From the NCBI RefSeq assembly GCF_001889605.1, contig NZ_CP018171.1, forward strand, positions 2,564,501 through 2,628,500: 64,000 nt of DNA. The letters run 5' to 3'. The number at the start of each line of letters is the position of its first letter. Position 1 is the stretch's first letter. This DNA is from Aquibium oceanicum. GTDB taxonomy: Bacteria; Pseudomonadota; Alphaproteobacteria; Rhizobiales; Rhizobiaceae. Under the pieces are notes generated by a model. The model was given only the letters and a program-made list of their open reading frames with translations. It was not told where the DNA came from and made no database searches. Both the position numbers and the translations under genes were made by a program. Shown here one piece after another: positions 1 through 64,000 of this stretch.

Positions 1-1182
1 CACCCGATCTGGCTACCAGCGGTGCGCGCGCCGGGCGCGAGCACCTTTGCCATCCTCTATGCGCTGGAATCCTTCGCGCGCGCCTCGGTTTCGAGCGTCA
101 TCCCGATCCAGATCTACGAGGTGCTGCGCGACAAGCAGGCGGTGTCGCTCGTCTATACCGGGGTAGCTCTGGCCGGAATATCGGTTACGCTGTTCATGCC
201 GTTGCTGATCGCGCGGTTCGCCCGCCGGTGGGTCTACACGGCCGGCGTGGTCGCCCTCGTCCTGGGTGCTCTGCTGTTCCTGACCCAGTCGCTTCCCACC
301 CAGATGCTTGGCATGCTGTGCCGGGTGATGGGCGCCAGCGCGCTCTCGATCACGCTCAACCTCTACATCATGGAGCACATCCGCAAGACGAAGTTCATCG
401 AGGCCGAATCGATGCGTCTCGCCTGGTCGACCTTCGCCTGGACGGGCGGGCCGGCGCTCGGCGTCTTCCTCTACACGCGATACGGCATCGTGGCCGCGCA
501 TGGGGTGGTGATCCTGTTTTCGGTGATCCTGCTTTGCCTGTTCTGGTACTTCAGGCTCGGCGACAATCCCTTGATCCGGCCGGGCAAGATCCGGCCCGCC
601 AATCCGCTCGCCAACATCGGACGCTTCGTCAGCCAGCCGCGTCTGAGGCTGGCATGGCTTATCGCCTTCGGACGCTCCTGCTTCTGGACGACCTTCTTCG
701 TCTACGGCCCGATCCTCATGGTGTCCTCCGGCCAAGGCGAGATGGCCGGCGGGCTGCTCGTCTCGGGCGGAAATGCGCTGCTGTTCTCGGCGCTGATCTG
801 GGGCTGGGCCGGCAAGCGATTCGGCGCGCGCAACACGATGGCCTTTGCCTTTGCCGCGACCGGCACGATGCTGCTTGGAGCGGGCTATGTCGGCGAGGCC
901 GCTCCGGTAACCGCTGCGGTGTTCCTGCTGGCGGCGGCATTCTTCTGCATCGCGCTCGACGCGCTCGGCTCGACCGCCTACATGCGCAGCGTGCATGCCT
1001 GGGAGCGGCCGCAGATGACGGCGGTCTACCGCACCTATCTCGACCTCTCGGAACTCCTCCCGCCGCTGGTTTATTCGGTGGCGCTGGCCTTCTTCGGCCT
1101 CGGTTCCGTCTTCGCCACCCTCGGCATCTTCGTCCTTCTGTGCGGCGTGGTCACCTTCGTCTACCTGCCGCGGCGCATGTGA
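1..1182 (+). CDS. MFS transporter, 5'-truncated by window edge
   Basis: The reading frame is open from base 1 (...PIWLPAVRAPG...), so the true start lies upstream. A GTG at 22 is in frame but has no convincing ribosome site. About 393 residues are visible with roughly eleven hydrophobic helices, the layout of a major facilitator superfamily permease lacking its first residues. A charged loop after the sixth helix (GDNPLIRPGKIRPANP) matches the usual central cytoplasmic loop. The substrate cannot be read from sequence. It ends 3 bases before the convergent stop of the next gene, so no separate terminator fits between them. Confidence 0.85.
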   Translation, partial: HPIWLPAVRAPGASTFAILYALESFARASVSSVIPIQIYEVLRDKQAVSLVYTGVALAGISVTLFMPLLIARFARRWVYTAGVVALVLGALLFLTQSLPTQMLGMLCRVMGASALSITLNLYIMEHIRKTKFIEAESMRLAWSTFAWTGGPALGVFLYTRYGIVAAHGVVILFSVILLCLFWYFRLGDNPLIRPGKIRPANPLANIGRFVSQPRLRLAWLIAFGRSCFWTTFFVYGPILMVSSGQGEMAGGLLVSGGNALLFSALIWGWAGKRFGARNTMAFAFAATGTMLLGAGYVGEAAPVTAAVFLLAAAFFCIALDALGSTAYMRSVHAWERPQMTAVYRTYLDLSELLPPLVYSVALAFFGLGSVFATLGIFVLLCGVVTFVYLPRRM

Positions 1183-1185
1183 GGG

Positions 1186-1509
1186 TCATTTCGGGCAGCC
1201 TCGTTCGCCTTCGACCTGCACGATGCTGCCGACGTTCTGCCTTTCGATGAGCGAGAGCTTCACCTGCGCCTGGTCGGATACCCAGCAGCCGGCGTTGTCG
1301 AAATAGGATTGCGCTCGCTTCGTCCTGAAGCAGTAGCCGTTTTCGGCAAAGATCGAATTGCGCACGTACCACAGGTTCTCGCAGGAAAGTTGCCGCAGGT
1401 TGGCCTTCGTGAACTGGTTCACGTCGGTGCACCCAACTCCTTCATAGCAGCCAGCAGTGGCTCCACCGGTCAGCGCGAGGCCCGTCAGGATGGCGAGAAA
1501 GAGACGCAT
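1186..1509 (-). CDS. Small exported YARHG-domain protein
   Basis: A 107-residue protein. The start is the ATG at 1509, preceded by a GGGAG ribosome site, although the frame stays open further upstream. It has an N-terminal signal peptide (MRLFLAILTGLALTGGATAG) and then a core reading LWYVRNSIFAENGYCF...AQSYFDNAGCW. This fits the YARHG domain, whose members carry the pattern L-R-N-x-I-F-A-R-x-G-Y. Several cysteines suggest an exported disulfide-bonded fold. The function of YARHG proteins is not established. It follows the Rieske oxygenase gene on the same strand with a 32-base gap and may be cotranscribed. Confidence 0.75.
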   Translation of the reverse strand: MRLFLAILTGLALTGGATAGCYEGVGCTDVNQFTKANLRQLSCENLWYVRNSIFAENGYCFRTKRAQSYFDNAGCWVSDQAQVKLSLIERQNVGSIVQVEGERGCPK

Positions 1510-1541
1510 GAAGTTCTCCCGAGTTTGCGGTCTCATAGCGT

Positions 1542-2705
1542 TCAGCGGCTCTGCGCGCGCACCCAGTCGTGAAACCGTGCGATCTCGTATTCCTCCGGCA
1601 TCAGCACGCCGCGTTGGTGGCGATTGGAGGCGAGGCCCCGCTGGTTCACCTCGCAGATGGCCGCATCCTGCCCGAGCACCAGGCGGCCGAAGGATACGAT
1701 GTTGTCCAGTTCCTCGGCGGTCGGGGGCAGGGTGTCGGGCGTGAAGAACCATTCCGCCGTCAGTTCCGTCTGCGTCGGCGACAGAGGCCTCAGGCTGACC
1801 GCGCGGACGTAGTCGACATGGCCGACGACGAAGAGCGAGGGCAGGTGGGTCACGTATGTCTGGCCCGCTGCGCGCTCGCGGTCGCCGAGACCCTGAAAGG
1901 CGCGGCCATGCGCGCTGCCGTCGCTCGACCAGGTTTCCGCGCCGTTTCGCAGCGTGCCGGAGAATTCCGGCGCGGGATCGTCCGCGTGTGCCGCCCAGTC
2001 CGGGTCGTCGTGCCGGTCCATCAGACCGCGTCCGTAGATCGGGACGAGCGCCGAAAGCTCGGGATGGACGCCCGGGCAGTGCAGGCACTCGTTGTAGTTT
2101 TCCCAGAAGATTTTCCAGTTGCAGTTCATCGTCTTGCGGAAGACGTGCGCGCTGGTCATCGTGTCGAGCGGCCAGTCCGCTAGCACCCGCGGATCGACAT
2201 CGAAACTTCCGTCCAGCGAAGCGCCCGGTTCCGCGCCGAGGTTGACGAAGACGAAGCCGCGCCATTCGGCGACGGCCACGCGGTAGAGCGGATGGTCGCC
2301 CTTCTCGAAACCGGCGGGACAGGACTTGGAAGGCACGCGCACCAGATCGCCGTTCAGCGAATAGGACCAGGCGTGATAGGGGCACACGATCAGCCGCGAC
2401 TTCAGCCGCCCGCTGTCCTCCGATTTCAGCGCCGAACCGCGATGCCGGCAGGTGTTGTGAAAGGCGCGCAGGTCTCCGTCCTCGCCGCGCAGCAGGAGGA
2501 TTTCCTGGTCGCCGAGCCGGAACAGCCGGAAATCGCGCGGCTCGGCCAACTCGCTCGACCGGCAGGCGTAGACCCAGTTCCGATACCAGATATCCCTGAG
2601 GTCGCGGTCATATTCCTCGGTGCCGTAATAGGCCCGGCTGTCGAGCGTCGGCCGGCTCTCGGCAAGGCCGTTCCAGGAAGGCTCGGCAGAGGGATGGACG
2701 TTCAT
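1542..2705 (-). CDS. Aromatic ring-hydroxylating / Rieske non-heme iron oxygenase alpha subunit
   Basis: 387 residues from the ATG at 2705, which has GGAGGT five bases upstream. An ATG at 2717 is also possible. The Rieske [2Fe-2S] ligands are C86-x-H88 and C108-x2-H111 (CRHRG and CPYHAW). The mononuclear iron site is the classic NYNECLHCPGVH block with H209 and H214, and a C-terminal Asp in the DAAICE segment is a plausible third ligand. The fold resembles the GbcA/CntA/stachydrine-demethylase branch, which oxidatively N-demethylates quaternary amines, but substrate assignment is inference. No dedicated reductase or ferredoxin is adjacent, so electrons must come from a partner elsewhere. Confidence 0.85.
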   Translation of the reverse strand: MNVHPSAEPSWNGLAESRPTLDSRAYYGTEEYDRDLRDIWYRNWVYACRSSELAEPRDFRLFRLGDQEILLLRGEDGDLRAFHNTCRHRGSALKSEDSGRLKSRLIVCPYHAWSYSLNGDLVRVPSKSCPAGFEKGDHPLYRVAVAEWRGFVFVNLGAEPGASLDGSFDVDPRVLADWPLDTMTSAHVFRKTMNCNWKIFWENYNECLHCPGVHPELSALVPIYGRGLMDRHDDPDWAAHADDPAPEFSGTLRNGAETWSSDGSAHGRAFQGLGDRERAAGQTYVTHLPSLFVVGHVDYVRAVSLRPLSPTQTELTAEWFFTPDTLPPTAEELDNIVSFGRLVLGQDAAICEVNQRGLASNRHQRGVLMPEEYEIARFHDWVRAQSR

Positions 2706-3013
2706 CGAGACCTCCATGGAATTGCTCCCGCGAGTTTACGAAAGCGGAGGCACGGCGTCGATAGCTGCCTTTCAGCAAACGCTTTGCCGAATACCCACCC
2801 GGACGTGTGTCGCCGCCGATGTTTGAATCCGATCCAGAATCAGTCTCCTCGGCGACTCTTGCGCCGGCTGACGAATCAGCGAAGGATGAGGGCTGCCGAA
2901 GGCAGGGACGGTCGGTAGCCGGAGCAGGGCTCGTGAACCGTGGACCGTCTCGCCCGAGCGGGCCGGAAATGTTCGAGGACGGGCAAGCGAAGAGCTGAAG
3001 CCCGGAGCCGAAC
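2706..3013. other. Intergenic region between divergent genes
   Basis: About 308 bases upstream of both the Rieske oxygenase gene (minus) and the exported Cys-rich protein (plus). It must hold their promoters. I see no clear operator palindrome, terminator or small gene in it. The short open frames here have no family features. Confidence 0.4.
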
Positions 3014-3394
3014 ATGCATCAAGGTCGAGAACATCCGCACAGTTGGCGCTTCATGCGCCGCGCGAGCCGCCAGGCAAAGCCCCTCGCGCTTCTTCGAACA
3101 ATGGCCCTTGCCGCGTTTGCCTCGGGTATCTTCGGCGGCGCCCACGCCCATGACGCCCCGTCGGGCTGGAACTATCCCTTCGCCTGTTGCTCGGGGTTCG
3201 ACTGTCGCCCGGTCGAAGCGAGGGTGATCAGCGAAAGGCCGGAAGGCTACGTGATCGCCTCGACCGGAGAAGTGGTCGCCTACAGCGACCGGAGGGTGCG
3301 GAACTCGCCGGACGGCGAGTTCCACTGGTGCTCTGTCGCCGGCAGGAACGACGGCAGGACCATCTGCCTGTTCGTCCCGCCGCGGGCCTTCTGA
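3014..3394 (+). CDS. Exported small cysteine-rich protein (HDAPSGW/CCSG family)
   Basis: A 126-residue protein. The ATG at 3014 has a CGGAGC ribosome site six bases upstream. An ATG at 3053 would give a shorter leader. A long n-region and hydrophobic stretch end at GGAHA, a likely signal-peptidase site, so the mature protein begins HDAPSGWNYP. It then shows CCSGFDCRPV and, near the end, HWCSVAG...CLFVPP. I recognise this as a family widespread in Rhizobiales with no assigned function. The paired cysteines suggest disulfides or a metal or heme site in the periplasm. It is convergent with the FAH hydrolase gene, 6 bases away. Confidence 0.75.
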   Translation: MHQGREHPHSWRFMRRASRQAKPLALLRTMALAAFASGIFGGAHAHDAPSGWNYPFACCSGFDCRPVEARVISERPEGYVIASTGEVVAYSDRRVRNSPDGEFHWCSVAGRNDGRTICLFVPPRAF

Positions 3395-3400
3395 AAACCG

Positions 3401-4243
3401 CTAGCGTCCGACCACCGTCTGACGCTGTTCGCCGAGGCCGTCGATGCCGAGGTGCATGGTGTCGCCGACCTTGAGGAATATCGGCGGCTTCTTGCCGAGG
3501 CCGACGCCGGGCGGGGTGCCCGTGGTGATGACGTCGCCGGGTTCCAGCACCATGAACTCGGAGAGATAGGATATGATCTCTGCGACCGGGAAGATCATCG
3601 TCGAAGTGGTGCCGGTCTGCATGCGCTCGCCGTTCACATCGAGGAACATGGAAAGGTTCTGCGGGTCGGCAACCTCGTCGGCTGTGACCAGCCAGGGGCC
3701 CAGTGGGCCGAAGGTCGGCGCGCTCTTGCCCTTGATCCACTGGCCGCCGCGCTCGGCCTGGTAGGCGCGCTCGGAGACGTCGTTGCAGAGCGCGTACCCG
3801 AACACCTTCGACAGTGCCTCCTCCTCGGTGACGTAGTCGCAGCGTTCGCCGATTACGATGGCGAGTTCGACCTCCCAGTCGAGCTTCTGCGAGCCCTTCG
3901 GCATCAGGATGTCGTCGTTCGGGCCGCACAGGCAACTCGGCGCCTTCGAGAACACGATCGGCTCGTTGGGGATCGCGGCGCCGGTTTCGGCGGCGTGGTC
4001 GGCGTAGTTGAGGCCGATCGCGATGAAGTGCCCGATGCGCTTCACCGGCGAGCCGATGCGCGCGCCTTCCGGCGCCTTCGGGAGCGACGCGGGATCTACC
4101 GCCGAAAGCTTTTCCTTCAGCGCGGGCGACAGCGTCTCGGGCCCATAGTCGTCGATGACGCCCGAGGCATCGCGCAAAACGCCGTCGGCGTCGACCAGTC
4201 CGGGTTTTTCGTTGCCCGGTTCACCAAAACGCACCAGTTTCAC
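3401..4243 (-). CDS. Fumarylacetoacetate hydrolase (FAH) family protein
   Basis: 280 residues from a GTG at 4243. I chose this because a GGGAGG ribosome site lies just upstream and the family typically starts MKL-[VL]-R-[FY]-G. The FAH fold is shown by GLNYADHAAE, the metal-binding DWEVELAIVIG segment and GYALCNDVSERAYQ, then TTGTPPGVG near the C terminus. Members cleave C-C bonds of diketo acids or act as acylpyruvases. Bacterial relatives of this length include 2,4-diketo-3-deoxy-L-fuconate hydrolase and 5-oxopent-3-ene-tricarboxylate decarboxylase. It follows the SDR gene on the same strand with a 47-base gap, suggesting a two-gene catabolic operon. The exact substrate is unknown. Confidence 0.85.
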   Translation of the reverse strand: MKLVRFGEPGNEKPGLVDADGVLRDASGVIDDYGPETLSPALKEKLSAVDPASLPKAPEGARIGSPVKRIGHFIAIGLNYADHAAETGAAIPNEPIVFSKAPSCLCGPNDDILMPKGSQKLDWEVELAIVIGERCDYVTEEEALSKVFGYALCNDVSERAYQAERGGQWIKGKSAPTFGPLGPWLVTADEVADPQNLSMFLDVNGERMQTGTTSTMIFPVAEIISYLSEFMVLEPGDVITTGTPPGVGLGKKPPIFLKVGDTMHLGIDGLGEQRQTVVGR

Positions 4244-4290
4244 TTTTCTGTCCCTCCCGATGAATGCAGCGGATGAAGCGGATCGACGGC

Positions 4291-5070
4291 TCAAAAGGCG
4301 CTGTTGAACAGCCCGCCGTCGAGAACGAGGTTCTGCCCGGTGATGTACCCCGAATTCTGCGAACACAGGAACGCGCAGGCCTGGCCGAACTCCTCGGGCC
4401 GGCCGAGCCGGCCAGCAGGGATTTCGTTCGCCGTGCGCTCGGCCTGTTCGGTCTCGCTGACTCCGGATTTCTCAGCCGCGAAGACGATGGTCTTGCGGAT
4501 GCGGTCGGTATCGAACTTGCCGGGCAGGACGTTGTTGATGGTGACGTTCTTGCCGGCGACCGTGCGCGCCACGCCGGCGAGGAAGGCCGTCAGGCCGGCC
4601 CGCGCGCCGGACGAGAGATCGAGGCCTGGGATCGGCTGGTAGACCGACAGCGAGGTGATGTTGACGATCCGGCCGAAGCCACGCTCGGCCATGCCGTCGA
4701 TGACCGCCTGGATCAGCTCGATCGGGGTAACCATGTTCTGGGCGACGCCTTCCAGCATCGCCGCGCGGTCGAGCTGGCGGAAATCCTTCAGCGGAGGACC
4801 GCCATTGTTGTTGACGAGGATGTCGGGCGCGGGACAGGCGGTGAGCAGCGCCTTCTGGCCTTCCGGCGTCGAAACGTCCGCCGCGACCTCCTCGACCGTC
4901 ACGCCAAACCGCTCGCGGATCTCCGCCGCGGTCCGGGCGAGCACCTCGGTGTTGCGGCCGTTGACCACGACGTCGCATCCGGCCTCCGCGAGCGCCATGG
5001 CGCAGGCGCGTCCGAGCCCCTTGCTCGACGCGCACACGATCGCCCTGCGTCCCCTGATGCCGAGATCCAT
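4291..5070 (-). CDS. SDR-family protein with atypical active site
   Basis: 259 residues. The start is the ATG at 5070, because the ribosome site GGGAGG lies inside the longer frame that begins at 5085. The Rossmann fold is clear: ASSKGLGRACA stands in for the glycine motif, followed by NNNGGPP and NITSLSV. The YxxxK catalytic pair is missing: the expected position reads LSSGARAGLTAF. This matches the BKR-like SDR subgroup known for degenerate cofactor and catalytic motifs. Such proteins accompany sugar-acid and aromatic-acid pathways, but their chemistry is poorly defined. It is the first gene of a likely operon with the FAH hydrolase. Confidence 0.85.
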   Translation of the reverse strand: MDLGIRGRRAIVCASSKGLGRACAMALAEAGCDVVVNGRNTEVLARTAAEIRERFGVTVEEVAADVSTPEGQKALLTACPAPDILVNNNGGPPLKDFRQLDRAAMLEGVAQNMVTPIELIQAVIDGMAERGFGRIVNITSLSVYQPIPGLDLSSGARAGLTAFLAGVARTVAGKNVTINNVLPGKFDTDRIRKTIVFAAEKSGVSETEQAERTANEIPAGRLGRPEEFGQACAFLCSQNSGYITGQNLVLDGGLFNSAF

Positions 5071-5194
5071 CGCCGTTCCTCCCACCCGTTTCCGCGAAAC
5101 GGTCTAGCGGGCGGAGTGGGAATCCACAACCGTCATAAGCCTGTGACATGAATCGTGTCTTGCCTTCCTCCAAGAGAAAGGCCGGGGCGATCCG

Positions 5195-6016
5195 ATGAAA
5201 GACGAGCCGATCCGCAATTTCCGCACGCTCTTCATATCGGACGTGCATCTCGGCTCGAAGCCCGCCAAGGCCGAGTTCCTGATCGATTTCCTGCGCTTTC
5301 ACGAAGCGCAGAAGATATTTCTCGTTGGCGACATCGTCGACGGCTGGCGGCTGCGCCGCTCCTGGCACTGGCCGCAGGCCCACAACGACGTCGTCCAGAA
5401 GCTGCTGCGCAAGGCGCGCAAGGGTGCGGAGATCGTCTACATCGCCGGCAACCACGACGAGTTCCTGCGCGGCTTCCAGGGCGTGCATTTCGGCGGCATC
5501 GTCGTCGCGGATCGCGTGGTGCACGAGACCGCCGACGGGCGGCGCTTTCTCGTGATTCACGGCGACCAGTTCGACAGCGTCGTCCACAACGTGCGCTGGC
5601 TCGCTTATCTGGGCGACAAGGCCTACGACGCCGCGATCGTGGTCAACCGGGCGATCGGTCTATTCCGGCGCGCGTTCGGCATGCCCTATTGGTCGTTCTC
5701 GTCGTGGGCGAAGGTCAAGGTGAAGCGTGCCGTAAACTTCATCGGCTCGTTCCAGAACGTCGTGGCGGAAGAGGCGCGGCGGTCTGGCGTAGACGGCATC
5801 ATCTGCGGCCACATTCACCACGCCACGATCGAGACCATCTCCGGCGTCGAATACATCAACACCGGCGACTGGGTGGAAAGCTGCACGGCGGTGGCCGAGC
5901 GCCTGGACGGCACGTTTGAGATCCTGACCTGGGCGAAGGTCGTCCATGCCGAGCCGGAGCCTGCTTCCGAGCCCGTCCTCGGGCTGGTTCGCGACAGGGC
6001 GGTGGAAGCGGCTTAG
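5195..6016 (+). CDS. LpxH-like metallophosphoesterase (UDP-2,3-diacylglucosamine pyrophosphatase family)
   Basis: 273 residues with the complete calcineurin-type metal site: DVHLG near residue 17, GDIVDGW, GNHDE, HGDQFD and GHIHH. The insertion rich in W/R (WRLRRSWHWP) and the overall order match the LpxH-like COG2908 family, which cleaves UDP-2,3-diacylglucosamine to lipid X in lipid A synthesis. In alphaproteobacteria LpxI usually does that job, so this paralogue may act on another pyrophosphate or phospholipid. The ATG at 5195 follows the GGGGCGATCCG stretch. The downstream MFS gene is on the same strand. Confidence 0.8.
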   Translation: MKDEPIRNFRTLFISDVHLGSKPAKAEFLIDFLRFHEAQKIFLVGDIVDGWRLRRSWHWPQAHNDVVQKLLRKARKGAEIVYIAGNHDEFLRGFQGVHFGGIVVADRVVHETADGRRFLVIHGDQFDSVVHNVRWLAYLGDKAYDAAIVVNRAIGLFRRAFGMPYWSFSSWAKVKVKRAVNFIGSFQNVVAEEARRSGVDGIICGHIHHATIETISGVEYINTGDWVESCTAVAERLDGTFEILTWAKVVHAEPEPASEPVLGLVRDRAVEAA

Positions 6017-6158
6017 CCCGGCCGGGACTGATGGCGGCCTGACGGCCAAGTCCGATCGGACACCGGCGTTTCACGATGCCGGCTTTGGTGGTATCGGGGG
6101 CCTATTGCTCGGGACCCGCATGGCGCGCCTCCCGAAGTCGCCGGAATTCCGCTTTCGC

Positions 6159-7370
6159 ATGTCCCTTCCTCCGCTGACGCCCGAACAATCGGTCAAGCCG
6201 CCGCATTTCGAGGCGCGCATGTCGCTGCTGTTCGCCGCGATCTTCGTGCCGATGGGATTCCACCTTCCGTACTTTCCGCTGTGGTTGGAGGAGCGCGGCT
6301 TCGATGCGGCGCAGGTGGGACTGATCCTGTCGGCGCCCATCTTCGTGCGCCTCATGGCGGTGCCGGCGATCACCGCATTCGCCGACCGCGCGCCCGACCG
6401 TGCCTATGTGCTGATCGCGCTCGCAGCTGCCGCCCTGGTGGCCTCGCTCGGCTATTTCCTGCCGGTAGGTCCGGTATTCGTACTGTCGATCTCGTTGATC
6501 CTCTCTGTCGTGTGGTCGCCGCATTCTCCGCTTGCCGATTCGCTCGCACTTTCGGGCGTGCGCCGCTACGGGTCCGATTATTCCCGCCTGCGCATCTGGG
6601 GCACGGCCTCCTTCCTGGCGGCCAATCTCGCGGGCGGCGCGGTGCTGGCGCGCTTTGACGCCGGCGTCTTCCCGTGGCTCTTCAGCGGCGGTCTCGCCGG
6701 GATCGTCGTGGCCGCGCTCTTCGCGCCCCGGCTGGGTCGTCCGCGGCGGCCGTCGCAACTCCCCACCGATCTGCCGGATGCCCGGCGCGTACTCTCCGAT
6801 CCGTATTTCCTGACCATCGCTTTCGGTTGCGGCTCTGTCATCGCCAGTCACGGCTTCTTCTACGCTTTCGGTTCGATCTACTGGAAATCCCTGGGGATCG
6901 CGTCCGACACCGTCGGGTTCCTGTGGGCGTTGATGGTGCTCGCGGAGATGTTCCTATTTTTCGTCTTCCGCCGGCTCTTTTCGGGGTTCGGCGTGCCTGC
7001 GATCCTCGCCGTCTGCGCCGGTGCCGCGGTGGTCAGATGGGTGGCGATGCCTCTGGTGTGGCCGCTCGGTCTCGGCCTTGCCGGGTTCGGCGTCGTGCAG
7101 GCCCTCCACGCGTTCTCGACCGGCCTGACGATGCTGGGGCTCCAGAAGATGATCGCCGAGACGATACCCGAGGAGCGTACCGGAGCCGCGCAAGGCATTG
7201 CGTTCGCAGCCAACAGCGGCGGCATGGCCGTGGTCACCCTCGCGTCGGGACCGCTCTATGCATATGCCGGCGCCGTCGGCTTCCTGGCGATGGCGGCGCT
7301 CTCGTCGGTCGGGCTTGTCTTGGCTTTGGCCGCTTACCGGCTAACCCCAGAGGGCGGGCGAGGGCGGTGA
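6159..7370 (+). CDS. MFS transporter (MFS_1-like, HcaT-type)
   Basis: 403 residues from the ATG at 6159. ATGs at 6120 and 6220 are alternatives and the ribosome site does not decide. About twelve membrane helices are visible. The first conserved segment, GFHLPYFPLWLEERGF, and the RLRIWGTASF motif before the fifth helix are typical of the MFS_1-like group that includes the 3-phenylpropionate transporter HcaT and maltose/nucleoside-type permeases. Substrate unknown. The last 30 bases overlap the 3' end of the convergent epimerase gene. Confidence 0.85.
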   Translation: MSLPPLTPEQSVKPPHFEARMSLLFAAIFVPMGFHLPYFPLWLEERGFDAAQVGLILSAPIFVRLMAVPAITAFADRAPDRAYVLIALAAAALVASLGYFLPVGPVFVLSISLILSVVWSPHSPLADSLALSGVRRYGSDYSRLRIWGTASFLAANLAGGAVLARFDAGVFPWLFSGGLAGIVVAALFAPRLGRPRRPSQLPTDLPDARRVLSDPYFLTIAFGCGSVIASHGFFYAFGSIYWKSLGIASDTVGFLWALMVLAEMFLFFVFRRLFSGFGVPAILAVCAGAAVVRWVAMPLVWPLGLGLAGFGVVQALHAFSTGLTMLGLQKMIAETIPEERTGAAQGIAFAANSGGMAVVTLASGPLYAYAGAVGFLAMAALSSVGLVLALAAYRLTPEGGRGR

Positions 7371-8324
7371 CACCAGCGAACCGGAATAGGAAAGCGCGGG
7401 CGAGCGGTCGCGCGCGAGAAGCAGCGGCCCGTCGAGATCGACGTAGTCCGCGTCCTGCGCCAGGAGCACGGCAGGCGCCATCGACAGGGACGTGCCGACC
7501 ATGCAGCCCACCATGATACCGAAGCCGGCCTGTCGCGCCCGGTCGCGCAGCTGCATGGCGGCGGTCAGGCCGCCGGTCTTGTCCAGCTTGATGTTGACGA
7601 AATCGTAGAGCCCGGTGAGTTCCGGGATGCTGTCGGCGGTATGCACACTCTCGTCAGCGCAGATCGGCACAGGATGGGGGATGTCGCGCAAAATCGCGTC
7701 CTTTCCGGCCGGGAGCGGCTGCTCGACCAGCGCGATGTGGAACTGCGCGGCGGCCATGAGATTCTCGCGGATATTGTCCTCGGTCCAGCCCTCGTTCGCA
7801 TCCAGGATAATGCGGCTGTTCGGCGCCGCACTTGCGACCGCGTGGATGCGGGCGGCGTCGTTCGCCGCGCCGACCTTGACCTTGAGCAGCGGGCGTTCGG
7901 CTGCCGCGCGGGCTTGGCCCGCCATCTCTTCGGGATCGCCGAGGGAGATCGTGTAGGCAGTGACCACCGGCCGCGGCAGCACCCGGCACACGCGCATGTG
8001 CGCATTGTGGCCCAGGCTTTTTGCTTCCAGGTCCCACAGCGCGCAGTCGACGGCGTTGCGGGCTGCGCCCGGGCGCATGGCCGACAGGAGTTCCTCGCGC
8101 GACAGGCCGCGTTCGATGTCGCCGCGCACCGCCTCGACCGCGTCGAGCACGTTCGCCACCGTCTCGCCGTAGCGCCCGTAGGGAACGCACTCGCCGCGTC
8201 CGGAATGATCGCCCTGGCGGATCGTGCAAATGACGACTTCCGCCTCGGTCTTGGAACCGCGCGAGATTCTAAAGCTTCCCGCTATCGGGAACCGTTCGGT
8301 TTCGAGCTGCAGAGAATTAGTCAT
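7341..8324 (-). CDS. Dipeptide epimerase / N-acetyl-D-Glu racemase-type enolase superfamily enzyme
   Basis: 327 residues from the ATG at 8324, with GGAAGT upstream. The enolase-superfamily catalytic set is complete: LLKVKVG (KxK base), DANEGW, VEQPLP and CADES as the three Mg2+ ligands, and VNIKLDKTGG as the second lysine base. The N terminus ETERFPIAGSFRISRGSKTEAE is like L-Ala-D/L-Glu epimerases and the alphaproteobacterial DgcA group proposed to racemise N-acetyl-D-glutamate. The DUF1611 partner (DgcN) usual for DgcA is not next door, so muropeptide recycling remains an equal option. It is divergent from the lipid-transport operon. Confidence 0.8.
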   Translation of the reverse strand: MTNSLQLETERFPIAGSFRISRGSKTEAEVVICTIRQGDHSGRGECVPYGRYGETVANVLDAVEAVRGDIERGLSREELLSAMRPGAARNAVDCALWDLEAKSLGHNAHMRVCRVLPRPVVTAYTISLGDPEEMAGQARAAAERPLLKVKVGAANDAARIHAVASAAPNSRIILDANEGWTEDNIRENLMAAAQFHIALVEQPLPAGKDAILRDIPHPVPICADESVHTADSIPELTGLYDFVNIKLDKTGGLTAAMQLRDRARQAGFGIMVGCMVGTSLSMAPAVLLAQDADYVDLDGPLLLARDRSPALSYSGSLVSPPSPALWG

Positions 8325-8402
8325 GGTACTTCCGATGCCGGAACTGTTGCGACGCATCCGACAAATCGACACGACCGCATCCAAGGGTTAATAGTCCTTC
8401 CC

Positions 8403-9587
8403 ATGTTGGACAAGCACCAGGCAGACGAAAGTCCGCAAGATCGATCCGAACCGCCCCGCCGGCCGACCGTCGAACGACGCGCGGAAGGCGGGCAGCTCAG
8501 CGTTTCGCTGGGCGGCCCGTGGCTCACGCGCACGGTGGCAAGCGTCGAGCCCGAATTGCGCGAGCTGGAAGGGGAGACTGGCGCCAAGTCGCTCGTCATC
8601 GACCTGTCCTCCGTGACCCGGATGGACACGGCCGGCGCTTGGGTCATCAAGCGGCTGGCGGCGGCGCACGAGAAAGCCGGGCACGACGTCGAGATTCGCG
8701 AGGCCGGACCTACGGAGACGATCCTGCTCGCCGCCGTCGACGACGCGATCCAGCAGGACATCCCACCGGAGGAGACCCGTCGGTTTGGACCGGTCGCGAT
8801 GCTCGAGGGAATCGGGCGCGTCGTTGTCCAGGGCGGCGAGGAATTCCTGATGGCGATGCACATTCTCGGCGCCACGGTCCGCGGCTCCCAGATGAAGCGC
8901 GGACGCGGGCACGGCGTGAACATAGCCGCCATCGCCACCCAGATCGACCGGATGGGCATCGGTGCCATCCCGGTTGTCCTGTTGATGTCGACTATCGTCG
9001 GCGCCATCGTGGCGCAGCAGGGCGCCTTCCAGTTGCGCTATTTCGGTGCAGAGATCTTCGTCGTCGACCTGGTCGGCATCCTCGTCTTGCGCGAGATGGG
9101 CGTGCTCCTGACCGCGATCATGATCGCCGGTCGCACCGGCAGCGCCATCACCGCCGAGATCGGCTCGATGAAGATGCGCGAGGAAGTCGACGCCCTCACC
9201 GTGATCGGTCTAAACCCCATCGGGGTGCTTGTCTTTCCGCGGCTTGTCGCGCTCGTCATCGTCCTGCCGTGCCTCACGGTGGCGTCGAACGTCGCTGCGA
9301 TCATCGGCGCCATGGGCGTGGGCTGGGTCTATTCCGGCATCACGCCGGAGGCCTTCTTCGACCGCATGAGTGCGGCGGTCGATTATACGAGTGTTCTGTC
9401 GGGCCTCATCAAAGCCCCATTCATGGCTTTGATCATCGGCATCATCGGATCGGTCGAGGGCATGAAGGTTGGCGGTAGCGCGGAATCCCTCGGACGACAC
9501 GTTACCGCTTCGGTCGTGAAGTCCATCTTCGTCGTCATCGTCGTGGACGGGTTCTTCGCAATCTTCTACGCGGCGATCGATTTCTAG
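8403..9587 (+). CDS. mlaE: ABC lipid transporter permease, MlaE family, with N-terminal STAS domain
   Basis: 394 residues. Residues about 25-125 form a STAS-like domain (LVIDLSSVTRMDTAGAWVI), which in classical Mla systems is the separate protein MlaB. The remainder is an MlaE permease with five or six helices and the signature LREMGVLLTAIMIAGRTGSAITAE and EEVDAL. It would form the inner-membrane core of a phospholipid transport complex. The ATG at 8403 has only a weak ribosome site. First gene of a four-gene operon, followed 19 bases later by the ATPase. The STAS-permease fusion is common in Rhizobiales. Confidence 0.9.
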   Translation: MLDKHQADESPQDRSEPPRRPTVERRAEGGQLSVSLGGPWLTRTVASVEPELRELEGETGAKSLVIDLSSVTRMDTAGAWVIKRLAAAHEKAGHDVEIREAGPTETILLAAVDDAIQQDIPPEETRRFGPVAMLEGIGRVVVQGGEEFLMAMHILGATVRGSQMKRGRGHGVNIAAIATQIDRMGIGAIPVVLLMSTIVGAIVAQQGAFQLRYFGAEIFVVDLVGILVLREMGVLLTAIMIAGRTGSAITAEIGSMKMREEVDALTVIGLNPIGVLVFPRLVALVIVLPCLTVASNVAAIIGAMGVGWVYSGITPEAFFDRMSAAVDYTSVLSGLIKAPFMALIIGIIGSVEGMKVGGSAESLGRHVTASVVKSIFVVIVVDGFFAIFYAAIDF

Positions 9588-9606
9588 TTCCCGGGCAGTG
9601 GCGGCA

Positions 9607-10443
9607 ATGGCAACCAGCATGGACACAGGCGCGCCTGACGGCACGGACCACGACATCGTCCTTTCGGTACGCGGCGTCAAAGTAGCCTTCGGAGAGCAGG
9701 TAGTGCTCGACGGACTGGACCTCGACGTCTATCGCGGCGAGATCCTCGGCTTCGTCGGCGCGTCGGGAGCCGGCAAGTCGGTGCTGCTGCGCACGGTCCT
9801 CGGGCTGAACAAGAAGCAGGCCGGGACGATACGCCTCTTCGGCGTCGACCTCGACAACGTCACCGATCAGGAGCGGGTCAGCCTCGACATGCGCATGGGC
9901 ATGCTGTTCCAGCACGGAGCGCTGTTTTCCGGCCTCACCGTCATCGAGAACATCCAGGTTCCGATGCGCGAATATCTCGACCTGCCGAAGCCACTGATGA
10001 ACGAACTGGCGCGCCTGAAGATCGAGCTCGTCGGACTGCCGGCGAATGCGGCGTCGAAGTATCCCTCGCAGCTGTCTGGCGGCATGATCAAGCGCGCGGC
10101 ACTCGCCCGTGCGCTTTCGCTCGATCCCGCCATCGTCTTCCTCGACGAACCGACCTCCGGCCTCGACCCGATCGGCGCGGCTGAGTTCGACGAACTCGTC
10201 GCCAAGCTGCGCGACACGATGGGCCTCACCGTCTACATGGTGACCCACGACCTCGACAGCCTGTTCTCGGTCTGCGACCGCGTCGCGGTGCTGGGCCAGA
10301 AGCGGGTCCTTGTCGAAGGGCCGGTGAGCTATATGCTCACAGTCGAGGAACCGTGGGTCAAATCCTACTTCCGGGGCAAGAGAGCGCGGCAGATCGATCC
10401 GGCCGCCCATACGAAGAATCACACGGCCGGAGCGGCAAGCTGA
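9607..10443 (+). CDS. mlaF: ABC lipid transporter ATP-binding protein, MlaF family
   Basis: 278 residues from the ATG at 9607; an in-frame GTG at 9598 and ATG at 9625 are alternatives. Walker A is GASGAGKS, the signature is LSGGMIKR, and Walker B is IVFLDEPTSGLDP, followed by the H-loop MVTHD. The LSGGMxKR signature and the GxLFQxGALFSGLTVxEN Q-loop region are diagnostic of the Mla/Ttg2 (MCE-associated) ATPases. It energises lipid movement through the MlaE permease. The stop overlaps the mlaD start (TGATG at 10441), indicating translational coupling. Confidence 0.93.
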   Translation: MATSMDTGAPDGTDHDIVLSVRGVKVAFGEQVVLDGLDLDVYRGEILGFVGASGAGKSVLLRTVLGLNKKQAGTIRLFGVDLDNVTDQERVSLDMRMGMLFQHGALFSGLTVIENIQVPMREYLDLPKPLMNELARLKIELVGLPANAASKYPSQLSGGMIKRAALARALSLDPAIVFLDEPTSGLDPIGAAEFDELVAKLRDTMGLTVYMVTHDLDSLFSVCDRVAVLGQKRVLVEGPVSYMLTVEEPWVKSYFRGKRARQIDPAAHTKNHTAGAAS

Positions 10444-12650
10444 TGGATACCAAAGCCAACTACGTCTCGGTCGGCCTCTTCACGCTGGTGCTGGTCTCCG
10501 CCCTGTTCGCGATGATCTACTGGAGCTTCGGCATCAACTCGAGCGGCGACACGACGTTGCTGCGGGTGCGCATCCCGGGATCTGCCGCCGGCCTCGGCCG
10601 CGGCAGCGCGGTGCTGTTCAACGGCATCAAGGTCGGCGACGTGCGCCGCGTGTACATCGACGTCAACAACCCGACCGTCGCGATCGCCGACACCGAGGTA
10701 GACCGCCTGACGCCGATCACCGCGTCCACCCGCGCCGACATCGGTCTGGCGGGCCTGACCGGCCAGGCGAGCATCGAGCTGAAGGGCGGCAATCCGGACG
10801 AGCCGAACCTGCTCGTCACCGCCGAGGCGGAGAACACCATCCCCGAGATCGAGGCCAACCCGTCCGCGGTCACCAACCTTCTGCAGACCGCGCAGGATAT
10901 CTTCAAGCGCGCGGACTCCGTGCTCAACACTCTCGAAGGCTTCACCACGGACGTGCGCGGCCCCATGACCAGCACGGCCCAGAACATCGAGGTGTTCTCG
11001 CAGGCTCTGAGCCGCAACGCCGAAGGCGTCGACAAATTCCTCGCCAACTTCGGAGAACTCTCCGAGACGATCGGCAACGTCTCGGGGCGACTCGATTCGA
11101 CGCTCGCTGCTGCCGAGAACCTGTTGAATTCCGTCGACCGCGACAAGGTGGGCGAGATCGTCACCAATCTCGAAACCTTCACCGGACGCCTCCAGACCGC
11201 CTCGGCCGATCTCGAAGGCATCATGCAGAACGTCGACCAGACCATGGTCTCGGTGAGGGGGCTGGCAGAGAACGCCGGCGGGGTCGTCGAGAAGGCGAGC
11301 GGCATCCTCGACGATGTGCAGGCGGGGGTGCAGACCGCAGCCGGTTCGATCGAGCGCCTTTCGACCAGCGCGGCGGGAACCCTGACGCGCGCCGACGACG
11401 TGCTCACCTCAGCAAAGACTGGCATCGATACCGCCGTCGCATCGGTGGAGCGCCTCTCCACCGACGCCTCGAACACGCTGAAAGGCGTTGACGAAGTCCT
11501 CGTGACGGCCCGCTCGGGCGTCGATACGGCGGTCACGTCGTTCAATCGCCTGTCGACCGATGCATCGAGCACGCTCGGCAAGGTGAACGGTCTTCTCGAT
11601 ACCGCCCAGTCGAGCATCGATACTGCGGCGGGTTCCGTCGAGCAGGTGGCGCGGGATGCCTCCAATTCTCTAACCAGGGTCGACGAAATCCTGGCGGGCG
11701 TCGATCCGGCCAAGGTGGACAACGTGTTGACCGCATTCGAGGGCGCCGCCACCAACGCGCGCTCCGCGACCCAGGACATCGCCGCCCTGGCGCAGAAGTT
11801 CAGCGAACGCTCCGGAGACATCGAGCAGATCATCGCCAACACGCGCGGCATCACCGACAATCTCGGCAATGCCTCAGCGCGCGTCGGCGGGGTGATCGAC
11901 AAGGCCGATTCGCTGCTCGCCGGTATCGACTCGCAGGCCGTCAGCACGGCCGTGACCGACTTCCAGGGCGCGGCGGCGAGCGCGCGCAAGGCTGCGAACG
12001 ACGTTGCGGCGCTGACCGAGCGGTTCTCGACGCGCGGCGACGACATCGAGCAGATCATTACCGCCGCGCGCGGCATGGCCGACAATCTGAACCAGGCCTC
12101 CACCCGCGTCGACGGCGTGCTGGCCAAGGTGGACGCGCTGCTCCAAAGCGTCGATGCCGCGAAAGTGAACAATGCGCTGACGAGCTTCGAGACGGCGGCC
12201 GGCGATGCCCAGCGCGCCGCAAACGACGTCGCCGAATTCACCGACCGCTTCACCGCGCGCTCCGACGACGTCGACGCCATCGTCACCGACGCCAAGGTGA
12301 TTGCCGAGAACCTGCGCCAGGCGTCTACGCGCGTGGAAGGCGTCCTCGTGCAGGCCGAGCAACTGCTCGGCTCGGGCGAGGCTGAGGGCCTGATGGCCGA
12401 CGCGGGCGCGACATTGCAGTCCTTCCGCCAGGTCGCCGACACGCTGAATTCCAGGCTGGGAACCATTCTGGACGGGCTCGGGCGATTCAGCGGCCAGGGA
12501 TTGCGCGACGTCGAGTCGCTCGTCCGCGACAGTCGCCGCTCGATCAACCGCATCGAAGAGACGATCACCGAATTCGAGCGCAACCCGCAGCGCATCATCA
12601 CGGGTGGCGACGGGGCCGTGCGGCAGTACGACGGCAGGGTGCGGCGTTGA
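10443..12650 (+). CDS. mlaD: MlaD/MCE-domain protein with very long repetitive C terminus
   Basis: 735 residues, far longer than the usual 150-330 of MlaD. One N-terminal membrane helix (about residues 6-28) anchors it, then a single MCE domain at about 38-117 (LLRVRIPGSAAGLGRGSAVL, NGIKVGDV, ASIELKGG). The rest is alanine/serine/aspartate-rich predicted helix made of repeats. About four 32-residue units of the type GIDTAVASVERLSTDASNTL (about 300-420) are followed by about three 75-residue units containing RSGDIEQIIANTRGITDNL. It likely forms the periplasmic part of the lipid shuttle, and the long helical tail could span much of the periplasm. That role is inference. Confidence 0.9.
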   Translation: MDTKANYVSVGLFTLVLVSALFAMIYWSFGINSSGDTTLLRVRIPGSAAGLGRGSAVLFNGIKVGDVRRVYIDVNNPTVAIADTEVDRLTPITASTRADIGLAGLTGQASIELKGGNPDEPNLLVTAEAENTIPEIEANPSAVTNLLQTAQDIFKRADSVLNTLEGFTTDVRGPMTSTAQNIEVFSQALSRNAEGVDKFLANFGELSETIGNVSGRLDSTLAAAENLLNSVDRDKVGEIVTNLETFTGRLQTASADLEGIMQNVDQTMVSVRGLAENAGGVVEKASGILDDVQAGVQTAAGSIERLSTSAAGTLTRADDVLTSAKTGIDTAVASVERLSTDASNTLKGVDEVLVTARSGVDTAVTSFNRLSTDASSTLGKVNGLLDTAQSSIDTAAGSVEQVARDASNSLTRVDEILAGVDPAKVDNVLTAFEGAATNARSATQDIAALAQKFSERSGDIEQIIANTRGITDNLGNASARVGGVIDKADSLLAGIDSQAVSTAVTDFQGAAASARKAANDVAALTERFSTRGDDIEQIITAARGMADNLNQASTRVDGVLAKVDALLQSVDAAKVNNALTSFETAAGDAQRAANDVAEFTDRFTARSDDVDAIVTDAKVIAENLRQASTRVEGVLVQAEQLLGSGEAEGLMADAGATLQSFRQVADTLNSRLGTILDGLGRFSGQGLRDVESLVRDSRRSINRIEETITEFERNPQRIITGGDGAVRQYDGRVRR

Positions 12651-12727
12651 CATCGAAGGTTCGCACGGCCAAGACACAGTGAAAGCGTTCGCGGCGGTTG
12701 CCGTCGCGAGACGTCGGGGACATCAGA

Positions 12728-13330
12728 GTGAAGAGCAGTCGGTTCGTTGGAGTATTGGTGGGCGTGGCGGCACTTGCGTCCGGTTGCGCGGCATTGCCGG
12801 GCGGCGGTCCCGATCCGCTCGACACCTACGAACTGACGACGCCTGACCTGTCGGTCTCGGGACCCGCCAATCCCCGCACGCAGATCCTCATTGCCGAGCC
12901 GAACGCGCTCAAGTCGCTCGACGGCCAGGACATCGTCGTCAAGCCCGCGCCTGCCTCGATCCAGTTTCTGAAAGGCGCGCAATGGGGTGACCGGCTTCCG
13001 AAGCTGGTGCAGGCGCGGCTCGCGGAGGCGTTCCAGCGCTCCGACAAGTTCGCCGGCGTCGGCAGGCCCGGCGACGGCCTGGCCATCGACTACCAGATCG
13101 TCGTCGAGATTCGCTCCTTCGAGGTTCGCGTCCAGCCGGGCGAACGCGCCTATGTCGAGTTTTTCGTGCGCATCCTGAACGACCGCAACGGCGTCGTGCG
13201 CGCGGCGCGAAGCTTCGATGCCGCGGTTCCGGTGACCGGAACCGGCAACGACGCCCGCGTCGCCGCGATGGACGCAGCGTTCGGCTCGGTCGCCTCGGCC
13301 GTCGTGGAATGGGCCGTCGGCGTCATCTGA
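12728..13330 (+). CDS. ABC-type transport auxiliary lipoprotein (PqiC/ABC_trans_aux type)
   Basis: 200 residues from a GTG at 12728. It has a type II signal peptide ending in the lipobox ALASGC, giving lipid-modified Cys20. The mature region (YELTTPDLSV, ...LPKLVQARLAEAF..., IVVEIRSFEV) fits the ABC-type transport auxiliary lipoprotein family that accompanies MCE operons, such as PqiC of the PqiABC system. It would sit at the outer membrane as the receiving end of the lipid pathway. It follows mlaD after 77 bases and is the last gene of the operon. A TTG further upstream would lengthen the leader without a better ribosome site. Confidence 0.85.
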   Translation: MKSSRFVGVLVGVAALASGCAALPGGGPDPLDTYELTTPDLSVSGPANPRTQILIAEPNALKSLDGQDIVVKPAPASIQFLKGAQWGDRLPKLVQARLAEAFQRSDKFAGVGRPGDGLAIDYQIVVEIRSFEVRVQPGERAYVEFFVRILNDRNGVVRAARSFDAAVPVTGTGNDARVAAMDAAFGSVASAVVEWAVGVI

Positions 13331-13374
13331 TAGCATCGACGGCCACGATCGACCGTCCGCCCCGCGTGGTTTTC

Positions 13375-13788
13375 CTATGACGTGTCGTTCGGCTTCCATC
13401 CGCGGCCGCTAAAGCGGCAGGTAGAGCCCGGCGCGGCGTGACCACACGCCAGAACGCGCCGCTCGGGCTGCCTTTCGAACAGGTCCCGGAGGGGCAACAG
13501 CGTGCACAGAGCAGCGGCCAGCGCATAGAAGCGCGCGGCGAGGCTGAGCGCGTCGTCGGGGTCCTTGCCGTCCAGTGCGATCACCTCGAGTTCCGAGAGC
13601 GGCAAGCCCGCCGCCTCGATGACGAAACTCTCCGCAACCTTCTCCGCGTAAAGCAAGAGGCACAGCACGAACCAGCGGACGGGCGCTGACCTCGTGGCCG
13701 CCTGCTCGGCCATGGCGGCGAACGAGACGAGCAGCGCGATTATGCGCCGAAGCATCCTCTCGTCGCCCATGGCCGCATGCACGTGCAT
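13375..13788 (-). CDS. Hypothetical protein with hydrophobic segments
   Basis: 137 residues, not recognised. It has three hydrophobic stretches (RIIALLVSFAAMAEQA, RWFVLCLLLYAEKVAES, FYALAAALCTLLPL) and a basic, Cys-containing C-terminal tail. ATGs at 13788 and 13755 are both possible; the first has GAAGGGATG upstream. It is convergent with the lipoprotein gene. Coding appearance is fair but there is no family evidence. Confidence 0.45.
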   Translation of the reverse strand: MHVHAAMGDERMLRRIIALLVSFAAMAEQAATRSAPVRWFVLCLLLYAEKVAESFVIEAAGLPLSELEVIALDGKDPDDALSLAARFYALAAALCTLLPLRDLFERQPERRVLACGHAAPGSTCRFSGRGWKPNDTS

Positions 13789-13965
13789 CCCGCATCCCTT
13801 CGCTCACCGGCGGGTATTGTGCCGCGGGTGGTGGGGGCGTGGACGGAACCTGGCGTGAATTGGTGGAAGACGTTGATATGGTTGGGGATGGAGTTCGGCC
13901 TTGTCCACTCAATCGATCTTCCCAACCGGAACCGACCCCGAGTTGAGCGCGCGTCCTTTGTTTTT

Positions 13966-14605
13966 CGTCATCCCAGGGTCTGCGACTCCGCTACGCTCCG
14001 GCTCCGCCCTGGGATGACGAAGGAGGGGGTGCGTCCGCGGACCGTCGGCGGTGATTGGTGGCACAGGACTCCGCGACCCACCGCGCCGACTGGAATGGAT
14101 GCTGTATCCAGCGCCGCTCCTCCGTTTCGTCATCCTTGGCCGACCGCAGCGCAGCGAAGGGAGAGCCCAGGATCCAGGCCTGAGTGGCGGTGAAGGATGA
14201 AGTGGTGGGAGGACGGTTTCCTGCGTCGTCTCAGACGGCCGCGATTCTCAGGCATGGATCTAAGGGTCTGCGCCTCCGCTACGCTCCGGCTTCGCCCTGG
14301 GATGACGAAGGTCGAGGTTGCGTCCGCGAACCGTCGGCGGCGGTTAGGGGAACAGGACTTCGCGACCCACCGCGCCGACTGGAACCGGTGCTCTATCGAG
14401 CGCCGCTACCTCTGCTTCGTCATCCTCGGCCGACCGGAGCGCAGCGCAGGGAGCGTCGAGAATCCATGCCTGAGAGGCGGCGCCGCGTGGGATGGCGGAG
14501 GACGAGTGGGGCCTGCACCGTCTCACGCTGTCGAAACGCTCCAGGGTCTGCGCCTCCGCTACGCTCCGGCTCCACCCTGGGATGACGAAGGTCGGAGGGC
14601 TGTCT
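13966..14605. repeat. Tandem array of a ~285-bp intergenic repeat (2 full copies + 1 partial)
   Basis: The sequence GGGTCTGCG...CTCCGCTACGCTCCGG recurs at 13976, 14264 and 14544, giving periods of 288 and 280 bases. In the first two copies it is followed in the same order by GGGATGACGAAG, CGTCCGCG-ACCGTCGGCGG, ACAGGACT-CGCGACCCACC, a TTCGTCATCCT-GGCCGACC block and AATCCA-GCCTGAG-GGCGG-like sequence. The third copy is cut short near 14600. Copy 1 carries a perfect 13-base inverted repeat, CGTCATCCCAGGG (13966-13978) with CCCTGGGATGACG (14007-14019). The CATCCCAGGG/CCCTGGGATG palindrome resembles dispersed repeats common in alphaproteobacterial intergenic DNA. Confidence 0.85.
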
Positions 14606-14647
14606 CCAAACATGCAGGTGACGAAGGTGGGGCTGTGGATTCGAAAA

Positions 14648-14671
14648 CGGCGCTGCCTCGGGGCAGCGCCG
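14648..14671. terminator. Rho-independent terminator hairpin after rgsE
   Basis: A perfect 10-base stem CGGCGCTGCC / GGCAGCGCCG with a TCGG loop. On the minus strand it is followed by TTTTCGA, and on the plus strand by CTTCTTTTC. It lies 50 bases beyond the stop of the giant minus-strand gene, so it most likely ends that transcript and may work in both directions. Confidence 0.7.
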
Positions 14672-14720
14672 CTTCTTTTCGAGGTGGCCGGGGTTCGCGC
14701 CGACTTCGGGCTCGCGTCTG

Positions 14721-17700
14721 CTACCGCAGGCGGCCGCTGGCGTGGGCGAGCATCGTGTAGACCTTGCCGGTGTCGGAGGTCAGGTAGGTCTGCGTGACCA
14801 TGTTGTCGCGATCGTTGCGCGAGACGTCCTGCAGCAGCTTCTCGAAATCCTCGCAGTAGCGGTCGACGGCGGAGCGAAACTCTCCGTCGATCTGGTACTT
14901 TCTGCGGATCTCGTCGAAGGTCTGCTGGCCCTTCAGCGTGTAGAGCCGGCGCGTGAAGACGTTGCGCTCGCCGCGCCGGTAGCGCTGCCACAGTTCGATC
15001 GAAGCCTCGTGGTCGATCGCACGGGCGATGTCGACCGACAGCGAGTTGAGCGATTCCACCACGTGGAGGGGCGAGCGCTCGGCGGGAGCCGGCGCGGGCG
15101 CGGGCGCCTCCTCGTCGCGCGAAGCCCGGCGCAGAAGGTTCTGCACCCAGCCGTCCTGCTGCCCGCCATCGCGGTCCACGGGAGCGGGTTCGCTCACGCG
15201 GTCGTGCTCCAGCGTTCCGCGAAGCACCGGCTCGGCGACCCGCGTGTCCGCCTCCGGCGCGCGGCGCGGGGCGGGGGCGGGGCGTGCCGGCTGCTGCTGG
15301 ACGGCCGGGGCCGGCTGCGGCGCCTGCTGCTGTCGCACAGGCGCGGGGGCCGGCGCGGAATCCCTGACGTCGTACATGCGGCCGGACTTGGCGACGATGT
15401 CGGCCAGTTCCTTCAGCGCGGCGATCTGCTCGCCGACGGCGCGGCGGATCGCACCGGTCGATTCGCGGGCTTCCTCCGGCAGTTCCAGCACGCCGCGCTT
15501 CAGCTCCGTGCGCGTCTCCTCGAGCTCCGAACGGATCTCGTTGGCGGTGCGCCGGATCTCGTCGGTGGCACCCGAGAAGCGCTCCGTGGCGGCCTCGACG
15601 ACTTCGGCGATGGCGTCGCGGATGTGCTGCGTGGACGAGAGCGTGCGGCCCTCGACCTTCTCGATCGCCTTGCCGACGATGCCCTCGAAGGACCGCATCA
15701 CGCGCTCGATGTCTTCGGACTTCTTGACCAGGCCAACGGCGAGTTCCTCGAGCGCCGACTGGCGCTCCTCCATCGTGGAGGAGAGGCTCGCTTCCGCCGA
15801 GCCGAGCATCTCGCGCGCCTGCGACAGGAGCCGGCCGTGGTCGTCGAAGCGGCTGGCGATCGCCGCCACTTCCTTGAGTGCCTGCGACGACACGTCGGCC
15901 AGACGGGTGGCGTTGGTGTCGAGGAGCCGCGCGGAGGAGGAGATGGTCTGCGAGGCCTTCTCCGTCGTGGCCGAGAACGCTTCCGTCGAGCCGGTGAGCT
16001 GTTCGTCGATGGCGCTGAGGTTGCGTGTGGCGGAACCGACGAGATCGCTGAGCTTCGCGTTGGACTGCGTCAGCCGGTCCAGGATCTCGTTGATGTTGCC
16101 CGACAGGCTCTCGCGGGCGCCCTCCATGGCCGACAGCGTCTCGGCCGTGCGGCTGGCGATGGCGTTGACCAGCGCGGCGTTCTCCGAGCGCAGCCGTTCC
16201 GTCGCCTTGTGGGTGGCAGCTTCGAGGCTCTTCTGGAGTTCGCCGCCGCTCTCGGCGAAGCTGTCGATAAGCGGCCGGGCCTTTTCGTCCAGGACCTTGC
16301 CCATCTCGAGCGCACGGCTGGCCAGCATCTCGTTGAGCTCGCGGGTACGGGCATCGAGCGTCGCGGCTGCCTCGGACGTGCTCTGGCCGATGTGCTGGTT
16401 CACCGCCGAGAAGGTCTCGGCGATCACGTTGGCACGCGACACGAGCTGCGTCTCGGTGTTGGCAACCTGCTCGACCAGCTTCTGGCCGATGCGCTCGGAG
16501 CTTGCGGCGAGCCGCTGCTCCGCTTCGCTGATCTGGCCGCTGACCCGCACCGTGACGGCGTCGGCGCTGTCGCCGAGGCGCTTCTCGACGTTGGACAGAG
16601 CCGCGTCGATCTGTGCGGTGCGCGCCTCGAGTTCCTCGGAGGTCTGGCGCGTGCGCGCCGCGATCCGGCGGTCGGCACCGTCGAACGTGTCGGCGATGAC
16701 GCCGGAACGCTCCACCAGCGAGTGGGTGGTGTTTTCCACCCGCTCGACAAGGCGTTCGCCCGCTTCGTCGAACGCGCCGGCGATGCCCGAGGAGCGCTGC
16801 AGCAGAGCTTCCGCCGTGCGGTCCGCCCGCTCGACGAGACGGTCGCCAGCCTCGTCGAAGGTACCGGCGATGGTCGACGAGCGTTCGAGCAGCGTTTCCG
16901 CCGTCCGGTCCGCGCGTTCGATCATCCGCTTCTCCGCCTGCTCGTAGGCGCCGGCGATGCCCTTGGAATGTTCGAGCAGCGACTGCGTCGTCGTTTCGGC
17001 GCGCACGTAGATGCGGCGCTCGGCGTCGTCGAAGGCGGCGGAGATTCCCTTGGCGCGTTCTTCCAGCGTCTGGGCGGTGCTGTCGGCGCGGGCGAGCATG
17101 CGCTGTTCGGACTGTTCGAACCCGCCGATGATGCCGCGGGAACGCTCTTCGAGCGTCTGGGCCGTCTCTTCCAGGCGCGCGGCCAGCCGCTGGTCCGCCT
17201 CGTCGAACGTGCCGGCGACGCCGCGTGCGCGATCCTCCATGGCCCGCAGCGTCGCTTCGAGGCGAGCGGCCAGCTGCCGGTCGGCCTCGTCGAAGCTGCC
17301 GGCCACGCCGGTCGCACGCTCCTCGATGGTGCGGACCGTCTCGCCCAGGCGGGCAATGAGCCTCTGGTCCGCATCGTCGAACGTGTCGGTGATGCCGCGC
17401 GCCCGTTCCTCGATGGCGCGGGCCGTCTCCTGGAGCCGTTCGAGAAGCCTCTGGTCGGCCTCGTCGAAGGTACCCGCGATGCCGCGGGCGCGTTCCTCCA
17501 GCGTCCGGGCGGTCTGCTCGGCACGGGCGATCAGCGTGCGGTCGGCTTCGTCGAAGGTGCCGGCGATGTCGCGCGAGCGCTCGTCGAGCGTGCGGGCGGT
17601 CTCTTCGACCCTGGCGAGAAGCTTCTGGTCGGCATCGTCGAACGCCGTCGCTATGCCGCGCGAGCGCTCTTCAAGCGCGCGGGCAGTGGCCTCGGCCCGG

Positions 17701-20700
17701 GCGAGCAGCTTGCGGTCGGCCTCGTCGAAGGTCTCCGCCATGCCGCCCGAGCGCTCCTCCAGAGCGCGGGCGGTGGCCTCGGCGCGTGCCAGCAGCATCT
17801 CGTCGGCATCGGAGAACCGCTTGGCAATGTCGTCGGCGCGCGAGGAGAGCATGATGGCCGTCTGATCGGCGCGTTCGGCGAGCTTCCGGTCGGTCTGCTC
17901 GAACACGTCGGCCAGTTCGGCGGCGCGCTGCGAGATCTTCTCGCCCGAAACGTCGACACGTTCTCCGAGCCGGCGTTCGGCTTCGTCGAAGGCGGAGGCG
18001 AAGTCCCCGGCGCGGGCGGCCAGCGTGTTGGCCGTCAGGTCGATCCGGTGCGCGATCTTCTCGTCGGCATCGGTGAAGACGCGGCCGGCCTCGTTGGTGA
18101 GGGTCGAGGTGATCTCGACGACCTTGTCGCGCAGCGAACCCGCCACGACGATGGCGCTGTTCTCGATCGCGGCACGCACGTTCTCGATGCCCACGCCGAG
18201 CGCGCGCTGCATGGTGTCCGTCCGTTCCTCGATGACGCCGGTCTGGCGGCGGAATGCCTCCTCGATCTTCTCGACGTCGCCCGCCAGCGCGGAGGTGATC
18301 TCGCCGCGGCTCGACGACAGCAGTTCCAGATGCGCCTGGAGGGCGGCATCCACCGCCGCCCGCGTGTCGGCGAGCTTCCCGAGATCCTGCTCCAGCGCGC
18401 GCGTCATGATGTTGCGGCCTTCGGCGAGCTTGGAGACATGCGTGGTGACCGAGCCGTCGATCGCCTGGCTCGCCTCGGCGATCTTGCGCAGGTCTTCGTC
18501 CAGCGTGGTCGAGAGCTCGTGACGGCGGTTCGCCAGATTGTCGAGATGCTCCTTTACCACCGAATCGATGAGGGCGCGCGTGTCGGCGAGCTTGGAGAGA
18601 TCCTCGTCCAGAGCCTCGGTAAGGACGTGCCTGCCGTCGGCGAGACGAGCGACCTGCTCGGCGACCGCCTGGTCGATGAGGTCGCGGGTCTCCGACAGGC
18701 GAACGAGGTCCGCCTCCATCGCCAGGGTGAGCTGGTCCCGGCCTTCCGAAAGGCGTGCGAGCTGCTCCGAGACGATGGTCTCGATGCCGGTCCGCGCCTG
18801 CTCGATCTGCTGCATGTCGGTGTCGAGCGCCTGGGAGAGGGTGCTGCGGCCTTCCGCCAGCCTGGCGACGTGACCGGTGACCACCTCGTCGATCTCCGAC
18901 TTCGCGCCGGCCAGGCGGCCGAGATCGTCGTCGAGAGCCTGCTTGAAGAGCTTGCGCCCTTCGGAGAGCTTGGAGATGTGGCCGACGACGAGGCCGTCGA
19001 TTTCGGCGCGCGATTCGTCGAGCCGCTGCAGATCCTCCTGGATCGCGCCGGTCAGCATCGAGCGGGCATTCGCCAGTTTCTCGGAATGATCGGCGAGTGC
19101 CTGGCCGACGTTCTCCAGATCGCCCTGGAGGGCCTGCGTGAGGACGCTCCGTCCTTCCGACAGGATGCCGAGCTGGCTGGCGACGGCGGCCTCGATTTTG
19201 ACGAGGTCATCCTGCAGCGATTCGGTCAGCGAATTGCGGCGCTGCGCCACGCTTTCCAGGTGAGAGGCGGTCGCGGCGTCGATCTGGGCGAGGTCCGCCT
19301 GCAAGGCTTGCGTCAGCGCATCCCGCTGCTGGGCGATGCTTCCGAGCTGGGAAGCAGCGGTCGTGTCGATGCGCGCGAGGTCGGTTTGCAGCGCCTCGGT
19401 CAGCGTCGCCCGATGCTGGGCGATGTTGTCCATGTGGGCGCCCGCCGCGCTTTCGATCTGGGCGAGATCCGATTGCAGGACCTCGGCCAGCGAATCGCGA
19501 CGCTGGGCGATGTTGTCCAGATGCGAGGCCGCCGTGTTGTCGATGCGAGCGAGGTCCGCCTTCAGGGCTTCGGTCAGCGCGTCGCGGCGCTGGGCGAACG
19601 ATTCCAGATGCGTGGCCACCGCGGCATCGATCTCCGCCCGCGTTTCGCCGAGGCGCGAGAGGTCGGAGTCGAGCGCCTCCGTGAGGCTGCGCCTTCCATC
19701 GCCGATCCTGTCGAGGTGGGCCGTGACGACGCCGTCCACGTTCGCCAGATCGCTTTCGAGTGCATTCGTGAGCGACGCGCGGCTCTCGGCGAGCTTGCCG
19801 AGATGGCTGACGACTACGTCGTCGATTTCGGCACGGGTCTGGGCGAGGTGACCGAGATCCTCGTCGAGCGCCTTGCGGAACAGTTTGCGGCCTTCGGCGA
19901 GCTTGCCGATGTGACCGGCAACCACCGCGTCGATTTCGGCGCGCGCATCGCCAAGGCCCTCGAGGTCCTGGTTGAGCGCGGCCGTCAGGTCGCTGCGGCC
20001 CTGCGCCAGGCGTTCCAGATTGGCAGCGAAGGCGTTCTCGACGTTCTCGATCTCGCCATGCAGCGCTTCCGTGAGGCTGCTGCGGCGTTCGGCAAGCTTG
20101 CCGAGGCTCGCGGCGACCGCGCCGTCGATTCCTTCGATCTCGCCGTGGAGAGCCTGGATGAATTCCTGGCGGCCGCCGCTGATCTTGTCGAGCTGTCCGG
20201 CGAATGCGGTATCGACGGCCGAGAGATCTCCCTCCAGCGCGCGGGTGAGGCTGCTTCGGCCTTCCGACAGTCGCTCGAGATAGCCGGATACAACGCCTTC
20301 CAGGTCGGAGCGGGCATCCTCGAGGTGCCGCAGATCGGCATCCAGCATGTCCGTCATGCGTCCGCGACCGGCTTCGAGACGGTCGTTGAATTCCGACGCG
20401 CGTGCCTCGAGCATGGCTGACGTGGACTGGACGAGCGCGTTCATGTCGGCGTCGACCTTGGTGCGGCTGTCGTCGGCCGCATGGGCGATGTCTTCGCTGC
20501 CCTTGCGGAAAGCGTCCGCGATGTCGCGGGTGCGCTCCGCGAGCGCCTCGTTGATCTGACGGGAACGGGCCTCCAGAGCGGCATTGAGCTTCTCGGCGCC
20601 GGTGTCCAGCGCCTGGGCGCGGGTCTCGAACTCGCCGATGAGCGAGCGGCCGCGCTCGGCCAGCGTGCGCTCGATCTCCTGGAGGCGCTGGTCGAATTCC

Positions 20701-21974
20701 TGGGTCAGCGTATCGGTGGCGCCACCGAGCAGCGAGGCCATGCCGCTGGTGCGGCTGTCCAGCATCTGCGACAGCGACCGGGTCGCGGCTTCCGTGCTTT
20801 CGGCGAGTGTGGCGATGCGGGTGTCGAGCAGGCTCGCGAAGGCTTCGCCGGATGTGCTGAGGCGGCCGGTGATGTTCTCCATCCGCTCGTCGATGGCGCC
20901 GTATATGGAGTTGCCGCTCTCGTTGAAGCGCTCGACCAGTGCCTCGCCGGCATTGGTGATGGTGTAGGTCAGCTTGCTAGATGCGCCGGAGACGGTCTCC
21001 TGGATCAGGTCGGTCGCCGAGTTCAGTTCCTCGCGGATCTGTTCGTGCGCACCGGCGATGGAGGCGCGGACGCGTTCGGCGTGGCTGATAACCGCTTCGC
21101 GTTCAGTGCCGAGGCCGTCGACGAGCGTGCGGATGCGCCGCTCGTTCTCCGAATAGGCGCGTTCGAGCTCATTGACCTCGGTATGGACGAGCGTCTCGAG
21201 TTCGACGGCGCGCGCAAGCGTGCGCTCGATGCCTTCGCCCATGGCATTCACCTCGCGGCGAACGGCCTGGCTGATGGTCATGACGCGGTCCTGGGCGACC
21301 GACTCCGGCTCCGCGAGGCGGTAGGCGAGCGCGGTCATCGACTGTGCAGCGAGACGCATCTCCTGCGCACGGCGAACCAGCAGGGCGAAGGCCCAGAAGA
21401 GGATGAGCGGCAGGATCGCACCGACCGCGATGCCGAGCGCCCCCGGCGTGGCCAGCAGCCCGTCGATGGAACGGACGTCCCAGATGGCGGGGGCGTAGAG
21501 CTGGTTGGCAAGCGTCAAGGCGCCGGCGATCCACAGGACCGAGATCACAGCGACCGTCCAGTAGACCGCGCTCGATCCCCGGCGGTTGAGGTTGGCGAGG
21601 ACGGCGGTCAGGTCCTTCTGGCGGTCGTCATTGGCGGGGGTGAAGGGCGCGGCGGGACGTGCCGGTCCGCTCTCGGCGGCAGCGGGGCGGAAGTTCGCCT
21701 CTTCGGCGGGACGCGCGGGACCGGCGGCCGGGCGAGGGGCGGCCTTCTTCTCGACCGGCGCCTCTTTCACCGCTGTCTCGGCTGCGGCGACGGCGGCTTC
21801 GCCACGGCCTTCGCGCGCCAGTTCGTCAGCGGCCAGGGAGATCTGCGCTTCCAGCTCCTCCATGGAGGCCGTCAGGTCGATCTCTTCGTCGGCGAAATTG
21901 ATATCGAGGGCTTCCTCGAGCTCCCTTTCGACGTCGTTCTCGATGTTCCTGGTCGTGGTCGGTTTGCGAGCCAT
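14721..21974 (-). CDS. rgsE: Growth-pole-ring protein homologue (GPR/RgsE), giant coiled-coil membrane protein
   Basis: 2417 residues. An acidic N-terminal region (about 1-130) precedes two membrane helices (about 134-160 and 176-200). The next ~1,900 residues are almost wholly helical, with apolipoprotein-like repeats of 29 residues, some of 36. One block repeats units like GKLAERRSSLTEALHGEIENV. A later block has at least 16 consecutive units starting FDEAD and containing ARALEER. A Pro/Gln-rich linker and a conserved C-terminal domain of ~115 residues (ELWQRYRRGERNVFTRRLY...) end it. This architecture matches Agrobacterium GPR (about 2,100 aa) and Sinorhizobium RgsE, needed for unipolar growth. 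Assignment is from architecture and taxon; no alignment was run. Confidence 0.8.
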   Translation of the reverse strand: MARKPTTTRNIENDVERELEEALDINFADEEIDLTASMEELEAQISLAADELAREGRGEAAVAAAETAVKEAPVEKKAAPRPAAGPARPAEEANFRPAAAESGPARPAAPFTPANDDRQKDLTAVLANLNRRGSSAVYWTVAVISVLWIAGALTLANQLYAPAIWDVRSIDGLLATPGALGIAVGAILPLILFWAFALLVRRAQEMRLAAQSMTALAYRLAEPESVAQDRVMTISQAVRREVNAMGEGIERTLARAVELETLVHTEVNELERAYSENERRIRTLVDGLGTEREAVISHAERVRASIAGAHEQIREELNSATDLIQETVSGASSKLTYTITNAGEALVERFNESGNSIYGAIDERMENITGRLSTSGEAFASLLDTRIATLAESTEAATRSLSQMLDSRTSGMASLLGGATDTLTQEFDQRLQEIERTLAERGRSLIGEFETRAQALDTGAEKLNAALEARSRQINEALAERTRDIADAFRKGSEDIAHAADDSRTKVDADMNALVQSTSAMLEARASEFNDRLEAGRGRMTDMLDADLRHLEDARSDLEGVVSGYLERLSEGRSSLTRALEGDLSAVDTAFAGQLDKISGGRQEFIQALHGEIEGIDGAVAASLGKLAERRSSLTEALHGEIENVENAFAANLERLAQGRSDLTAALNQDLEGLGDARAEIDAVVAGHIGKLAEGRKLFRKALDEDLGHLAQTRAEIDDVVVSHLGKLAESRASLTNALESDLANVDGVVTAHLDRIGDGRRSLTEALDSDLSRLGETRAEIDAAVATHLESFAQRRDALTEALKADLARIDNTAASHLDNIAQRRDSLAEVLQSDLAQIESAAGAHMDNIAQHRATLTEALQTDLARIDTTAASQLGSIAQQRDALTQALQADLAQIDAATASHLESVAQRRNSLTESLQDDLVKIEAAVASQLGILSEGRSVLTQALQGDLENVGQALADHSEKLANARSMLTGAIQEDLQRLDESRAEIDGLVVGHISKLSEGRKLFKQALDDDLGRLAGAKSEIDEVVTGHVARLAEGRSTLSQALDTDMQQIEQARTGIETIVSEQLARLSEGRDQLTLAMEADLVRLSETRDLIDQAVAEQVARLADGRHVLTEALDEDLSKLADTRALIDSVVKEHLDNLANRRHELSTTLDEDLRKIAEASQAIDGSVTTHVSKLAEGRNIMTRALEQDLGKLADTRAAVDAALQAHLELLSSSRGEITSALAGDVEKIEEAFRRQTGVIEERTDTMQRALGVGIENVRAAIENSAIVVAGSLRDKVVEITSTLTNEAGRVFTDADEKIAHRIDLTANTLAARAGDFASAFDEAERRLGERVDVSGEKISQRAAELADVFEQTDRKLAERADQTAIMLSSRADDIAKRFSDADEMLLARAEATARALEERSGGMAETFDEADRKLLARAEATARALEERSRGIATAFDDADQKLLARVEETARTLDERSRDIAGTFDEADRTLIARAEQTARTLEERARGIAGTFDEADQRLLERLQETARAIEERARGITDTFDDADQRLIARLGETVRTIEERATGVAGSFDEADRQLAARLEATLRAMEDRARGVAGTFDEADQRLAARLEETAQTLEERSRGIIGGFEQSEQRMLARADSTAQTLEERAKGISAAFDDAERRIYVRAETTTQSLLEHSKGIAGAYEQAEKRMIERADRTAETLLERSSTIAGTFDEAGDRLVERADRTAEALLQRSSGIAGAFDEAGERLVERVENTTHSLVERSGVIADTFDGADRRIAARTRQTSEELEARTAQIDAALSNVEKRLGDSADAVTVRVSGQISEAEQRLAASSERIGQKLVEQVANTETQLVSRANVIAETFSAVNQHIGQSTSEAAATLDARTRELNEMLASRALEMGKVLDEKARPLIDSFAESGGELQKSLEAATHKATERLRSENAALVNAIASRTAETLSAMEGARESLSGNINEILDRLTQSNAKLSDLVGSATRNLSAIDEQLTGSTEAFSATTEKASQTISSSARLLDTNATRLADVSSQALKEVAAIASRFDDHGRLLSQAREMLGSAEASLSSTMEERQSALEELAVGLVKKSEDIERVMRSFEGIVGKAIEKVEGRTLSSTQHIRDAIAEVVEAATERFSGATDEIRRTANEIRSELEETRTELKRGVLELPEEARESTGAIRRAVGEQIAALKELADIVAKSGRMYDVRDSAPAPAPVRQQQAPQPAPAVQQQPARPAPAPRRAPEADTRVAEPVLRGTLEHDRVSEPAPVDRDGGQQDGWVQNLLRRASRDEEAPAPAPAPAERSPLHVVESLNSLSVDIARAIDHEASIELWQRYRRGERNVFTRRLYTLKGQQTFDEIRRKYQIDGEFRSAVDRYCEDFEKLLQDVSRNDRDNMVTQTYLTSDTGKVYTMLAHASGRLR

Positions 21975-22273
21975 GCCGTTTCAACCCTGTACTTTTTCTA
22001 CGCCCGGACCCGCTGATGTCCGATGCACTGCAGCCCGATCGCATGACGCAATCTGGCCCCCGTATCGTAGTGGCACAGGGGGTCAAAGGAAACACGGAAG
22101 TCGCGACATGCGTAAAAGTTTAAACACAAGGTTAACAGCGATTGATCCCGTGCACCAAATTTCCGCCACAGTCGCACGGTGTGCGTTAACCGCATATCCA
22201 CCCGGCGGATTTATGGTCTCCGTCGAGCCGGTGCCGCGTACGAGCCCGGACATAAGGAAGTGCAGGCGGATTT
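21975..22273. promoter_or_regulatory. Divergent promoter region of rgsE and the Hpt gene
   Basis: 299 bases, less GC-rich than the flanks, between the start codons of rgsE (minus) and the Hpt-domain gene (plus). It must contain both promoters. TTAA at 22120-22123 and TTAA at 22132-22135 are separated by 8 bases, one more than the CtrA consensus TTAA-N7-TTAA, and a TTAACC half-site lies near 22187. I do not call a CtrA box. Confidence 0.4.
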
Positions 22274-22654
22274 ATGAACATGGCGTTGCCGAGTGTTGAA
22301 GCCGTAGCGTTTTCGCGGCCAGGTGGGGAAAGCTGCGGACATTCGCGCAACAGACCCGTGGATCTCAATCACCTCTCGCGGCAGACGATGGGCGACCGGG
22401 CGCTCGAGCAGGAGGTACTGTCCATGTTCCTCCAGCAGGCCAAGCACGTTCGCGAGAAGATTTGTGCCGCTCCGGAGGCCGAGCGGCTGTCGCTCGCGCA
22501 TGGCCTGAAGGGCGCGGCGCGCGGCATCGGAGCGTTCCGGGTTGCCGACATAGCCGGGGAAGTCGAGAGCGATCCGACGAGCGAGAAGCATCTGCGCAGG
22601 CTCGCGGCCGCGATCGAGGACGTGCGCGATTTCGTCGCTGCGATCAACCGCTAG
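22274..22654 (+). CDS. Hpt (histidine phosphotransfer) domain protein
   Basis: 126 residues. After a variable N-terminal 30 residues the sequence is a helical Hpt domain with the phosphorylatable histidine in AHGLKGAARGIGAF (H76). It would relay phosphoryl groups between response-regulator receiver domains in the cytoplasm. It is a single-domain protein, shorter than ChpT (which has a dimerisation/ATPase-like fold) and not that protein. No kinase is adjacent, and the nearest hybrid kinase in the window is CckA, 10 kb away. It is divergent from rgsE and lies 112 bases upstream of the ferredoxin gene on the same strand. Confidence 0.85.
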   Translation: MNMALPSVEAVAFSRPGGESCGHSRNRPVDLNHLSRQTMGDRALEQEVLSMFLQQAKHVREKICAAPEAERLSLAHGLKGAARGIGAFRVADIAGEVESDPTSEKHLRRLAAAIEDVRDFVAAINR

Positions 22655-22766
22655 CCCTTTTTCCTCGCATTCGGGTCGCATGGCCTAAAGGACGCGCCGC
22701 CTCGGCGGTTGACTTGCAGGACGGACACGATAAGTCCGCTTGTCTGTAGCGCCCGGGGCCAGCCGA

Positions 22767-24219
<1,453 letters not shown>

Positions 24220-24243
24220 TCGCCGCCGCTTGGCCTGTCTGCC

Positions 24244-24861
24244 TCAGTTCTGCAGGTTGCCGGCGCGGATGCGCTGCATCCGGTACTTGAGAAGCCGCAT
24301 CATGCGGTTTTCGAAGTTGATGGTCTCGATCCGGTCGAAGCGATCCTGGGCGCTATCGTGCTCGGCCAGCACCCGCGCGCTCACCGTCGCCGCAGCCGCC
24401 TTGATCTGCTCGCAGTCATCGCGACGGCCGAGCCGGCCAAGTTCGCTCTCCAGCTTGCGGGCATGTCGCTTGGCGATCTGCACGTGAGATTCCTCATGCC
24501 GGCGGATGTCGGAATTGAGCGTGTCCCAGATCAGCCGCGTGTCTTCGTCGGCTCTGCGGCGTTGCCCCCAGTTGGGCAGGATGATCTTTGCCTTCACCGT
24601 GACGACGGCTTTTTCGATGCGGCACCAGTCCGGCGTGCTGGCAAAGGTGTAGCGCGTCGAAAACTGCATCTGAGTGGCACCGGGGTGGCGCTGGCCGGTC
24701 GATTTCACCTTCGGTCCGCGCCGCGAGAGCTCCTTGTCGATCTCCTCCAGCGTGCTGCCGCCGATGGAGAAATAGGAGTATGTGCGCGAAATGGTTTGCG
24801 CCTGCGCCGCGGTCAGGGCGGCGAGCAGGCAGAGAAATGTGAAAAGAGTCATTCTCTTCAT
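24244..24861 (-). CDS. Exported DUF922 protein, putative Zn-dependent protease
   Basis: 205 residues with a clear signal peptide ending AQA. The mature part shows the DUF922 pattern: YSYFSIGGSTLEEIDKEL near the start, then GQRHPGATQMQFSTRYTF, ILPNW, and the putative zinc-protease motif RHEESHVQIAKRHA (HExxH-like) around residue 130. A conserved Cys pair (DWC and DDC) may form a disulfide. Members are predicted periplasmic metalloproteases with no known substrate. Convergent with the FNR gene, 24 bases apart, and divergent from folP. Confidence 0.8.
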   Translation of the reverse strand: MKRMTLFTFLCLLAALTAAQAQTISRTYSYFSIGGSTLEEIDKELSRRGPKVKSTGQRHPGATQMQFSTRYTFASTPDWCRIEKAVVTVKAKIILPNWGQRRRADEDTRLIWDTLNSDIRRHEESHVQIAKRHARKLESELGRLGRRDDCEQIKAAAATVSARVLAEHDSAQDRFDRIETINFENRMMRLLKYRMQRIRAGNLQN

Positions 24862-24970
24862 GGCGCATCCCCGTTAAGCCCAGCATGCGTCACGGCCGGC
24901 GAACCTGCAACCGGATTCACGGTTGGGGAAGCACTGGCGCGATGCCGCGGGAAAACGTGCTGAACGAGAA

Positions 24971-25825
24971 ATGATCGACTGCTTCAGACCTCGCCGCTGG
25001 CTCCTGGCCCACGGGCGCGAACTCGTGCTGGGGCCGAAGGCCGTGGTCATGGGCATCCTCAACGTGACGCCCGACAGCTTTTCCGACGGGGGTCGCTTCC
25101 GCTCGGCCACAAGGGCGATCGAGCAGGCCGCCGCAATGACAACGCAGGGCGCGGCGATCATCGACGTCGGCGGAGAATCGACGCGACCCGGCAGCGCCGC
25201 GGTCAGCGCCGCCGAGGAACAGGCCCGGGTCCTGCCGGTGATCGAGGCACTGGCGGCCCGCGAGGACGTGCTGATCTCGGTCGACACCTACCGCGCCGAA
25301 ACGGCGCGCGCCGCGCTGGAGGCCGGAGCCCACATCGTCAACGACGTTTGGGGCCTCCAGCGAGACCCGGACCTGGCATCGGTGTGCCGGGCGGCGGGGG
25401 CAGGCGTCGTCCTCATGCACAACAGCCGCGAGCGGCGGGTTGATCCGGACCCGGTCGCCGACCAGCACGTCTTCCTCGATCGCTCGCTCGACCTTGCGAA
25501 AGATGCGGGCATCTCGTCCGAACACATCGTCCTCGATCCGGGTTTCGGCTTCGGCAAGGAAAAGCCGGAACTGAACTTCGCGCTGATGCGGCGGTTCGGG
25601 GAACTGCACGCCTTCGGCTTTCCGCTCCTGGCCGGGACCTCGCGCAAACGCTTCATCGGCCATGCGACTGGACGCGAGGCGGTCGACCGGGATGCCGGTA
25701 CGGCGGCCACCAGTGCTATCCTGAGGCTAGAGGGAGCGGCGGTTTTCCGCGTTCACGATGTCGCAATGAACATCGATGCCCTGCGTATCGCCGATGCTAT
25801 GCTCGCCACGTCCGAGGCAGCTTGA
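24971..25825 (+). CDS. folP: Dihydropteroate synthase
   Basis: 284 residues from the ATG at 24971. The longer frame would start at a TTG with no support. All family blocks are present: GILNVTPDSFSDGG, DVGGESTRPGS, SVDTYRAE, NDVWGLQRDP, MHNSRE, LDPGFGFGK and GTSRKRFIG. It condenses 6-hydroxymethyl-7,8-dihydropterin pyrophosphate with p-aminobenzoate to 7,8-dihydropteroate in the cytoplasm and is the sulfonamide target. First gene of folP-folB-folK, with folB starting 12 bases after its stop. Confidence 0.96.
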   Translation: MIDCFRPRRWLLAHGRELVLGPKAVVMGILNVTPDSFSDGGRFRSATRAIEQAAAMTTQGAAIIDVGGESTRPGSAAVSAAEEQARVLPVIEALAAREDVLISVDTYRAETARAALEAGAHIVNDVWGLQRDPDLASVCRAAGAGVVLMHNSRERRVDPDPVADQHVFLDRSLDLAKDAGISSEHIVLDPGFGFGKEKPELNFALMRRFGELHAFGFPLLAGTSRKRFIGHATGREAVDRDAGTAATSAILRLEGAAVFRVHDVAMNIDALRIADAMLATSEAA

Positions 25826-25837
25826 GGATTTTCGATC

Positions 25838-26197
25838 ATGTACCTGATCCGCATGAAGAACTGCGCATTTTTCGCGCGCCACGGCGTCCTCGACGAAGAG
25901 GAGACGCTGGGTCAGCGGTTTTATGTCGACGCGGTTCTGACGGTCGATCCTGGTGACGGGCTGGAGACGGATTCGATCCAGGCGACCGTCGACTACGGGG
26001 TGGCGTTCAAGGTCATCGAGGAGATCGTCACCGGCAAGCGCCGCTTCCTCATCGAGGCGCTCGCGCTCGAGGTGGCGAAGGCGCTGTCCTTGCGCTTCCC
26101 GCAGATCGTGAAAGCCGAAATCACCGTGAGAAAACCGAATGCGCCGGTGGCCGGCGTGCTCGACCATGTGGAGGTGACAGTTGTCTGGCCCGAATGA
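25838..26197 (+). CDS. folB: Dihydroneopterin aldolase
   Basis: 119 residues, the normal family length. The signature region reads MKNCAFFARHGVLDEEETLGQRFYVD, with the catalytic Glu in the HGVLDEEE segment, and TVDYGVAFKVIEE follows. The C-terminal lysine lies in VRKPNAPVAG. It cleaves 7,8-dihydroneopterin to 6-hydroxymethyl-dihydropterin and glycolaldehyde. A GAGGA ribosome site precedes the ATG. Its 3' end overlaps folK by 17 bases. Confidence 0.95.
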   Translation: MYLIRMKNCAFFARHGVLDEEETLGQRFYVDAVLTVDPGDGLETDSIQATVDYGVAFKVIEEIVTGKRRFLIEALALEVAKALSLRFPQIVKAEITVRKPNAPVAGVLDHVEVTVVWPE

Positions 26198-26702
26198 ACA
26201 GCAGGCCTTCCTGAGCCTCGGCGGCAATCTCGGCGAGCCGCGGCGCGCGATGGGTGCCGCGCTCAGGATCATCGACGCCGATCCGCAGACGCGGATCTCC
26301 GCCGTCTCGTCGGTCTACCGGACGCCGCCCTGGGGCGACATCAATCAACCGGACTTCCTCAATTCGGCGGCGGAGGTGCGCACGACGCTGTCGGCGCGGG
26401 GCTTGCTGAACCTGTGCCTGGGCGCGGAGAATGCTCTGAAACGCATCCGCACGGAGGCGGGCGGGCCGCGCTCCATCGATGTGGACGTGCTCTATTACAG
26501 CGGACGTTCCTACAAGGAGCCGGGGCTGGAGATTCCACATCCGCGCATGGTCCTGCGCGCATTCGTCCTCCTGCCCCTGACCGAGATCGCGCCCGAACTG
26601 GAACTGGAGGGAAAATCAGTAGCCGAGCATCTGGCCGGAGTCGATCAGGACGGTATCTCTATCGTGGAGCACGGCGGAGACTGGTGGCGGCAGCAGGATT
26701 AG
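26181..26702 (+). CDS. folK: 2-amino-4-hydroxy-6-hydroxymethyldihydropteridine pyrophosphokinase (HPPK)
   Basis: 173 residues. The start is a TTG at 26181 preceded by GGAGGTGACAG inside folB. The next in-frame ATG, at 26250, would delete the conserved LSLGGNLG strand, so TTG is favoured. Family motifs are SSVYRTPPWGDINQPDFLN and GPRSIDVDVLYY, with the PHPRM-like segment IPHPRMVLRAFVL. It phosphorylates 6-hydroxymethyl-dihydropterin with ATP, feeding FolP. The 17-base overlap with folB implies translational coupling. Confidence 0.94.
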   Translation: MSGPNEQQAFLSLGGNLGEPRRAMGAALRIIDADPQTRISAVSSVYRTPPWGDINQPDFLNSAAEVRTTLSARGLLNLCLGAENALKRIRTEAGGPRSIDVDVLYYSGRSYKEPGLEIPHPRMVLRAFVLLPLTEIAPELELEGKSVAEHLAGVDQDGISIVEHGGDWWRQQD

Positions 26703-26723
26703 GCGGTGCAGTGATACCGCGGA

Positions 26724-27269
26724 TCAGTCCTGCGCGATCGCCCCGACGCTGGAACCGTCGACCCGCTTCAGGTTCATGCCGATCACCGGCACAAGTTCCT
26801 TGTTCACGCGGACCGAGACAGTCACGTTCATGGCGTCCCTGCTTTTCATGTTTGCCAGCATGGCGCCGTTGAGCTGCTTGCGGTTCAGCGTCATGACCAC
26901 CTTCGAGCCGGAGACGTTTCCGGCCACGATGTCCAGCCCGTCGCCTTCCGCCCCGTCGAGAAACTTGCCGCGATAGGAACTTCCCTTGCGCTCGATCCGC
27001 GCCGACATGCGCTGCGAGAAGAGCCCGACGCGGCAGCTTCCCTCCAGTGCCATTCCGATCTTTCCATCGGGCATGGCGCCGGTCAACGAGCAGGTGAACT
27101 TCGTGCCCTTGTACTTTCCGGCCACAATCTCGCCCGGCCCGGTCCATTCGCCGCGCACGTTCTGGAAGAACTGGGCGTCACGGTCCGCAGCGGCCGCGGG
27201 AACGAGCTGAAACGCCAGCAACGACGCCGCCAATGGGAGAAATGCTGTGCGAGGCAATCGTGTCGTCAT
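26724..27269 (-). CDS. Exported conserved hypothetical protein
   Basis: 181 residues with a signal peptide ending VPAAAA. The mature part is a predicted beta-rich repeat of the type GEWTGPGEIVAGKYKGTKFTCSLTG... ...GKIGMALEGSCRVG..., with two cysteines. I recognise the look of a Rhizobiales-specific periplasmic protein but know no function. Convergent with folK, 21 bases apart. Confidence 0.7.
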   Translation of the reverse strand: MTTRLPRTAFLPLAASLLAFQLVPAAAADRDAQFFQNVRGEWTGPGEIVAGKYKGTKFTCSLTGAMPDGKIGMALEGSCRVGLFSQRMSARIERKGSSYRGKFLDGAEGDGLDIVAGNVSGSKVVMTLNRKQLNGAMLANMKSRDAMNVTVSVRVNKELVPVIGMNLKRVDGSSVGAIAQD

Positions 27270-27409
27270 GAAGCACCAGCGATCAACTTGAACTCTACGG
27301 AACCCGTCGGAGCATGGCCAAGATTGGTTAATGCTTCGTCTAGCGGGACCGATTCTCCGCTACAATGCTAAACCAAGCACTGCATGGCAAGCCTGTTTCG
27401 GCGAGGCGG

Positions 27410-28465
27410 TTAATCCGACTGCTTGGTGCGGGTGAAGTTGGCGATGGCGGATACGAAGTCTGCCATGCCGGGACGGCGTACCGCCTCGAAGGGCAGGGGG
27501 CGTGCGGTCTCCATCGCGGCGATGCCGATCCGGACCGTCATCATGCCGTTGACGACGCCCTCGCCGAGCTTGGCCGAGAGGCGGGCGGCAAGTCCGTGTC
27601 CGACCAGTTGCTGGACGATGCTGTCCCCCGCCGCGATCGATCCGGTGACGGCGAGATGGGCAAGCACCTCGCGCGCCAGGCGGAAGAAGCCGAGCGTGCC
27701 GGGGCGGGTGCCGTAGAGTTCGGCGATACGGCGGATCAGGCGGGCCGATTCGAACAGCACGTAGAAGAGGTCGACCGCAGCGCGGGGGCTCACTGCCGTC
27801 ACCATCGAGACGCGCTTTCCCGCATTCAGGATCATCGCTTGCGCCGCCCGGTCGAGCGGCACGAGGAGTTCCGTCTCTGCGAGCCGCACGAGGTCCGGCC
27901 CGTCGATCACGTCGTCGCGAAGTTCCGACAATGACCGCCGCCCCGCCGCCGTCTCCGGCCGTGCCGACAGGAAGCGCGCGAGATCGTCGACGAGCGTCCG
28001 GGCGTCCTTGGGATCATTTCGCACGAGCACGTCCGCTGCGCGGGCGCGCATGCGCTCGACCGAGGCGAGCCGCGTAAGCGAAATCGTCTCGCGCACCACG
28101 ATCGCGACGAGCGCGACGACGGCAACCGCGGCGAGCGCCAGTGCGGTCCAGCCCAGCCAGTCCGCGCGCTCGAACAGATCACGGATGAGCCGGTCGGTCC
28201 ACAAGCCGATGGCCATGGAAACGAGGACGCCGGTCGCCGCGAGGAACACCCTGCCGAGGTGCGAGCGGCGCTTTGGCGGCAGTGCCGGCGGCGGCTCGGC
28301 GGTCGCGATCTCCTCCATGTCGAACACGTCGATCTCGGCCGGCCGTATCTCGGCGAACTCCGCGCCCGTGAGCGCGCGCGGCTGTCGCCTGGGCGTCCGC
28401 TCCGTCTCGTCCGTTTCCTCAGCCGCCATGGGGAATGCCACCGGCGGTCTTCGCTCGTCGGTCAT
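27410..28465 (-). CDS. ycjF: YcjF/TIGR01620 family inner-membrane protein
   Basis: 351 residues. A Pro/Glu-rich cytoplasmic N terminus (about 1-65) precedes two membrane helices (about 71-92 and 100-121), and a helical C-terminal domain includes AVSPRAAVDLFYVLFESARLIRRIAELYG, typical of the family. It overlaps ycjX by 4 bases (ATGA), the same pairing seen across Proteobacteria. Function is unresolved; enterobacterial homologues are stress-induced and co-occur with the YcjX GTPase. The protein probably anchors or works with YcjX at the membrane. Confidence 0.88.
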   Translation of the reverse strand: MTDERRPPVAFPMAAEETDETERTPRRQPRALTGAEFAEIRPAEIDVFDMEEIATAEPPPALPPKRRSHLGRVFLAATGVLVSMAIGLWTDRLIRDLFERADWLGWTALALAAVAVVALVAIVVRETISLTRLASVERMRARAADVLVRNDPKDARTLVDDLARFLSARPETAAGRRSLSELRDDVIDGPDLVRLAETELLVPLDRAAQAMILNAGKRVSMVTAVSPRAAVDLFYVLFESARLIRRIAELYGTRPGTLGFFRLAREVLAHLAVTGSIAAGDSIVQQLVGHGLAARLSAKLGEGVVNGMMTVRIGIAAMETARPLPFEAVRRPGMADFVSAIANFTRTKQSD

Positions 28466-29925
28466 TCCAGCCGGTCTCCGATCAGGAACTGCAAGGCGCG
28501 GTCGAGGCGGATGTGGGGCAGCGACAGCGAAATTCCGTCGGCACTGCGCTCCAGCTTCGGAGGCCGGAAGCGCACGAACCGGATCGCCTCCGACTGGCCG
28601 GCCTCGGCATTCGGGTCGAACAGTGCGTCGAGGTTCTTCGGCAGATCTCCGGGAAACACCGCCGTCTCCGTCTCGCCGTCAAATGTGTCCTTTCCGATCG
28701 TCTCGCCGGCGAGCGGCGTGCCGATGATGACGGGCAGTTCCTCCTTGCGCTGCGTGACCGTGCCTTCGCGCGTGGCGCGCACCGCCGCGAGCGCCAGCAC
28801 GTCGACCGAGGCACCCGACACGCCCGCCCGGGCGGCGGCGCGGTCCGACAAGCGCCGCACGATGGCTTGCAGGCGGTCGTGGCTGGTGTGATGGATATGG
28901 TCGGCCTTGGTCGCGGCGATCAGGATACGGTCTATGTGGCGTGCGAAGAGGCTGGTGAAGAGATTTCCCGAGCCGGGACGGAAACAGCCGAGAATTTCGG
29001 TGAGCGCCCGCTCCAGATCGGAAAGCGCGGCCGGCCCGGCATTCAGCGCCTGCATGACATCGACCAGCACGATCTGCCGGTCGAGCCGCGTGATGTGTTC
29101 GCGGAAGAAGGGCTTGATGACGTGGGTCTTGTAGGACTCGTAGCGTCGTTCGAGCATGGCGCGCAGCGAGCCGGGGCGGGCGCGTCCTTGCCCGAGGTTT
29201 GGCAGCGGGGCGAAGGTGAGGGCAGGCGAGCCTTCGAGATCGCCCGGCATCAGGAAGCGGCCCGGCGGCAGGGTCGACAGCGCCCGGCTGTCCTGGCGGC
29301 ATGCCCTGAGATACGCAGTGAAGCTCTCGGCGAGCCTGCGCGCGGTCATCTCGTCGGCTTCGGTCTCGCCGTCCACCGATCCGGCCAACGCGATCCATTC
29401 CTCGGCCAGGTCGGCCCGTACCGGAAGGGCCGCCAGCTGGAAGGAATCCTGCGAGAATTCGGCGAAAGACTTGCCCAGCAGCGGCAGGTCGAGCAGCCAT
29501 TCGCCCGGATAGTCGACGATGTCGACCGACAGCCGTCCACGCGAGAACATGCGGCCCCAGGCGGAGGCGGATTCGTAGTCGATGGTCAGGCGCAGTTCCG
29601 ACACGGCACGGGTCGAATCGGGCCAGCTCCGTCCGCTCACCAGTGCGTCGACATGGTCCTCGTACTGGAAGCGCGGCACGGCATCGTCGGGCTGTTGCTC
29701 CAGATAGGCGCGGGCGATGCGCCCCGACTTCTGCGCCTCGAACATCGGCAACCGGCCGCCATGGATGAGATTGTGCACGAAGGCGGAGATGAAGACGGTC
29801 TTGCCGGCGCGCGACAGGCCGGTCACGCCGAGCCGGATCGACGGGTTGACGAGGCCCGTGGCACGTTCGGCGAGCGTGTCGAGAGCGATCCGCGTCTCGT
29901 CGGTGAAGCTTGTCAGAGCCGCCAA
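28462..29925 (-). CDS. ycjX: YcjX family P-loop (GTP-binding) protein
   Basis: 487 residues. The start appears to be a TTG at 29925, with GGGGAAAAGG just upstream and no ATG available before the conserved DETRIALDTLAERATGL segment. The P-loop is GVTGLSRAGKTVFISAF, a hallmark of DUF463/YcjX, followed by VDIVDYPGEWLLDLPLL (the DxxG-like switch), and ATKADHIH resembles the NKxD base motif. Members bind GTP and are often heat-shock or phage-shock induced. Cotranscribed with ycjF. Confidence 0.88.
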   Translation of the reverse strand: MAALTSFTDETRIALDTLAERATGLVNPSIRLGVTGLSRAGKTVFISAFVHNLIHGGRLPMFEAQKSGRIARAYLEQQPDDAVPRFQYEDHVDALVSGRSWPDSTRAVSELRLTIDYESASAWGRMFSRGRLSVDIVDYPGEWLLDLPLLGKSFAEFSQDSFQLAALPVRADLAEEWIALAGSVDGETEADEMTARRLAESFTAYLRACRQDSRALSTLPPGRFLMPGDLEGSPALTFAPLPNLGQGRARPGSLRAMLERRYESYKTHVIKPFFREHITRLDRQIVLVDVMQALNAGPAALSDLERALTEILGCFRPGSGNLFTSLFARHIDRILIAATKADHIHHTSHDRLQAIVRRLSDRAAARAGVSGASVDVLALAAVRATREGTVTQRKEELPVIIGTPLAGETIGKDTFDGETETAVFPGDLPKNLDALFDPNAEAGQSEAIRFVRFRPPKLERSADGISLSLPHIRLDRALQFLIGDRLE

Positions 29926-29996
29926 ACCTTTTCCCCGGCCGTCTTGTTCGCGACCGATATAGGCAGTGCGACCTTCATTTGAAATGGAGTCTGCCG

Positions 29997-30506
29997 CTAC
30001 GCCGGCGTCGAATTGAGGAAATCGTCGAGTTGCGCCGCTCCGGGCGCAGCAGCCGAAAGCGGTGTCGCGAAACTCAGGACGGCGAGGCCGGCCGTGGGAA
30101 AGCCGCCAGCCAGCACCGGCGGCGGCTCCGCGTCCCGTCCGCAGCAGAGCGCGATCGTCAGATCCTCGATCATGGGATTGTGGCCGATGATCAGGATGGA
30201 GCCGGCATCACCCTTTTCGCGGACGATCGAGAGATAGCCGGTCGCGTCGGTGGAATAGAGCTGTTGCGACAGGATGGCCTCGTTTTGCCTGCGCCCGAGC
30301 CGGCCTGCGAGGCCCTGCCAGGTTTCGATGGCACGCTGCGCGGACGAACAGACGACGATTTCGGGCTGGTAGTCGCGCGATGCCATGAAGGCTCCCACGG
30401 CTTCGCTTTCGAGGCGCCCGGCCTCCGTCAGCGGGCGGTCGAAATCGCGTGTACCGGGTTCGGCCCATGCCGCTCTTGCGTGGCGAAGCAGGTAGAGCCG
30501 TCCCAT
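29997..30506 (-). CDS. sixA: SixA-type histidine phosphatase
   Basis: 169 residues. The phosphoglycerate-mutase-like catalytic motif LLRHARAAW (RHG type) is at residues 6-14, with the second histidine in IIGHNPMIED and the conserved CSSAQRAIETW. The small size and these motifs match SixA, which dephosphorylates phosphohistidine proteins such as Hpt domains or NPr. The ribosome site is AGGGAGGCGGA. It lies 71 bases upstream of ycjX on the same strand. Whether its target is the Hpt protein in this window is speculation. Confidence 0.85.
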   Translation of the reverse strand: MGRLYLLRHARAAWAEPGTRDFDRPLTEAGRLESEAVGAFMASRDYQPEIVVCSSAQRAIETWQGLAGRLGRRQNEAILSQQLYSTDATGYLSIVREKGDAGSILIIGHNPMIEDLTIALCCGRDAEPPPVLAGGFPTAGLAVLSFATPLSAAAPGAAQLDDFLNSTPA

Positions 30507-30717
30507 TCCGCCTCCCTTGGCCCGATGACGCTTGCGATGGAACGAGCATTAGCCGCCGGTCGCGGGCCGCGCAACTCGACTGTCGCGCAGGGACGGTCGA
30601 AGTGCCCTGGAACGCCGCCGAATGGAAGGAAAAACGGCCCGGATCCGGCATGTTCGCGGCACGAATTGCGGGCGTGCCCGGGGACTAACAAAGGCGTGAC
30701 ATTGCTGACCTTTTAGC

Positions 30718-30746
30718 TTGTGCCACCACAACCGCCCGAATATATA
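30718..30746 (+). promoter_or_regulatory. Candidate sigma-70 promoter of dksA
   Basis: TTGTGC (30718-30723) and TATATA (30741-30746) are separated by exactly 17 bases, in an otherwise GC-rich region about 30 bases before the dksA start. The match to the -35 box is partial, so this is a prediction. Confidence 0.4.
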
Positions 30747-30777
30747 GGCGCCGGTTCATTGCTGCGGGGTGACTCGA

Positions 30778-31191
30778 ATGAACGAAATCATGGAAGACTA
30801 CGTTCCGAGTGAAAGCGAGCCTTTCATGAACGAACGGCAGAAGGCCTACTTCCGGGCGAAGCTCCTCTCCTGGAAAAGCGACATCTTGCGCGAGGCGCGC
30901 GAGACGCTGGAAATCCTGCAACAGGAAAACGCCAATCATCCCGACCTCGCCGACCGGGCGTCGTCGGAAACCGACCGAGCCATCGAGCTGCGCGCCAGGG
31001 ACCGCCAGCGCAAGCTCATCTCGAAGATCGATGCCGCCCTGCAGCGGATCGACGAAGGGACGTACGGCTACTGTGAGGAGACCGGCGAACAGATTTCGCT
31101 GAAGCGTCTGGACGCTCGCCCGATAGCAACCCTGTCCATCGAGGCTCAGGAACGGCACGAACGCCGCGAAAAGGTCTATCGGGACGATTGA
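30778..31191 (+). CDS. dksA: RNA polymerase-binding transcription factor DksA
   Basis: 137 residues from the ATG at 30778, which has GGGGTGA six bases upstream (an in-frame GTG at 30769 overlaps that site). The coiled-coil hairpin carries the tip motif DLADRASSETDRA. The C-terminal zinc-finger region is GYCEETGEQISLKRLDARPIATLSIEAQERHERRE. Only one cysteine (C99) of the classical four is kept, the pattern of alphaproteobacterial DksA. It binds the RNA polymerase secondary channel and adjusts rRNA and amino-acid promoters with ppGpp. A strong terminator follows. Confidence 0.93.
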   Translation: MNEIMEDYVPSESEPFMNERQKAYFRAKLLSWKSDILREARETLEILQQENANHPDLADRASSETDRAIELRARDRQRKLISKIDAALQRIDEGTYGYCEETGEQISLKRLDARPIATLSIEAQERHERREKVYRDD

Positions 31192-31220
31192 TGCGCCGAC
31201 GTATCGTACGCAGTAACTGA

Positions 31221-31247
31221 GGCGGCCGAGAGGTCGCCTTTTTCTTT
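31221..31247 (+). terminator. Rho-independent terminator of dksA
   Basis: Stem GGCGGCC / GGTCGCC (one G-U pair) with loop GAGA, followed directly by TTTTTCTTTT. It lies 30 bases after the dksA stop and reads on the plus strand. Confidence 0.85.
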
Positions 31248-31296
31248 TCGGATGGCCGGCTTCAAATAGCCCGCGAGGATTGAAATCTTCGGGGGT

Positions 31297-32271
31297 TTAC
31301 TTCCTGTCGCGCGAAAGTTCGCCCAGAAGCTTCGACATCTCGTCCTCGAGCCCCCTGTCCGACGAGGAGCTTCCTCCGCGATCCGTCAGTTCCAGCGAAT
31401 CCTCCAGCTCCTGGAGCAATGTGTCGTCGAGGCTTTCCCTCGCCGGGGACGCCGTCGGGGCTGCGACCGCGGCGGCGGCAGGCCTGGCCGAAGGGGCGGG
31501 GGACGCGCCTTGAGTGGGAGGCGTTCGCGTCATGGGCGGGTTCGGTTGCGAGGGTCGGTTCTGGAAGGACGAGAAGTAACCGCTTTTCGCCGGCTCCGGT
31601 CGCGGGGCGGGTGGTTGCACGGCTGCTGCGGGACGCGGTGTCGCTTCCTGTCTCGGAGGCGTTGCCGGGGCGGCCGACGGGGGCGGGACAGTCGGTGCGC
31701 TTCGCGCCACGGGCTGCTGCGGAGCAGCCGCAGGCTGAGGCGCGGCAGGCTGCGAGGCCGGTTGTGAAGCCGAGACCGGGCGTGCAGCCGGGGGCGCGGC
31801 CCTCTCGGTGGCCGGACGCGATGCGATCGGCCGTTCCGGCAGGCGGCCTTCCCGCTGCGGCGGCCGCACCGGTGCCGTGACCGGCGGACGAGGCGCCGGT
31901 GCGGGCTCTGCAGAAAACTCGGTCGGTTCGGCCGTCGAAGCCTGTTCGCCGGGCAGGGTTCGCGTCGATTTCGCGATCATGCGGATATCCTGCTCGACCA
32001 CGACGTCAGTGGGGCCGCCGATGAGGATCAGATGCTCTACGTCGTCGCGCCGCACCAGCACCAGCCGCCGCTTGTCGTCGACCGCCGCGGCATCCATCAC
32101 TGCGAGCCGGGTCCTGCGATTGCGGCCGCCCGCGATGAAGGTGCCGGATGTCAACATCCGCACGACGCGATAGGCGAGGTAGATCAAGAGCAGCGCGATC
32201 GCCGCGATGATGATCCACGAAACCACCGGCACATATTGCGGGTCGAGAAAGCCTTCGAGCAGACCGGTCAT
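31297..32271 (-). CDS. FliO-like membrane protein with Pro/Ala-rich C terminus
   Basis: 324 residues from the ATG at 32271; the frame upstream of it lacks support. One membrane helix (about 14-37, VSWIIIAAIALLLIYLAYRV) is followed by a small FliO-like domain (TRLAVMDAAAVDDKRRLVLVRRDDVEHLILIGGPTDVVVE). A ~190-residue low-complexity Pro/Ala/Gln region and an acidic tail (LQELEDSLEL) follow. Rhizobiales genomes often label this gene fliO although no flagellar genes surround it. The domain suits inner-membrane assembly or adaptor roles. It is divergent from cckA. Confidence 0.75.
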   Translation of the reverse strand: MTGLLEGFLDPQYVPVVSWIIIAAIALLLIYLAYRVVRMLTSGTFIAGGRNRRTRLAVMDAAAVDDKRRLVLVRRDDVEHLILIGGPTDVVVEQDIRMIAKSTRTLPGEQASTAEPTEFSAEPAPAPRPPVTAPVRPPQREGRLPERPIASRPATERAAPPAARPVSASQPASQPAAPQPAAAPQQPVARSAPTVPPPSAAPATPPRQEATPRPAAAVQPPAPRPEPAKSGYFSSFQNRPSQPNPPMTRTPPTQGASPAPSARPAAAAVAAPTASPARESLDDTLLQELEDSLELTDRGGSSSSDRGLEDEMSKLLGELSRDRK

Positions 32272-32516
32272 CTTTGTTCTACGTGCTCCCTTTGCCCCCA
32301 AGGTCGTGCGGCACAGTAGACACGACCCTGTGGCAGTCGCAAGGCGGGCAGGGGCATCGTTGCGCCATCGTTGTGGGAAAGCCCCCCCGAACCGCGCAAT
32401 TCAGGCGCGGAGGCATGAAATGAGGGACAACGGGAACGCTACTCTTCCCCGCACAGGCATAATGTGATTCAACCGATCGACGCGGCGGCTTTGGGAATCG
32501 GTAGGACTGGCACGGA

Positions 32517-35099
32517 ATGGCGAGGGACAGCCAAGGAGAATTCTATCCGGCGCCAGTCGTCGATCAGAATTCGCGGCCGGGAACGATCACGCGGCTGATC
32601 ATCTTCATCGTCATCCTCGTCGCCGCCGCATTCGTGTTCGCGCTGATGCGCGACAGCCTCGGCGATCCGTTCCTGCTCGGCATGCTCGGCATCCTGGCCA
32701 TGATCGGCGTCGGCTATCTCTTCGCCTCCGCGATCGGGCTCGTGCAGGTGGCGCCGCGCTCGTCGGGCGACGAATTGGCGAAGGCCTGTGTCGACACCAT
32801 GGACCAGGGGCTCGTACTGGCCGACATGAAGGGACAGGTGCTCTACGCCAACCGCGCCTATGCCGAACTGACCGGCGCGACTTCTGCTGCCGACGTCCGC
32901 ACGCCCGACGTTCTGCTCTCGGACAACGCCGAGGCGGCGCCGACGGTGGACGGTCTTGCAGACGGCCTGCGTGACGGGCGGCCCGGCGACGGGGAGTTCC
33001 GGGTATCCCAGGCGATCCGCCCGGGCTCCGAAGGCGGCTCGCGGTGGTATCGCATCCGCGCGCGCAGCTTCTCCGTTCCGGGCCGGCGTCAGCCGCTCGC
33101 CGCATGGTACCTGGAGGACATTTCGAAGGAACGGGCGGAACAGGAGCGCTTCTTCCTCGACCTGCAGCAGGCGATCGATCATCTCGATCACGCACCAGCC
33201 GGCTTCTTCTCCGCCGACCCGTCAGGCCGCGTGACCTACATCAACGCCACGCTCGCCGAGTGGCTCGGTATCGACCTGGCGAGTTTCACCCCCGGTGACA
33301 TCACCCTGTCGGAGATCGTGGCCGGCGACGGCATGGCGCTGATCCGCTCGGTCAAGGCCGATCCCGGATCGACGCGAAACGCGGTGGTAGACCTCGATCT
33401 GTCGACGGTCGCCGGCGAAGTGCTTCCGGTCCGCTTCATGCACCGCGCGACCGCGACGCGGGAAGGCACGCAAGGCCCTACGCGCACCATCGTCCTGAAC
33501 CGGGCCAAGGGCGAGGACGCCTCGGCCGACCTGCGGGCGTCCGAGGTCCGTTTCACCCGGTTCTTCAATTCCACGCCGATGGCCATCGCCGGCATCGACG
33601 GCCGCGGGCAGATCCTGCGCACCAATGCGCCCTTCCTGTCGCTGTTTTCGACCGTGGTGGATCGTGACGCGGTCGACCGTCACGTCCTTCTCGACACGGT
33701 GATCCATCCCCGGGACCGGGCCGCCTTCGCCTCCGCGCTCGAACGGGCGAAGCTGCACCAGGCCGACATCCTGCCGATCGACACCGTCCTTCCGGACGAC
33801 GAGGAGCGCCACATGCGCTTCTACGTCAACGCGGTCGCGGATGCGAAGGAGGGCGACGCTACCGAGGAGGCGGCAATCGTCTATGCCGTGGAGACGACCG
33901 AGCAGAAGGCGCTCGAGGCGCAGATGGCGCAGGGCCAGAAAATGCAGGCCGTCGGGCAGCTCGCAGGCGGCATCGCGCACGATTTCAACAACGTGCTCAC
34001 CGCCATCATCATGGCCTCGGACCTGCTGCTGACCAACCACCGGCCGTCGGATCCGTCCTTCCCCGACATCATGAACATCAAGCAGAACGCCAACCGCGCC
34101 GCTTCGCTGGTACGGCAACTGCTCGCTTTCTCGCGTCGCCAGACCCTGCGCCCCGAGGTGCTGAACCTCACCGATGTGCTGGCCGACCTCCGCATGCTCC
34201 TGACGCGGCTTGCCGGCAACGAAATCAAGCTCAAGATCGACCACGGGCGGGACCTGTGGCCGGTAAAGGCCGACCTCGGCCAGTTCGAGCAGGTCATCGT
34301 CAACCTCACCGTCAACGCGCGCGACGCCATGCCCAAGGGCGGCGACCTGACGGTGCGGACCAAGAATGTCGCCGCTGCCGACAGCGACGGCTACCACTAC
34401 CGCGAACTGGCACCGGCAGACTACGTTCTCGTCGAGGTCGAGGACAGCGGCACGGGCATTGCGCCCGACGTGCTGAAGAAGATCTTCGAGCCGTTCTTCA
34501 CCACCAAGGAGGTCGGCAAGGGCACGGGCCTCGGCCTGTCCATGGTCTACGGTATCATCAAGCAGACGGGCGGCTTCATCTTCTGCGAATCGCAGGTCGG
34601 GTCCGGCACCACTTTCCGGATTTTCCTGCCGCGGCACATCGTAGAGGAAAAGCCGGTCGTGGAAGGCGAGGAGAAGGCGGCCGCCGCCGTTCCGCGCGCT
34701 CCGGAGGTCCAGAAGGATCTCTCGGGCTCGGCCACCGTGCTTCTCGTGGAAGACGAGGACGCGGTGCGCATGGGCGGGGTTCGGGCGCTGAAATCGCGCG
34801 GCTATACCGTCCACGAAGCGACGTCCGGCGTGGAGGCGCTGGAAATCTACGACGAACTCGAAGGCAAGATCGACATCGTCGTATCCGACGTCGTGATGCC
34901 GGAGATGGATGGGCCGACGCTGCTGGGCGAACTGCGCAAGCGCCGTCCGGACATCAAGTTCGTCTTCGTTTCGGGCTACGCGGAGGACGCGTTCGCCAGG
35001 AACCTTCCCGCCGACGCCAAGTTCGGTTTCCTGCCCAAGCCCTTCTCGCTCAAGCAACTGGCGACGATCGTCAAGGAAATGCTTGAAGGCGAGGAATAA
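32517..35099 (+). CDS. cckA: Cell-cycle hybrid histidine kinase CckA
   Basis: 860 residues. Two membrane helices (about 22-45 and 52-73) are followed by PAS domains (about 85-210, 215-330 and 340-460). The HisKA domain has the histidine in [17 protein letters not shown] (about residue 488). The HATPase has the N box [22 protein letters not shown] and [12 protein letters not shown], and the C-terminal receiver carries Asp near 791 in [12 protein letters not shown]. The order of domains and the AHDFNN H box match CckA, which through ChpT phosphorylates CtrA and CpdR in alphaproteobacteria and switches between kinase and phosphatase. The dksA/FliO-like neighbourhood is usual for this order. Confidence 0.9.
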
Positions 35100-35172
35100 G
35101 GACGAGGTACTCGGGTTCGCATGGAATCCCGCCGGTGCGCGGTTCTGGTTCGATGATCGGTGGTGTGGACTG

Positions 35173-35886
35173 ATGACGCCGCACAATGAGGCAGCAGCCG
35201 GAGACTACGCGCCCACCGTTCTTCTGTCGGGCGATCCCCTCCGTTCGGAATGGATCGCCGAGACGTTCCTCGAAGACGCGCGTTGCGTGAACCGGATTCG
35301 CGGGGCGCTGGGCTATACCGGCAGCTACCAGGGCATGCCCGTCAGCGTCCAGACCACGGGGATCGGGATTCCCTCGCTGTCGATCTATGTCCATGAACTC
35401 CTCGAAACTTACGGCGCACGGGTGCTCTTCAGGGTCGGGACCTGCGGCGGATTGCAGGACCATGTCCGCATCCGCGACCTCGTGATCTCGCAGGCCGCAG
35501 CGACCGACAGCGGCGCCGAAGGCGAGTCGTTCGGCGCCTACCGGTTCGCTCCGGCACCGGATCTCGGGCTCCTGAGCGCGGCCGCCGAGGAGGCGCGAAA
35601 GTCTGGCGTGCGGCACCACATCGGTTCGACCGCCTCGAGCGACGTCTTCTATCACTCGGCGGGAGACGAACGGTACCGGCCGCTGCGCGCGCATGGGCTC
35701 CTTGCCGTCGACATGGAGACGAGCGGCCTCTACACGCTCGCGTCGCGCTTCGGCGCGAGGGCGTTGTCCATCTGTATGGGCGTCGACAACGTCTTTACCG
35801 GTGAATCGATCGCCGAGGCGGAGCGGCAGGCCGTCTTCCGCCCGATGATCGAACTGGCGCTAGCCACGGCTTGTGGCGTTTCCTGA
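35173..35886 (+). CDS. deoD: Purine-nucleoside phosphorylase, DeoD type
   Basis: 237 residues from the ATG at 35173. Family blocks are LLSGDPLRSEWIAE (phosphate site), GIGIPSLSIYVHELLETYG, RVGTCGG, the GSTASSDVFY segment and the MET motif AVDMETSGLYTLA that contacts the ribose. It reversibly phosphorolyses purine (deoxy)nucleosides in the cytoplasm for salvage. It lies 73 bases after cckA on the same strand, so it could share a transcript, but no functional link is implied. Confidence 0.93.
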   Translation: MTPHNEAAAGDYAPTVLLSGDPLRSEWIAETFLEDARCVNRIRGALGYTGSYQGMPVSVQTTGIGIPSLSIYVHELLETYGARVLFRVGTCGGLQDHVRIRDLVISQAAATDSGAEGESFGAYRFAPAPDLGLLSAAAEEARKSGVRHHIGSTASSDVFYHSAGDERYRPLRAHGLLAVDMETSGLYTLASRFGARALSICMGVDNVFTGESIAEAERQAVFRPMIELALATACGVS

Positions 35887-36118
35887 CGGGAGCAGTAGGG
35901 CCCTATGGCACGCCGTACGCACTTGTCGATTATGCCCGCGATTTATGCAGGAATTTGCATTGATTAGAAATTAGGCAGTCGTCACCTTCGACTGCGCAAT
36001 CATTCGTCAACGATTCGTTAATGCCCTTTCGGGCCATGGGTCCCGGACTCTCGCCAGTTCCTTCAAACGCCTGCTCCGCCACCGAAAAACGAGCTCTGGC
36101 ATCGTCGCTCCGCCCGGT

Positions 36119-36134
36119 TGGCACGGCCGTTGCA
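36119..36134 (+). promoter_or_regulatory. Sigma-54 (RpoN) promoter of the urt operon
   Basis: TGGCACGGCCGTTGCA matches the sigma-54 consensus TGGCACG-N4-TTGC in full, with the invariant GG at 36120-36121 and GC at 36132-36133 exactly ten bases apart. It lies 47 bases upstream of the urtA ATG in the right orientation. Sigma-54 plus NtrC control of urea uptake is expected. An inverted repeat ATGCA-N6-TGCAT at 35945-35960 is a possible, weak enhancer. Confidence 0.85.
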
Positions 36135-36180
36135 TCATCTGGTGCGGTGCAACAACCAACTCATACCGGAGGTTTACAAT

Positions 36181-37479
36181 ATGAGGGGAACGATAACATC
36201 GATTGCCAGGCAGGTGACGGGCGCAGCGCTCGCGGGTCTGCTGGCCGTCGGGGCGGCGACCGCGCAGGAAGACACGATCAAGGTCGGTGTCCTGCATTCG
36301 CTGTCCGGCACGATGGCGATCTCGGAGACGACGTTGAAGGACGTTATGCTGATGCTCGTCGAGCAGCAGAACGAAAAGGGCGGCCTGCTCGGCAAGAAGC
36401 TCGAGGCCGTGGTCGTCGATCCGGCGTCCGACTGGCCGCTGTTCGCCGAGAAGGCACGCGAGCTGATATCGGTGAACGACGTCGCCGCCGTGTTCGGCTG
36501 CTGGACGTCGGTGTCGCGCAAGTCGGTGCTGCCGGTGTTCGAGGAACTGAACTCGCTGCTCTTCTACCCCGTGCAGTACGAGGGTGAGGAAAGCCAGCGC
36601 AACGTGTTCTACACCGGCGCCGCGCCGAACCAGCAGGCAATCCCGGCCGTCGACTACCTGATGGAGAACGAAGGCGTGGAGCGCTGGGTGCTCGCCGGTA
36701 CCGACTACGTCTACCCGCGCACGACCAACAAGATCCTGGAGGCCTATCTCCAGGCGAAGGGCGTGGCGCCCGAGGACATCATGATCAATTACACGCCGTT
36801 CGGTCATTCCGACTGGCAGACGATCGTGTCCGACATCAAGACCTTCGGCTCGGCCGGCAAGAAGACCGCGGTGGTCTCGACCATCAACGGCGACGCCAAC
36901 GTGCCGTTCTACAAGGAACTCGGCAACCAGGGCATCAAGGCCGAGGACATCCCGGTCGTGGCCTTCTCCGTCGGTGAAGAGGAACTCGCCGGTCTCGACA
37001 CCGCTCCGCTGGTCGGCCATCTGACGGCGTGGAACTACTTCCAGTCGGTGGACACCCCCGAGAACGAGGAGTTCATCGCGGCTTGGAAGGAATTCACCAG
37101 CCCAGAGCGCGTGACCAACGATCCCATGGAAGCGCACGTCATCGGCTTCAACATGTGGGTCAAGGCGGTCGAGAAGGCCGGCACGACCGACGCGGACGCC
37201 GTCATCGACGCCATCATCGGCGTATCGGTGCCGAACCTGACCGGCGGCTATTCGACCATGATGCCGAACCACCACATCACCAAGCCCGTCCTGATCGGCG
37301 AGATCCAGGAAGACGGCCAGATGGAGACCGTGTGGGAGACCACTGGCCTCGTGGTGGGCGACGAGTGGTCCGACTACCTGCCGGACTCCAAGGACCTCAT
37401 CGCCGACTGGCGCGCTCCGATGTCCTGCGGCAACTTCAACGTCGCCACGGGCAAGTGCGGCGGCAAGGGTGTCAACTGA
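36181..37479 (+). CDS. urtA: Urea ABC transporter substrate-binding protein
   Basis: 432 residues from the ATG at 36181 with CGGAGGT upstream. The signal peptide ends near ATAQ, and the mature protein begins EDTIKVGVLHSLSGTMAISE. The family-specific blocks FGCWTSVSRKSVLPVFEE, LLFYPVQYEGEE and YPRTTNKILEAYL identify UrtA rather than a branched-chain amino-acid binder. It captures urea or short amides in the periplasm. First gene of urtABCDE, behind a sigma-54 promoter. A 122-base gap with a strong hairpin separates it from urtB, which may leave extra urtA message. Confidence 0.95.
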   Translation: MRGTITSIARQVTGAALAGLLAVGAATAQEDTIKVGVLHSLSGTMAISETTLKDVMLMLVEQQNEKGGLLGKKLEAVVVDPASDWPLFAEKARELISVNDVAAVFGCWTSVSRKSVLPVFEELNSLLFYPVQYEGEESQRNVFYTGAAPNQQAIPAVDYLMENEGVERWVLAGTDYVYPRTTNKILEAYLQAKGVAPEDIMINYTPFGHSDWQTIVSDIKTFGSAGKKTAVVSTINGDANVPFYKELGNQGIKAEDIPVVAFSVGEEELAGLDTAPLVGHLTAWNYFQSVDTPENEEFIAAWKEFTSPERVTNDPMEAHVIGFNMWVKAVEKAGTTDADAVIDAIIGVSVPNLTGGYSTMMPNHHITKPVLIGEIQEDGQMETVWETTGLVVGDEWSDYLPDSKDLIADWRAPMSCGNFNVATGKCGGKGVN

Positions 37480-37517
37480 TCGGCGCCTGATCGACTGCGG
37501 TTCGACCGCGAAGCTTC

Positions 37518-37542
37518 CGGGCGGGTTTTCTCCTCCCGCCCG
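37518..37542 (+). promoter_or_regulatory. Intercistronic hairpin between urtA and urtB
   Basis: Perfect 8-base stem CGGGCGGG / CCCGCCCG around a 9-base loop (TTTTCTCCT). There is no T-run after it, so it is more likely an mRNA-stabilising or attenuating hairpin than a full terminator. Such structures after a binding-protein gene commonly raise its expression relative to the permease genes. Confidence 0.55.
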
Positions 37543-37602
37543 CCCGGGAGCCTGGTCGATGACACGAGCCGGATGACATAAGCCGAAGGTCCTGCCATTC
37601 CG

Positions 37603-39219
37603 ATGATCCTGATCCGAGCCCTCGCGACCCTGGTATTGCTGGCCCTGGCCGCCGTGCAGCCAGCCCATGCCGACGAGGCCGCGCTGCGTGAGACCATCGC
37701 GAAATTCGCCTCGTCCAGGAACTTCAACGCCACGGCCGAGATCGTGCGCGAACTTGGGGCGACCGGCGATGCGACGGTCGAGCGCGTGCTGACGGCGCTG
37801 TCGGACGGCAACCTCTATTTCCGCAAGTCCGACAAGCAGGTCTTCATCACCACGGAGACCGGCAAGGTCGCCAAACTCTTCGACCCGCTGACCGGCGACG
37901 CCGTCGGCGAGGAGCCGAAGGGCGGTTTCACCAAGATCAAGGTCAACAATTCTCTCAGGCGGACGATCCGCGACACGATTTCGGCGCTGACGCTGGCTTC
38001 GCCGGATGCGGCGACGCGGGTGGCCGCGGCCCGCACGATGTTCCTGTCGCCCGACGCGGGCAATCTCGAGGCGCTGAATGCTGCGATCGAGAAGGAGACC
38101 GTGGACTACGTCCGCTCGGCGCTCGAAGCGGCGCGCGCCTCGACGATCCTCGTCTCCGAAGCTTCGGAAGAGGAAAAGCGCGCCGCGGTCGAAATGCTCG
38201 GCAAGCGCGGCGACCGGGACACGCTGTCGCTGCTGACCGGCTTTTCCGCCGGCGCCGACGGCACGCTGCGCGACGCCGCCAACGACGCCATCGCCAACAT
38301 CGAAGATTCTCTCGCCTTGTGGGGAGCGGGCCAGAACATCTGGTACGGTATTTCGCTGGGATCCGTCCTGCTGCTGGCCGCGATCGGCCTTGCGATCACC
38401 TTCGGCGTCATGGGCGTCATCAACATGGCGCATGGCGAGATGGTGATGATCGGCGCCTACACCACCTTCGTCACCCAGGAAGTGATCCGCAATTCCGCTC
38501 CGTGGCTGTTCGACTGGTCCCTCGTTATCGCGCTACCGCTCGCCTTCCTCACCGCCGGCGCGGTCGGGCTGGCGCTTGAGCGCGGCGTCATCCGCTTTCT
38601 CTATGGTCGCCCGCTGGAGACCCTGCTCGCGACCTGGGGCGTATCGCTGATCCTCCAGCAGGCGGTACGCACCATTTTCGGCCCGACCAACCGCGAGGTC
38701 GGCAATCCGTCCTGGATGTCGGGCGGATTCGAACTCGGCCAGCTCGCGATCACGTGGAACCGGCTCTGGATCGTCGTCTTCTCGCTCTGCGTGTTCGCGC
38801 TGCTGCTCTACATCTTCAACCGCACGGCCTGGGGCCTGCAGATGCGCGCCGTCACCGCCAATCGCCGGATGGCGTCGTCGATGGGCATCCGCACGCCCTG
38901 GATCGACGCGTTCACCTTCGCGCTCGGCTCCGGCATCGCAGGCATCGCCGGCGTGGCGCTCAGCCAGGTCGACAACGTCTCGCCCAACCTCGGGCAGGGC
39001 TACATCATCGACAGCTTCATGGTCGTGGTCTTCGGCGGCGTCGGCAATCTGTGGGGAACCCTGGTCGGGGCCTTCTCGCTCGGCATCGTCAACAAGTTCC
39101 TCGAACCCTATGCCGGCGCGGTGCTCGGCAAGATCCTGGTGCTGGTGCTCATCATTCTCTTCATCCAGAAGCGGCCGCGCGGTCTCTTCGCCCTCAAGGG
39201 AAGATCGGTGGAGGCATGA
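37603..39219 (+). CDS. urtB: Urea ABC transporter permease UrtB
   Basis: 538 residues. A signal peptide (ends VQPAHA) precedes an extracytoplasmic N-terminal helical domain (about 25-240), which is the UrtB-specific extension. The LivH-type permease follows from about residue 250, with FGVMGVINMAHGEMVMIGAY as its signature and GNLWGTLVGAFSLGI near the end. It forms the channel with UrtC. Its stop overlaps the urtC start (ATGA). Confidence 0.95.
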   Translation: MILIRALATLVLLALAAVQPAHADEAALRETIAKFASSRNFNATAEIVRELGATGDATVERVLTALSDGNLYFRKSDKQVFITTETGKVAKLFDPLTGDAVGEEPKGGFTKIKVNNSLRRTIRDTISALTLASPDAATRVAAARTMFLSPDAGNLEALNAAIEKETVDYVRSALEAARASTILVSEASEEEKRAAVEMLGKRGDRDTLSLLTGFSAGADGTLRDAANDAIANIEDSLALWGAGQNIWYGISLGSVLLLAAIGLAITFGVMGVINMAHGEMVMIGAYTTFVTQEVIRNSAPWLFDWSLVIALPLAFLTAGAVGLALERGVIRFLYGRPLETLLATWGVSLILQQAVRTIFGPTNREVGNPSWMSGGFELGQLAITWNRLWIVVFSLCVFALLLYIFNRTAWGLQMRAVTANRRMASSMGIRTPWIDAFTFALGSGIAGIAGVALSQVDNVSPNLGQGYIIDSFMVVVFGGVGNLWGTLVGAFSLGIVNKFLEPYAGAVLGKILVLVLIILFIQKRPRGLFALKGRSVEA

Positions 39220-40463
39220 TCACCCAGCGTCTGCTTGCCGGCGGAATCGACCGGCGTATCCTCATCACCGTCGCCATCCTCTGCGGCTTCGCCGTGCTGG
39301 TGCCGGTGCTTCACCTGGCCTTTCCGCCCTCCAGCGCCTTCCACGTGCCGAACTATCTCGTCACGCTGGTCGGCAAATATCTCACCTATGCCCTATTGGC
39401 GCTGGCGCTCGACCTCGTCTGGGGCTTCTGCGGTATTCTCTCACTCGGCCATGGCGCCTTCTTCGCGCTCGGCGGCTATGCGATGGGCATGTACCTGATG
39501 CGGCAGATCGGCGACCGGGGCGTCTACGGCAACCCGATCCTTCCGGATTTCATGGTGTTCCTCAACTACAAGGAACTGTCCTGGTTCTGGTACGGCTTCG
39601 ACCAGTTCTGGTTCGCCGCGATCATGATCGTCCTGGTGCCCGGCGCGCTCGCCTTCGTCTTCGGCTGGTTCGCCTTCCGCAGCCGCGTCACCGGCGTCTA
39701 CCTATCGATCATCACGCAGGCGCTGACCTATGCACTGCTGCTCGCCTTCTTCCGCAACGACATGGGTTTTGGCGGAAACAACGGCCTGACCGATTTCAAG
39801 GACATCCTCGGCTTCAACGTGCAGGCACCGGCAACGCGCGCGGCGCTCTTTGCCGCCAGCGCCATCGCCCTGTCGGTGGGGCTGCTGGTCACCGCTGCGG
39901 TGACGAAGTCGAAGTACGGCAAGCTGATGATCGCGGTGCGCGACGCCGAAAGCCGCACGCGCTTCATCGGCTGGCGGCCCGAGAACATCAAGCTCTTCGC
40001 CTTCACGGTGTCGGCCGTCATGGCCGGCATCGCCGGCGCTCTCTACGTGCCGCAGGTCGGCATCATCAATCCGGGAGAGTTCGCGCCGGCGAATTCGATC
40101 GAGGTGGTGGTCTGGACGGCTGTGGGCGGTCGCGGCACGCTCGTCGGCCCCGTGGTCGGCGCGCTGCTCGTCAACGGCGGCAAGAGCTGGTTCACGGGGG
40201 TCCTGCCGGAGTTCTGGCTGTTCGCGCTCGGCGGCCTCTTCGTGGGCGTGACGCTGTTCCTGCCGAAAGGAATCGTCGGGACATGGGATGCCTGGCAGAC
40301 GGCGCGGCGCGACGCTGCCGAAAGGCGGCGCACCGAGGCGCTTGCGCAGGACGAGGAACCGCCGACGACACCGACTCCCGGCTCGAAGCCTTCAAGCGCC
40401 CGCTCTGCCTCGCGGCCCGACGACGGTCTTGCGGGCGGCGCCGAACCACAGCCGGCGGAGTAA
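39216..40463 (+). CDS. urtC: Urea ABC transporter permease UrtC
   Basis: 415 residues from the ATG at 39216, overlapping urtB by 4 bases and preceded by GGTGGAGG. About nine or ten helices are visible. LivM-type motifs include LVWGFCGILSLGHGAFFALGGYAMG and AVRDAESRTRFIGW, the coupling-loop EAA-like segment, and GRGTLVGPVVGALLVN. A 50-residue Pro/Ser/Ala/Glu-rich cytoplasmic tail follows the last helix. It is the partner permease of UrtB. Confidence 0.95.
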   Translation: MITQRLLAGGIDRRILITVAILCGFAVLVPVLHLAFPPSSAFHVPNYLVTLVGKYLTYALLALALDLVWGFCGILSLGHGAFFALGGYAMGMYLMRQIGDRGVYGNPILPDFMVFLNYKELSWFWYGFDQFWFAAIMIVLVPGALAFVFGWFAFRSRVTGVYLSIITQALTYALLLAFFRNDMGFGGNNGLTDFKDILGFNVQAPATRAALFAASAIALSVGLLVTAAVTKSKYGKLMIAVRDAESRTRFIGWRPENIKLFAFTVSAVMAGIAGALYVPQVGIINPGEFAPANSIEVVVWTAVGGRGTLVGPVVGALLVNGGKSWFTGVLPEFWLFALGGLFVGVTLFLPKGIVGTWDAWQTARRDAAERRRTEALAQDEEPPTTPTPGSKPSSARSASRPDDGLAGGAEPQPAE

Positions 40464-40465
40464 CC

Positions 40466-41212
40466 ATGTCAAAGGTCGACACCATCCTCTATCTCGACGG
40501 CGTGTCCGTTTCCTTCGACGGGTTCAGGGCGATCAACAATCTGTCGCTGGTGCTCGCCAAGGGCGAGATGCGGGCGATCATCGGGCCGAACGGTGCCGGC
40601 AAGACCACGATGATGGACATCATCACCGGCAAGACGCGCCCCGATGCCGGCGAGGTCTTCTTCAACGGGACCATCGACCTGACCCAGCACGACGAAGCCG
40701 ACATCGCCATGATGGGGATCGGACGCAAGTTCCAGAAGCCGACAGTGTTCGAAAGCCACACGGTGGAGGACAACCTCGTCCTGGCACTGGCCGGCCCGCG
40801 CTCGATCTTTCCGGCGCTGTTCCACAAGAAGACCAAGCCGGAAGCCGAGCGCATCGACGAGATCCTGGCGACGATCCGCCTGGAAAAGCGGCGCTACGAC
40901 CATGCGGCCAACCTGTCCCACGGCCAGAAGCAATGGCTGGAAATCGGCATGCTGCTGGCGCAGGACCCGAAGCTCCTGCTCGTGGACGAGCCGGTTGCCG
41001 GCATGACGGACGCCGAGACCGAGGAGACGGCGCGCCTGCTCAGGGACATATCGAAGACGCATTCGGTCGTCGTCGTGGAACACGACATGCACTTCGTACG
41101 CGAGCTCGACGTCAGGGTCACCTGCCTGCACGAGGGATCGGTGCTGTCGGAAGGTACGCTCGACCACGTGTCCGCCGACCAGCGCGTTATCGAAGTGTAT
41201 CTGGGGAGGTGA
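40466..41212 (+). CDS. urtD: Urea ABC transporter ATP-binding protein UrtD
   Basis: 248 residues, two bases after the urtC stop. Walker A GPNGAGKTT, signature NLSHGQKQWLEIGM (the SHGQ variant characteristic of UrtD and LivG relatives), Walker B LLLVDEPVAGMTDAE and H-loop VVEHDMHFVRE are all present. It powers the urea importer together with UrtE. Confidence 0.95.
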   Translation: MSKVDTILYLDGVSVSFDGFRAINNLSLVLAKGEMRAIIGPNGAGKTTMMDIITGKTRPDAGEVFFNGTIDLTQHDEADIAMMGIGRKFQKPTVFESHTVEDNLVLALAGPRSIFPALFHKKTKPEAERIDEILATIRLEKRRYDHAANLSHGQKQWLEIGMLLAQDPKLLLVDEPVAGMTDAETEETARLLRDISKTHSVVVVEHDMHFVRELDVRVTCLHEGSVLSEGTLDHVSADQRVIEVYLGR

Positions 41213-41216
41213 GGCC

Positions 41217-41912
41217 ATGCTGAACGTCACCAACGCGACACTTCACTACGGTGCCGCCCAGGCGCTGCGCGGCGTGTCCCTTTCGGCCGACAAGGCGAAG
41301 ATCACCTGCGTGCTCGGCCGTAACGGGGTCGGCAAGACCAGTCTCATGAGAGCGATCGTCGGCCATCACCGACTGACGAGCGGAGAGATAGCCTTCGAGG
41401 GGAAGGCGCTCGACCGGAGCGCGGCGTACGATCGCGCCCGGTCGGGCATCGCATTCGTGCCGCAGGGGCGGGAGATATTCCCGCTTCTGACGGTGAAGGA
41501 GAACCTGGAAACGGGCTACGCGCCGCTGAAGCGCGCGGATCGCAACATCCCGGAACATGTGTTCGAACTGTTTCCGGTGCTGAAGTCGATGCTGTCGCGA
41601 CGGGGAGGGGACCTGTCGGGTGGCCAGCAGCAGCAACTCGCCATCGGACGCGCGCTGGTCATGCGCCCGAAGCTGCTGGTGTTGGACGAGCCGACCGAAG
41701 GCATCCAGCCGTCGATCATCAAGGATATCGGCCGGGCGATCCGCTTCCTGCGCGATTCCGCGGGCATCGCCATCCTGCTCGTCGAACAGTACCTCGATTT
41801 CTGCCGCGAACTGGCCGACGAGGTGAACATCATGGACCGCGGCCTGATCGTCCATTCCGGGCCCGCCGCCGATCTTGATGACCCCGAGGTGAGAAAATTC
41901 CTCACTGTCTGA
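41217..41912 (+). CDS. urtE: Urea ABC transporter ATP-binding protein UrtE
   Basis: 231 residues, four bases after urtD. Walker A GRNGVGKTS, signature DLSGGQQQQLAIGRAL, Walker B LLVLDEPTEGIQPS and H-loop LLVEQYLDFCRELAD are present. The GRNGVGKT P-loop and EPTEGIQPSII segment are typical of UrtE. Last gene of the urt operon. No urease genes follow within the window. Confidence 0.95.
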   Translation: MLNVTNATLHYGAAQALRGVSLSADKAKITCVLGRNGVGKTSLMRAIVGHHRLTSGEIAFEGKALDRSAAYDRARSGIAFVPQGREIFPLLTVKENLETGYAPLKRADRNIPEHVFELFPVLKSMLSRRGGDLSGGQQQQLAIGRALVMRPKLLVLDEPTEGIQPSIIKDIGRAIRFLRDSAGIAILLVEQYLDFCRELADEVNIMDRGLIVHSGPAADLDDPEVRKFLTV

Positions 41913-42209
<297 letters not shown>

Positions 42210-42230
42210 AACTTTCCCAAATTCGTACCG

Positions 42231-42572
42231 TCAGCGGCAGCCGGCAGAAACGCTGCTGCCGTAGACGGAACTCGAACACGATGGGCGGATGACCGGCACC
42301 TCGAGCCGTTCCGGCCGATAGCGCATGTCGTTCCGATCCTGCTGCCGATTGAGCTGTTGCAACTGCTGGAACTGCTCGCGTTGCCGAACGGCACGTTCCG
42401 CCTGAAGCTCCTCGACAGTCACCGCTTCGCTCGGAGACTTCTGCTGCAGCGTAGGAACCTGCGCGAGCGACACGCTGCTCGCGCCGGAGAATGTGCAGGC
42501 GGCGATAAGCAGCAGCGCGGTCGTTCGTATGGCCGGCGAGATCTGCAGGCGCGGGTGCAGGATTGGTATCAT
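42231..42572 (-). CDS. Small exported hypothetical protein
   Basis: 113 residues from the ATG at 42572; a TTG at 42581 is less likely. A signal peptide (TTALLLIAACTFSGASSVSLAQ) precedes a Gln/Arg-rich helical mature part (EELQAERAVRQREQFQQLQQLNRQQ) and a short Cys-containing tail. It is not recognised as a named family. It lies about 30 bases after sitD on the same strand and could ride on the sit transcript. Confidence 0.6.
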   Translation of the reverse strand: MIPILHPRLQISPAIRTTALLLIAACTFSGASSVSLAQVPTLQQKSPSEAVTVEELQAERAVRQREQFQQLQQLNRQQDRNDMRYRPERLEVPVIRPSCSSSVYGSSVSAGCR

Positions 42573-42600
42573 ACCGATCAATGTAGGTCGCGGCCCGGTT

Positions 42601-43449
42601 TTATTCCACCAGCACCGTCTCGCTGGCCGTCTGTGCGCGCGCCGTAGCGTACCGCGACCAGACGAAGGCGCCGATGAAGGCGGCGGTCAGCAGGAGCACG
42701 ATGGTGGGTGCCGGCGCGCTGTCGATGAAGAACGAGAGATAGACCCCGAGGAAGGACGCGGCGAGCGCCACCATCAGCGAGAGTGCCATCATCGTCTCGA
42801 AACGTCGTGCGAGCAGGAAGGCCGTGGCACCCGGCGTGATCAGCATGGCGATCGCCAGGATGATCCCGACAGCCTTGAGAGCACCCACGATCGTCAGCGA
42901 CAGTATCGCCAGCAGCCCGTAGTGTAGCAGCCGCACCGGCAGGCCGATCGCGCGGGCATGTTGCGGATCGAAGGCGAGCAGAAGCAGGTCGCGCTGCTTG
43001 ACGAGCAGCAGGGCCGACACGATCGCCGCGATGACGCCGCTTTCGGCAACGTCCGCCCAGGTTACGCCCAGCATGTCACCGAACAGGATGTGGTCCAGGT
43101 GAACCTCGGTCTGGACACCGACATAAAGCACGATGCCGAGCCCGAACATGCCGGAAAAGACGACGCCCATCACGGTGTCCTCCTTTACTCGGCTGTTTTC
43201 TTTCAGGAATCCCGTCCCGATGGCGCAGACCATGCCGGCCACGAAGGCGCCGATGGCGAACGGGATGCCGATGATGTAGGCGATCACGACGCCCGGCAGG
43301 ACAGCGTGGCTCACCGCGTCGCCCATCAGCGACCAGCCCTTGAGGACGAGGAAGGTGGAAAGCAGAGCCATCGGCGTAGCGACGAGCAGCGAGATCGCGA
43401 AGGCCTGCTGCATGAAGGGGAATTGGAAAGGCAGGAGGAGCGTTTCCAT
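42601..43449 (-). CDS. sitD: Manganese/iron ABC transporter permease SitD
   Basis: 282 residues from the ATG at 43449. About eight helices are present with the ABC-3 family signatures LKGWSLMGDAVSHAVLPGVV and LLAFDPQHARAIGLP, and IILAIAMLITPGATAFLLARR near the end. Together with SitC it forms the membrane channel of a Mn2+/Fe2+ importer. It overlaps the sitC stop by one base (TGATG). Confidence 0.92.
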   Translation of the reverse strand: METLLLPFQFPFMQQAFAISLLVATPMALLSTFLVLKGWSLMGDAVSHAVLPGVVIAYIIGIPFAIGAFVAGMVCAIGTGFLKENSRVKEDTVMGVVFSGMFGLGIVLYVGVQTEVHLDHILFGDMLGVTWADVAESGVIAAIVSALLLVKQRDLLLLAFDPQHARAIGLPVRLLHYGLLAILSLTIVGALKAVGIILAIAMLITPGATAFLLARRFETMMALSLMVALAASFLGVYLSFFIDSAPAPTIVLLLTAAFIGAFVWSRYATARAQTASETVLVE

Positions 43450-44306
43450 CACGCGGTCTCCGAGAGTGCGGCGCGCGCCTTGCGGCGGGCGGCGAGCATC
43501 CCGTGCTTGGGCGCGAAGACGAAGACCGTCAGGAACACCAGCGTCTGGAGTACGACGATGATGCCGCCCGTTGCCCCGTCGAGGAAGTAGGACAGGTAGG
43601 CGCCCGACAGGCTGGACAGCGAGCCGATGGCGACCGACACGGCGATGAGGCGCGGGAAGCGGTCCGTCAGCAGATAGGCCGTCGCGCCCGGCGTCACCAC
43701 CATCGCGATGACGAGGAAGGCGCCCACGGTCTGCAAAGCCGCTACGGTGCAGGCCGAGAGGAGCGTAAAGAAGATGCCCTTCAGCAGCCCGGGATTGATG
43801 CCGATCGACCGCGCGTGGTTCTCGTCGAAGAAGACCACCATCAGGTCCTTCCACTTCGCCAGCAGCACGGCCAGCGAGACGCCCGAGATGATGACGAGCT
43901 GGAGCGTGTCCTCCGGCGTGATCGCCAGGATGTTGCCCAGAACGATCGTCTGGATATTCACCGAGGTGGGCGAGAGCGATATCATGAACAGGCCGAGCCC
44001 GAAGAAGGACGTGAAGATCAGGCCGATGACGGCGTCCTCGCGCAGCTTGGTGCGCTGGTTGAGAAACAGCATGGCGCCGGCCGCCAGCCCGCCGGACAGG
44101 AAGGCGCCCAGCGAGAAGGGCAAGCCGAGCATGTAGGCGCCGGCGACGCCGGGCACGATCGAGTGCGAGAGCGCGTCGCCGATCAGCGACCAGCCTTTCA
44201 GCATCAGATAGGCGGACAGGAACGCACACACGCCGCCCACCAGCGCGCTGACCCAGATTGCGTTGACCATGTAGCCGTAGGTGAAGGGCTCGAGCAGCGT
44301 TTCCAT
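43449..44306 (-). CDS. sitC: Manganese/iron ABC transporter permease SitC
   Basis: 285 residues. ABC-3 family permease with LMLKGWSLIGDALSHSIVPGVAGAYM, VVFFDENHARSIGINPG and VVTPGATAYLLTDRF. It is a clear paralogue of the adjacent sitD. The start has GGAAGCTGAAG upstream, inside the end of sitB; the sitB stop is 3 bases away. It forms the heteromeric channel with SitD. Confidence 0.92.
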   Translation of the reverse strand: METLLEPFTYGYMVNAIWVSALVGGVCAFLSAYLMLKGWSLIGDALSHSIVPGVAGAYMLGLPFSLGAFLSGGLAAGAMLFLNQRTKLREDAVIGLIFTSFFGLGLFMISLSPTSVNIQTIVLGNILAITPEDTLQLVIISGVSLAVLLAKWKDLMVVFFDENHARSIGINPGLLKGIFFTLLSACTVAALQTVGAFLVIAMVVTPGATAYLLTDRFPRLIAVSVAIGSLSSLSGAYLSYFLDGATGGIIVVLQTLVFLTVFVFAPKHGMLAARRKARAALSETA

Positions 44307-44309
44307 GCT

Positions 44310-45260
44310 TCAGCTTCCGGAAACGCCGCTGCCGGCGTCCTCGTCCTGGCGGGTGGCGGGCGCGTCCGGCGAGGGGGAGGGGCGGCTGGCGGCGCCGTCC
44401 ACCCCCTCCTCGCCATAAAAGACGAAGGGGCGTTCGTCGTCGGTGATGACCGTCAGCTGCCTTGTATCGGCATCGTCGTGCAGATCGGTTCCGCCGAGCA
44501 CGAAATGCCTCAGCACCCCGCCGAAGGCGCGTTCCAGGTTGGCGCGGGTGAATACCTCCTCGGTCGGACCCGCCGCCAGCAGGGTTCGGTTGACGAGGAT
44601 GGCGCGGTCGCAGAACTCCGGCACGCTGCCGAGATTATGGGTCGAGACCAGCATGACCCGGCCTTCCTCGCGAAGGTCGCGCAGGAGCTGGACGATCGCT
44701 TCCTCCGTCGTCACGTCGACGCCGGTGAATGGTTCGTCGAGCAGGATCACCTTGCCTTCCTGTGCCAGAGCGCGGGCGAGGAAGACCCGCTTCTTCTGGC
44801 CGCCGGACAGCTCGCCGATCTGGCGCTTGCGGAAATCCGTCATTCCGACGCGGTCCAGCGCCGTCGCGACGAGTTCCCGGTCCTTGCGCGAGGCGATACG
44901 GAACATGTTCATGTGGCCGTAGCGGCCCATCATCACCACGTCCTCGACGAGCACCGGAAAGTTCCAGTCGACCTCCTCGGCCTGCGGGACGTAGGCGACG
45001 GCATTGCGGTTGCGGGCTCGGCCGGATGGCTCGCCGAGGATGGAGACGGAACCCCTGGCCAGCGGCACGAAACCCATGATCGCCTTGAAGAGCGTCGACT
45101 TCCCGCTGCCGTTAACGCCCACCAGCGCCGTGATCGTGCCGGTGGGGATCTCGAAACTGACGTCGGTGAGGGCAGTGTGGCCGTTGCGGTAGGTGACGGT
45201 CAGGTCCTTGGCAGCGATGCCCGACCGTGGCTGTGGTTTCGCATCCGGTCTGGCGGACAT
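44310..45260 (-). CDS. sitB: Manganese/iron ABC transporter ATP-binding protein SitB
   Basis: 316 residues from the ATG at 45260, two bases after the sitA stop. Walker [11 protein letters not shown]-loop [14 protein letters not shown] (typical of metal ABC-3 ATPases), signature [16 protein letters not shown] and Walker [13 protein letters not shown] are present. The C-terminal ~60 residues after the ATPase core are an acidic, Pro/Ser-rich extension ([20 protein letters not shown]), longer than in enteric SitB. Confidence 0.93.
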
Positions 45261-45262
45261 GT

Positions 45263-46153
45263 TCACTCGGCCAGTCCCTTCGCGATCGTCTCGGTCGTGA
45301 CGCGCATCAGGTCGAGGTAGGTCGGCACCGGCCCGTCCGCCTCGCTCAGCGAATCCACGTAGAGCACGCCGCCGTATTTTGCTCCGGTCTCGCGCGCGAC
45401 CTGCCGTGCAGGCTTGTCGGAAACGGTATTCTCGCTGAAGATCGCCGGCACTTCGTTGTCGCGCATGGCGTCGATGACCTTGCGGATCTGCTGCGGGGTG
45501 CCCTGGCTGTCGGCGTTGATCGGCCACAGATAAAGTTCCTTAAGCCCGAAATCGCGCGCCAGGTAGCTGAAGGCACCCTCGCTGGTCGCCAGCCAACGCC
45601 GCTCCTGCGGGATCCGGCCGAGGAGTTCGCGTCTCGGGGCGATCTCGGACGTGATCTTCTCGGCATAGGCCTTGGCGTTGGCGGCATAGACGTCCGAGTT
45701 CTCCGGGTCGTACTGCGAGAGCGCCTTGCGGATGTTGTCGATGTAGATCAGCGCGTCCGACGGGGACATCCAGGCGTGCGGGTTGGGCTTACCGGTGTAC
45801 GGCCCCTCGGAGATGCTCATCGGCTCCACGCCGTCGGACACGACGACGGAGGGCACGTCGCGCAGATTGGTGAAGAAGCGCTCGAACCAGAGTTCGAGAT
45901 TGAGGCCGTTCCACAAGATCAGGTTGGCGTCCTGGGCCTTGAGTATGTCGCCCGGCGTCGGCTGGTAGTTGTGTATCTCCGCCCCCGGTTTGGTGATCGA
46001 ATCCACGTCCGCGGCATCGCCGGCCACGTTGCGGGCCATGTCGGCGATGACGGTGAATGTCGTGATCACCTTGAGCCTGTCGTCCGCCGCGAAGGCGCCG
46101 GCAGAGGTCCCGACAATCATCGCGATCGCAGCGATCAAACGTTTGAGATGCAT
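45263..46153 (-). CDS. sitA: Manganese/iron ABC transporter substrate-binding protein SitA
   Basis: 296 residues from the ATG at 46153, with CGGAG seven bases upstream. The signal peptide ends GAFA. The cluster A-I metal ligands are visible: His in [12 protein letters not shown], His in [11 protein letters not shown], Glu in [10 protein letters not shown] and Asp in the final [16 protein letters not shown] segment. This set binds Mn2+ or Fe2+. First gene of sitABCD, transcribed away from the mur/fur gene, with a palindromic operator between them. Confidence 0.93.
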
Positions 46154-46226
46154 TCCATGCTCCGGATCGGGCAAAATATCGCCTCCCGCCGGAATGTAGC
46201 GGGTGGATCGGCATTGTCAACGCAAA

Positions 46227-46241
46227 TGCAAATCATTTGCA
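46227..46241. promoter_or_regulatory. Mur/Fur-type operator between sitA and mur
   Basis: TGCAAATCATTTGCA is a perfect 7-1-7 inverted repeat, the geometry of Fur-family boxes, and resembles the rhizobial manganese-responsive sequence. It lies 74 bases upstream of sitA and 62 upstream of mur, placing it over the sitA promoter region. A further half-site, ATTTGCA, occurs at 46265-46271. Confidence 0.8.
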
Positions 46242-46302
46242 AAAAGGATTTCTCCCGCCGGTCCATTTGCAACTGGTTGTCATCTGGATCATAGTCCCGG
46301 CC

Positions 46303-46734
46303 ATGACGACAGAGGCCAAGCAACCCCTCGATTTCGAACGCGAACTGCGGCGCGCCGGCATCCGGATCACGCGTCCGCGCCGGATTATCCTGGGCATCTT
46401 GCAGGAAACCGGCGACCATCCCGACGCCTACGAGATCCTGCGACGTGCTTCCGCGCTCGACGCCAGCATCTCGCTGTCGACCGTCTATCGCACCATGAAA
46501 CTCCTGGAGGAGCACGGCGCTATCCAGCGGCACGCCTTCGCCGGTGGTCCTTCCCGTTTCGAACACACGGGGGAGGAGCATCACGACCACCTGATCGACG
46601 TCGAGACCGGCGACGTCATCGAGTTTCGCTCGGCCCGGATCGAGAAGCTGCAGGACGAGATCGCCCGCGAACTGGGCTACGATATCCTGCACCACCGGCT
46701 CGAACTCTATGGCCGCAAGCGGCGCAAGAACTGA
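46303..46734 (+). CDS. mur: Fur-family metalloregulator, probably manganese-responsive Mur
   Basis: 143 residues from the ATG at 46303. The winged-helix DNA-binding part contains [26 protein letters not shown] and [16 protein letters not shown], and the metal site is [18 protein letters not shown]. There are no cysteines, so no structural Cys4 zinc site, as in rhizobial Mur/Fur. Because it is divergent from sitABCD and shares its operator, I call it Mur. It would repress Mn2+ uptake when Mn2+ is plentiful. Iron-sensing Fur cannot be excluded from sequence alone. Confidence 0.85.
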
Positions 46735-46857
46735 AGCGGGATAGCCTGCGACGAAAGTGTTGGGCGACATCCGTTTTTCGCCTTAATTCATGTTAAAGAC
46801 TGCGCCGAAGGCGACTCGGCCGGCGCGCCAATGCCGGCCACATGGAGAGGGAGTTCG

Positions 46858-47508
46858 ATGAAGGTGAAGATGCTCGCCGCGGCAACGGTCGCGGCCTTTA
46901 CGCTGGGTGCGTGCACGACGGACCCCTATACGGGCCAGCAGAAGCTGTCGAATACCGCCGGCGGGGCCGCACTCGGTGCGCTGGCTGGAGCAGGCCTCGG
47001 CACGCTGGCCGGCGGTGACGACCGCCGCAACGCGCTGATCGGCGCCGGAATCGGAGCGCTGGCGGGCGGCGCGATCGGCGGCTACATGGATCAGCAGGAA
47101 GCCCAGTTGCGGGCGCAACTGCAGGGCTCCGGAGTCAGCGTCACGCGCCAGGGCGACTACATCATCCTCAACATGCCTTCCAACATCACCTTCGCGACGG
47201 ATCAGGATTCGATCCAGCCGGGCTTCTACGGCACGCTGAATTCGGTCGCGATCGTGCTCCAGAAGTTCAACCGCACGATCGTCGATGTCTATGGCCACAC
47301 CGATTCCAGCGGCGACGACAGCTACAACCTGAACCTGTCGCAGCGCCGCGCGATGTCGGTGGCGAACTATCTCGGCGCGCAGGGCGTCGATCCGCGCCGC
47401 TTCTCGATCCTCGGCCTCGGCGAAAGCCAGCCGATCGCATCGAATGCCACACCCGAGGGCCGCGCGCAGAACCGCCGCGTCGAGATCCGGCTCGCCCCTA
47501 TCACCTGA
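46858..47508 (+). CDS. OmpA-family lipoprotein with glycine zipper (YiaD-like)
   Basis: 216 residues from the ATG at 46858 with GAGAGGGAG upstream. Lipobox TLGAC gives lipidated Cys19. Residues about 35-75 form a glycine-zipper segment (GGAALGALAGAGLGTLAGG...GAGIGALAGGAIGGYM). The C-terminal OmpA domain binds peptidoglycan, with the signature VDVYGHTDSSGDDSYNLNLSQRR and NRRVEIRL. It tethers the outer membrane to the wall. Transcribed in the same direction as mur, 123 bases downstream. Confidence 0.9.
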   Translation: MKVKMLAAATVAAFTLGACTTDPYTGQQKLSNTAGGAALGALAGAGLGTLAGGDDRRNALIGAGIGALAGGAIGGYMDQQEAQLRAQLQGSGVSVTRQGDYIILNMPSNITFATDQDSIQPGFYGTLNSVAIVLQKFNRTIVDVYGHTDSSGDDSYNLNLSQRRAMSVANYLGAQGVDPRRFSILGLGESQPIASNATPEGRAQNRRVEIRLAPIT

Positions 47509-48137
47509 TCGACCGCGCCGGCGCGCGCAAAGTCCGCCTCTGCTGAACTGCCGCCGAAAGTTGGACCCAACCTTCGGCGGGCGGCCCGGCGGGGGCGGTT
47601 TTTCTTTGGGCTTCGTCGGGGGAGGGATGCTTCGGTCCCGGCAGACTCAGAGACGATGGCCGGATTGGCGGCCGAGAATCGCAGCCGGAAGCACGCCTAG
47701 CGCGATGTGGCCGGCGCAGCGGCTGAGCGCCCGCGCCGGCCCGCTTTGGTCAGGAGGTGGGGCAAATGACCATTGCCGCAATATATTATTCTGCCTCGGG
47801 CTAGACGGCAAGTCCTCTTCTATTTATTCATTTTCCCTGTATTACCGCTTAAGAAGCACACGATATTTTTTGGCAGAGGGTGAAAATCGCCCGAATAGTT
47901 CATGAAATCGGCAAAAACCCAACTATATATAAAATGAACGCGGGCGCGATGGTTTCGAGCACACCATGTATTTTAAAGCGAAATTTAAATGCGGTATGGA
48001 TTCTTTGAGCGATTCAAGATTAGTAAAATGAAATAAACGATGGATGCTGCGAGGATGTCGATGGAAGTTTTTTACTTGAACCGGCGCGATAAAAGCTGCT
48101 AGCTTCCCTTGGGGCACCTAATGATCGGGAGAATAAG
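47509..48137. other. Non-coding stretch with hairpin and AT-rich island
   Basis: 629 bases without a credible gene. An inverted repeat CCGCCGAA...TTCGGCGG at 47551-47580 with a T-rich run at 47598-47606 may terminate the OmpA-lipoprotein transcript. From about 47780 to 48110 the DNA is strikingly AT-rich (for example ATATATAAAATG and TTTTAAAGCGAAATTTAAAT), unlike all flanking sequence. The subtilase gene starts directly after it. Short open frames here look random. Confidence 0.6.
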
Positions 48138-51100
48138 ATGCTATCCGCAGTAGTATCGAAAATCCTGCGACGAGCGGTGGTTGCGTCATTGTTGACGACG
48201 ACGGCAATCGGCTACTCGTTCGCGGGCGACGGCGGACTTTCGAAGGCTGCAATGGAGAAGCTGGTCGCTTCAGACCAGATCCTCGCGAACATGGCAGATG
48301 GTAGCGCACCGGTAATCGTGGAATTCGCGATGCCCCAAGCCGCCGGTGCGGCAGCAGACGCGGCAGCGGCGGACGAGGCCCAGATATCCGCCGTGCACCA
48401 GAAGCAGGACGAGATTCTGAGCCGCGTTTTCGCGGCCGAAGGCGGGCTTTCCGGGGCCCTTGCGTCTGACGATCTCGGCATCAAGAGAATGGACTTCTCG
48501 CCGATGTTCGCGGCGACGGTAGACCAGGAGACGCTGGAGAAGCTGGCCGCCGACCCGGCAGTGGTGCGCATTCACGAGGACGGTCTCAACGAGCCGTATC
48601 TCATTCAATCGCTTCCGCTGATCGGCATGCCGACCGCCTATGCGGCAGGCGCTACCGGCAGCGGCTGGACGGTAGCGGTGCTCGACACGGGCTCGCGCCG
48701 GACGCACGAGTTTCTGAGTTCTAGTGTAATCTCGGCGGCGTGCTACAGTACCAGCAACGGTACCGCCACGAGCATCTGCCCGGGCGGCGTCAGCGCGTCT
48801 ACCGACATCAATTCGGCAATGGATTGCGACATCGCGACGATTTACGGCTGCGGCCACGGCACGCATACGGCCGGCACCGCGGCGGGGTTCAACACCAGCC
48901 TGAGTTCCGGCGAGCCGGCGAATGGCGTGGCGCGCAGTTCCAAGCTGATAACGATCAACGTGTTCTCGCGCTTCCCGCCTTCGCAGTGCAGCAATTCCCG
49001 CAGCAACGGCTGCGTGCTGGCCTACAACTCCGACATGATCAAGGGGTTCGAGCGGGTCTATGCCCTGCGCAACACCTACAAGATCGCCTCGGTCAACGTG
49101 AGCATCGGCGGCGGGTCGTATTCCTCGTACTGCGACAGCGATTCGCGCAAGCCGATCATCGATCTGCTGCGCAACGCGGGCATCGCCTCGGCGATTTCAG
49201 CGGGCAACAACAGCTACAACACCAACGTCGGCGCCCCCGGCTGTATCTCGAGCGCGATAACGGTCGCGTCCTCGACCAAGTCGGACGTGCGTTCCTCGTT
49301 CTCGAACTGGGGCTCCCTGATCGACGTGGTGGCTCCTGGTTCCTCGATCCTTGCGTCCTATGTAAGCGGATCGAGCAACAACTTTTATGACTATCTGAGT
49401 GGCACCTCAATGGCGGCCCCGCATGTCGCCGGCGCCTTCGCGGCGCTGCGGTCGGCCAAGCCGACTGCGACGGTGTCCCAGATCGAGGCCGCACTGAAGG
49501 CCACCGGCGTCAACATCTCCTCGGCGGGGACCACAAAGCCGCGCATCAGGGTCGACAGCGCTCTGACCTATCTGGGCGGCGGTGCCACGGCCAAAGCGGT
49601 GATGACCTCGCCGACGCCGGGTTCGACGCTCGGTTCCACGGCGACGTTCGTATGGAGCGCCGGCACCGGCGTGACGCAGTACTGGCTCTATGTCGGGTCC
49701 ACCGGCGCGGGCTCGTCGAACATCTACCAGGCCAGCCAGGGCACCAGCAAGACCAGGACCGTGTCGGGTCTGCCCTCCACGGGCACAATCTACGTGCGCC
49801 TGTGGTCGCTGATCAGCGGCACCTGGCAGTACAACGACTACACCTACAAGACAGGCGGCGGCGTGAAGGCCGTCATGACGTCCCCGACGCCGGGCTCGAC
49901 GCTTGGTTCCTCGGCGACGTTCGTGTGGAGCGCCGGCACCAATGTGACGCAGTACTGGCTCTACGTCGGCTCGACCGGCGCGGGCTCGACCAACATCTAC
50001 CAGGCTAGCCAGGGGACCAGCAAGACCAGGACCGTGACGGGTCTGCCGTCCACGGGCACGATCTACGTGCGCCTGTGGTCGCTGATTTCCGGCACCTGGC
50101 AGTACAACGACTACACCTACAAGACCGGTGGCGGCGTGAAGGCCGTCATGACGTCCCCGACGCCGGGCTCCACCCTCGGGTCGTCTGCGACGTTCGTGTG
50201 GAGCGCCGGCACCAATGTGACGCAGTACTGGCTCTACGTGGGCTCGACGGGTGCTGGTTCGACCAACATCTACCAGGCCAGCCAGGGGACCAGCAAAACT
50301 AGGACCGTGTCGGGGCTTCCCTCCACGGGCACGATCTACGTGCGCCTGTGGTCGCTGTTTAGTGGCACGGGCTGGCAGTACAACGACTACACCTACAAGG
50401 CTGGCGGCACCGCCAAGGCCGTCATGACGTCTCCGACGCCGGGCTCGACGCTCGGTTCTTCGGCGACGTTCGTGTGGACCGCCGGTACCGGCGTGACGCA
50501 GTACTGGCTCTACGTCGGCTCGACCGGCGCAGGCTCGTCGAACATCTACCAGGCCAGCCAAGGCACGAGTAAGTCGAAGACCGTGACGGGACTTCCCTCC
50601 ACGGGCACGATCTATGTGCGCCTGTGGTCGCTGTTTAGTGGCACGGGCTGGCAGTACAACGACTACACCTACAAAGCCGGCGGCACTTCGAAGGCCGTCA
50701 TGACGTCTCCGACGCCGGGCTCGACGCTCGGTTCTTCGGCGACGTTCGTGTGGACCGCCGGTACCGGCGTTTCGCAGTACTGGCTCTACGTCGGTTCGAC
50801 CGGCGCAGGTTCGACCAACATCTACCAGGCGAGCCAGGGGACCAACACGTCGAAGACGGTGACGGGGCTTCCCTCCACGGGCACGATCTATGTGCGCCTG
50901 TGGTCGCTGTTTAGTGGCACCGGCTGGCAGTACAATGACTACACCTACAAGGCCGGCGGCACCGCCAAGGCCGTCATGACGTCTCCGACGCCGGGCTCGA
51001 CGCTCGGTTCTTCGGCGACGTTCGTGTGGACCGACGGTACCGGCGTTTCGCAGTACTGGCTCTACGTCGGTTCGACCGGCGCAGGTTCGACCAACATCTA

Positions 51101-51590
51101 CCAGGCGAGCCAGGGGACCAACACGTCGAAGACGGTGACGGGGCTTCCCTCCACGGGCACGATCTACGTGCGCCTGTGGTCGCTGTTTAGTGGCACCGGC
51201 TGGCAGTACAACGACTACACCTATAAGGCCGGGGGCGGGACATCCACGAAATCCGTCCTTCTCTCCCCGGCGAATGGCAGCAAGCTTGCTTCTTCCACCA
51301 AGTTTACCTGGTCGTCGGTGAGCGGCGCGTCGCAATACTGGATCTACTTCGGGTCGACCGTCGGTGGTTCCAACTACTACAACGCCACTCAGGGCACCAA
51401 CACGACCAACACGTTCAACTTCAACGGGTTCAGCGGCCAGGCCATCTACATGCGGCTCTGGACTCTGTACAACGGGACGTGGGTGTACAATGACTACAAC
51501 TTCATCACGCCTGGCGGAACGACCGGTGCGGGGGGAGCCTCGGGCATACCCTCCGTCACGGGGGTGACGCAGCAAAGCGCTCTCGAGTAA
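48138..51590 (+). CDS. Secreted S8 (subtilisin-like) serine peptidase with seven tandem C-terminal repeats
   Basis: 1150 residues, ATG with GGGAGAATAAG upstream. Signal peptide (about 1-30), then an I9-like propeptide (about 45-155, VIVEFAMPQ...). The subtilase domain has Asp in VAVLDTG (about 185), His in GHGTHTAG (about 241) and Ser in LSGTSMAAPHVAGA (about 424). From residue about 486 there are seven domains of ~91-94 residues with the pattern SPTPGSTLGSSATFVW...QYWLYVGSTGAGS. Six are nearly identical and the seventh is divergent. They look like Ig/Fn3-type beta domains for adhesion or substrate binding. No membrane anchor or autotransporter barrel is seen, so release may use an unlinked secretion system. 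Confidence 0.9.
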   Translation: MLSAVVSKILRRAVVASLLTTTAIGYSFAGDGGLSKAAMEKLVASDQILANMADGSAPVIVEFAMPQAAGAAADAAAADEAQISAVHQKQDEILSRVFAAEGGLSGALASDDLGIKRMDFSPMFAATVDQETLEKLAADPAVVRIHEDGLNEPYLIQSLPLIGMPTAYAAGATGSGWTVAVLDTGSRRTHEFLSSSVISAACYSTSNGTATSICPGGVSASTDINSAMDCDIATIYGCGHGTHTAGTAAGFNTSLSSGEPANGVARSSKLITINVFSRFPPSQCSNSRSNGCVLAYNSDMIKGFERVYALRNTYKIASVNVSIGGGSYSSYCDSDSRKPIIDLLRNAGIASAISAGNNSYNTNVGAPGCISSAITVASSTKSDVRSSFSNWGSLIDVVAPGSSILASYVSGSSNNFYDYLSGTSMAAPHVAGAFAALRSAKPTATVSQIEAALKATGVNISSAGTTKPRIRVDSALTYLGGGATAKAVMTSPTPGSTLGSTATFVWSAGTGVTQYWLYVGSTGAGSSNIYQASQGTSKTRTVSGLPSTGTIYVRLWSLISGTWQYNDYTYKTGGGVKAVMTSPTPGSTLGSSATFVWSAGTNVTQYWLYVGSTGAGSTNIYQASQGTSKTRTVTGLPSTGTIYVRLWSLISGTWQYNDYTYKTGGGVKAVMTSPTPGSTLGSSATFVWSAGTNVTQYWLYVGSTGAGSTNIYQASQGTSKTRTVSGLPSTGTIYVRLWSLFSGTGWQYNDYTYKAGGTAKAVMTSPTPGSTLGSSATFVWTAGTGVTQYWLYVGSTGAGSSNIYQASQGTSKSKTVTGLPSTGTIYVRLWSLFSGTGWQYNDYTYKAGGTSKAVMTSPTPGSTLGSSATFVWTAGTGVSQYWLYVGSTGAGSTNIYQASQGTNTSKTVTGLPSTGTIYVRLWSLFSGTGWQYNDYTYKAGGTAKAVMTSPTPGSTLGSSATFVWTDGTGVSQYWLYVGSTGAGSTNIYQASQGTNTSKTVTGLPSTGTIYVRLWSLFSGTGWQYNDYTYKAGGGTSTKSVLLSPANGSKLASSTKFTWSSVSGASQYWIYFGSTVGGSNYYNATQGTNTTNTFNFNGFSGQAIYMRLWTLYNGTWVYNDYNFITPGGTTGAGGASGIPSVTGVTQQSALE
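49593..51530 (+). repeat. In-frame tandem DNA repeats (6 near-identical + 1 divergent)
   Basis: Units begin at 49593, 49866, 50139, 50415, 50691, 50967 and 51249 (lengths 273, 273, 276, 276, 276, 282 and about 280 bases). Units 1-6 are nearly identical in DNA, including silent positions such as GTGCGCCTGTGGTCGCTG. Units 3-6 share a one-codon insertion (SGTGW instead of SGTW). Unit 7 keeps the protein pattern but not the DNA. The similarity points to recent expansion or gene conversion. Confidence 0.92.
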
Positions 51591-51606
51591 TCCGTCGATA
51601 GCAATC

Positions 51607-51640
51607 GGGGGCGGCTGCCGAAAGGCTGGCCGCCCCTTTT
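51607..51640 (+). terminator. Rho-independent terminator of the S8 peptidase gene
   Basis: GGGGCGGC pairs with GCCGCCCC, with an inner TGCC/GGC(T) extension around GAAA, followed immediately by TTTT. It begins 16 bases after the stop codon. Confidence 0.85.
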
Positions 51641-51805
51641 CCGTGGATCGAAAAGGGCTGACTCTCCGGAGGGTCAACGAGCCCGATCGCCCCGGTTCCT
51701 TAGTGAAACAGCCACCATCGCCGGAACATACCTCGCCTGAAACGGTTCGGTGAGATATGGCCCGCGTCGTCCGGCGCCGGTCTGCGATCATCCGCCGGAG
51801 GCTGT

Positions 51806-52174
51806 ATGTCCCGCTATCACTTCAGGCCCAACGGGGGCGCGGCGCTGATGCTGGTTGCCGCACTCGTCGGCGCTGGGATCGCTCTCTGGAGCTATCTCGA
51901 CCGGTCGAGCGGCATCGGGGGCACCGCGGGAGCAATGCTCGTCGTAGTGGCGAGCCTGCTGCTCGCGCTCGATGCTCTGATCTTCTTCTTTCTCCCGTCC
52001 GGAGCGCTTCGCGCGACCATTGCGACCCTCGGTTTCCTCGGCGCGATCGGGACACTGGTGGCGGCCTGGTTTCTCCACGCGTGGTGGCTGATGGCGGCTA
52101 TGGTGCTGGTGGCGCTCGCTCTCATCCTCGCGCTTGCGGTCCGGTCCAGAGAAAGAGCAGTGAGAACCGCATGA
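51806..52174 (+). CDS. Small four-helix membrane protein, candidate anchor of the PQQ dehydrogenase
   Basis: 122 residues, ATG with CCGGAGG upstream. Four hydrophobic helices (about 10-30, 41-64, 70-90, 92-112) fill nearly the whole protein. It overlaps the next gene by 4 bases (ATGA), so translation is coupled. In classical membrane glucose dehydrogenases (Gcd) five N-terminal helices are fused to the PQQ propeller and bind ubiquinone. Here they seem to be a separate polypeptide with one helix fewer. The role is inferred from context only. Confidence 0.75.
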   Translation: MSRYHFRPNGGAALMLVAALVGAGIALWSYLDRSSGIGGTAGAMLVVVASLLLALDALIFFFLPSGALRATIATLGFLGAIGTLVAAWFLHAWWLMAAMVLVALALILALAVRSRERAVRTA

Positions 52175-54564
52175 TGTCCGTATCCAGCAAGAAACTCCGC
52201 GTGACTTCGACGGCGCTCCTCGCACTTGCTGTCGCGCTGGGCGCCGGCGCAAATGCCGGCAAAGCGCAGGAAAGCGCGCAGCCGGAAGACAGTCCGGTAC
52301 AAACCTCGCCGGTTCAGCCCGAGACGCCAGCCGCGTCGGAACCTGTCCCGCAGGCCGAACCGGCCAAGGAGCCCGAGCCGGCGGGAGAAGCTGCCGGAGA
52401 ACCGGCAGTTCCCGAAACGGGAGCAGAAGAACCGGCGATCGCGCAAAACCCGGCGGCCGCCGAAGAACCTGCCCCGCCGGACGCGGCATCCGGACAGGCT
52501 GGAGCCCCCGCCGAGCCGGCGCCAGGATCGGTGACACAAGAAGAACAGCCGGCGACGGTTCCTGCGCAAACACGAGACGAGACGGATGAGGTCGAGCAGG
52601 AAAATGCCGCCGAAGGCCAATCGACGCCGGAGGGCGAGGCCGGAGTGGCGCGGGAACAGGAGCGGCGGATCGCCAATCCCGACGCGCCGCTCGTGCCCGA
52701 GGCGCCGACCTGGGACAGTTTTCACGGCCAGCTGAACGCACAGAAGTATTCGCCGCTGGACCAGATCGACGCCCGGAACGTCGGTGACCTCGAGAAGGTG
52801 TGGGAGTACCATACGGGCGATGTCTCGGACGGTTCGGGCGATCTGCCGCAGACGGTGTGGTCGGCAACGCCGGTCCATGCCAACGACACGCTCTACATCG
52901 GAACGCCGTTTTACCGCGTGATCGCGCTCGATCCGGCGACAGGCGAGGAGCGGTGGGTGTTCGATTCGAAGTCGAGGCTCGAAGCGCTCACCCAGCCGGC
53001 ACTGAAGAACCGCGGAGTTGCCTATTGGGAGGCGGACGATCCTGTCGAAGGCGAGCTTTGCCAGAAGATCGTCTATCTCGGCACGATGGATGCGCAATTG
53101 ATCGCGCTGGACGCCGATACAGGGAGGCTTTGCCCTGATTTCGCCGACGGAGGCGTGCTCAACGTCAACCAGTGGAACCAGACCAACGCGGTGTTTCCGT
53201 TCTCACTGCTGCAGCCGCCCACCGTGGTCGGAAACCATTTGATCCTCGGCTGGGCCGGTTCCGACTGGGAGTACGCCGAAGCACCTCCCGGCAACGTCTT
53301 TGCGATCGACCCGCAGACGGGCAAACTGCAGTGGTCTTTCGACACGATCCCGCCCGAGGTTCGCGCGCAGACCGGCACCGCCAACGTCTGGACTCACATG
53401 TCGGCCGACGAGGCGCTCGGCCTCGTCTACCTGCCGGTCGCGAGCCCGTCGCCCAACTACTGGGGCGGCAACCGCACCGACCCGATCCCCTACGCTACCT
53501 CCACCACAGCGCTCGACATCGAGACCGGCGAGCCGGTGTGGTCGCGGCAGTGGGTGCATCACGACATCTGGGACTACGACATCAACTCCGCGCCGACGCT
53601 GGTCGACATCACGGTGGACGGAGAGCAGATCCCGGCGCTGATTCAGGCGACCAAGATGGGCTACCTTTTCGTCGTCGACAGGCGGACCGGCGAGGACGTG
53701 TGGCCGATTGAGGAACGGCCGGTGCCGGGCGGCGACGGCACGGTCGAGGGCGAGGTCTATGCGCCGACCCAGCCGTTCCCGACGAAGCCGGCACCTCTGC
53801 TGGACCAGGCCGAGAAGACCGGCATCTGGTGGATCGCCGATGCAGTCGGCTTCGGGGAGTGCTCCGCACTGTGGGACGATCTCTGGTACGAGGGCATGTA
53901 CACACCGCCCACCACGCGCGGCCGCGGCATGTACAACTTCCCCAATTCGGCGGGCGGCGTGCAATGGGGCGGCGTCGCCTTTGATCCTGAGAGCCAGACG
54001 GCGATCGTCAACTTTTCCCACGTTGTGCAGTACCTGCAGCTCTATCCGCGCGAGGAGTACGACCGGCTGACCGGCGAAGGCGCCTCCGGATCGAGCTTCG
54101 TCGCCGAGCGCGGCTTCCACCCGCAGAAGGGATCGCCCTACGGCATGTCGCTCAACAATGCGCTCAACTGGCTGGGCATGCCCTGCTGGGAGCCGCCCTA
54201 CGGCGAGATCGCGGCCGTGGACATGACGACGGGTGACATCAAGTGGCGCCGGCCCATGGGCGCGTCGCAGAAATACGGCTTCTACATGCCCGGATCGATG
54301 GGGTCGCCCACGATCGGCGGGCCGGCCGTCACCGCGGGCGGGCTGATCTTCATCGGTGCGTCGATGGACGCCAAGGTGCGGGCCTATTCGCTGGAGACTG
54401 GCGCCGAACTCTGGAAGGCGCAGGTCGACGCTCCCGCGGTCGCCAATCCGGCCGTCTACGAACACCAGGGGCGCCAATACGTCGCCTTCATTGCCGGCGG
54501 CAATCCGATCCTGAAGAACCAGGTCGGAGACCAGGTCGCGGTCTACGCGCTTCCTGTCGAGTGA
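52171..54564 (+). CDS. PQQ-dependent dehydrogenase (membrane glucose/quinate dehydrogenase family), soluble form
   Basis: 797 residues. A signal peptide (ends NAGKAQ) is followed by a ~130-residue linker rich in Pro, Glu and Ala (about 32-165), then the PQQ propeller from about residue 185 (WDSFHGQLNAQKYSPLDQID). Tryptophan-docking repeats are visible: IALDPATGEERW, FAIDPQTGKLQW, TALDIETGEPVW, VVDRRTGEDVW, AAVDMTTGDIKW and RAYSLETGAELW. The HHDIWDYD segment is typical of membrane glucose/quinate dehydrogenases. It would oxidise a sugar or polyol in the periplasm and pass electrons to quinone. No PQQ biosynthesis genes are in the window, and the substrate is unknown. Confidence 0.88.
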   Translation: MMSVSSKKLRVTSTALLALAVALGAGANAGKAQESAQPEDSPVQTSPVQPETPAASEPVPQAEPAKEPEPAGEAAGEPAVPETGAEEPAIAQNPAAAEEPAPPDAASGQAGAPAEPAPGSVTQEEQPATVPAQTRDETDEVEQENAAEGQSTPEGEAGVAREQERRIANPDAPLVPEAPTWDSFHGQLNAQKYSPLDQIDARNVGDLEKVWEYHTGDVSDGSGDLPQTVWSATPVHANDTLYIGTPFYRVIALDPATGEERWVFDSKSRLEALTQPALKNRGVAYWEADDPVEGELCQKIVYLGTMDAQLIALDADTGRLCPDFADGGVLNVNQWNQTNAVFPFSLLQPPTVVGNHLILGWAGSDWEYAEAPPGNVFAIDPQTGKLQWSFDTIPPEVRAQTGTANVWTHMSADEALGLVYLPVASPSPNYWGGNRTDPIPYATSTTALDIETGEPVWSRQWVHHDIWDYDINSAPTLVDITVDGEQIPALIQATKMGYLFVVDRRTGEDVWPIEERPVPGGDGTVEGEVYAPTQPFPTKPAPLLDQAEKTGIWWIADAVGFGECSALWDDLWYEGMYTPPTTRGRGMYNFPNSAGGVQWGGVAFDPESQTAIVNFSHVVQYLQLYPREEYDRLTGEGASGSSFVAERGFHPQKGSPYGMSLNNALNWLGMPCWEPPYGEIAAVDMTTGDIKWRRPMGASQKYGFYMPGSMGSPTIGGPAVTAGGLIFIGASMDAKVRAYSLETGAELWKAQVDAPAVANPAVYEHQGRQYVAFIAGGNPILKNQVGDQVAVYALPVE

Positions 54565-54677
54565 CCGCAGCGCCCGGCTTGCCCGGGCGGCGGCGATATC
54601 CGTCGGCCTAATCTGGCGGGCGGCCCGGCCGAATTGGTCGATTGCCCGCCTTGCGTGCTTCGCCTATCACGCGTCGC

Positions 54678-55628
54678 ATGTCCCCGCAGCTCGAAGCCGC
54701 ATTCTTCATCTTTGGTCTGGTCGCGATCGGCTATCTGGCCGGTCTCACCGGCTTCATGCGCGCCGAGGCCGGTGAAGCCCTGGGCGAATTCGCCGTCGGC
54801 GTGGCGTTGCCGCTGCTTCTCTTTCGCACCATGCTGTCGGCGGATTTCCATGGAACCGCGCCGTGGGCGCTCTGGGCGAGCTACTTCTCTGCCGTGGCGC
54901 TCGCGTGGACCATCGGGCATCTAGTCACCACCCGCGTCCTTGGACGCGATGCGCGCACGGGCGTCGTCGGCGGCGTATCGTCGTCGTTCTCCAACACCGT
55001 CCTGCTCGGCCTGCCGCTTGTGTTGGGCGTCTACGGCCAGGCCGGATTCGAGGTGCTGGCGCTGATCGTGTCGGTGCACCTCGGCATCATGATGGCCGCG
55101 ACGATCATCATCTTCGCGATCCTGGAACGGGGCGGCGAGAAGGGGCTTCGGCCGGCGGCGCTGCTGAAGGATTTCGTGCGGAAGCTCGCGACGAACCCCC
55201 TGATCATCGGCATCGTGTGCGGTCTGTTGTGGCGGCTGATGGGCCTGCCGTTGCCGTCGCTCGCCGCGCGTTTCGTCGACGGGCTGGGCAGCATTGCGGG
55301 GCCGCTCGCACTGTTCTCCATGGGGCTGGGGCTGCGCCGCTATGGCATCTCGGGGAACCTTCGGGCGGGCTTCACGCTCGCGGCGCTGAAGCTTTTCGTC
55401 ATGCCGGCGATCGCGCTGGGCATGGTGCTGCTTTTCGGTCTGCCGCCTCTCGCGGCCTCGGTGGTCGTGCTGACGGCAGCCTTGCCCGCTGGCGTCAACT
55501 GCTATCTCATCGCGGTGCAGTTCGGAACCGGCCAGGCGCTGGCCTCGAACATGATCACGATCGCCACGGGGCTCGGCGTCGCCACCACAGCCTTCTGGAT
55601 TACCGTCCTCCATGCGATCTTCGGCTGA
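54678..55628 (+). CDS. AEC (auxin efflux carrier) family transporter
   Basis: 316 residues from the ATG at 54678; a TTG at 54642 is less likely. About ten helices are present with the two-fold AEC pattern: FVGVALPLLLFRTM-like segment, SSSFSNTVLLGLPLVLGVYG in the first half and ALFSMGLGLRRYGI, AALPAGVNCYLIAVQF in the second. Members export or import small organic anions, including malonate and auxin-like acids. It is convergent with the gntR gene of the sulfolactate region, so transport of sulfolactate or a related anion is possible but unproven. Confidence 0.85.
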   Translation: MSPQLEAAFFIFGLVAIGYLAGLTGFMRAEAGEALGEFAVGVALPLLLFRTMLSADFHGTAPWALWASYFSAVALAWTIGHLVTTRVLGRDARTGVVGGVSSSFSNTVLLGLPLVLGVYGQAGFEVLALIVSVHLGIMMAATIIIFAILERGGEKGLRPAALLKDFVRKLATNPLIIGIVCGLLWRLMGLPLPSLAARFVDGLGSIAGPLALFSMGLGLRRYGISGNLRAGFTLAALKLFVMPAIALGMVLLFGLPPLAASVVVLTAALPAGVNCYLIAVQFGTGQALASNMITIATGLGVATTAFWITVLHAIFG

Positions 55629-55686
55629 AGGGCGTTCGAAGATCCCGCCTCTCAATTGCGTCAGCGCAAGAGGAAGGTGAGGCGGC

Positions 55687-56421
55687 TCAGCCGAGTTCCG
55701 AGCGGTAGTGGAGCGCGCCGGTGAGGCAGCGGGAGACGCGCAGTTCCACCGGCTTGCCTTCGAGATCGAGTGCCATACGGGTGATCTCGAGAAGCGGCGT
55801 GCCGATGTCGCAGCGCAGGTGCGGCGCTTCCGCCCCGGTGGCCGCGACCGCCTTCAGCTTCTCGCTCGCGCGCGCGATGGTGATGCCCCAGCGTTCCGAA
55901 TAGAGGCCGTAGACATTGTTCGGGATCTCCGCGAGATCGCCGAGGCCCGGAAAGCGCGCCGCCGGCAGCCAGATCGTCTCCACCAGCGACGGCGTCTCGG
56001 CGAGTGTACGGACGCGGTCGATCCGCCAGATCTCGTCGCCCTCGGCGATCCCCAACGCAGCGGCTTCGAGGCTGCCGCTTGCTTCCGACCGGCTGGCAAG
56101 AATGCGCGAACTCGGAAAGGTGACGTCGCCGCCATCGGGGACGAGCCTGAAGAACTGGAACAGGATACGGCTTTCCTCGGGTCTCGCGACGAAGGTGCCG
56201 CGGCCCTGCTGCCGGATCAGCAGGTTCTCGGCCGTCATGGCGTCCAGCGCTTTGCGGATCGTGCCCTGGCTCACCCCGACCTCGCGCGCCAGCTCCATTT
56301 CGGAGGGGATCACCTGGCCCGGTTGCCACAGGCCTTCGATCAGGCGGCGCACCAACTGGTCCCTGACCTGCACGTAGAGGGGTTTGTAGGGAAATGGCGC
56401 GACGGCGCCGCTCTGGTCCAT
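55687..56421 (-). CDS. GntR-family (HutC/UTRA) transcriptional regulator, likely controller of suyAB
   Basis: 244 residues from the ATG at 56421 with GGAAGACGAGC upstream. The N-terminal winged helix (about 10-75) contains IPSEMELAREVGVSQGTIRKALDAMTAENLL and RQQGRGTFVA, typical of GntR. The C-terminal UTRA effector domain includes SLVETIWLPAARFPGL and ITRMALDLEGKPVELRVSRC. It is divergent from suyA with a palindromic operator in between, so it probably represses suyAB until a sulfonate ligand binds. The ligand is unknown. Confidence 0.88.
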   Translation of the reverse strand: MDQSGAVAPFPYKPLYVQVRDQLVRRLIEGLWQPGQVIPSEMELAREVGVSQGTIRKALDAMTAENLLIRQQGRGTFVARPEESRILFQFFRLVPDGGDVTFPSSRILASRSEASGSLEAAALGIAEGDEIWRIDRVRTLAETPSLVETIWLPAARFPGLGDLAEIPNNVYGLYSERWGITIARASEKLKAVAATGAEAPHLRCDIGTPLLEITRMALDLEGKPVELRVSRCLTGALHYRSELG

Positions 56422-56494
56422 GCTCGTCTTCCGGTCTCGCAACGGCTTCTTGTTAGCGCGTCGCGATTGACTCCGCCATCATTTCGTATCTTAT

Positions 56495-56508
56495 GTCTTA
56501 TATAAGAC
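56495..56508. promoter_or_regulatory. GntR-type operator upstream of suyA
   Basis: GTCTTATATAAGAC is a perfect 14-base palindrome. It fits the GT-Nx-TA-Ny-AC rule for GntR/HutC operators. It lies 22 bases before the suyA start and is the only clear palindrome between gntR and suyA. TCTTAT also flanks it on the left (56488-56493, imperfect) and CTTAT on the right, hinting at overlapping half-sites. Confidence 0.75.
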
Positions 56509-56530
56509 TCTTATCCGCCGGGCCGTCACC

Positions 56531-56818
56531 ATGAGCATTCCCCACCTCCTCGTCCACGAGCACAAGGACAATGTCGGCGTGGTCGTCGTGGAAGGCCTGA
56601 AGGCGGGCACGACCATGCTGGCGGTGGTAACGGCGGACAACTCCTCGTTCGAGGTGGAAGCGAAGGCCGACATCCCGATCGGCCACAAGGTAGCGCTGAA
56701 GGAACTCGCCAGCGGCGATACGGCCATCAAGTATGGCGAGGACATCGGCCGCTTCGTCGCCGATGTGGCGCGCGGCGAGCACGTTCACGTCCACAATCTC
56801 AAAACGAAGCGCTGGTGA
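56531..56818 (+). CDS. suyA: (2R)-sulfolactate sulfo-lyase subunit alpha
   Basis: 95 residues, one SAF-type domain of the UxaA/altronate-dehydratase N-terminal family. The C terminus ERVHVH-like [37 protein letters not shown] and the 95-residue length agree with SuyA as I remember it from Paracoccus. With SuyB it cleaves (R)-3-sulfolactate to pyruvate and sulfite in the cytoplasm. Altronate or galactarate dehydratase small subunit is the alternative, but the SuyB partner and the two following dehydrogenases favour SuyA. First gene of the operon, behind a GntR operator. Confidence 0.85.
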
Positions 56819-56885
56819 TGCTCCTGGCGGCGCGCGGCGGCACCCGCGCGCGCCGGAGTGGTTCGACACAAGGGAAGGGCGGCCG

Positions 56886-58067
56886 ATGGCGTCGAGATAT
56901 TCCAACATGACGGTTAGAGCATACCGGCGCGAAAACGGCCGCGTCGGCGTGCGCAACCACGTGGTGATCCTGCCGGTGGACGACATCTCCAATGCTGCCT
57001 GCGAGGCGGTCGCCAACAACATCAAGGGTACGATCGCGCTGCCCCACGCCTACGGCCGGCTGCAGTTCGGCGAGGACCTCGACCTCTTCTTCCGCACGAT
57101 GATCGGCACCGGGGCTAACCCCAACGTGGCGGCGGTCGTCGTCATCGGCATCGAGCCGGGCTGGACCAAGCGGATCGTCGACGGCATCGCGGCGACCGGA
57201 AAGCCTGTGGCAGGCTTCTCGATCGAGCAGAACGGCGACCTGAAGACGATAATGGACGCCAGCCGCAAGGCTAAGGACTTTGTGCACTACGCCACCGAGC
57301 TTCAGCGCGAGGAATGCTCTATCTCGGAGCTCTGGGTCTCGACCAAGTGCGGCGAGAGCGACACCACCACCGGTCTCGGCTCCTGCCCGACCGTCGGCAA
57401 CATGTACGACAAGCTCCTGCCGGAAGGCATTTACGGCTGCTTCGGCGAGACCTCGGAGATCACCGGCGCCGAACACATCGCCAAGGCGCGCGCCATCAAT
57501 CCGGAAGTCGGGGAGCGCTGGTACGCCATGTGGAAGGCTTACCAGGAGGACGTGATCGAGGCGCACAAGACCGACGACCTGTCGGAGAGCCAGCCGACCA
57601 AGGGCAACATCGAAGGCGGCCTGACCACCATCGAGGAAAAGGCGCTGGGCAACCTGGAGAAGATCGGCCGGACGTCGAGATACATCGACATCCTCGAGCC
57701 AGCCGAAGCGCCGAAATCGGGCGAGGGGCTCTACTTCATGGATTCCTCGTCCGCCGCGGCCGAGTGCGTGACGCTGATGGCAGCGGGCGGCTACGTCATC
57801 CACACCTTCCCGACCGGACAGGGCAACGTGATCGGCAATCCGATCGTGCCGGTGATCAAGATCACGGCCAACCCGCGCACCGTGCGAACGATGGGCGAGC
57901 ATGTCGATGTCGACGTGTCGGGCATTCTGCGCCGCGAGATGACGATCGACGAGGCCGGCGATGCGCTGATCGACATGATCGTACGGACCGCCAACGGCCG
58001 CAACACAGCCGCCGAGGCGCTGGGGCACCGCGAGTTCGTGATGACGAAGCTCTATCGGAGCGCGTGA
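56886..58067 (+). CDS. suyB: (2R)-sulfolactate sulfo-lyase subunit beta
   Basis: 393 residues from the ATG at 56886, with AAGGGAAGGG upstream. UxaA-family large subunit: [24 protein letters not shown] at the N terminus, [41 protein letters not shown] (cluster or metal-binding region with Cys) and [23 protein letters not shown], ending in [12 protein letters not shown]. These blocks match SuyB rather than altronate dehydratase proper. It forms the iron-dependent lyase with SuyA. The MntA-HepT pair follows on the opposite strand, interrupting the path to slcC. Confidence 0.87.
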
Positions 58068-58070
58068 GGA

Positions 58071-58424
58071 TCAGTCGCGTTCGATGCCGGCGTTAGCGAG
58101 CAATTGGAGAATCGTGTGTCGGAGCGCGGGCAATTCGAGTTCGTAGATCTTCCAGAGGACGTCGTTGCGAATCTCGTAGTAGCCGTGTCTGATGCGGTTG
58201 CCGATCCCGGCGATCTCGCCCCATTCTATGAGCGGAAACGCCTGCTTGTAGGCATCGGGCACGTTTCGCGACGCTTCGCTGATGACCATCACGAAATGGC
58301 TTACAGCGGCCTGCCGCATCCGGTCGTTCTCGAACGTGGATCTGCTGATCCCCGACAGGGTAGAATTGATGTCATCGATGGCCTCGACGATGTCCTGAAG
58401 CCAGTCGGTGTCGAGGCGCTTCAT
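58071..58424 (-). CDS. hepT: HepT-like HEPN toxin (DUF86)
   Basis: 117 residues, all-helical DUF86/HEPN protein: VEAIDDINSTLSGISRSTFENDRMRQAAVSHFVMVISEA. The C-terminal motif is EIAGIGNRIRHGYYEIRND. It is the toxin half of a MntA-HepT module, in which the nucleotidyltransferase antitoxin AMPylates the HEPN protein near its YxY-type tail. The usual RX4-6H arginine position reads Gly in this sequence (IGNRIRH). It overlaps mntA by one base. Its stop lies 3 bases from the suyB stop, convergent. Confidence 0.85.
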   Translation of the reverse strand: MKRLDTDWLQDIVEAIDDINSTLSGISRSTFENDRMRQAAVSHFVMVISEASRNVPDAYKQAFPLIEWGEIAGIGNRIRHGYYEIRNDVLWKIYELELPALRHTILQLLANAGIERD

Positions 58425-58723
58425 CAGAAGACCTGCAAAAGGTCGTCGGCAATCCTCTCCCTGAAGCGGGGTTTCATGGCCTCCGAGACCTCGGTCACCT
58501 GCGTCTGGATCCCGAGTTCCTCGCTGAGGTCCGGCCCGATCCCGAAGAAATCGAAGCTCGAGACGTGCGGCGGCGGATCGTATTCGATCAGGAGATCGAG
58601 ATCGCTGTCCGGCCGCTCATCTCCTCGTGCACGCGAGCCGAATATCTGCAGGCGCGTGATGCCGCGCGCGCGCAGCTGCGGCTCCATCTCCTTCAGCCTG
58701 GCTATGATTTCCTCGCGTGTCAT
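58424..58723 (-). CDS. mntA: MntA-like minimal nucleotidyltransferase (antitoxin)
   Basis: 99 residues. The nucleotidyltransferase motif LQIFGSRARGDERPDSDLDLLIEYD contains GSxxxG and the DxD metal ligands, followed by the helix DLSEELGIQTQVTEV. MNT proteins paired with HepT add AMP to the toxin and neutralise it. First gene of the two-gene antisense module, with translational coupling to hepT. Its promoter must be in the 58724-58858 gap, back to back with that of slcC. Confidence 0.88.
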   Translation of the reverse strand: MTREEIIARLKEMEPQLRARGITRLQIFGSRARGDERPDSDLDLLIEYDPPPHVSSFDFFGIGPDLSEELGIQTQVTEVSEAMKPRFRERIADDLLQVF

Positions 58724-58858
58724 GACCGGCGCCGTGTCCTACGGTTCGACGGTTCGAATATAGTGCAAAAAGCGGATCGCGGGGAGGCGGGTGCCAGGCG
58801 CTCTGTTGCGCCGCATGCTGGCACGAGGAACGGCTGATATCCGGAGGGGAAGGCAAGG

Positions 58859-59788
58859 ATGCCCGACATCGTCATCACCGAGTTCATGGACGAAGCCGCG
58901 GTCGAGCGGCTGAAGGAGCGGCACGAGACGCTCTACGATCCGGGCCTGGTCGACCGGCCGGAGGACCTTGCGCGTGCGGTCGCGAATGCGCGGGCGGTGA
59001 TCGTGCGCAACCGCACGCAGGTCCGTGGCGCACTGCTCGACGTGGCGCACAAACTCTCCTGTGTCGGACGGCTGGGCGTCGGGCTCGACAACATCGACGT
59101 TGACGCCTGCAAGGCACGTGGCATCGCGGTCTACCCGGCGACCGGTGCCAACGACCTGTCGGTTGCCGAATACGTGGTCTCGGCCGCCATGACCCTGCTG
59201 CGCGGCGCCTATTCGGCGAGCGCCGACGTCGCGGCCGGCAAGTGGCCGCGGCAGACCCTTATCGGGCGCGAGCTGGCCGGCAAGACCATGGGGCTCGTCG
59301 GGCTGGGATCGATCGCGCGCGAGGTGGCGTGGCGGGCGCAGGCCTTCGGCATGCAGGTCGCCGCCTACGATCCCATGCTGCTCGCCAGCGATCCGGCCTG
59401 GCAACTGGCGCGCAACGTCTCGCTGGATGGACTTCTGGCGATATCCGACGTGGTCAGCCTGCACGTGCCGCTGACGGAGGCGACGCGCCGGATGATCGGA
59501 GCCGAACAGATCGCTGCCATGAAGCCGGGCGCGATCCTCATCAACGCCGCACGCGGCGGCGTGGTGGATGAGGAGGCATTGGCGGCGGCTCTGCGGGCTA
59601 ACAGGATCGGCGGCGCGGCGCTCGACGTCTTCGAGACGGAGCCGCTGACGGCCGAGGCGGGCGCGAAGTTCTCGGGTCTGGACAATCTCATCCTTACGCC
59701 GCACATCGCGGGCGTCACGGTCGAGTCCAACCTTCGCGTCTCGGACCTGATCGCGCGGACCGTGCTGGCGCATCTGGAGAAGGCCTGA
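58859..59788 (+). CDS. slcC: D-2-hydroxyacid dehydrogenase, probable (S)-sulfolactate dehydrogenase
   Basis: 309 residues, ATG with GGAGGGGAAGGCAAGG upstream. Rossmann motif GLVGLGSIAREVAW. Catalytic Arg is in NAARGGVVDEEAL, Glu in DVFETEPL and His in TPHIAGVT, the set of D-isomer-specific 2-hydroxyacid dehydrogenases. In Chromohalobacter and Roseovarius, SlcC of this family oxidises (S)-sulfolactate to sulfopyruvate with NAD+, and its position next to a ComC-like gene and suyAB supports that assignment. Phosphoglycerate-dehydrogenase-like activity on another acid is the alternative. comC begins immediately after its stop. Confidence 0.78.
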   Translation: MPDIVITEFMDEAAVERLKERHETLYDPGLVDRPEDLARAVANARAVIVRNRTQVRGALLDVAHKLSCVGRLGVGLDNIDVDACKARGIAVYPATGANDLSVAEYVVSAAMTLLRGAYSASADVAAGKWPRQTLIGRELAGKTMGLVGLGSIAREVAWRAQAFGMQVAAYDPMLLASDPAWQLARNVSLDGLLAISDVVSLHVPLTEATRRMIGAEQIAAMKPGAILINAARGGVVDEEALAAALRANRIGGAALDVFETEPLTAEAGAKFSGLDNLILTPHIAGVTVESNLRVSDLIARTVLAHLEKA

Positions 59789-60793
59789 ATGTCGGAAAGA
59801 CTGCTGAGTGTCGCCGAGGCGCATGCGCTGGTCGTGGCCGCCCTGATGGCATCGCGGACCTCGCCGGACAACGCGGCGCAAGTCGCGGATGCGCTTATCG
59901 GCGCGGAACTGGCGGGGCAGGGCGGTCACGGCCTGCGCCGCGTGCCGGCCTACGCCGCGCAGGCCAGAGCCGGCAAGGTCGACGGCTTCGCCACGCCGAG
60001 CGCAAAGCGTACCCGGCCGGGCGCCGTGCATGTCGATGCAGCACTCGGGTTCGCCTATCCCGCGCTCGGCCTGGCCGCGCGGGAACTGCTCGCGATCACG
60101 CCGGAGCAGGGCATCGCGACCGCGGGCATTTATCGCTCGCATCATGCCGGCGTCGCCGGGCTTGCGGTCGAAGCTCTGGCCGAGCAAGGCCTCGTGGCCT
60201 TGATGTTTGCCAACGCGCCGGCCTCGATCGCGCCCTGGGGCGGGCGGCGTCCGCTCTACGGAACCGACCCGATCGCCTTTGCCTGCCCGACGGAGGGCGG
60301 CTTGCCGGTGGTGGTCGACGTGTCGATGTCCAAGGTGGCGCGCGGCAAGATCATGGCGGCAAACCAGAAGAAGGAGCCGATCCCCGAGGGCTGGGCGCTG
60401 GATGTCGACGGCAACCCCACCACGGATGCCAAGGCGGCCCTTGCCGGAACCATGGTGCCTCTCGGCGATGCGAAAGGCACGGCGCTAGCCCTCATGGTCG
60501 AGCTCTTATGCGCCGGTCTGACCGGCGCCAACTATGCCTACGAACAATCCTCCTTCTTCGACGCCGAGGGTGCGCCGCCGGCCACCGGACAACTCCTGAT
60601 CGCGATCGACCCTCAGGCCTTCGGCACCGGGTCTCTGTCACGCTTCGCGGAGATGGCGGGGCTCGTCGCGGGCATGGATGGCGCGCGGTTGCCAGGGTCG
60701 AGGAGGCAGGCTATTCGTGAACGCCTTCGGCGCGACGGCATCCCTGCCGACGCCGCGCTCGTCATTGAAATCGAACAGATAGCCGCCGGTTGA
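59789..60793 (+). CDS. comC: Ldh/MDH type-2 family dehydrogenase, probable (R)-sulfolactate dehydrogenase
   Basis: 334 residues, starting directly after the slcC stop. Member of the malate/L-lactate dehydrogenase-2 family, with GHGLRRVPAYA, the catalytic-loop segment AGIYRSHHAGVAGLAVE, NAPASIAPWGGRRPLYGTDPIAFACP, MSKVARGKI and ALALMVELLCAGLTG. ComC of this family reduces sulfopyruvate to (R)-sulfolactate with NADPH or NADH. SlcC followed by ComC converts (S)- to (R)-sulfolactate, the only isomer cleaved by SuyAB. Ureidoglycolate or delta1-piperideine-2-carboxylate reductases are other members, but context favours ComC. Confidence 0.78.
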   Translation: MSERLLSVAEAHALVVAALMASRTSPDNAAQVADALIGAELAGQGGHGLRRVPAYAAQARAGKVDGFATPSAKRTRPGAVHVDAALGFAYPALGLAARELLAITPEQGIATAGIYRSHHAGVAGLAVEALAEQGLVALMFANAPASIAPWGGRRPLYGTDPIAFACPTEGGLPVVVDVSMSKVARGKIMAANQKKEPIPEGWALDVDGNPTTDAKAALAGTMVPLGDAKGTALALMVELLCAGLTGANYAYEQSSFFDAEGAPPATGQLLIAIDPQAFGTGSLSRFAEMAGLVAGMDGARLPGSRRQAIRERLRRDGIPADAALVIEIEQIAAG

Positions 60794-60816
60794 AGGCGGG
60801 CCAAGGAGGCGTCCCG

Positions 60817-62274
60817 ATGTTGCAGAAAACCAGCCACTACATGCGCCAGGCGAACCTTATCGGCGGCGAATGGGTGCAAGCGGATTCGGGCGCCACCATC
60901 GACGTCACCAACCCGGCCAACGGCCTCAAGATCGGCACAGTGCCGAAATCCGGCAAGGCCGAGACCAAGCGCGCCATCGAAGCCGCGGCCGAAGCCTTCA
61001 AGACCTTCCGCAAGACCTCGGCGCTCGATCGGTCCAAGATGCTGCGCCGGCTGCACGACGCCATCATGGACAACCAGGACGCGCTGGGCGAACTCCTGAC
61101 CATGGAACAGGGCAAGTCGCTGACCGAGGCCAAGGGCGAGGTCGGCGCTTCTGCCGCCTACATCATGTGGTTCGCGGAGGAAGCGCGCCGCACCTATGGC
61201 GACGTCGTGCCGTCGCCCTGGGCCGACCGTCGAATCCTGGTGACGCGCGAGCCGGTGGGCGTGATCGCCGCCATCACGCCGTGGAACTTCCCATCCTCCA
61301 TGCTAGCCCGCAAGATCGGCCCGGCCATCGCCGCCGGCTGCACGACGGTGGTCAAGCCCGCCTCGCAGACTCCGTACTCCGGTCTTGCCTGGGGACTTCT
61401 GTGCGAGGAAGCCGGCATTCCGGCCGGCGTGGTCAACATCGTCACCGGCTCCGCCGCCGAGATCGGCGACGAGATCTGCGCCAATCCGCTGGTCAAGAAG
61501 ATCACCTTCACCGGCTCGACCGAGGTCGGCAAGATTCTGATCGAGAAGTCGGCCGCGACCGTCAAGAAGGTGTCCATGGAACTCGGCGGCAACGCGCCGT
61601 TCCTGGTCTTCGACGACGCCGACATCGACCGCGCGGTCGAAGGCGCGATGGTCGCCAAGTATCGCAATTCCGGCCAGACGTGCGTTTGCACCAACCGCTT
61701 CTTCGTGCAGGCGGGCATTCACGACAGGTTCGTGGAGAAGCTGGCCGAGGCTTCGGACAAGCTCAAGGTCGGATCGGGACTGGACCAGGGCGTGCAGCAG
61801 GGCCCGCTGATCGACGACAAGGCGGTCGAGAAGGTCGAGGAACTGATCGGCGACGCAACCGCCAAGGGCGGCAAGGTCGTCACCGGTGGCAAGCGCCACG
61901 ACCTCGGCGGCTCCTTCTTCCAGCCGACCGTGATTTCCGGCGCCACGCCCGACATGCGCTTCATGAAGGAAGAGATTTTTGGGCCCGTCGCCCCGGTCTT
62001 CAAGTTCGAGACCGAGGAAGAGGCCGTAGCGCTGGCCAACGACACCGAATACGGCCTTGCCTGCTATTTCTACACCTCTGACCTCGGCCGCGCCTTCCGG
62101 GTCATGGAAGGTCTGAAATACGGCATGGTCGGCGTCAATGAGGGACTGATCACCACGCCCGAGGCGCCCTTCGGCGGGGTCAAGGAGAGCGGTCTCGGCC
62201 GCGAGGGCGGGCACCAGGGCATCGAGGACTACCTCGACACAAAGTACGTCTGCATCGGCGGCCTCGGCCTCTAG
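60817..62274 (+). CDS. GabD-like aldehyde dehydrogenase, candidate sulfolactaldehyde dehydrogenase
   Basis: 485 residues from the ATG at 60817 with AAGGAGGCGTCCCG upstream. The ALDH active site is complete: N157 in TPWNFP, E255 in MELGGN, C289 in SGQTCVC, and the cofactor segment FTGSTEVGK. The sequence is in the succinate-semialdehyde dehydrogenase (GabD) branch, to which SlaB of the sulfo-Entner-Doudoroff pathway also belongs. Given suyAB, slcC and comC upstream on the same strand, oxidation of 3-sulfolactaldehyde to sulfolactate is a reasonable guess. Succinate semialdehyde remains the default. 23 bases follow the comC stop. Confidence 0.85.
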   Translation: MLQKTSHYMRQANLIGGEWVQADSGATIDVTNPANGLKIGTVPKSGKAETKRAIEAAAEAFKTFRKTSALDRSKMLRRLHDAIMDNQDALGELLTMEQGKSLTEAKGEVGASAAYIMWFAEEARRTYGDVVPSPWADRRILVTREPVGVIAAITPWNFPSSMLARKIGPAIAAGCTTVVKPASQTPYSGLAWGLLCEEAGIPAGVVNIVTGSAAEIGDEICANPLVKKITFTGSTEVGKILIEKSAATVKKVSMELGGNAPFLVFDDADIDRAVEGAMVAKYRNSGQTCVCTNRFFVQAGIHDRFVEKLAEASDKLKVGSGLDQGVQQGPLIDDKAVEKVEELIGDATAKGGKVVTGGKRHDLGGSFFQPTVISGATPDMRFMKEEIFGPVAPVFKFETEEEAVALANDTEYGLACYFYTSDLGRAFRVMEGLKYGMVGVNEGLITTPEAPFGGVKESGLGREGGHQGIEDYLDTKYVCIGGLGL

Positions 62275-62338
62275 CCGGCAGCGAAACTGATCCAGGGCGA
62301 CGCGCCGCAAGGCCGTGCCGGTTTGACGGGAGCGCCAT

Positions 62339-63358
62339 ATGGCGGATGCCGAGGAATTCGGGACGACGGCGGAAGGCGAAGCGGTCCATCGCCTCGAGAT
62401 CAAGGGCGGCGGCCTGACGGCGCGCATCCTCACCTGGGGCGCCGTCGTGCAGGACCTGCGGCTGGCCGAGCACGACGCGCCACTGGTGCTCGGCTTCGAG
62501 AGCTTCGAGGACTATCCCGCCTATTCGTCTTACTTCGGTGCGATCGCCGGCCGCTACGCCAATCGCATCTCGGGCGGCCGCTTCACCATCGAGGGGCAGC
62601 GCTTCCAGACCGATACCAACTTTCTCGGCAAGCACACGCTGCACGGCGGATCCAAGAGCACGGGCAAGCGTGTCTGGAGGCTGGACAATCGCGGCTCCGA
62701 CTTCGTTACCATGGCTTTGCGCGATCCCGATGGCTTCATGGGGTTTCCCGGAACGCTCGACATCCAGTGCACCTACCGCCTGAAACTGCCCGGCACGCTG
62801 TCGGTCGAACTCAGCGCGATCACTGACCAGGCGACGCTCTGCAATCTCGCCCACCATTCCTATTTCAACTTGAACGACGGCGGGATGAACGACGTCCTGG
62901 GTCACCGCATGATGATCCCCGCGCAGGCGTACCTGCCGGTGGACGGCGAACTGATCCCGACCGGCGTCGTGCAACCGGTCGAGGGAACGGCGTTCGACTT
63001 CCTGATGCCGCGGCCGATCGGTCTGCCCTTCGGCGGCAAGCACGTCGACTACGACCACAATTTCTGCCTATCGGCGTCGCGTGGCCCGCTCAAGCAGATG
63101 GCCTGGGCGCAAGGCACCAATTCGGGCGTGGAGATGGAAGTCTGGTCGACAGAGCCGGGCCTTCAGTTTTATGACGGCCACAAGGTGGCGCGCGAGAAGC
63201 CCGGCCTCGGAGGCCGCATCTACAAGGCCAATGCCGGCTTTGCCGTGGAGCCGCAGATCTGGCCGGATTCGCCGAACCGGTCCTATTTCCCGCAGGCGCT
63301 GCTGTGGCCGGGCGACCGCTACCGGCAGGTGACGGAGTATCGATTCAGACTGCCGTGA
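62339..63358 (+). CDS. galM: Aldose 1-epimerase (GalM) family protein
   Basis: 339 residues, ATG with GGGAGCGCC upstream. Galactose-mutarotase fold with AGRYANRISGGRFTIEG, the catalytic His in THTLHGG-like KHTLHGGSKS and in LAHHSYFNLN, and the catalytic Glu in FAVEPQIWPDSPN. It interconverts alpha and beta anomers of hexoses. A relative, SquM, does this for sulfoquinovose, which would fit the upstream sulfolactate genes. It lies 64 bases after the aldehyde dehydrogenase gene on the same strand and overlaps the 3' end of the convergent kinase gene by 14 bases. Confidence 0.88.
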   Translation: MADAEEFGTTAEGEAVHRLEIKGGGLTARILTWGAVVQDLRLAEHDAPLVLGFESFEDYPAYSSYFGAIAGRYANRISGGRFTIEGQRFQTDTNFLGKHTLHGGSKSTGKRVWRLDNRGSDFVTMALRDPDGFMGFPGTLDIQCTYRLKLPGTLSVELSAITDQATLCNLAHHSYFNLNDGGMNDVLGHRMMIPAQAYLPVDGELIPTGVVQPVEGTAFDFLMPRPIGLPFGGKHVDYDHNFCLSASRGPLKQMAWAQGTNSGVEMEVWSTEPGLQFYDGHKVAREKPGLGGRIYKANAGFAVEPQIWPDSPNRSYFPQALLWPGDRYRQVTEYRFRLP

Positions 63359-64000
63359 GGGCGGCGCCAAACGCCTCGCGAAGGACAGCAACCGGCGCCA
63401 GCGCCCCGCGCACCTGCACGACAGCAGCCGCGACCCTGTGGGCGCGGCGCACCGCTTCCGCGGGCGCATCGCCGGCGAGGCGTGCTGCGAGGTATGCGCC
63501 GTTGAAGCTGTCGCCGGCGCCGGTGGTGTCGACCGGGTTCGGTACGTGGACCGCGTCGATGGTGTCCACCGCACCGGCCCAGACCGACAGGACGGGCTCG
63601 GATCCGTTCTTGACGACGATCTCGGCCACGCCGGCCTTGCGGATTCGTTCGGCGGATTCCTCCAACGTGACGTCGCCGTAGAGCGCCTGCTCGTCGGGAA
63701 AGGTCGGAAGCGCGATGTCGCAGTGAGTCAACGCCTCTGCCACCGCTTGCCGGGCCGCATCGACCGAACCCCAGAGACGGGGGCGGTAGTTCGGATCGAA
63801 GGCGATCTTCGCCCCGTCCCGGCGGGCAGCGGCGACTGCGGCGAGCAGCCGCCCGCGGTCATCCTCCTGGAGGATCGCCAGGGTGATGCCTGAAAAGTAG
63901 ATCAGCGCGCGTTCCTCCAGGCTGGCCGCGAGCGCGTCGGGATCGTCGGCGAGGCGCCGCGCCGCCGCGTCAGAGCGCCAGTACGTGAACGAGCGCTCCG
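63345..64000 (-). CDS. kdgK: PfkB-family sugar kinase, KdgK-like, 5'-truncated by window edge
   Basis: 218 residues are visible and the N terminus lies beyond base 64000. It starts in frame with ERSFTYWRSDAAARRLADD, a hallmark of 2-keto-3-deoxygluconate kinases, continues IAFDPNYRPRLW, and ends with the PfkB signature and catalytic Asp in DTTGAGDSFNGAYLA. KdgK phosphorylates 2-keto-3-deoxy-gluconate in Entner-Doudoroff-type sugar-acid catabolism. It is on the strand opposite the sulfolactate genes and convergent with galM, so it may belong to another operon reading in from the right. Confidence 0.85.
   Translation of the reverse strand, partial: ERSFTYWRSDAAARRLADDPDALAASLEERALIYFSGITLAILQEDDRGRLLAAVAAARRDGAKIAFDPNYRPRLWGSVDAARQAVAEALTHCDIALPTFPDEQALYGDVTLEESAERIRKAGVAEIVVKNGSEPVLSVWAGAVDTIDAVHVPNPVDTTGAGDSFNGAYLAARLAGDAPAEAVRRAHRVAAAVVQVRGALAPVAVLREAFGAALTAV

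What the first reader, a model, noticed from the sequence alone, without database searches (positions are those of the whole stretch)
56531..62274. Sulfolactate degradation cluster with dual-dehydrogenase racemisation and a possible sulfolactaldehyde entry step
suyA and suyB are followed by slcC and comC, the pair known from Chromohalobacter to convert (S)- to (R)-sulfolactate. A GabD-like aldehyde dehydrogenase follows directly and could make sulfolactate from sulfolactaldehyde, the product of sulfo-Entner-Doudoroff cleavage of sulfoquinovose. If so, one organism could take sulfoquinovose carbon fully to pyruvate and sulfite, rather than excreting sulfolactate. Sequence shows the genes; the substrate link is inference.
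Basis: partly seen in the sequence, partly recalled or inferred. Interest (0 to 1): 0.7.

Follow-up and report, generated by a model that had tools for sequence, protein, structure and literature searches.

The report
Sulfolactate-cleaving operon with sulfosugar genes elsewhere
A bacterium related to rhizobia carries genes that should split sulfolactate into pyruvate and sulfite, and elsewhere in its chromosome, apparently under the same switch, genes for making that sulfolactate from the plant sulfosugar sulfoquinovose, so one cell may be able to use the whole sugar.

Summary
In detail: suyA, suyB, slcC, comC and a GabD-like ALDH lie at 56531-62274. SuyB is a sulfolactate sulfo-lyase by clade (100/100) and by loss of three of the four iron cysteines of UxaA/GarD dehydratases.

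Two matches to the suy palindrome precede that kinase. In Nitratireductor arenosus and Aquibium A9E412 both sets form one island; in Maritalea porphyrae epimerase and ALDH close the sulfo-EMP operon.

Weak points: no LacD-type SFP aldolase here; such ALDHs are common without suyAB and absent from 10 of 18 genomes with the isomerase; their pocket residues equal those of E. coli GabD; exporters and importers were not searched genome-wide; nothing was assayed. Similar gene sets are in print (Actinobacteria in silico; sulfofucose in Paracoccus). New variant of a known kind.

The parts
54642..55628 (+). AEC-family permease (PF03547 Mem_trans), start codon uncertain; candidate transporter of the cluster
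   Evidence: Pfam 179 bits; beside GntR in L080, L085, L086, L088, L095 and L140, 6 of 80 named loci; also beside the ALDH in genomes without suyAB
55687..56442 (-). GntR/UTRA regulator, divergent from suyA
   Evidence: Pfam GntR + UTRA; homologues at the same place in many relatives
56495..56508 (.). perfect palindrome GTCTTATATAAGAC, proposed operator of the GntR regulator
   Evidence: only site with 2 or fewer mismatches in the 64 kb window; 29.7 bits with a matrix from relatives; a site with 2 or fewer mismatches lies in the 1 kb before suyB in 60 of 126 loci, against 12 elsewhere in 2.27 Mb of the same loci
56531..56818 (+). suyA, (R)-sulfolactate sulfo-lyase small subunit (SAF domain)
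   Evidence: Pfam; 72% to P. versutus, 75% to S. mexicanum
56886..58067 (+). suyB, (R)-sulfolactate sulfo-lyase large subunit
   Evidence: 80% to P. versutus, 68% to Cupriavidus pinatubonensis, 61% to Rhodococcus koreensis; 38% or less to the ten other UxaA-family proteins compared; Suy clade 100/100; three of four iron Cys columns lost
58071..58424 (-). HepT-like HEPN protein, between suyB and slcC on the other strand; role in the pathway not claimed
   Evidence: PF01934 65 bits; same place in 5 other genomes
58424..58723 (-). MntA-like minimal nucleotidyltransferase, partner of HepT
   Evidence: PF01909; motif GSRARGDERPDSDLD; PADLOC PDC-S09
58859..59788 (+). slcC, D-2-hydroxyacid dehydrogenase family, candidate (S)-sulfolactate dehydrogenase
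   Evidence: Pfam; 64% to the P. aestuarii suy-cluster protein; an SlcC homologue in 29 of 80 named SuyB loci
59789..60793 (+). comC, Ldh_2 family, candidate (R)-sulfolactate dehydrogenase
   Evidence: Pfam Ldh_2; best NCBIfam model sulfolac_dhydr 176.5 bits, below its cut-off of 500; 62% to P. aestuarii; a ComC homologue in 58 of 80 named SuyB loci
60817..62274 (+). GabD-like aldehyde dehydrogenase, candidate sulfolactaldehyde dehydrogenase
   Evidence: TIGR01780 SSADH above cut-off; directly after comC; linkage and tree
62339..63358 (+). aldose 1-epimerase, candidate sulfoquinovose mutarotase
   Evidence: PF01263; homologues inside sulfo-EMP operons L170 and L171
63345..64000 (-). KdgK-like PfkB kinase, runs past the window end (L001 8345-9286); probably chromosomal backbone, not part of the pathway
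   Evidence: NF052444 below cut-off; followed by FixH-like, cytochrome c peroxidase, Lrp and PutA genes also in L256 and L257, whose genomes have no SuyB

Best explanation
This is the lower half of a sulfosugar pathway under one switch. The upper half sits at C1:3545500-3550195 of the same chromosome: sulfoquinovosides are opened by a GH188 sulfoquinovosidase, the sugar is equilibrated by the window's aldose epimerase, isomerised to sulfofructose by a SftI/fucose-isomerase-type enzyme and phosphorylated by a YihV-type kinase. Sulfofructose-1-phosphate is then cleaved to DHAP and (S)-sulfolactaldehyde by an aldolase not yet identified here. In the window, the ALDH oxidises sulfolactaldehyde to (S)-sulfolactate, SlcC and ComC invert it via sulfopyruvate to (R)-sulfolactate, and SuyAB cleaves it to pyruvate and sulfite. 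The divergent GntR protein represses both loci through the GTCTTATATAAGAC operator until a sulfonated intermediate appears. Shown by sequence: gene families, open frames, order, palindrome sites. Inferred: every substrate, the regulator-operator link, direction of flux, and the aldolase step.
For: SuyB clade and cysteine signature. Own-genome GH188 at 71% to the L104 copy, best PDB match 8QC2, three near-equal top matches of 398-401 bits and 75 for the next, with the sulfonate-binding R, L (+4) and K (+6) conserved; isomerase 68% to L104, whose only NCBIfam match is SftI sulfoquinovose isomerase, 258 bits, below its cut-off of 700; kinase with YihV 7AG6 as best PDB match, 219 against 164 bits. 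Palindrome: a matrix from 30 relatives' suyA sites finds in 106,060 bases of this genome exactly three sites at 17.3 bits or more, one before suyA and two before the kinase; next best 7.3; 0 in 20 shuffles. A site precedes the kinase in 11 of 13 other sulfo-EMP loci. One contiguous island in L095 and L104. In L171 the order is SFK-SFPA-isomerase-GH188-epimerase-ALDH. Isomerase (50% identity or more) and SuyB co-occur in 16 of 18 genomes against 54 of the other 279, Fisher p 2e-9, uncorrected for kinship. Kinase, isomerase and GH188 are open and have 13, 29 and 17 changes here against 24, 28 and 22 in Aquibium ELW1220.
Against: No LacD-type SFP aldolase in this genome by protein search; its two PF01791 proteins read as a DhnA-type and a DeoC-type aldolase (NCBIfam for the first). 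G299 (L088) lacks it too, while 7 of the 11 genomes and 7 of the 12 have it. The ALDH is not specific: 66 of 297 genomes have one at E<=1e-190, 20 of them with SuyB (p 0.10); only 8 of the 18 isomerase genomes have one; L081, L082 and L083 have suyAB-slcC-comC-epimerase without it, and G217, with both halves, has only a 55% ALDH. Eight genomes keep an ALDH of 84-86% beside the permease with no suyAB there, seven of them with no SuyB in the genome. Pocket residues do not discriminate. The isomerase is below the SftI cut-off. The relatives' sites for the matrix were picked by likeness to the window's palindrome. No sulfite exporter or oxidase was seen near, and none was searched for genome-wide.
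Confidence: 0.62

Rival explanations
1. A scavenger cluster for sulfolactate made by others. SlcC, ComC and SuyAB mineralise imported sulfolactate; the ALDH and epimerase are neighbours by history, the ALDH being an ordinary succinate-semialdehyde dehydrogenase, and the sulfo-EMP genes without their aldolase are not a working pathway.
For: Paracoccus versutus has suyAB with no listed ALDH or sulfo-EMP gene in the 25 kb shown, and Paracoccus aestuarii and Methylobacterium have transporters beside suyAB; permease-ALDH-epimerase-KdgK exists without suyAB; the window ALDH is the only GabD-type one in its genome, next best 49%; 10 of 18 isomerase genomes lack such an ALDH; LacD aldolase not found.
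Against: No importer is seen in this cluster unless the AEC permease is one; palindrome copies before the kinase; kinase, isomerase and GH188 open and not changing faster; ALDH and epimerase end a sulfo-EMP operon in L171.
Confidence: 0.25
2. A dihydroxypropanesulfonate (DHPS) pathway: DHPS is oxidised to sulfolactaldehyde, then by the ALDH to sulfolactate and on to SuyAB.
For: A Rhodococcus plasmid has suyAB, an ALDH, an MFS transporter, an NAD(P)-dependent oxidoreductase, a hydroxyacid dehydrogenase and an Ldh gene in one row; 38 of 80 named SuyB loci carry an hpsN homologue.
Against: No hpsN or hpsO homologue in the six named loci that carry the window-type block; the window's own neighbours were read, not searched, for these. 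The Rhodococcus ALDH is only 44% identical to the window's.
Confidence: 0.07
3. A sulfofucose pathway as in Paracoccus wurundjeri, with the window providing the lower half.
For: Sinorhizobium mexicanum carries MR/MLE dehydratase, HpcH aldolase, lactonase, SDR, an 85% identical ALDH and suyAB-slcC-comC in one region.
Against: Best match to that dehydratase in the window's genome is 39%, against 61% in G040 and 46-49% in three others of the 60 genomes searched.
Confidence: 0.03
4. The UxaA-like pair is a sugar-acid dehydratase, not a sulfo-lyase.
For: Same superfamily; a split pair is described as an L-fuconate dehydratase from gene context (PMC6336799, passages and section 8); a Variovorax pair with 38% SuyB identity also sits with hydroxyacid dehydrogenase and Ldh genes.
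Against: Suy clade 100/100 apart from UxaA and GarD; three of four iron cysteines absent, as PMC6336799 states for SuyAB; close relatives beside sulfite oxidase and sulfite or sulfate exporter genes.
Confidence: 0.02

Closest known systems
Tandem sulfofucolytic-sulfolactate sulfolyase pathway of Paracoccus wurundjeri (PMC12421959, passages read)
   Same: SlcC, ComC and SuyAB as lower half fed by a sulfosugar in one cell, sulfite as product
   Different: Upper half there is an Entner-Doudoroff route for sulfofucose and the sulfolactaldehyde dehydrogenase was not identified; here the upper half is of sulfo-EMP type, with a GabD-like ALDH in the suy operon
GH188 'Y160' clusters of Actinobacteria such as IMCC26103 (PMC11465081, part 1 of 2 of its text read)
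   Same: Nearly the same list of genes in silico: GH188, fucose isomerase, SF kinase, SFP aldolase, SLA dehydrogenase, D-3-PGDH, SuyAB
   Different: There one cluster with an SFP aldolase and a Tyr at the altered sulfonate-site residue; here two separate loci, no LacD-type aldolase, Leu at that residue, ComC and a GntR palindrome
Extended sulfo-TAL clusters with SuyAB in Thermotogae and Chloroflexi (PMC9594981, passages read)
   Same: SuyAB coupled to sulfoglycolysis in one genome
   Different: Transaldolase route; kinase-type route here
Sulfolactate degradation with SlcC/ComC racemisation in Chromohalobacter salexigens (Denger and Cook 2010; seen only as cited in PMC12421959 and PMC9594981)
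   Same: Two dehydrogenases proposed to convert (S)- to (R)-sulfolactate before SuyAB
   Different: The C. salexigens proteins were not fetched, so no identity is given
Sulfolactaldehyde dehydrogenase RlGabD of Rhizobium leguminosarum (PMC10599462, passages read; PDB 8C54)
   Same: Same SSADH-type family, same proposed substrate residues
   Different: RlGabD falls in another branch of the ALDH tree than the window ALDH

Membership tests
(R)-sulfolactate sulfo-lyase SuyAB | Two subunits: SAF protein and GD_AH second plus C domains | tested here: met
   Pfam
(R)-sulfolactate sulfo-lyase SuyAB | SuyB groups with SuyB-type proteins, apart from UxaA/GarD | tested here: met
   100/100 branch, 18 rows; identity gap 74-95% versus 36% or less among the matches listed
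(R)-sulfolactate sulfo-lyase SuyAB | Loss of the conserved iron-binding cysteines of the superfamily | tested here: met
   three of four columns lost, fourth kept; rule from PMC6336799
(R)-sulfolactate sulfo-lyase SuyAB | Cleaves (R)-sulfolactate to pyruvate and sulfite | not testable with these tools
   needs enzyme assay
SlcC/ComC sulfolactate racemising pair | 2-Hacid_dh and Ldh_2 proteins in the suyAB cluster | tested here: met
SlcC/ComC sulfolactate racemising pair | Orthology to the characterised C. salexigens proteins | not tested
   C. salexigens sequences not fetched; P. aestuarii cluster proteins 64% and 62%
Sulfolactaldehyde dehydrogenase (GabD/SlaB) | Residues proposed for sulfonate binding (RlGabD Arg171, Arg289, Trp-Asn-Phe 162-164) | tested here: inconclusive
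   all present, but E. coli GabD has them too
Sulfolactaldehyde dehydrogenase (GabD/SlaB) | Sulfonate-specific subfamily | tested here: not met
   46 of 66 genomes with the ALDH lack SuyB; NCBIfam SSADH above cut-off
Sulfo-EMP pathway | Sulfoquinovose isomerase | tested here: inconclusive
   SftI-like, 258 bits, cut-off 700; 68% to a clustered homologue; no PDB match
Sulfo-EMP pathway | Sulfofructose kinase | tested here: met
   YihV 7AG6 best PDB match; operon and palindrome context; activity not tested
Sulfo-EMP pathway | LacD/YihT-type SFP aldolase | tested here: not met
   0 matches in this genome; of other aldolase families only PF01791 was searched
Sulfo-ED pathway | Sulfoquinovose dehydrogenase, lactonase, sulfogluconate dehydratase, KDSG aldolase | not tested
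   no reference proteins were searched in this genome
Sulfofucolytic ED pathway | SfcF-type MR/MLE dehydratase | tested here: not met
   best 39% in this genome, 61% in G040
GH188 sulfoquinovosidase | Similarity to 8QC2 and sulfonate-site Arg, Leu, Lys | tested here: met
   E 3.5e-119; residues aligned

The most novel reading that the evidence does not exclude
This lineage has replaced the LacD-type SFP aldolase of a sulfo-EMP route by an unrelated aldolase, keeps the whole sulfoquinovoside-to-pyruvate-plus-sulfite pathway as a two-locus regulon under one GntR operator, and uses an AEC-family permease (54642-55628) in place of the YeiH or TauE exporters for sulfite or a C3-sulfonate. That would be a sulfo-EMP variant and a sulfonate-linked transporter class of which I met no description in the papers I opened; no search was made for AEC sulfite transport.
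Probability: 0.25. Interest if true: 0.68.

Novelty: new variant of a known kind. Interest (0 to 1): 0.55.

Why it matters
[quoted passage not shown] PMC13372026, passages). If this reading is right, some Hyphomicrobiales close that loop inside one cell, under one operator. The 2026 review lists sulfo-EMP for Gammaproteobacteria and Actinobacteria (PMC12890257, passage), so the set would extend it, though the GH188 paper also names alphaproteobacterial sulfoquinovose clusters whose route I could not read from its legend (PMC10755693, passages). The window ALDH, and its 85% homologue in the Sinorhizobium mexicanum sulfofucose region, are testable candidates for the sulfolactaldehyde dehydrogenase that the Paracoccus wurundjeri study did not find.

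Tried and rejected
Altronate/galactarate dehydratase reading: rejected by tree and cysteines. Sulfofucose reading: dehydratase best 39%. The KdgK-like kinase as sulfofructose kinase: rejected, it belongs to a backbone row (KdgK, FixH-like, cytochrome c peroxidase, Lrp, PutA) that L256 and L257 keep without suyAB, and a YihV-like kinase exists elsewhere. Pocket residues as a test of ALDH substrate: not discriminating. ALDH-SuyB co-occurrence: no significant association (p 0.10), only physical linkage (7 of 20 within 15 kb, counted by hand; draft contigs count as unlinked). The genome lists were copied by hand. Rows dropped before the ALDH tree: 9 duplicates of the same gene and 10 own-genome paralogues of 41% identity or less. 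A first wording that the palindrome stands before suyA in most relatives was dropped after a recount: 60 of 126 loci. Structure prediction and fold search were not used.

Full report
What is there. The window is C1:2564501-2628500 of a 5.32 Mb genome in 2 contigs. Its genus was not determined; the nearest named SuyB relatives are an uncultured Mesorhizobium fragment (98% over 352 residues) and loci of Aliihoeflea, Aquibium, Chelativorans, Nitratireductor and unnamed Rhizobiaceae. On the + strand lie suyA (56531-56818), suyB (56886-58067), slcC (58859-59788), comC (59789-60793), a GabD-like ALDH (60817-62274) and an aldose epimerase (62339-63358). A GntR/UTRA regulator (55687-56442) is divergent from suyA, and an AEC permease precedes it (54642-55628). 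Between suyB and slcC, on the other strand, are a HepT-like and an MntA-like gene.

SuyAB. In 297 genomes of the order, SuyB relatives fall into two sets: 74-95% identity in 70 genomes, this one and partial matches at contig ends included (count from the list), and 36% or less for the other matches listed. Against plasmids, 13 of 314 matching records are at 60% or more and 301 below. A tree of 18 proteins puts the window SuyB with seven SuyB-type plasmid proteins at 100/100, apart from E. coli UxaA and GarD; UxaA, GarD and one haloarchaeal row are long branches, and the tool warns about their exact place. Of four cysteine columns, present in 8 of the 10 outgroup rows, the Suy rows keep one, as PMC6336799 says of SuyAB (section 8). 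The Variovorax protein (38%) shares that loss and has similar dehydrogenase genes beside it, so the gene order alone would not have been proof. Annotated neighbours of close SuyB relatives include sulfite oxidase and a putative sulfate exporter (P. versutus), a TauE/SafE exporter and a molybdopterin oxidoreductase (Methylobacterium) and hpsN/hpsO (Cupriavidus).

The upper half elsewhere in the genome. Upstream of the suy block in Nitratireductor arenosus (L095), Aquibium A9E412 (L104) and a Rhizobiaceae MAG (L081) lie a PfkB kinase, a LacD-type aldolase, a fucose-isomerase-like protein and a Gfo/Idh protein; the Aliihoeflea locus L082 reads the same way in part. Of 12 genomes searched, 8 including this one have the isomerase (68% here), and 5 including this one have the Gfo/Idh protein at 60% or more (71% here). 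Both lie at C1:3545503-3547975, and a kinase lies close by. The Gfo/Idh protein has 8QC2, the GH188 structure named in PMC11465081, as best PDB match and the Arg, Leu (+4), Lys (+6) of the sulfonate site described there. The kinase is closest to sulfofructose kinase YihV. The isomerase matches only SftI sulfoquinovose isomerase in NCBIfam, below cut-off, and nothing in the PDB by sequence. The LacD-type aldolase was not found here or in G299 (the genome of L088), while 7 of the 11 genomes have it at 60% or more (G305 has only a weak match; G306, with the sulfofucose set, none) and 7 of the 12. In this genome the kinase gene ends 5 bases from a histidine phosphatase gene; in L095 the aldolase gene lies between them. 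Other aldolases are known for this step: a Vibrio sulfo-EMP cluster has an SqiA homologue instead of YihT (PMC13372026, passage).

One switch. A perfect palindrome, GTCTTATATAAGAC, lies between GntR and suyA and is the only site with 2 or fewer mismatches in the window. In 126 other SuyB loci such a site lies in the 1 kb before suyB in 60 (33 of 80 named, 27 of 46 plasmid and G-handle loci), against 12 sites elsewhere in 2.27 Mb of the same loci, some of which are the kinase and sulfofucose sites below; many of the loci without it carry hpsN. A matrix from 30 of these sites, this genome left out (but the sites were picked by likeness to the window's palindrome), finds three sites at 17.3 bits or more in 106,060 bases of this genome: the suyA site (29.7) and two tandem copies (17.3 each) 41 and 67 bases before the kinase start; next best 7.3; none in 20 local shuffles. 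About 2% of the genome was scanned, so other sites may exist. A site also stands before the kinase in 11 of 13 other sulfo-EMP loci (not in L170, L171) and before sulfofucose genes in S. mexicanum (L034 17007). One paper search on sulfolactate, GntR, operator and suyA gave two papers, seen in the listing only.

The ALDH. For: it follows comC directly; it lies within 15 kb of suyB in 7 of the 20 genomes that have both, in five families, where about 0.13 would be expected (binomial p 4e-11, taking 4.5 Mb genomes); in L171 epimerase and ALDH end the sulfo-EMP operon (this is Maritalea porphyrae if, as contig length and position agree, it is the contig of L107); in S. mexicanum an 85% homologue lies in the sulfofucose region. 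Against: 46 of 66 genomes with such an ALDH lack SuyB, association p 0.10; 10 of 18 isomerase genomes lack such an ALDH (8 of 18 against 58 of 279, p 0.03); L081, L082 and L083 have the epimerase but not the ALDH after comC, though the genome of L081 has an 86% copy elsewhere; G217 has both halves and only a 55% ALDH; the key residues equal those of E. coli GabD; it is the genome's only GabD-type ALDH, so it may also be the ordinary succinate-semialdehyde dehydrogenase. In the tree (62 rows; 34 of 59 inner branches starred, 14 open) the eight rows without suyAB beside them that keep permease-ALDH lie in a supported set of 18 (98/94) with nine sulfonate-context rows and a Mesorhizobium huakuii plasmid copy in another context; a separate supported set of six is all suy- or slcC/comC-linked; the fork that joins these to several other lineages is open. 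L256 and L257, from genomes without SuyB, keep histidine phosphatase-permease-ALDH-epimerase-KdgK-FixH-peroxidase-Lrp-PutA, the L095 order minus the sulfosugar and suy genes, which I read as loss of the pathway around a retained core; insertion is not excluded.

Epimerase. A homologue (57%) starts the sulfo-EMP row of L170 and one (50%) lies in that of L171. Aldose epimerases of this kind in sulfoglycolytic operons include a proven sulfoquinovose mutarotase (PMC5902678, abstract).

Co-occurrence and constraint. The isomerase at 50% identity or more is in 18 of 297 genomes and 16 of those have SuyB, against 54 of the other 279 (Fisher 2e-9); with the six more distant isomerases it is 16 of 24 (3e-6). 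Kinship is not corrected for. With L095 as outgroup, kinase, isomerase and GH188 have 13, 29 and 17 amino-acid changes here against 24, 28 and 22 in Aquibium ELW1220, so absence of the aldolase has not visibly relaxed them; GntR (18/10), permease (24/14) and ALDH (21/14) have more changes here.

Compared with print. Sulfosugar plus SuyAB in one cell has been reported for sulfofucose in Paracoccus (PMC12421959, passages) and inferred for sulfo-TAL in Thermotogae and Chloroflexi (PMC9594981, passages). A gene list much like this one was described in silico in Actinobacteria (PMC11465081, part 1 of 2). The 2026 review places sulfo-EMP in Gammaproteobacteria and Actinobacteria (PMC12890257, passage). 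A search for sulfoquinovose isomerase, fucose isomerase, sulfolactate and Alphaproteobacteria (3 of 4 terms) found nothing. A search for sulfoquinovose, mineralization and Nitratireductor (2 of 3) gave 54 papers, of which the 15 listed include none with both sulfoquinovose and Nitratireductor. The Roseobacter paper of 2023 is not held, so it was not checked. What seems new is the taxon, the split layout with a shared palindrome, the missing aldolase, and a candidate for the sulfolactaldehyde step.

Verdict. Because the SFP aldolase test was not met, I do not file the genome as a member of canonical sulfo-EMP, only as working like it.

Noticed in passing
window 58071-58723 (-); L085 7601-8250; L088 11189-11878; L103 2467-3128; L086 3050-3697; L081 11189-11889: HepT/MntA pair at the same place between suyB and slcC in six genomes, diverging much faster (35-82%) than suyB; absent from the same place in L080, L082, L083, L095 and L104. 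A toxin-antitoxin-like module held inside a catabolic operon.
   Followed up: partly
L256, L257 (G136, G248): Genomes without SuyB keep histidine phosphatase-permease-ALDH-epimerase-KdgK in the order of the L095 island, which looks like a scar of a lost sulfosugar pathway.
   Followed up: partly
L222, L223, L224 (G028, G107, G138): slcC-comC-ALDH in a row in genomes that are not among the 198 of 297 with any SuyB match; what this trio does without SuyAB is unexplained.
   Followed up: no
L245 2523-7286 (Variovorax sp. PBL-E5 plasmid): A divergent split UxaA pair (38% to SuyB, same cysteine losses) with GntR, hydroxyacid dehydrogenase and Ldh genes: possibly a lyase for another substrate.
   Followed up: no
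L244 8687-16172 (Rhodococcus koreensis plasmid): suyA-suyB-ALDH-MFS-oxidoreductase-hydroxyacid dehydrogenase-Ldh in one row, looking like a complete DHPS or sulfolactaldehyde route in an actinobacterium.
   Followed up: no
L216 1450-2292 (G000:C1:1588637-1589335): DhnA-type class I aldolase next to an FGGY-like kinase (read); a possible but untested substitute for the missing SFP aldolase. No palindrome in the 3.7 kb seen.
   Followed up: partly
window 48138-51590: Long subtilase-like protein (by reading) with six near-identical repeats about 92 residues apart and a seventh diverged one (motif count).
   Followed up: no
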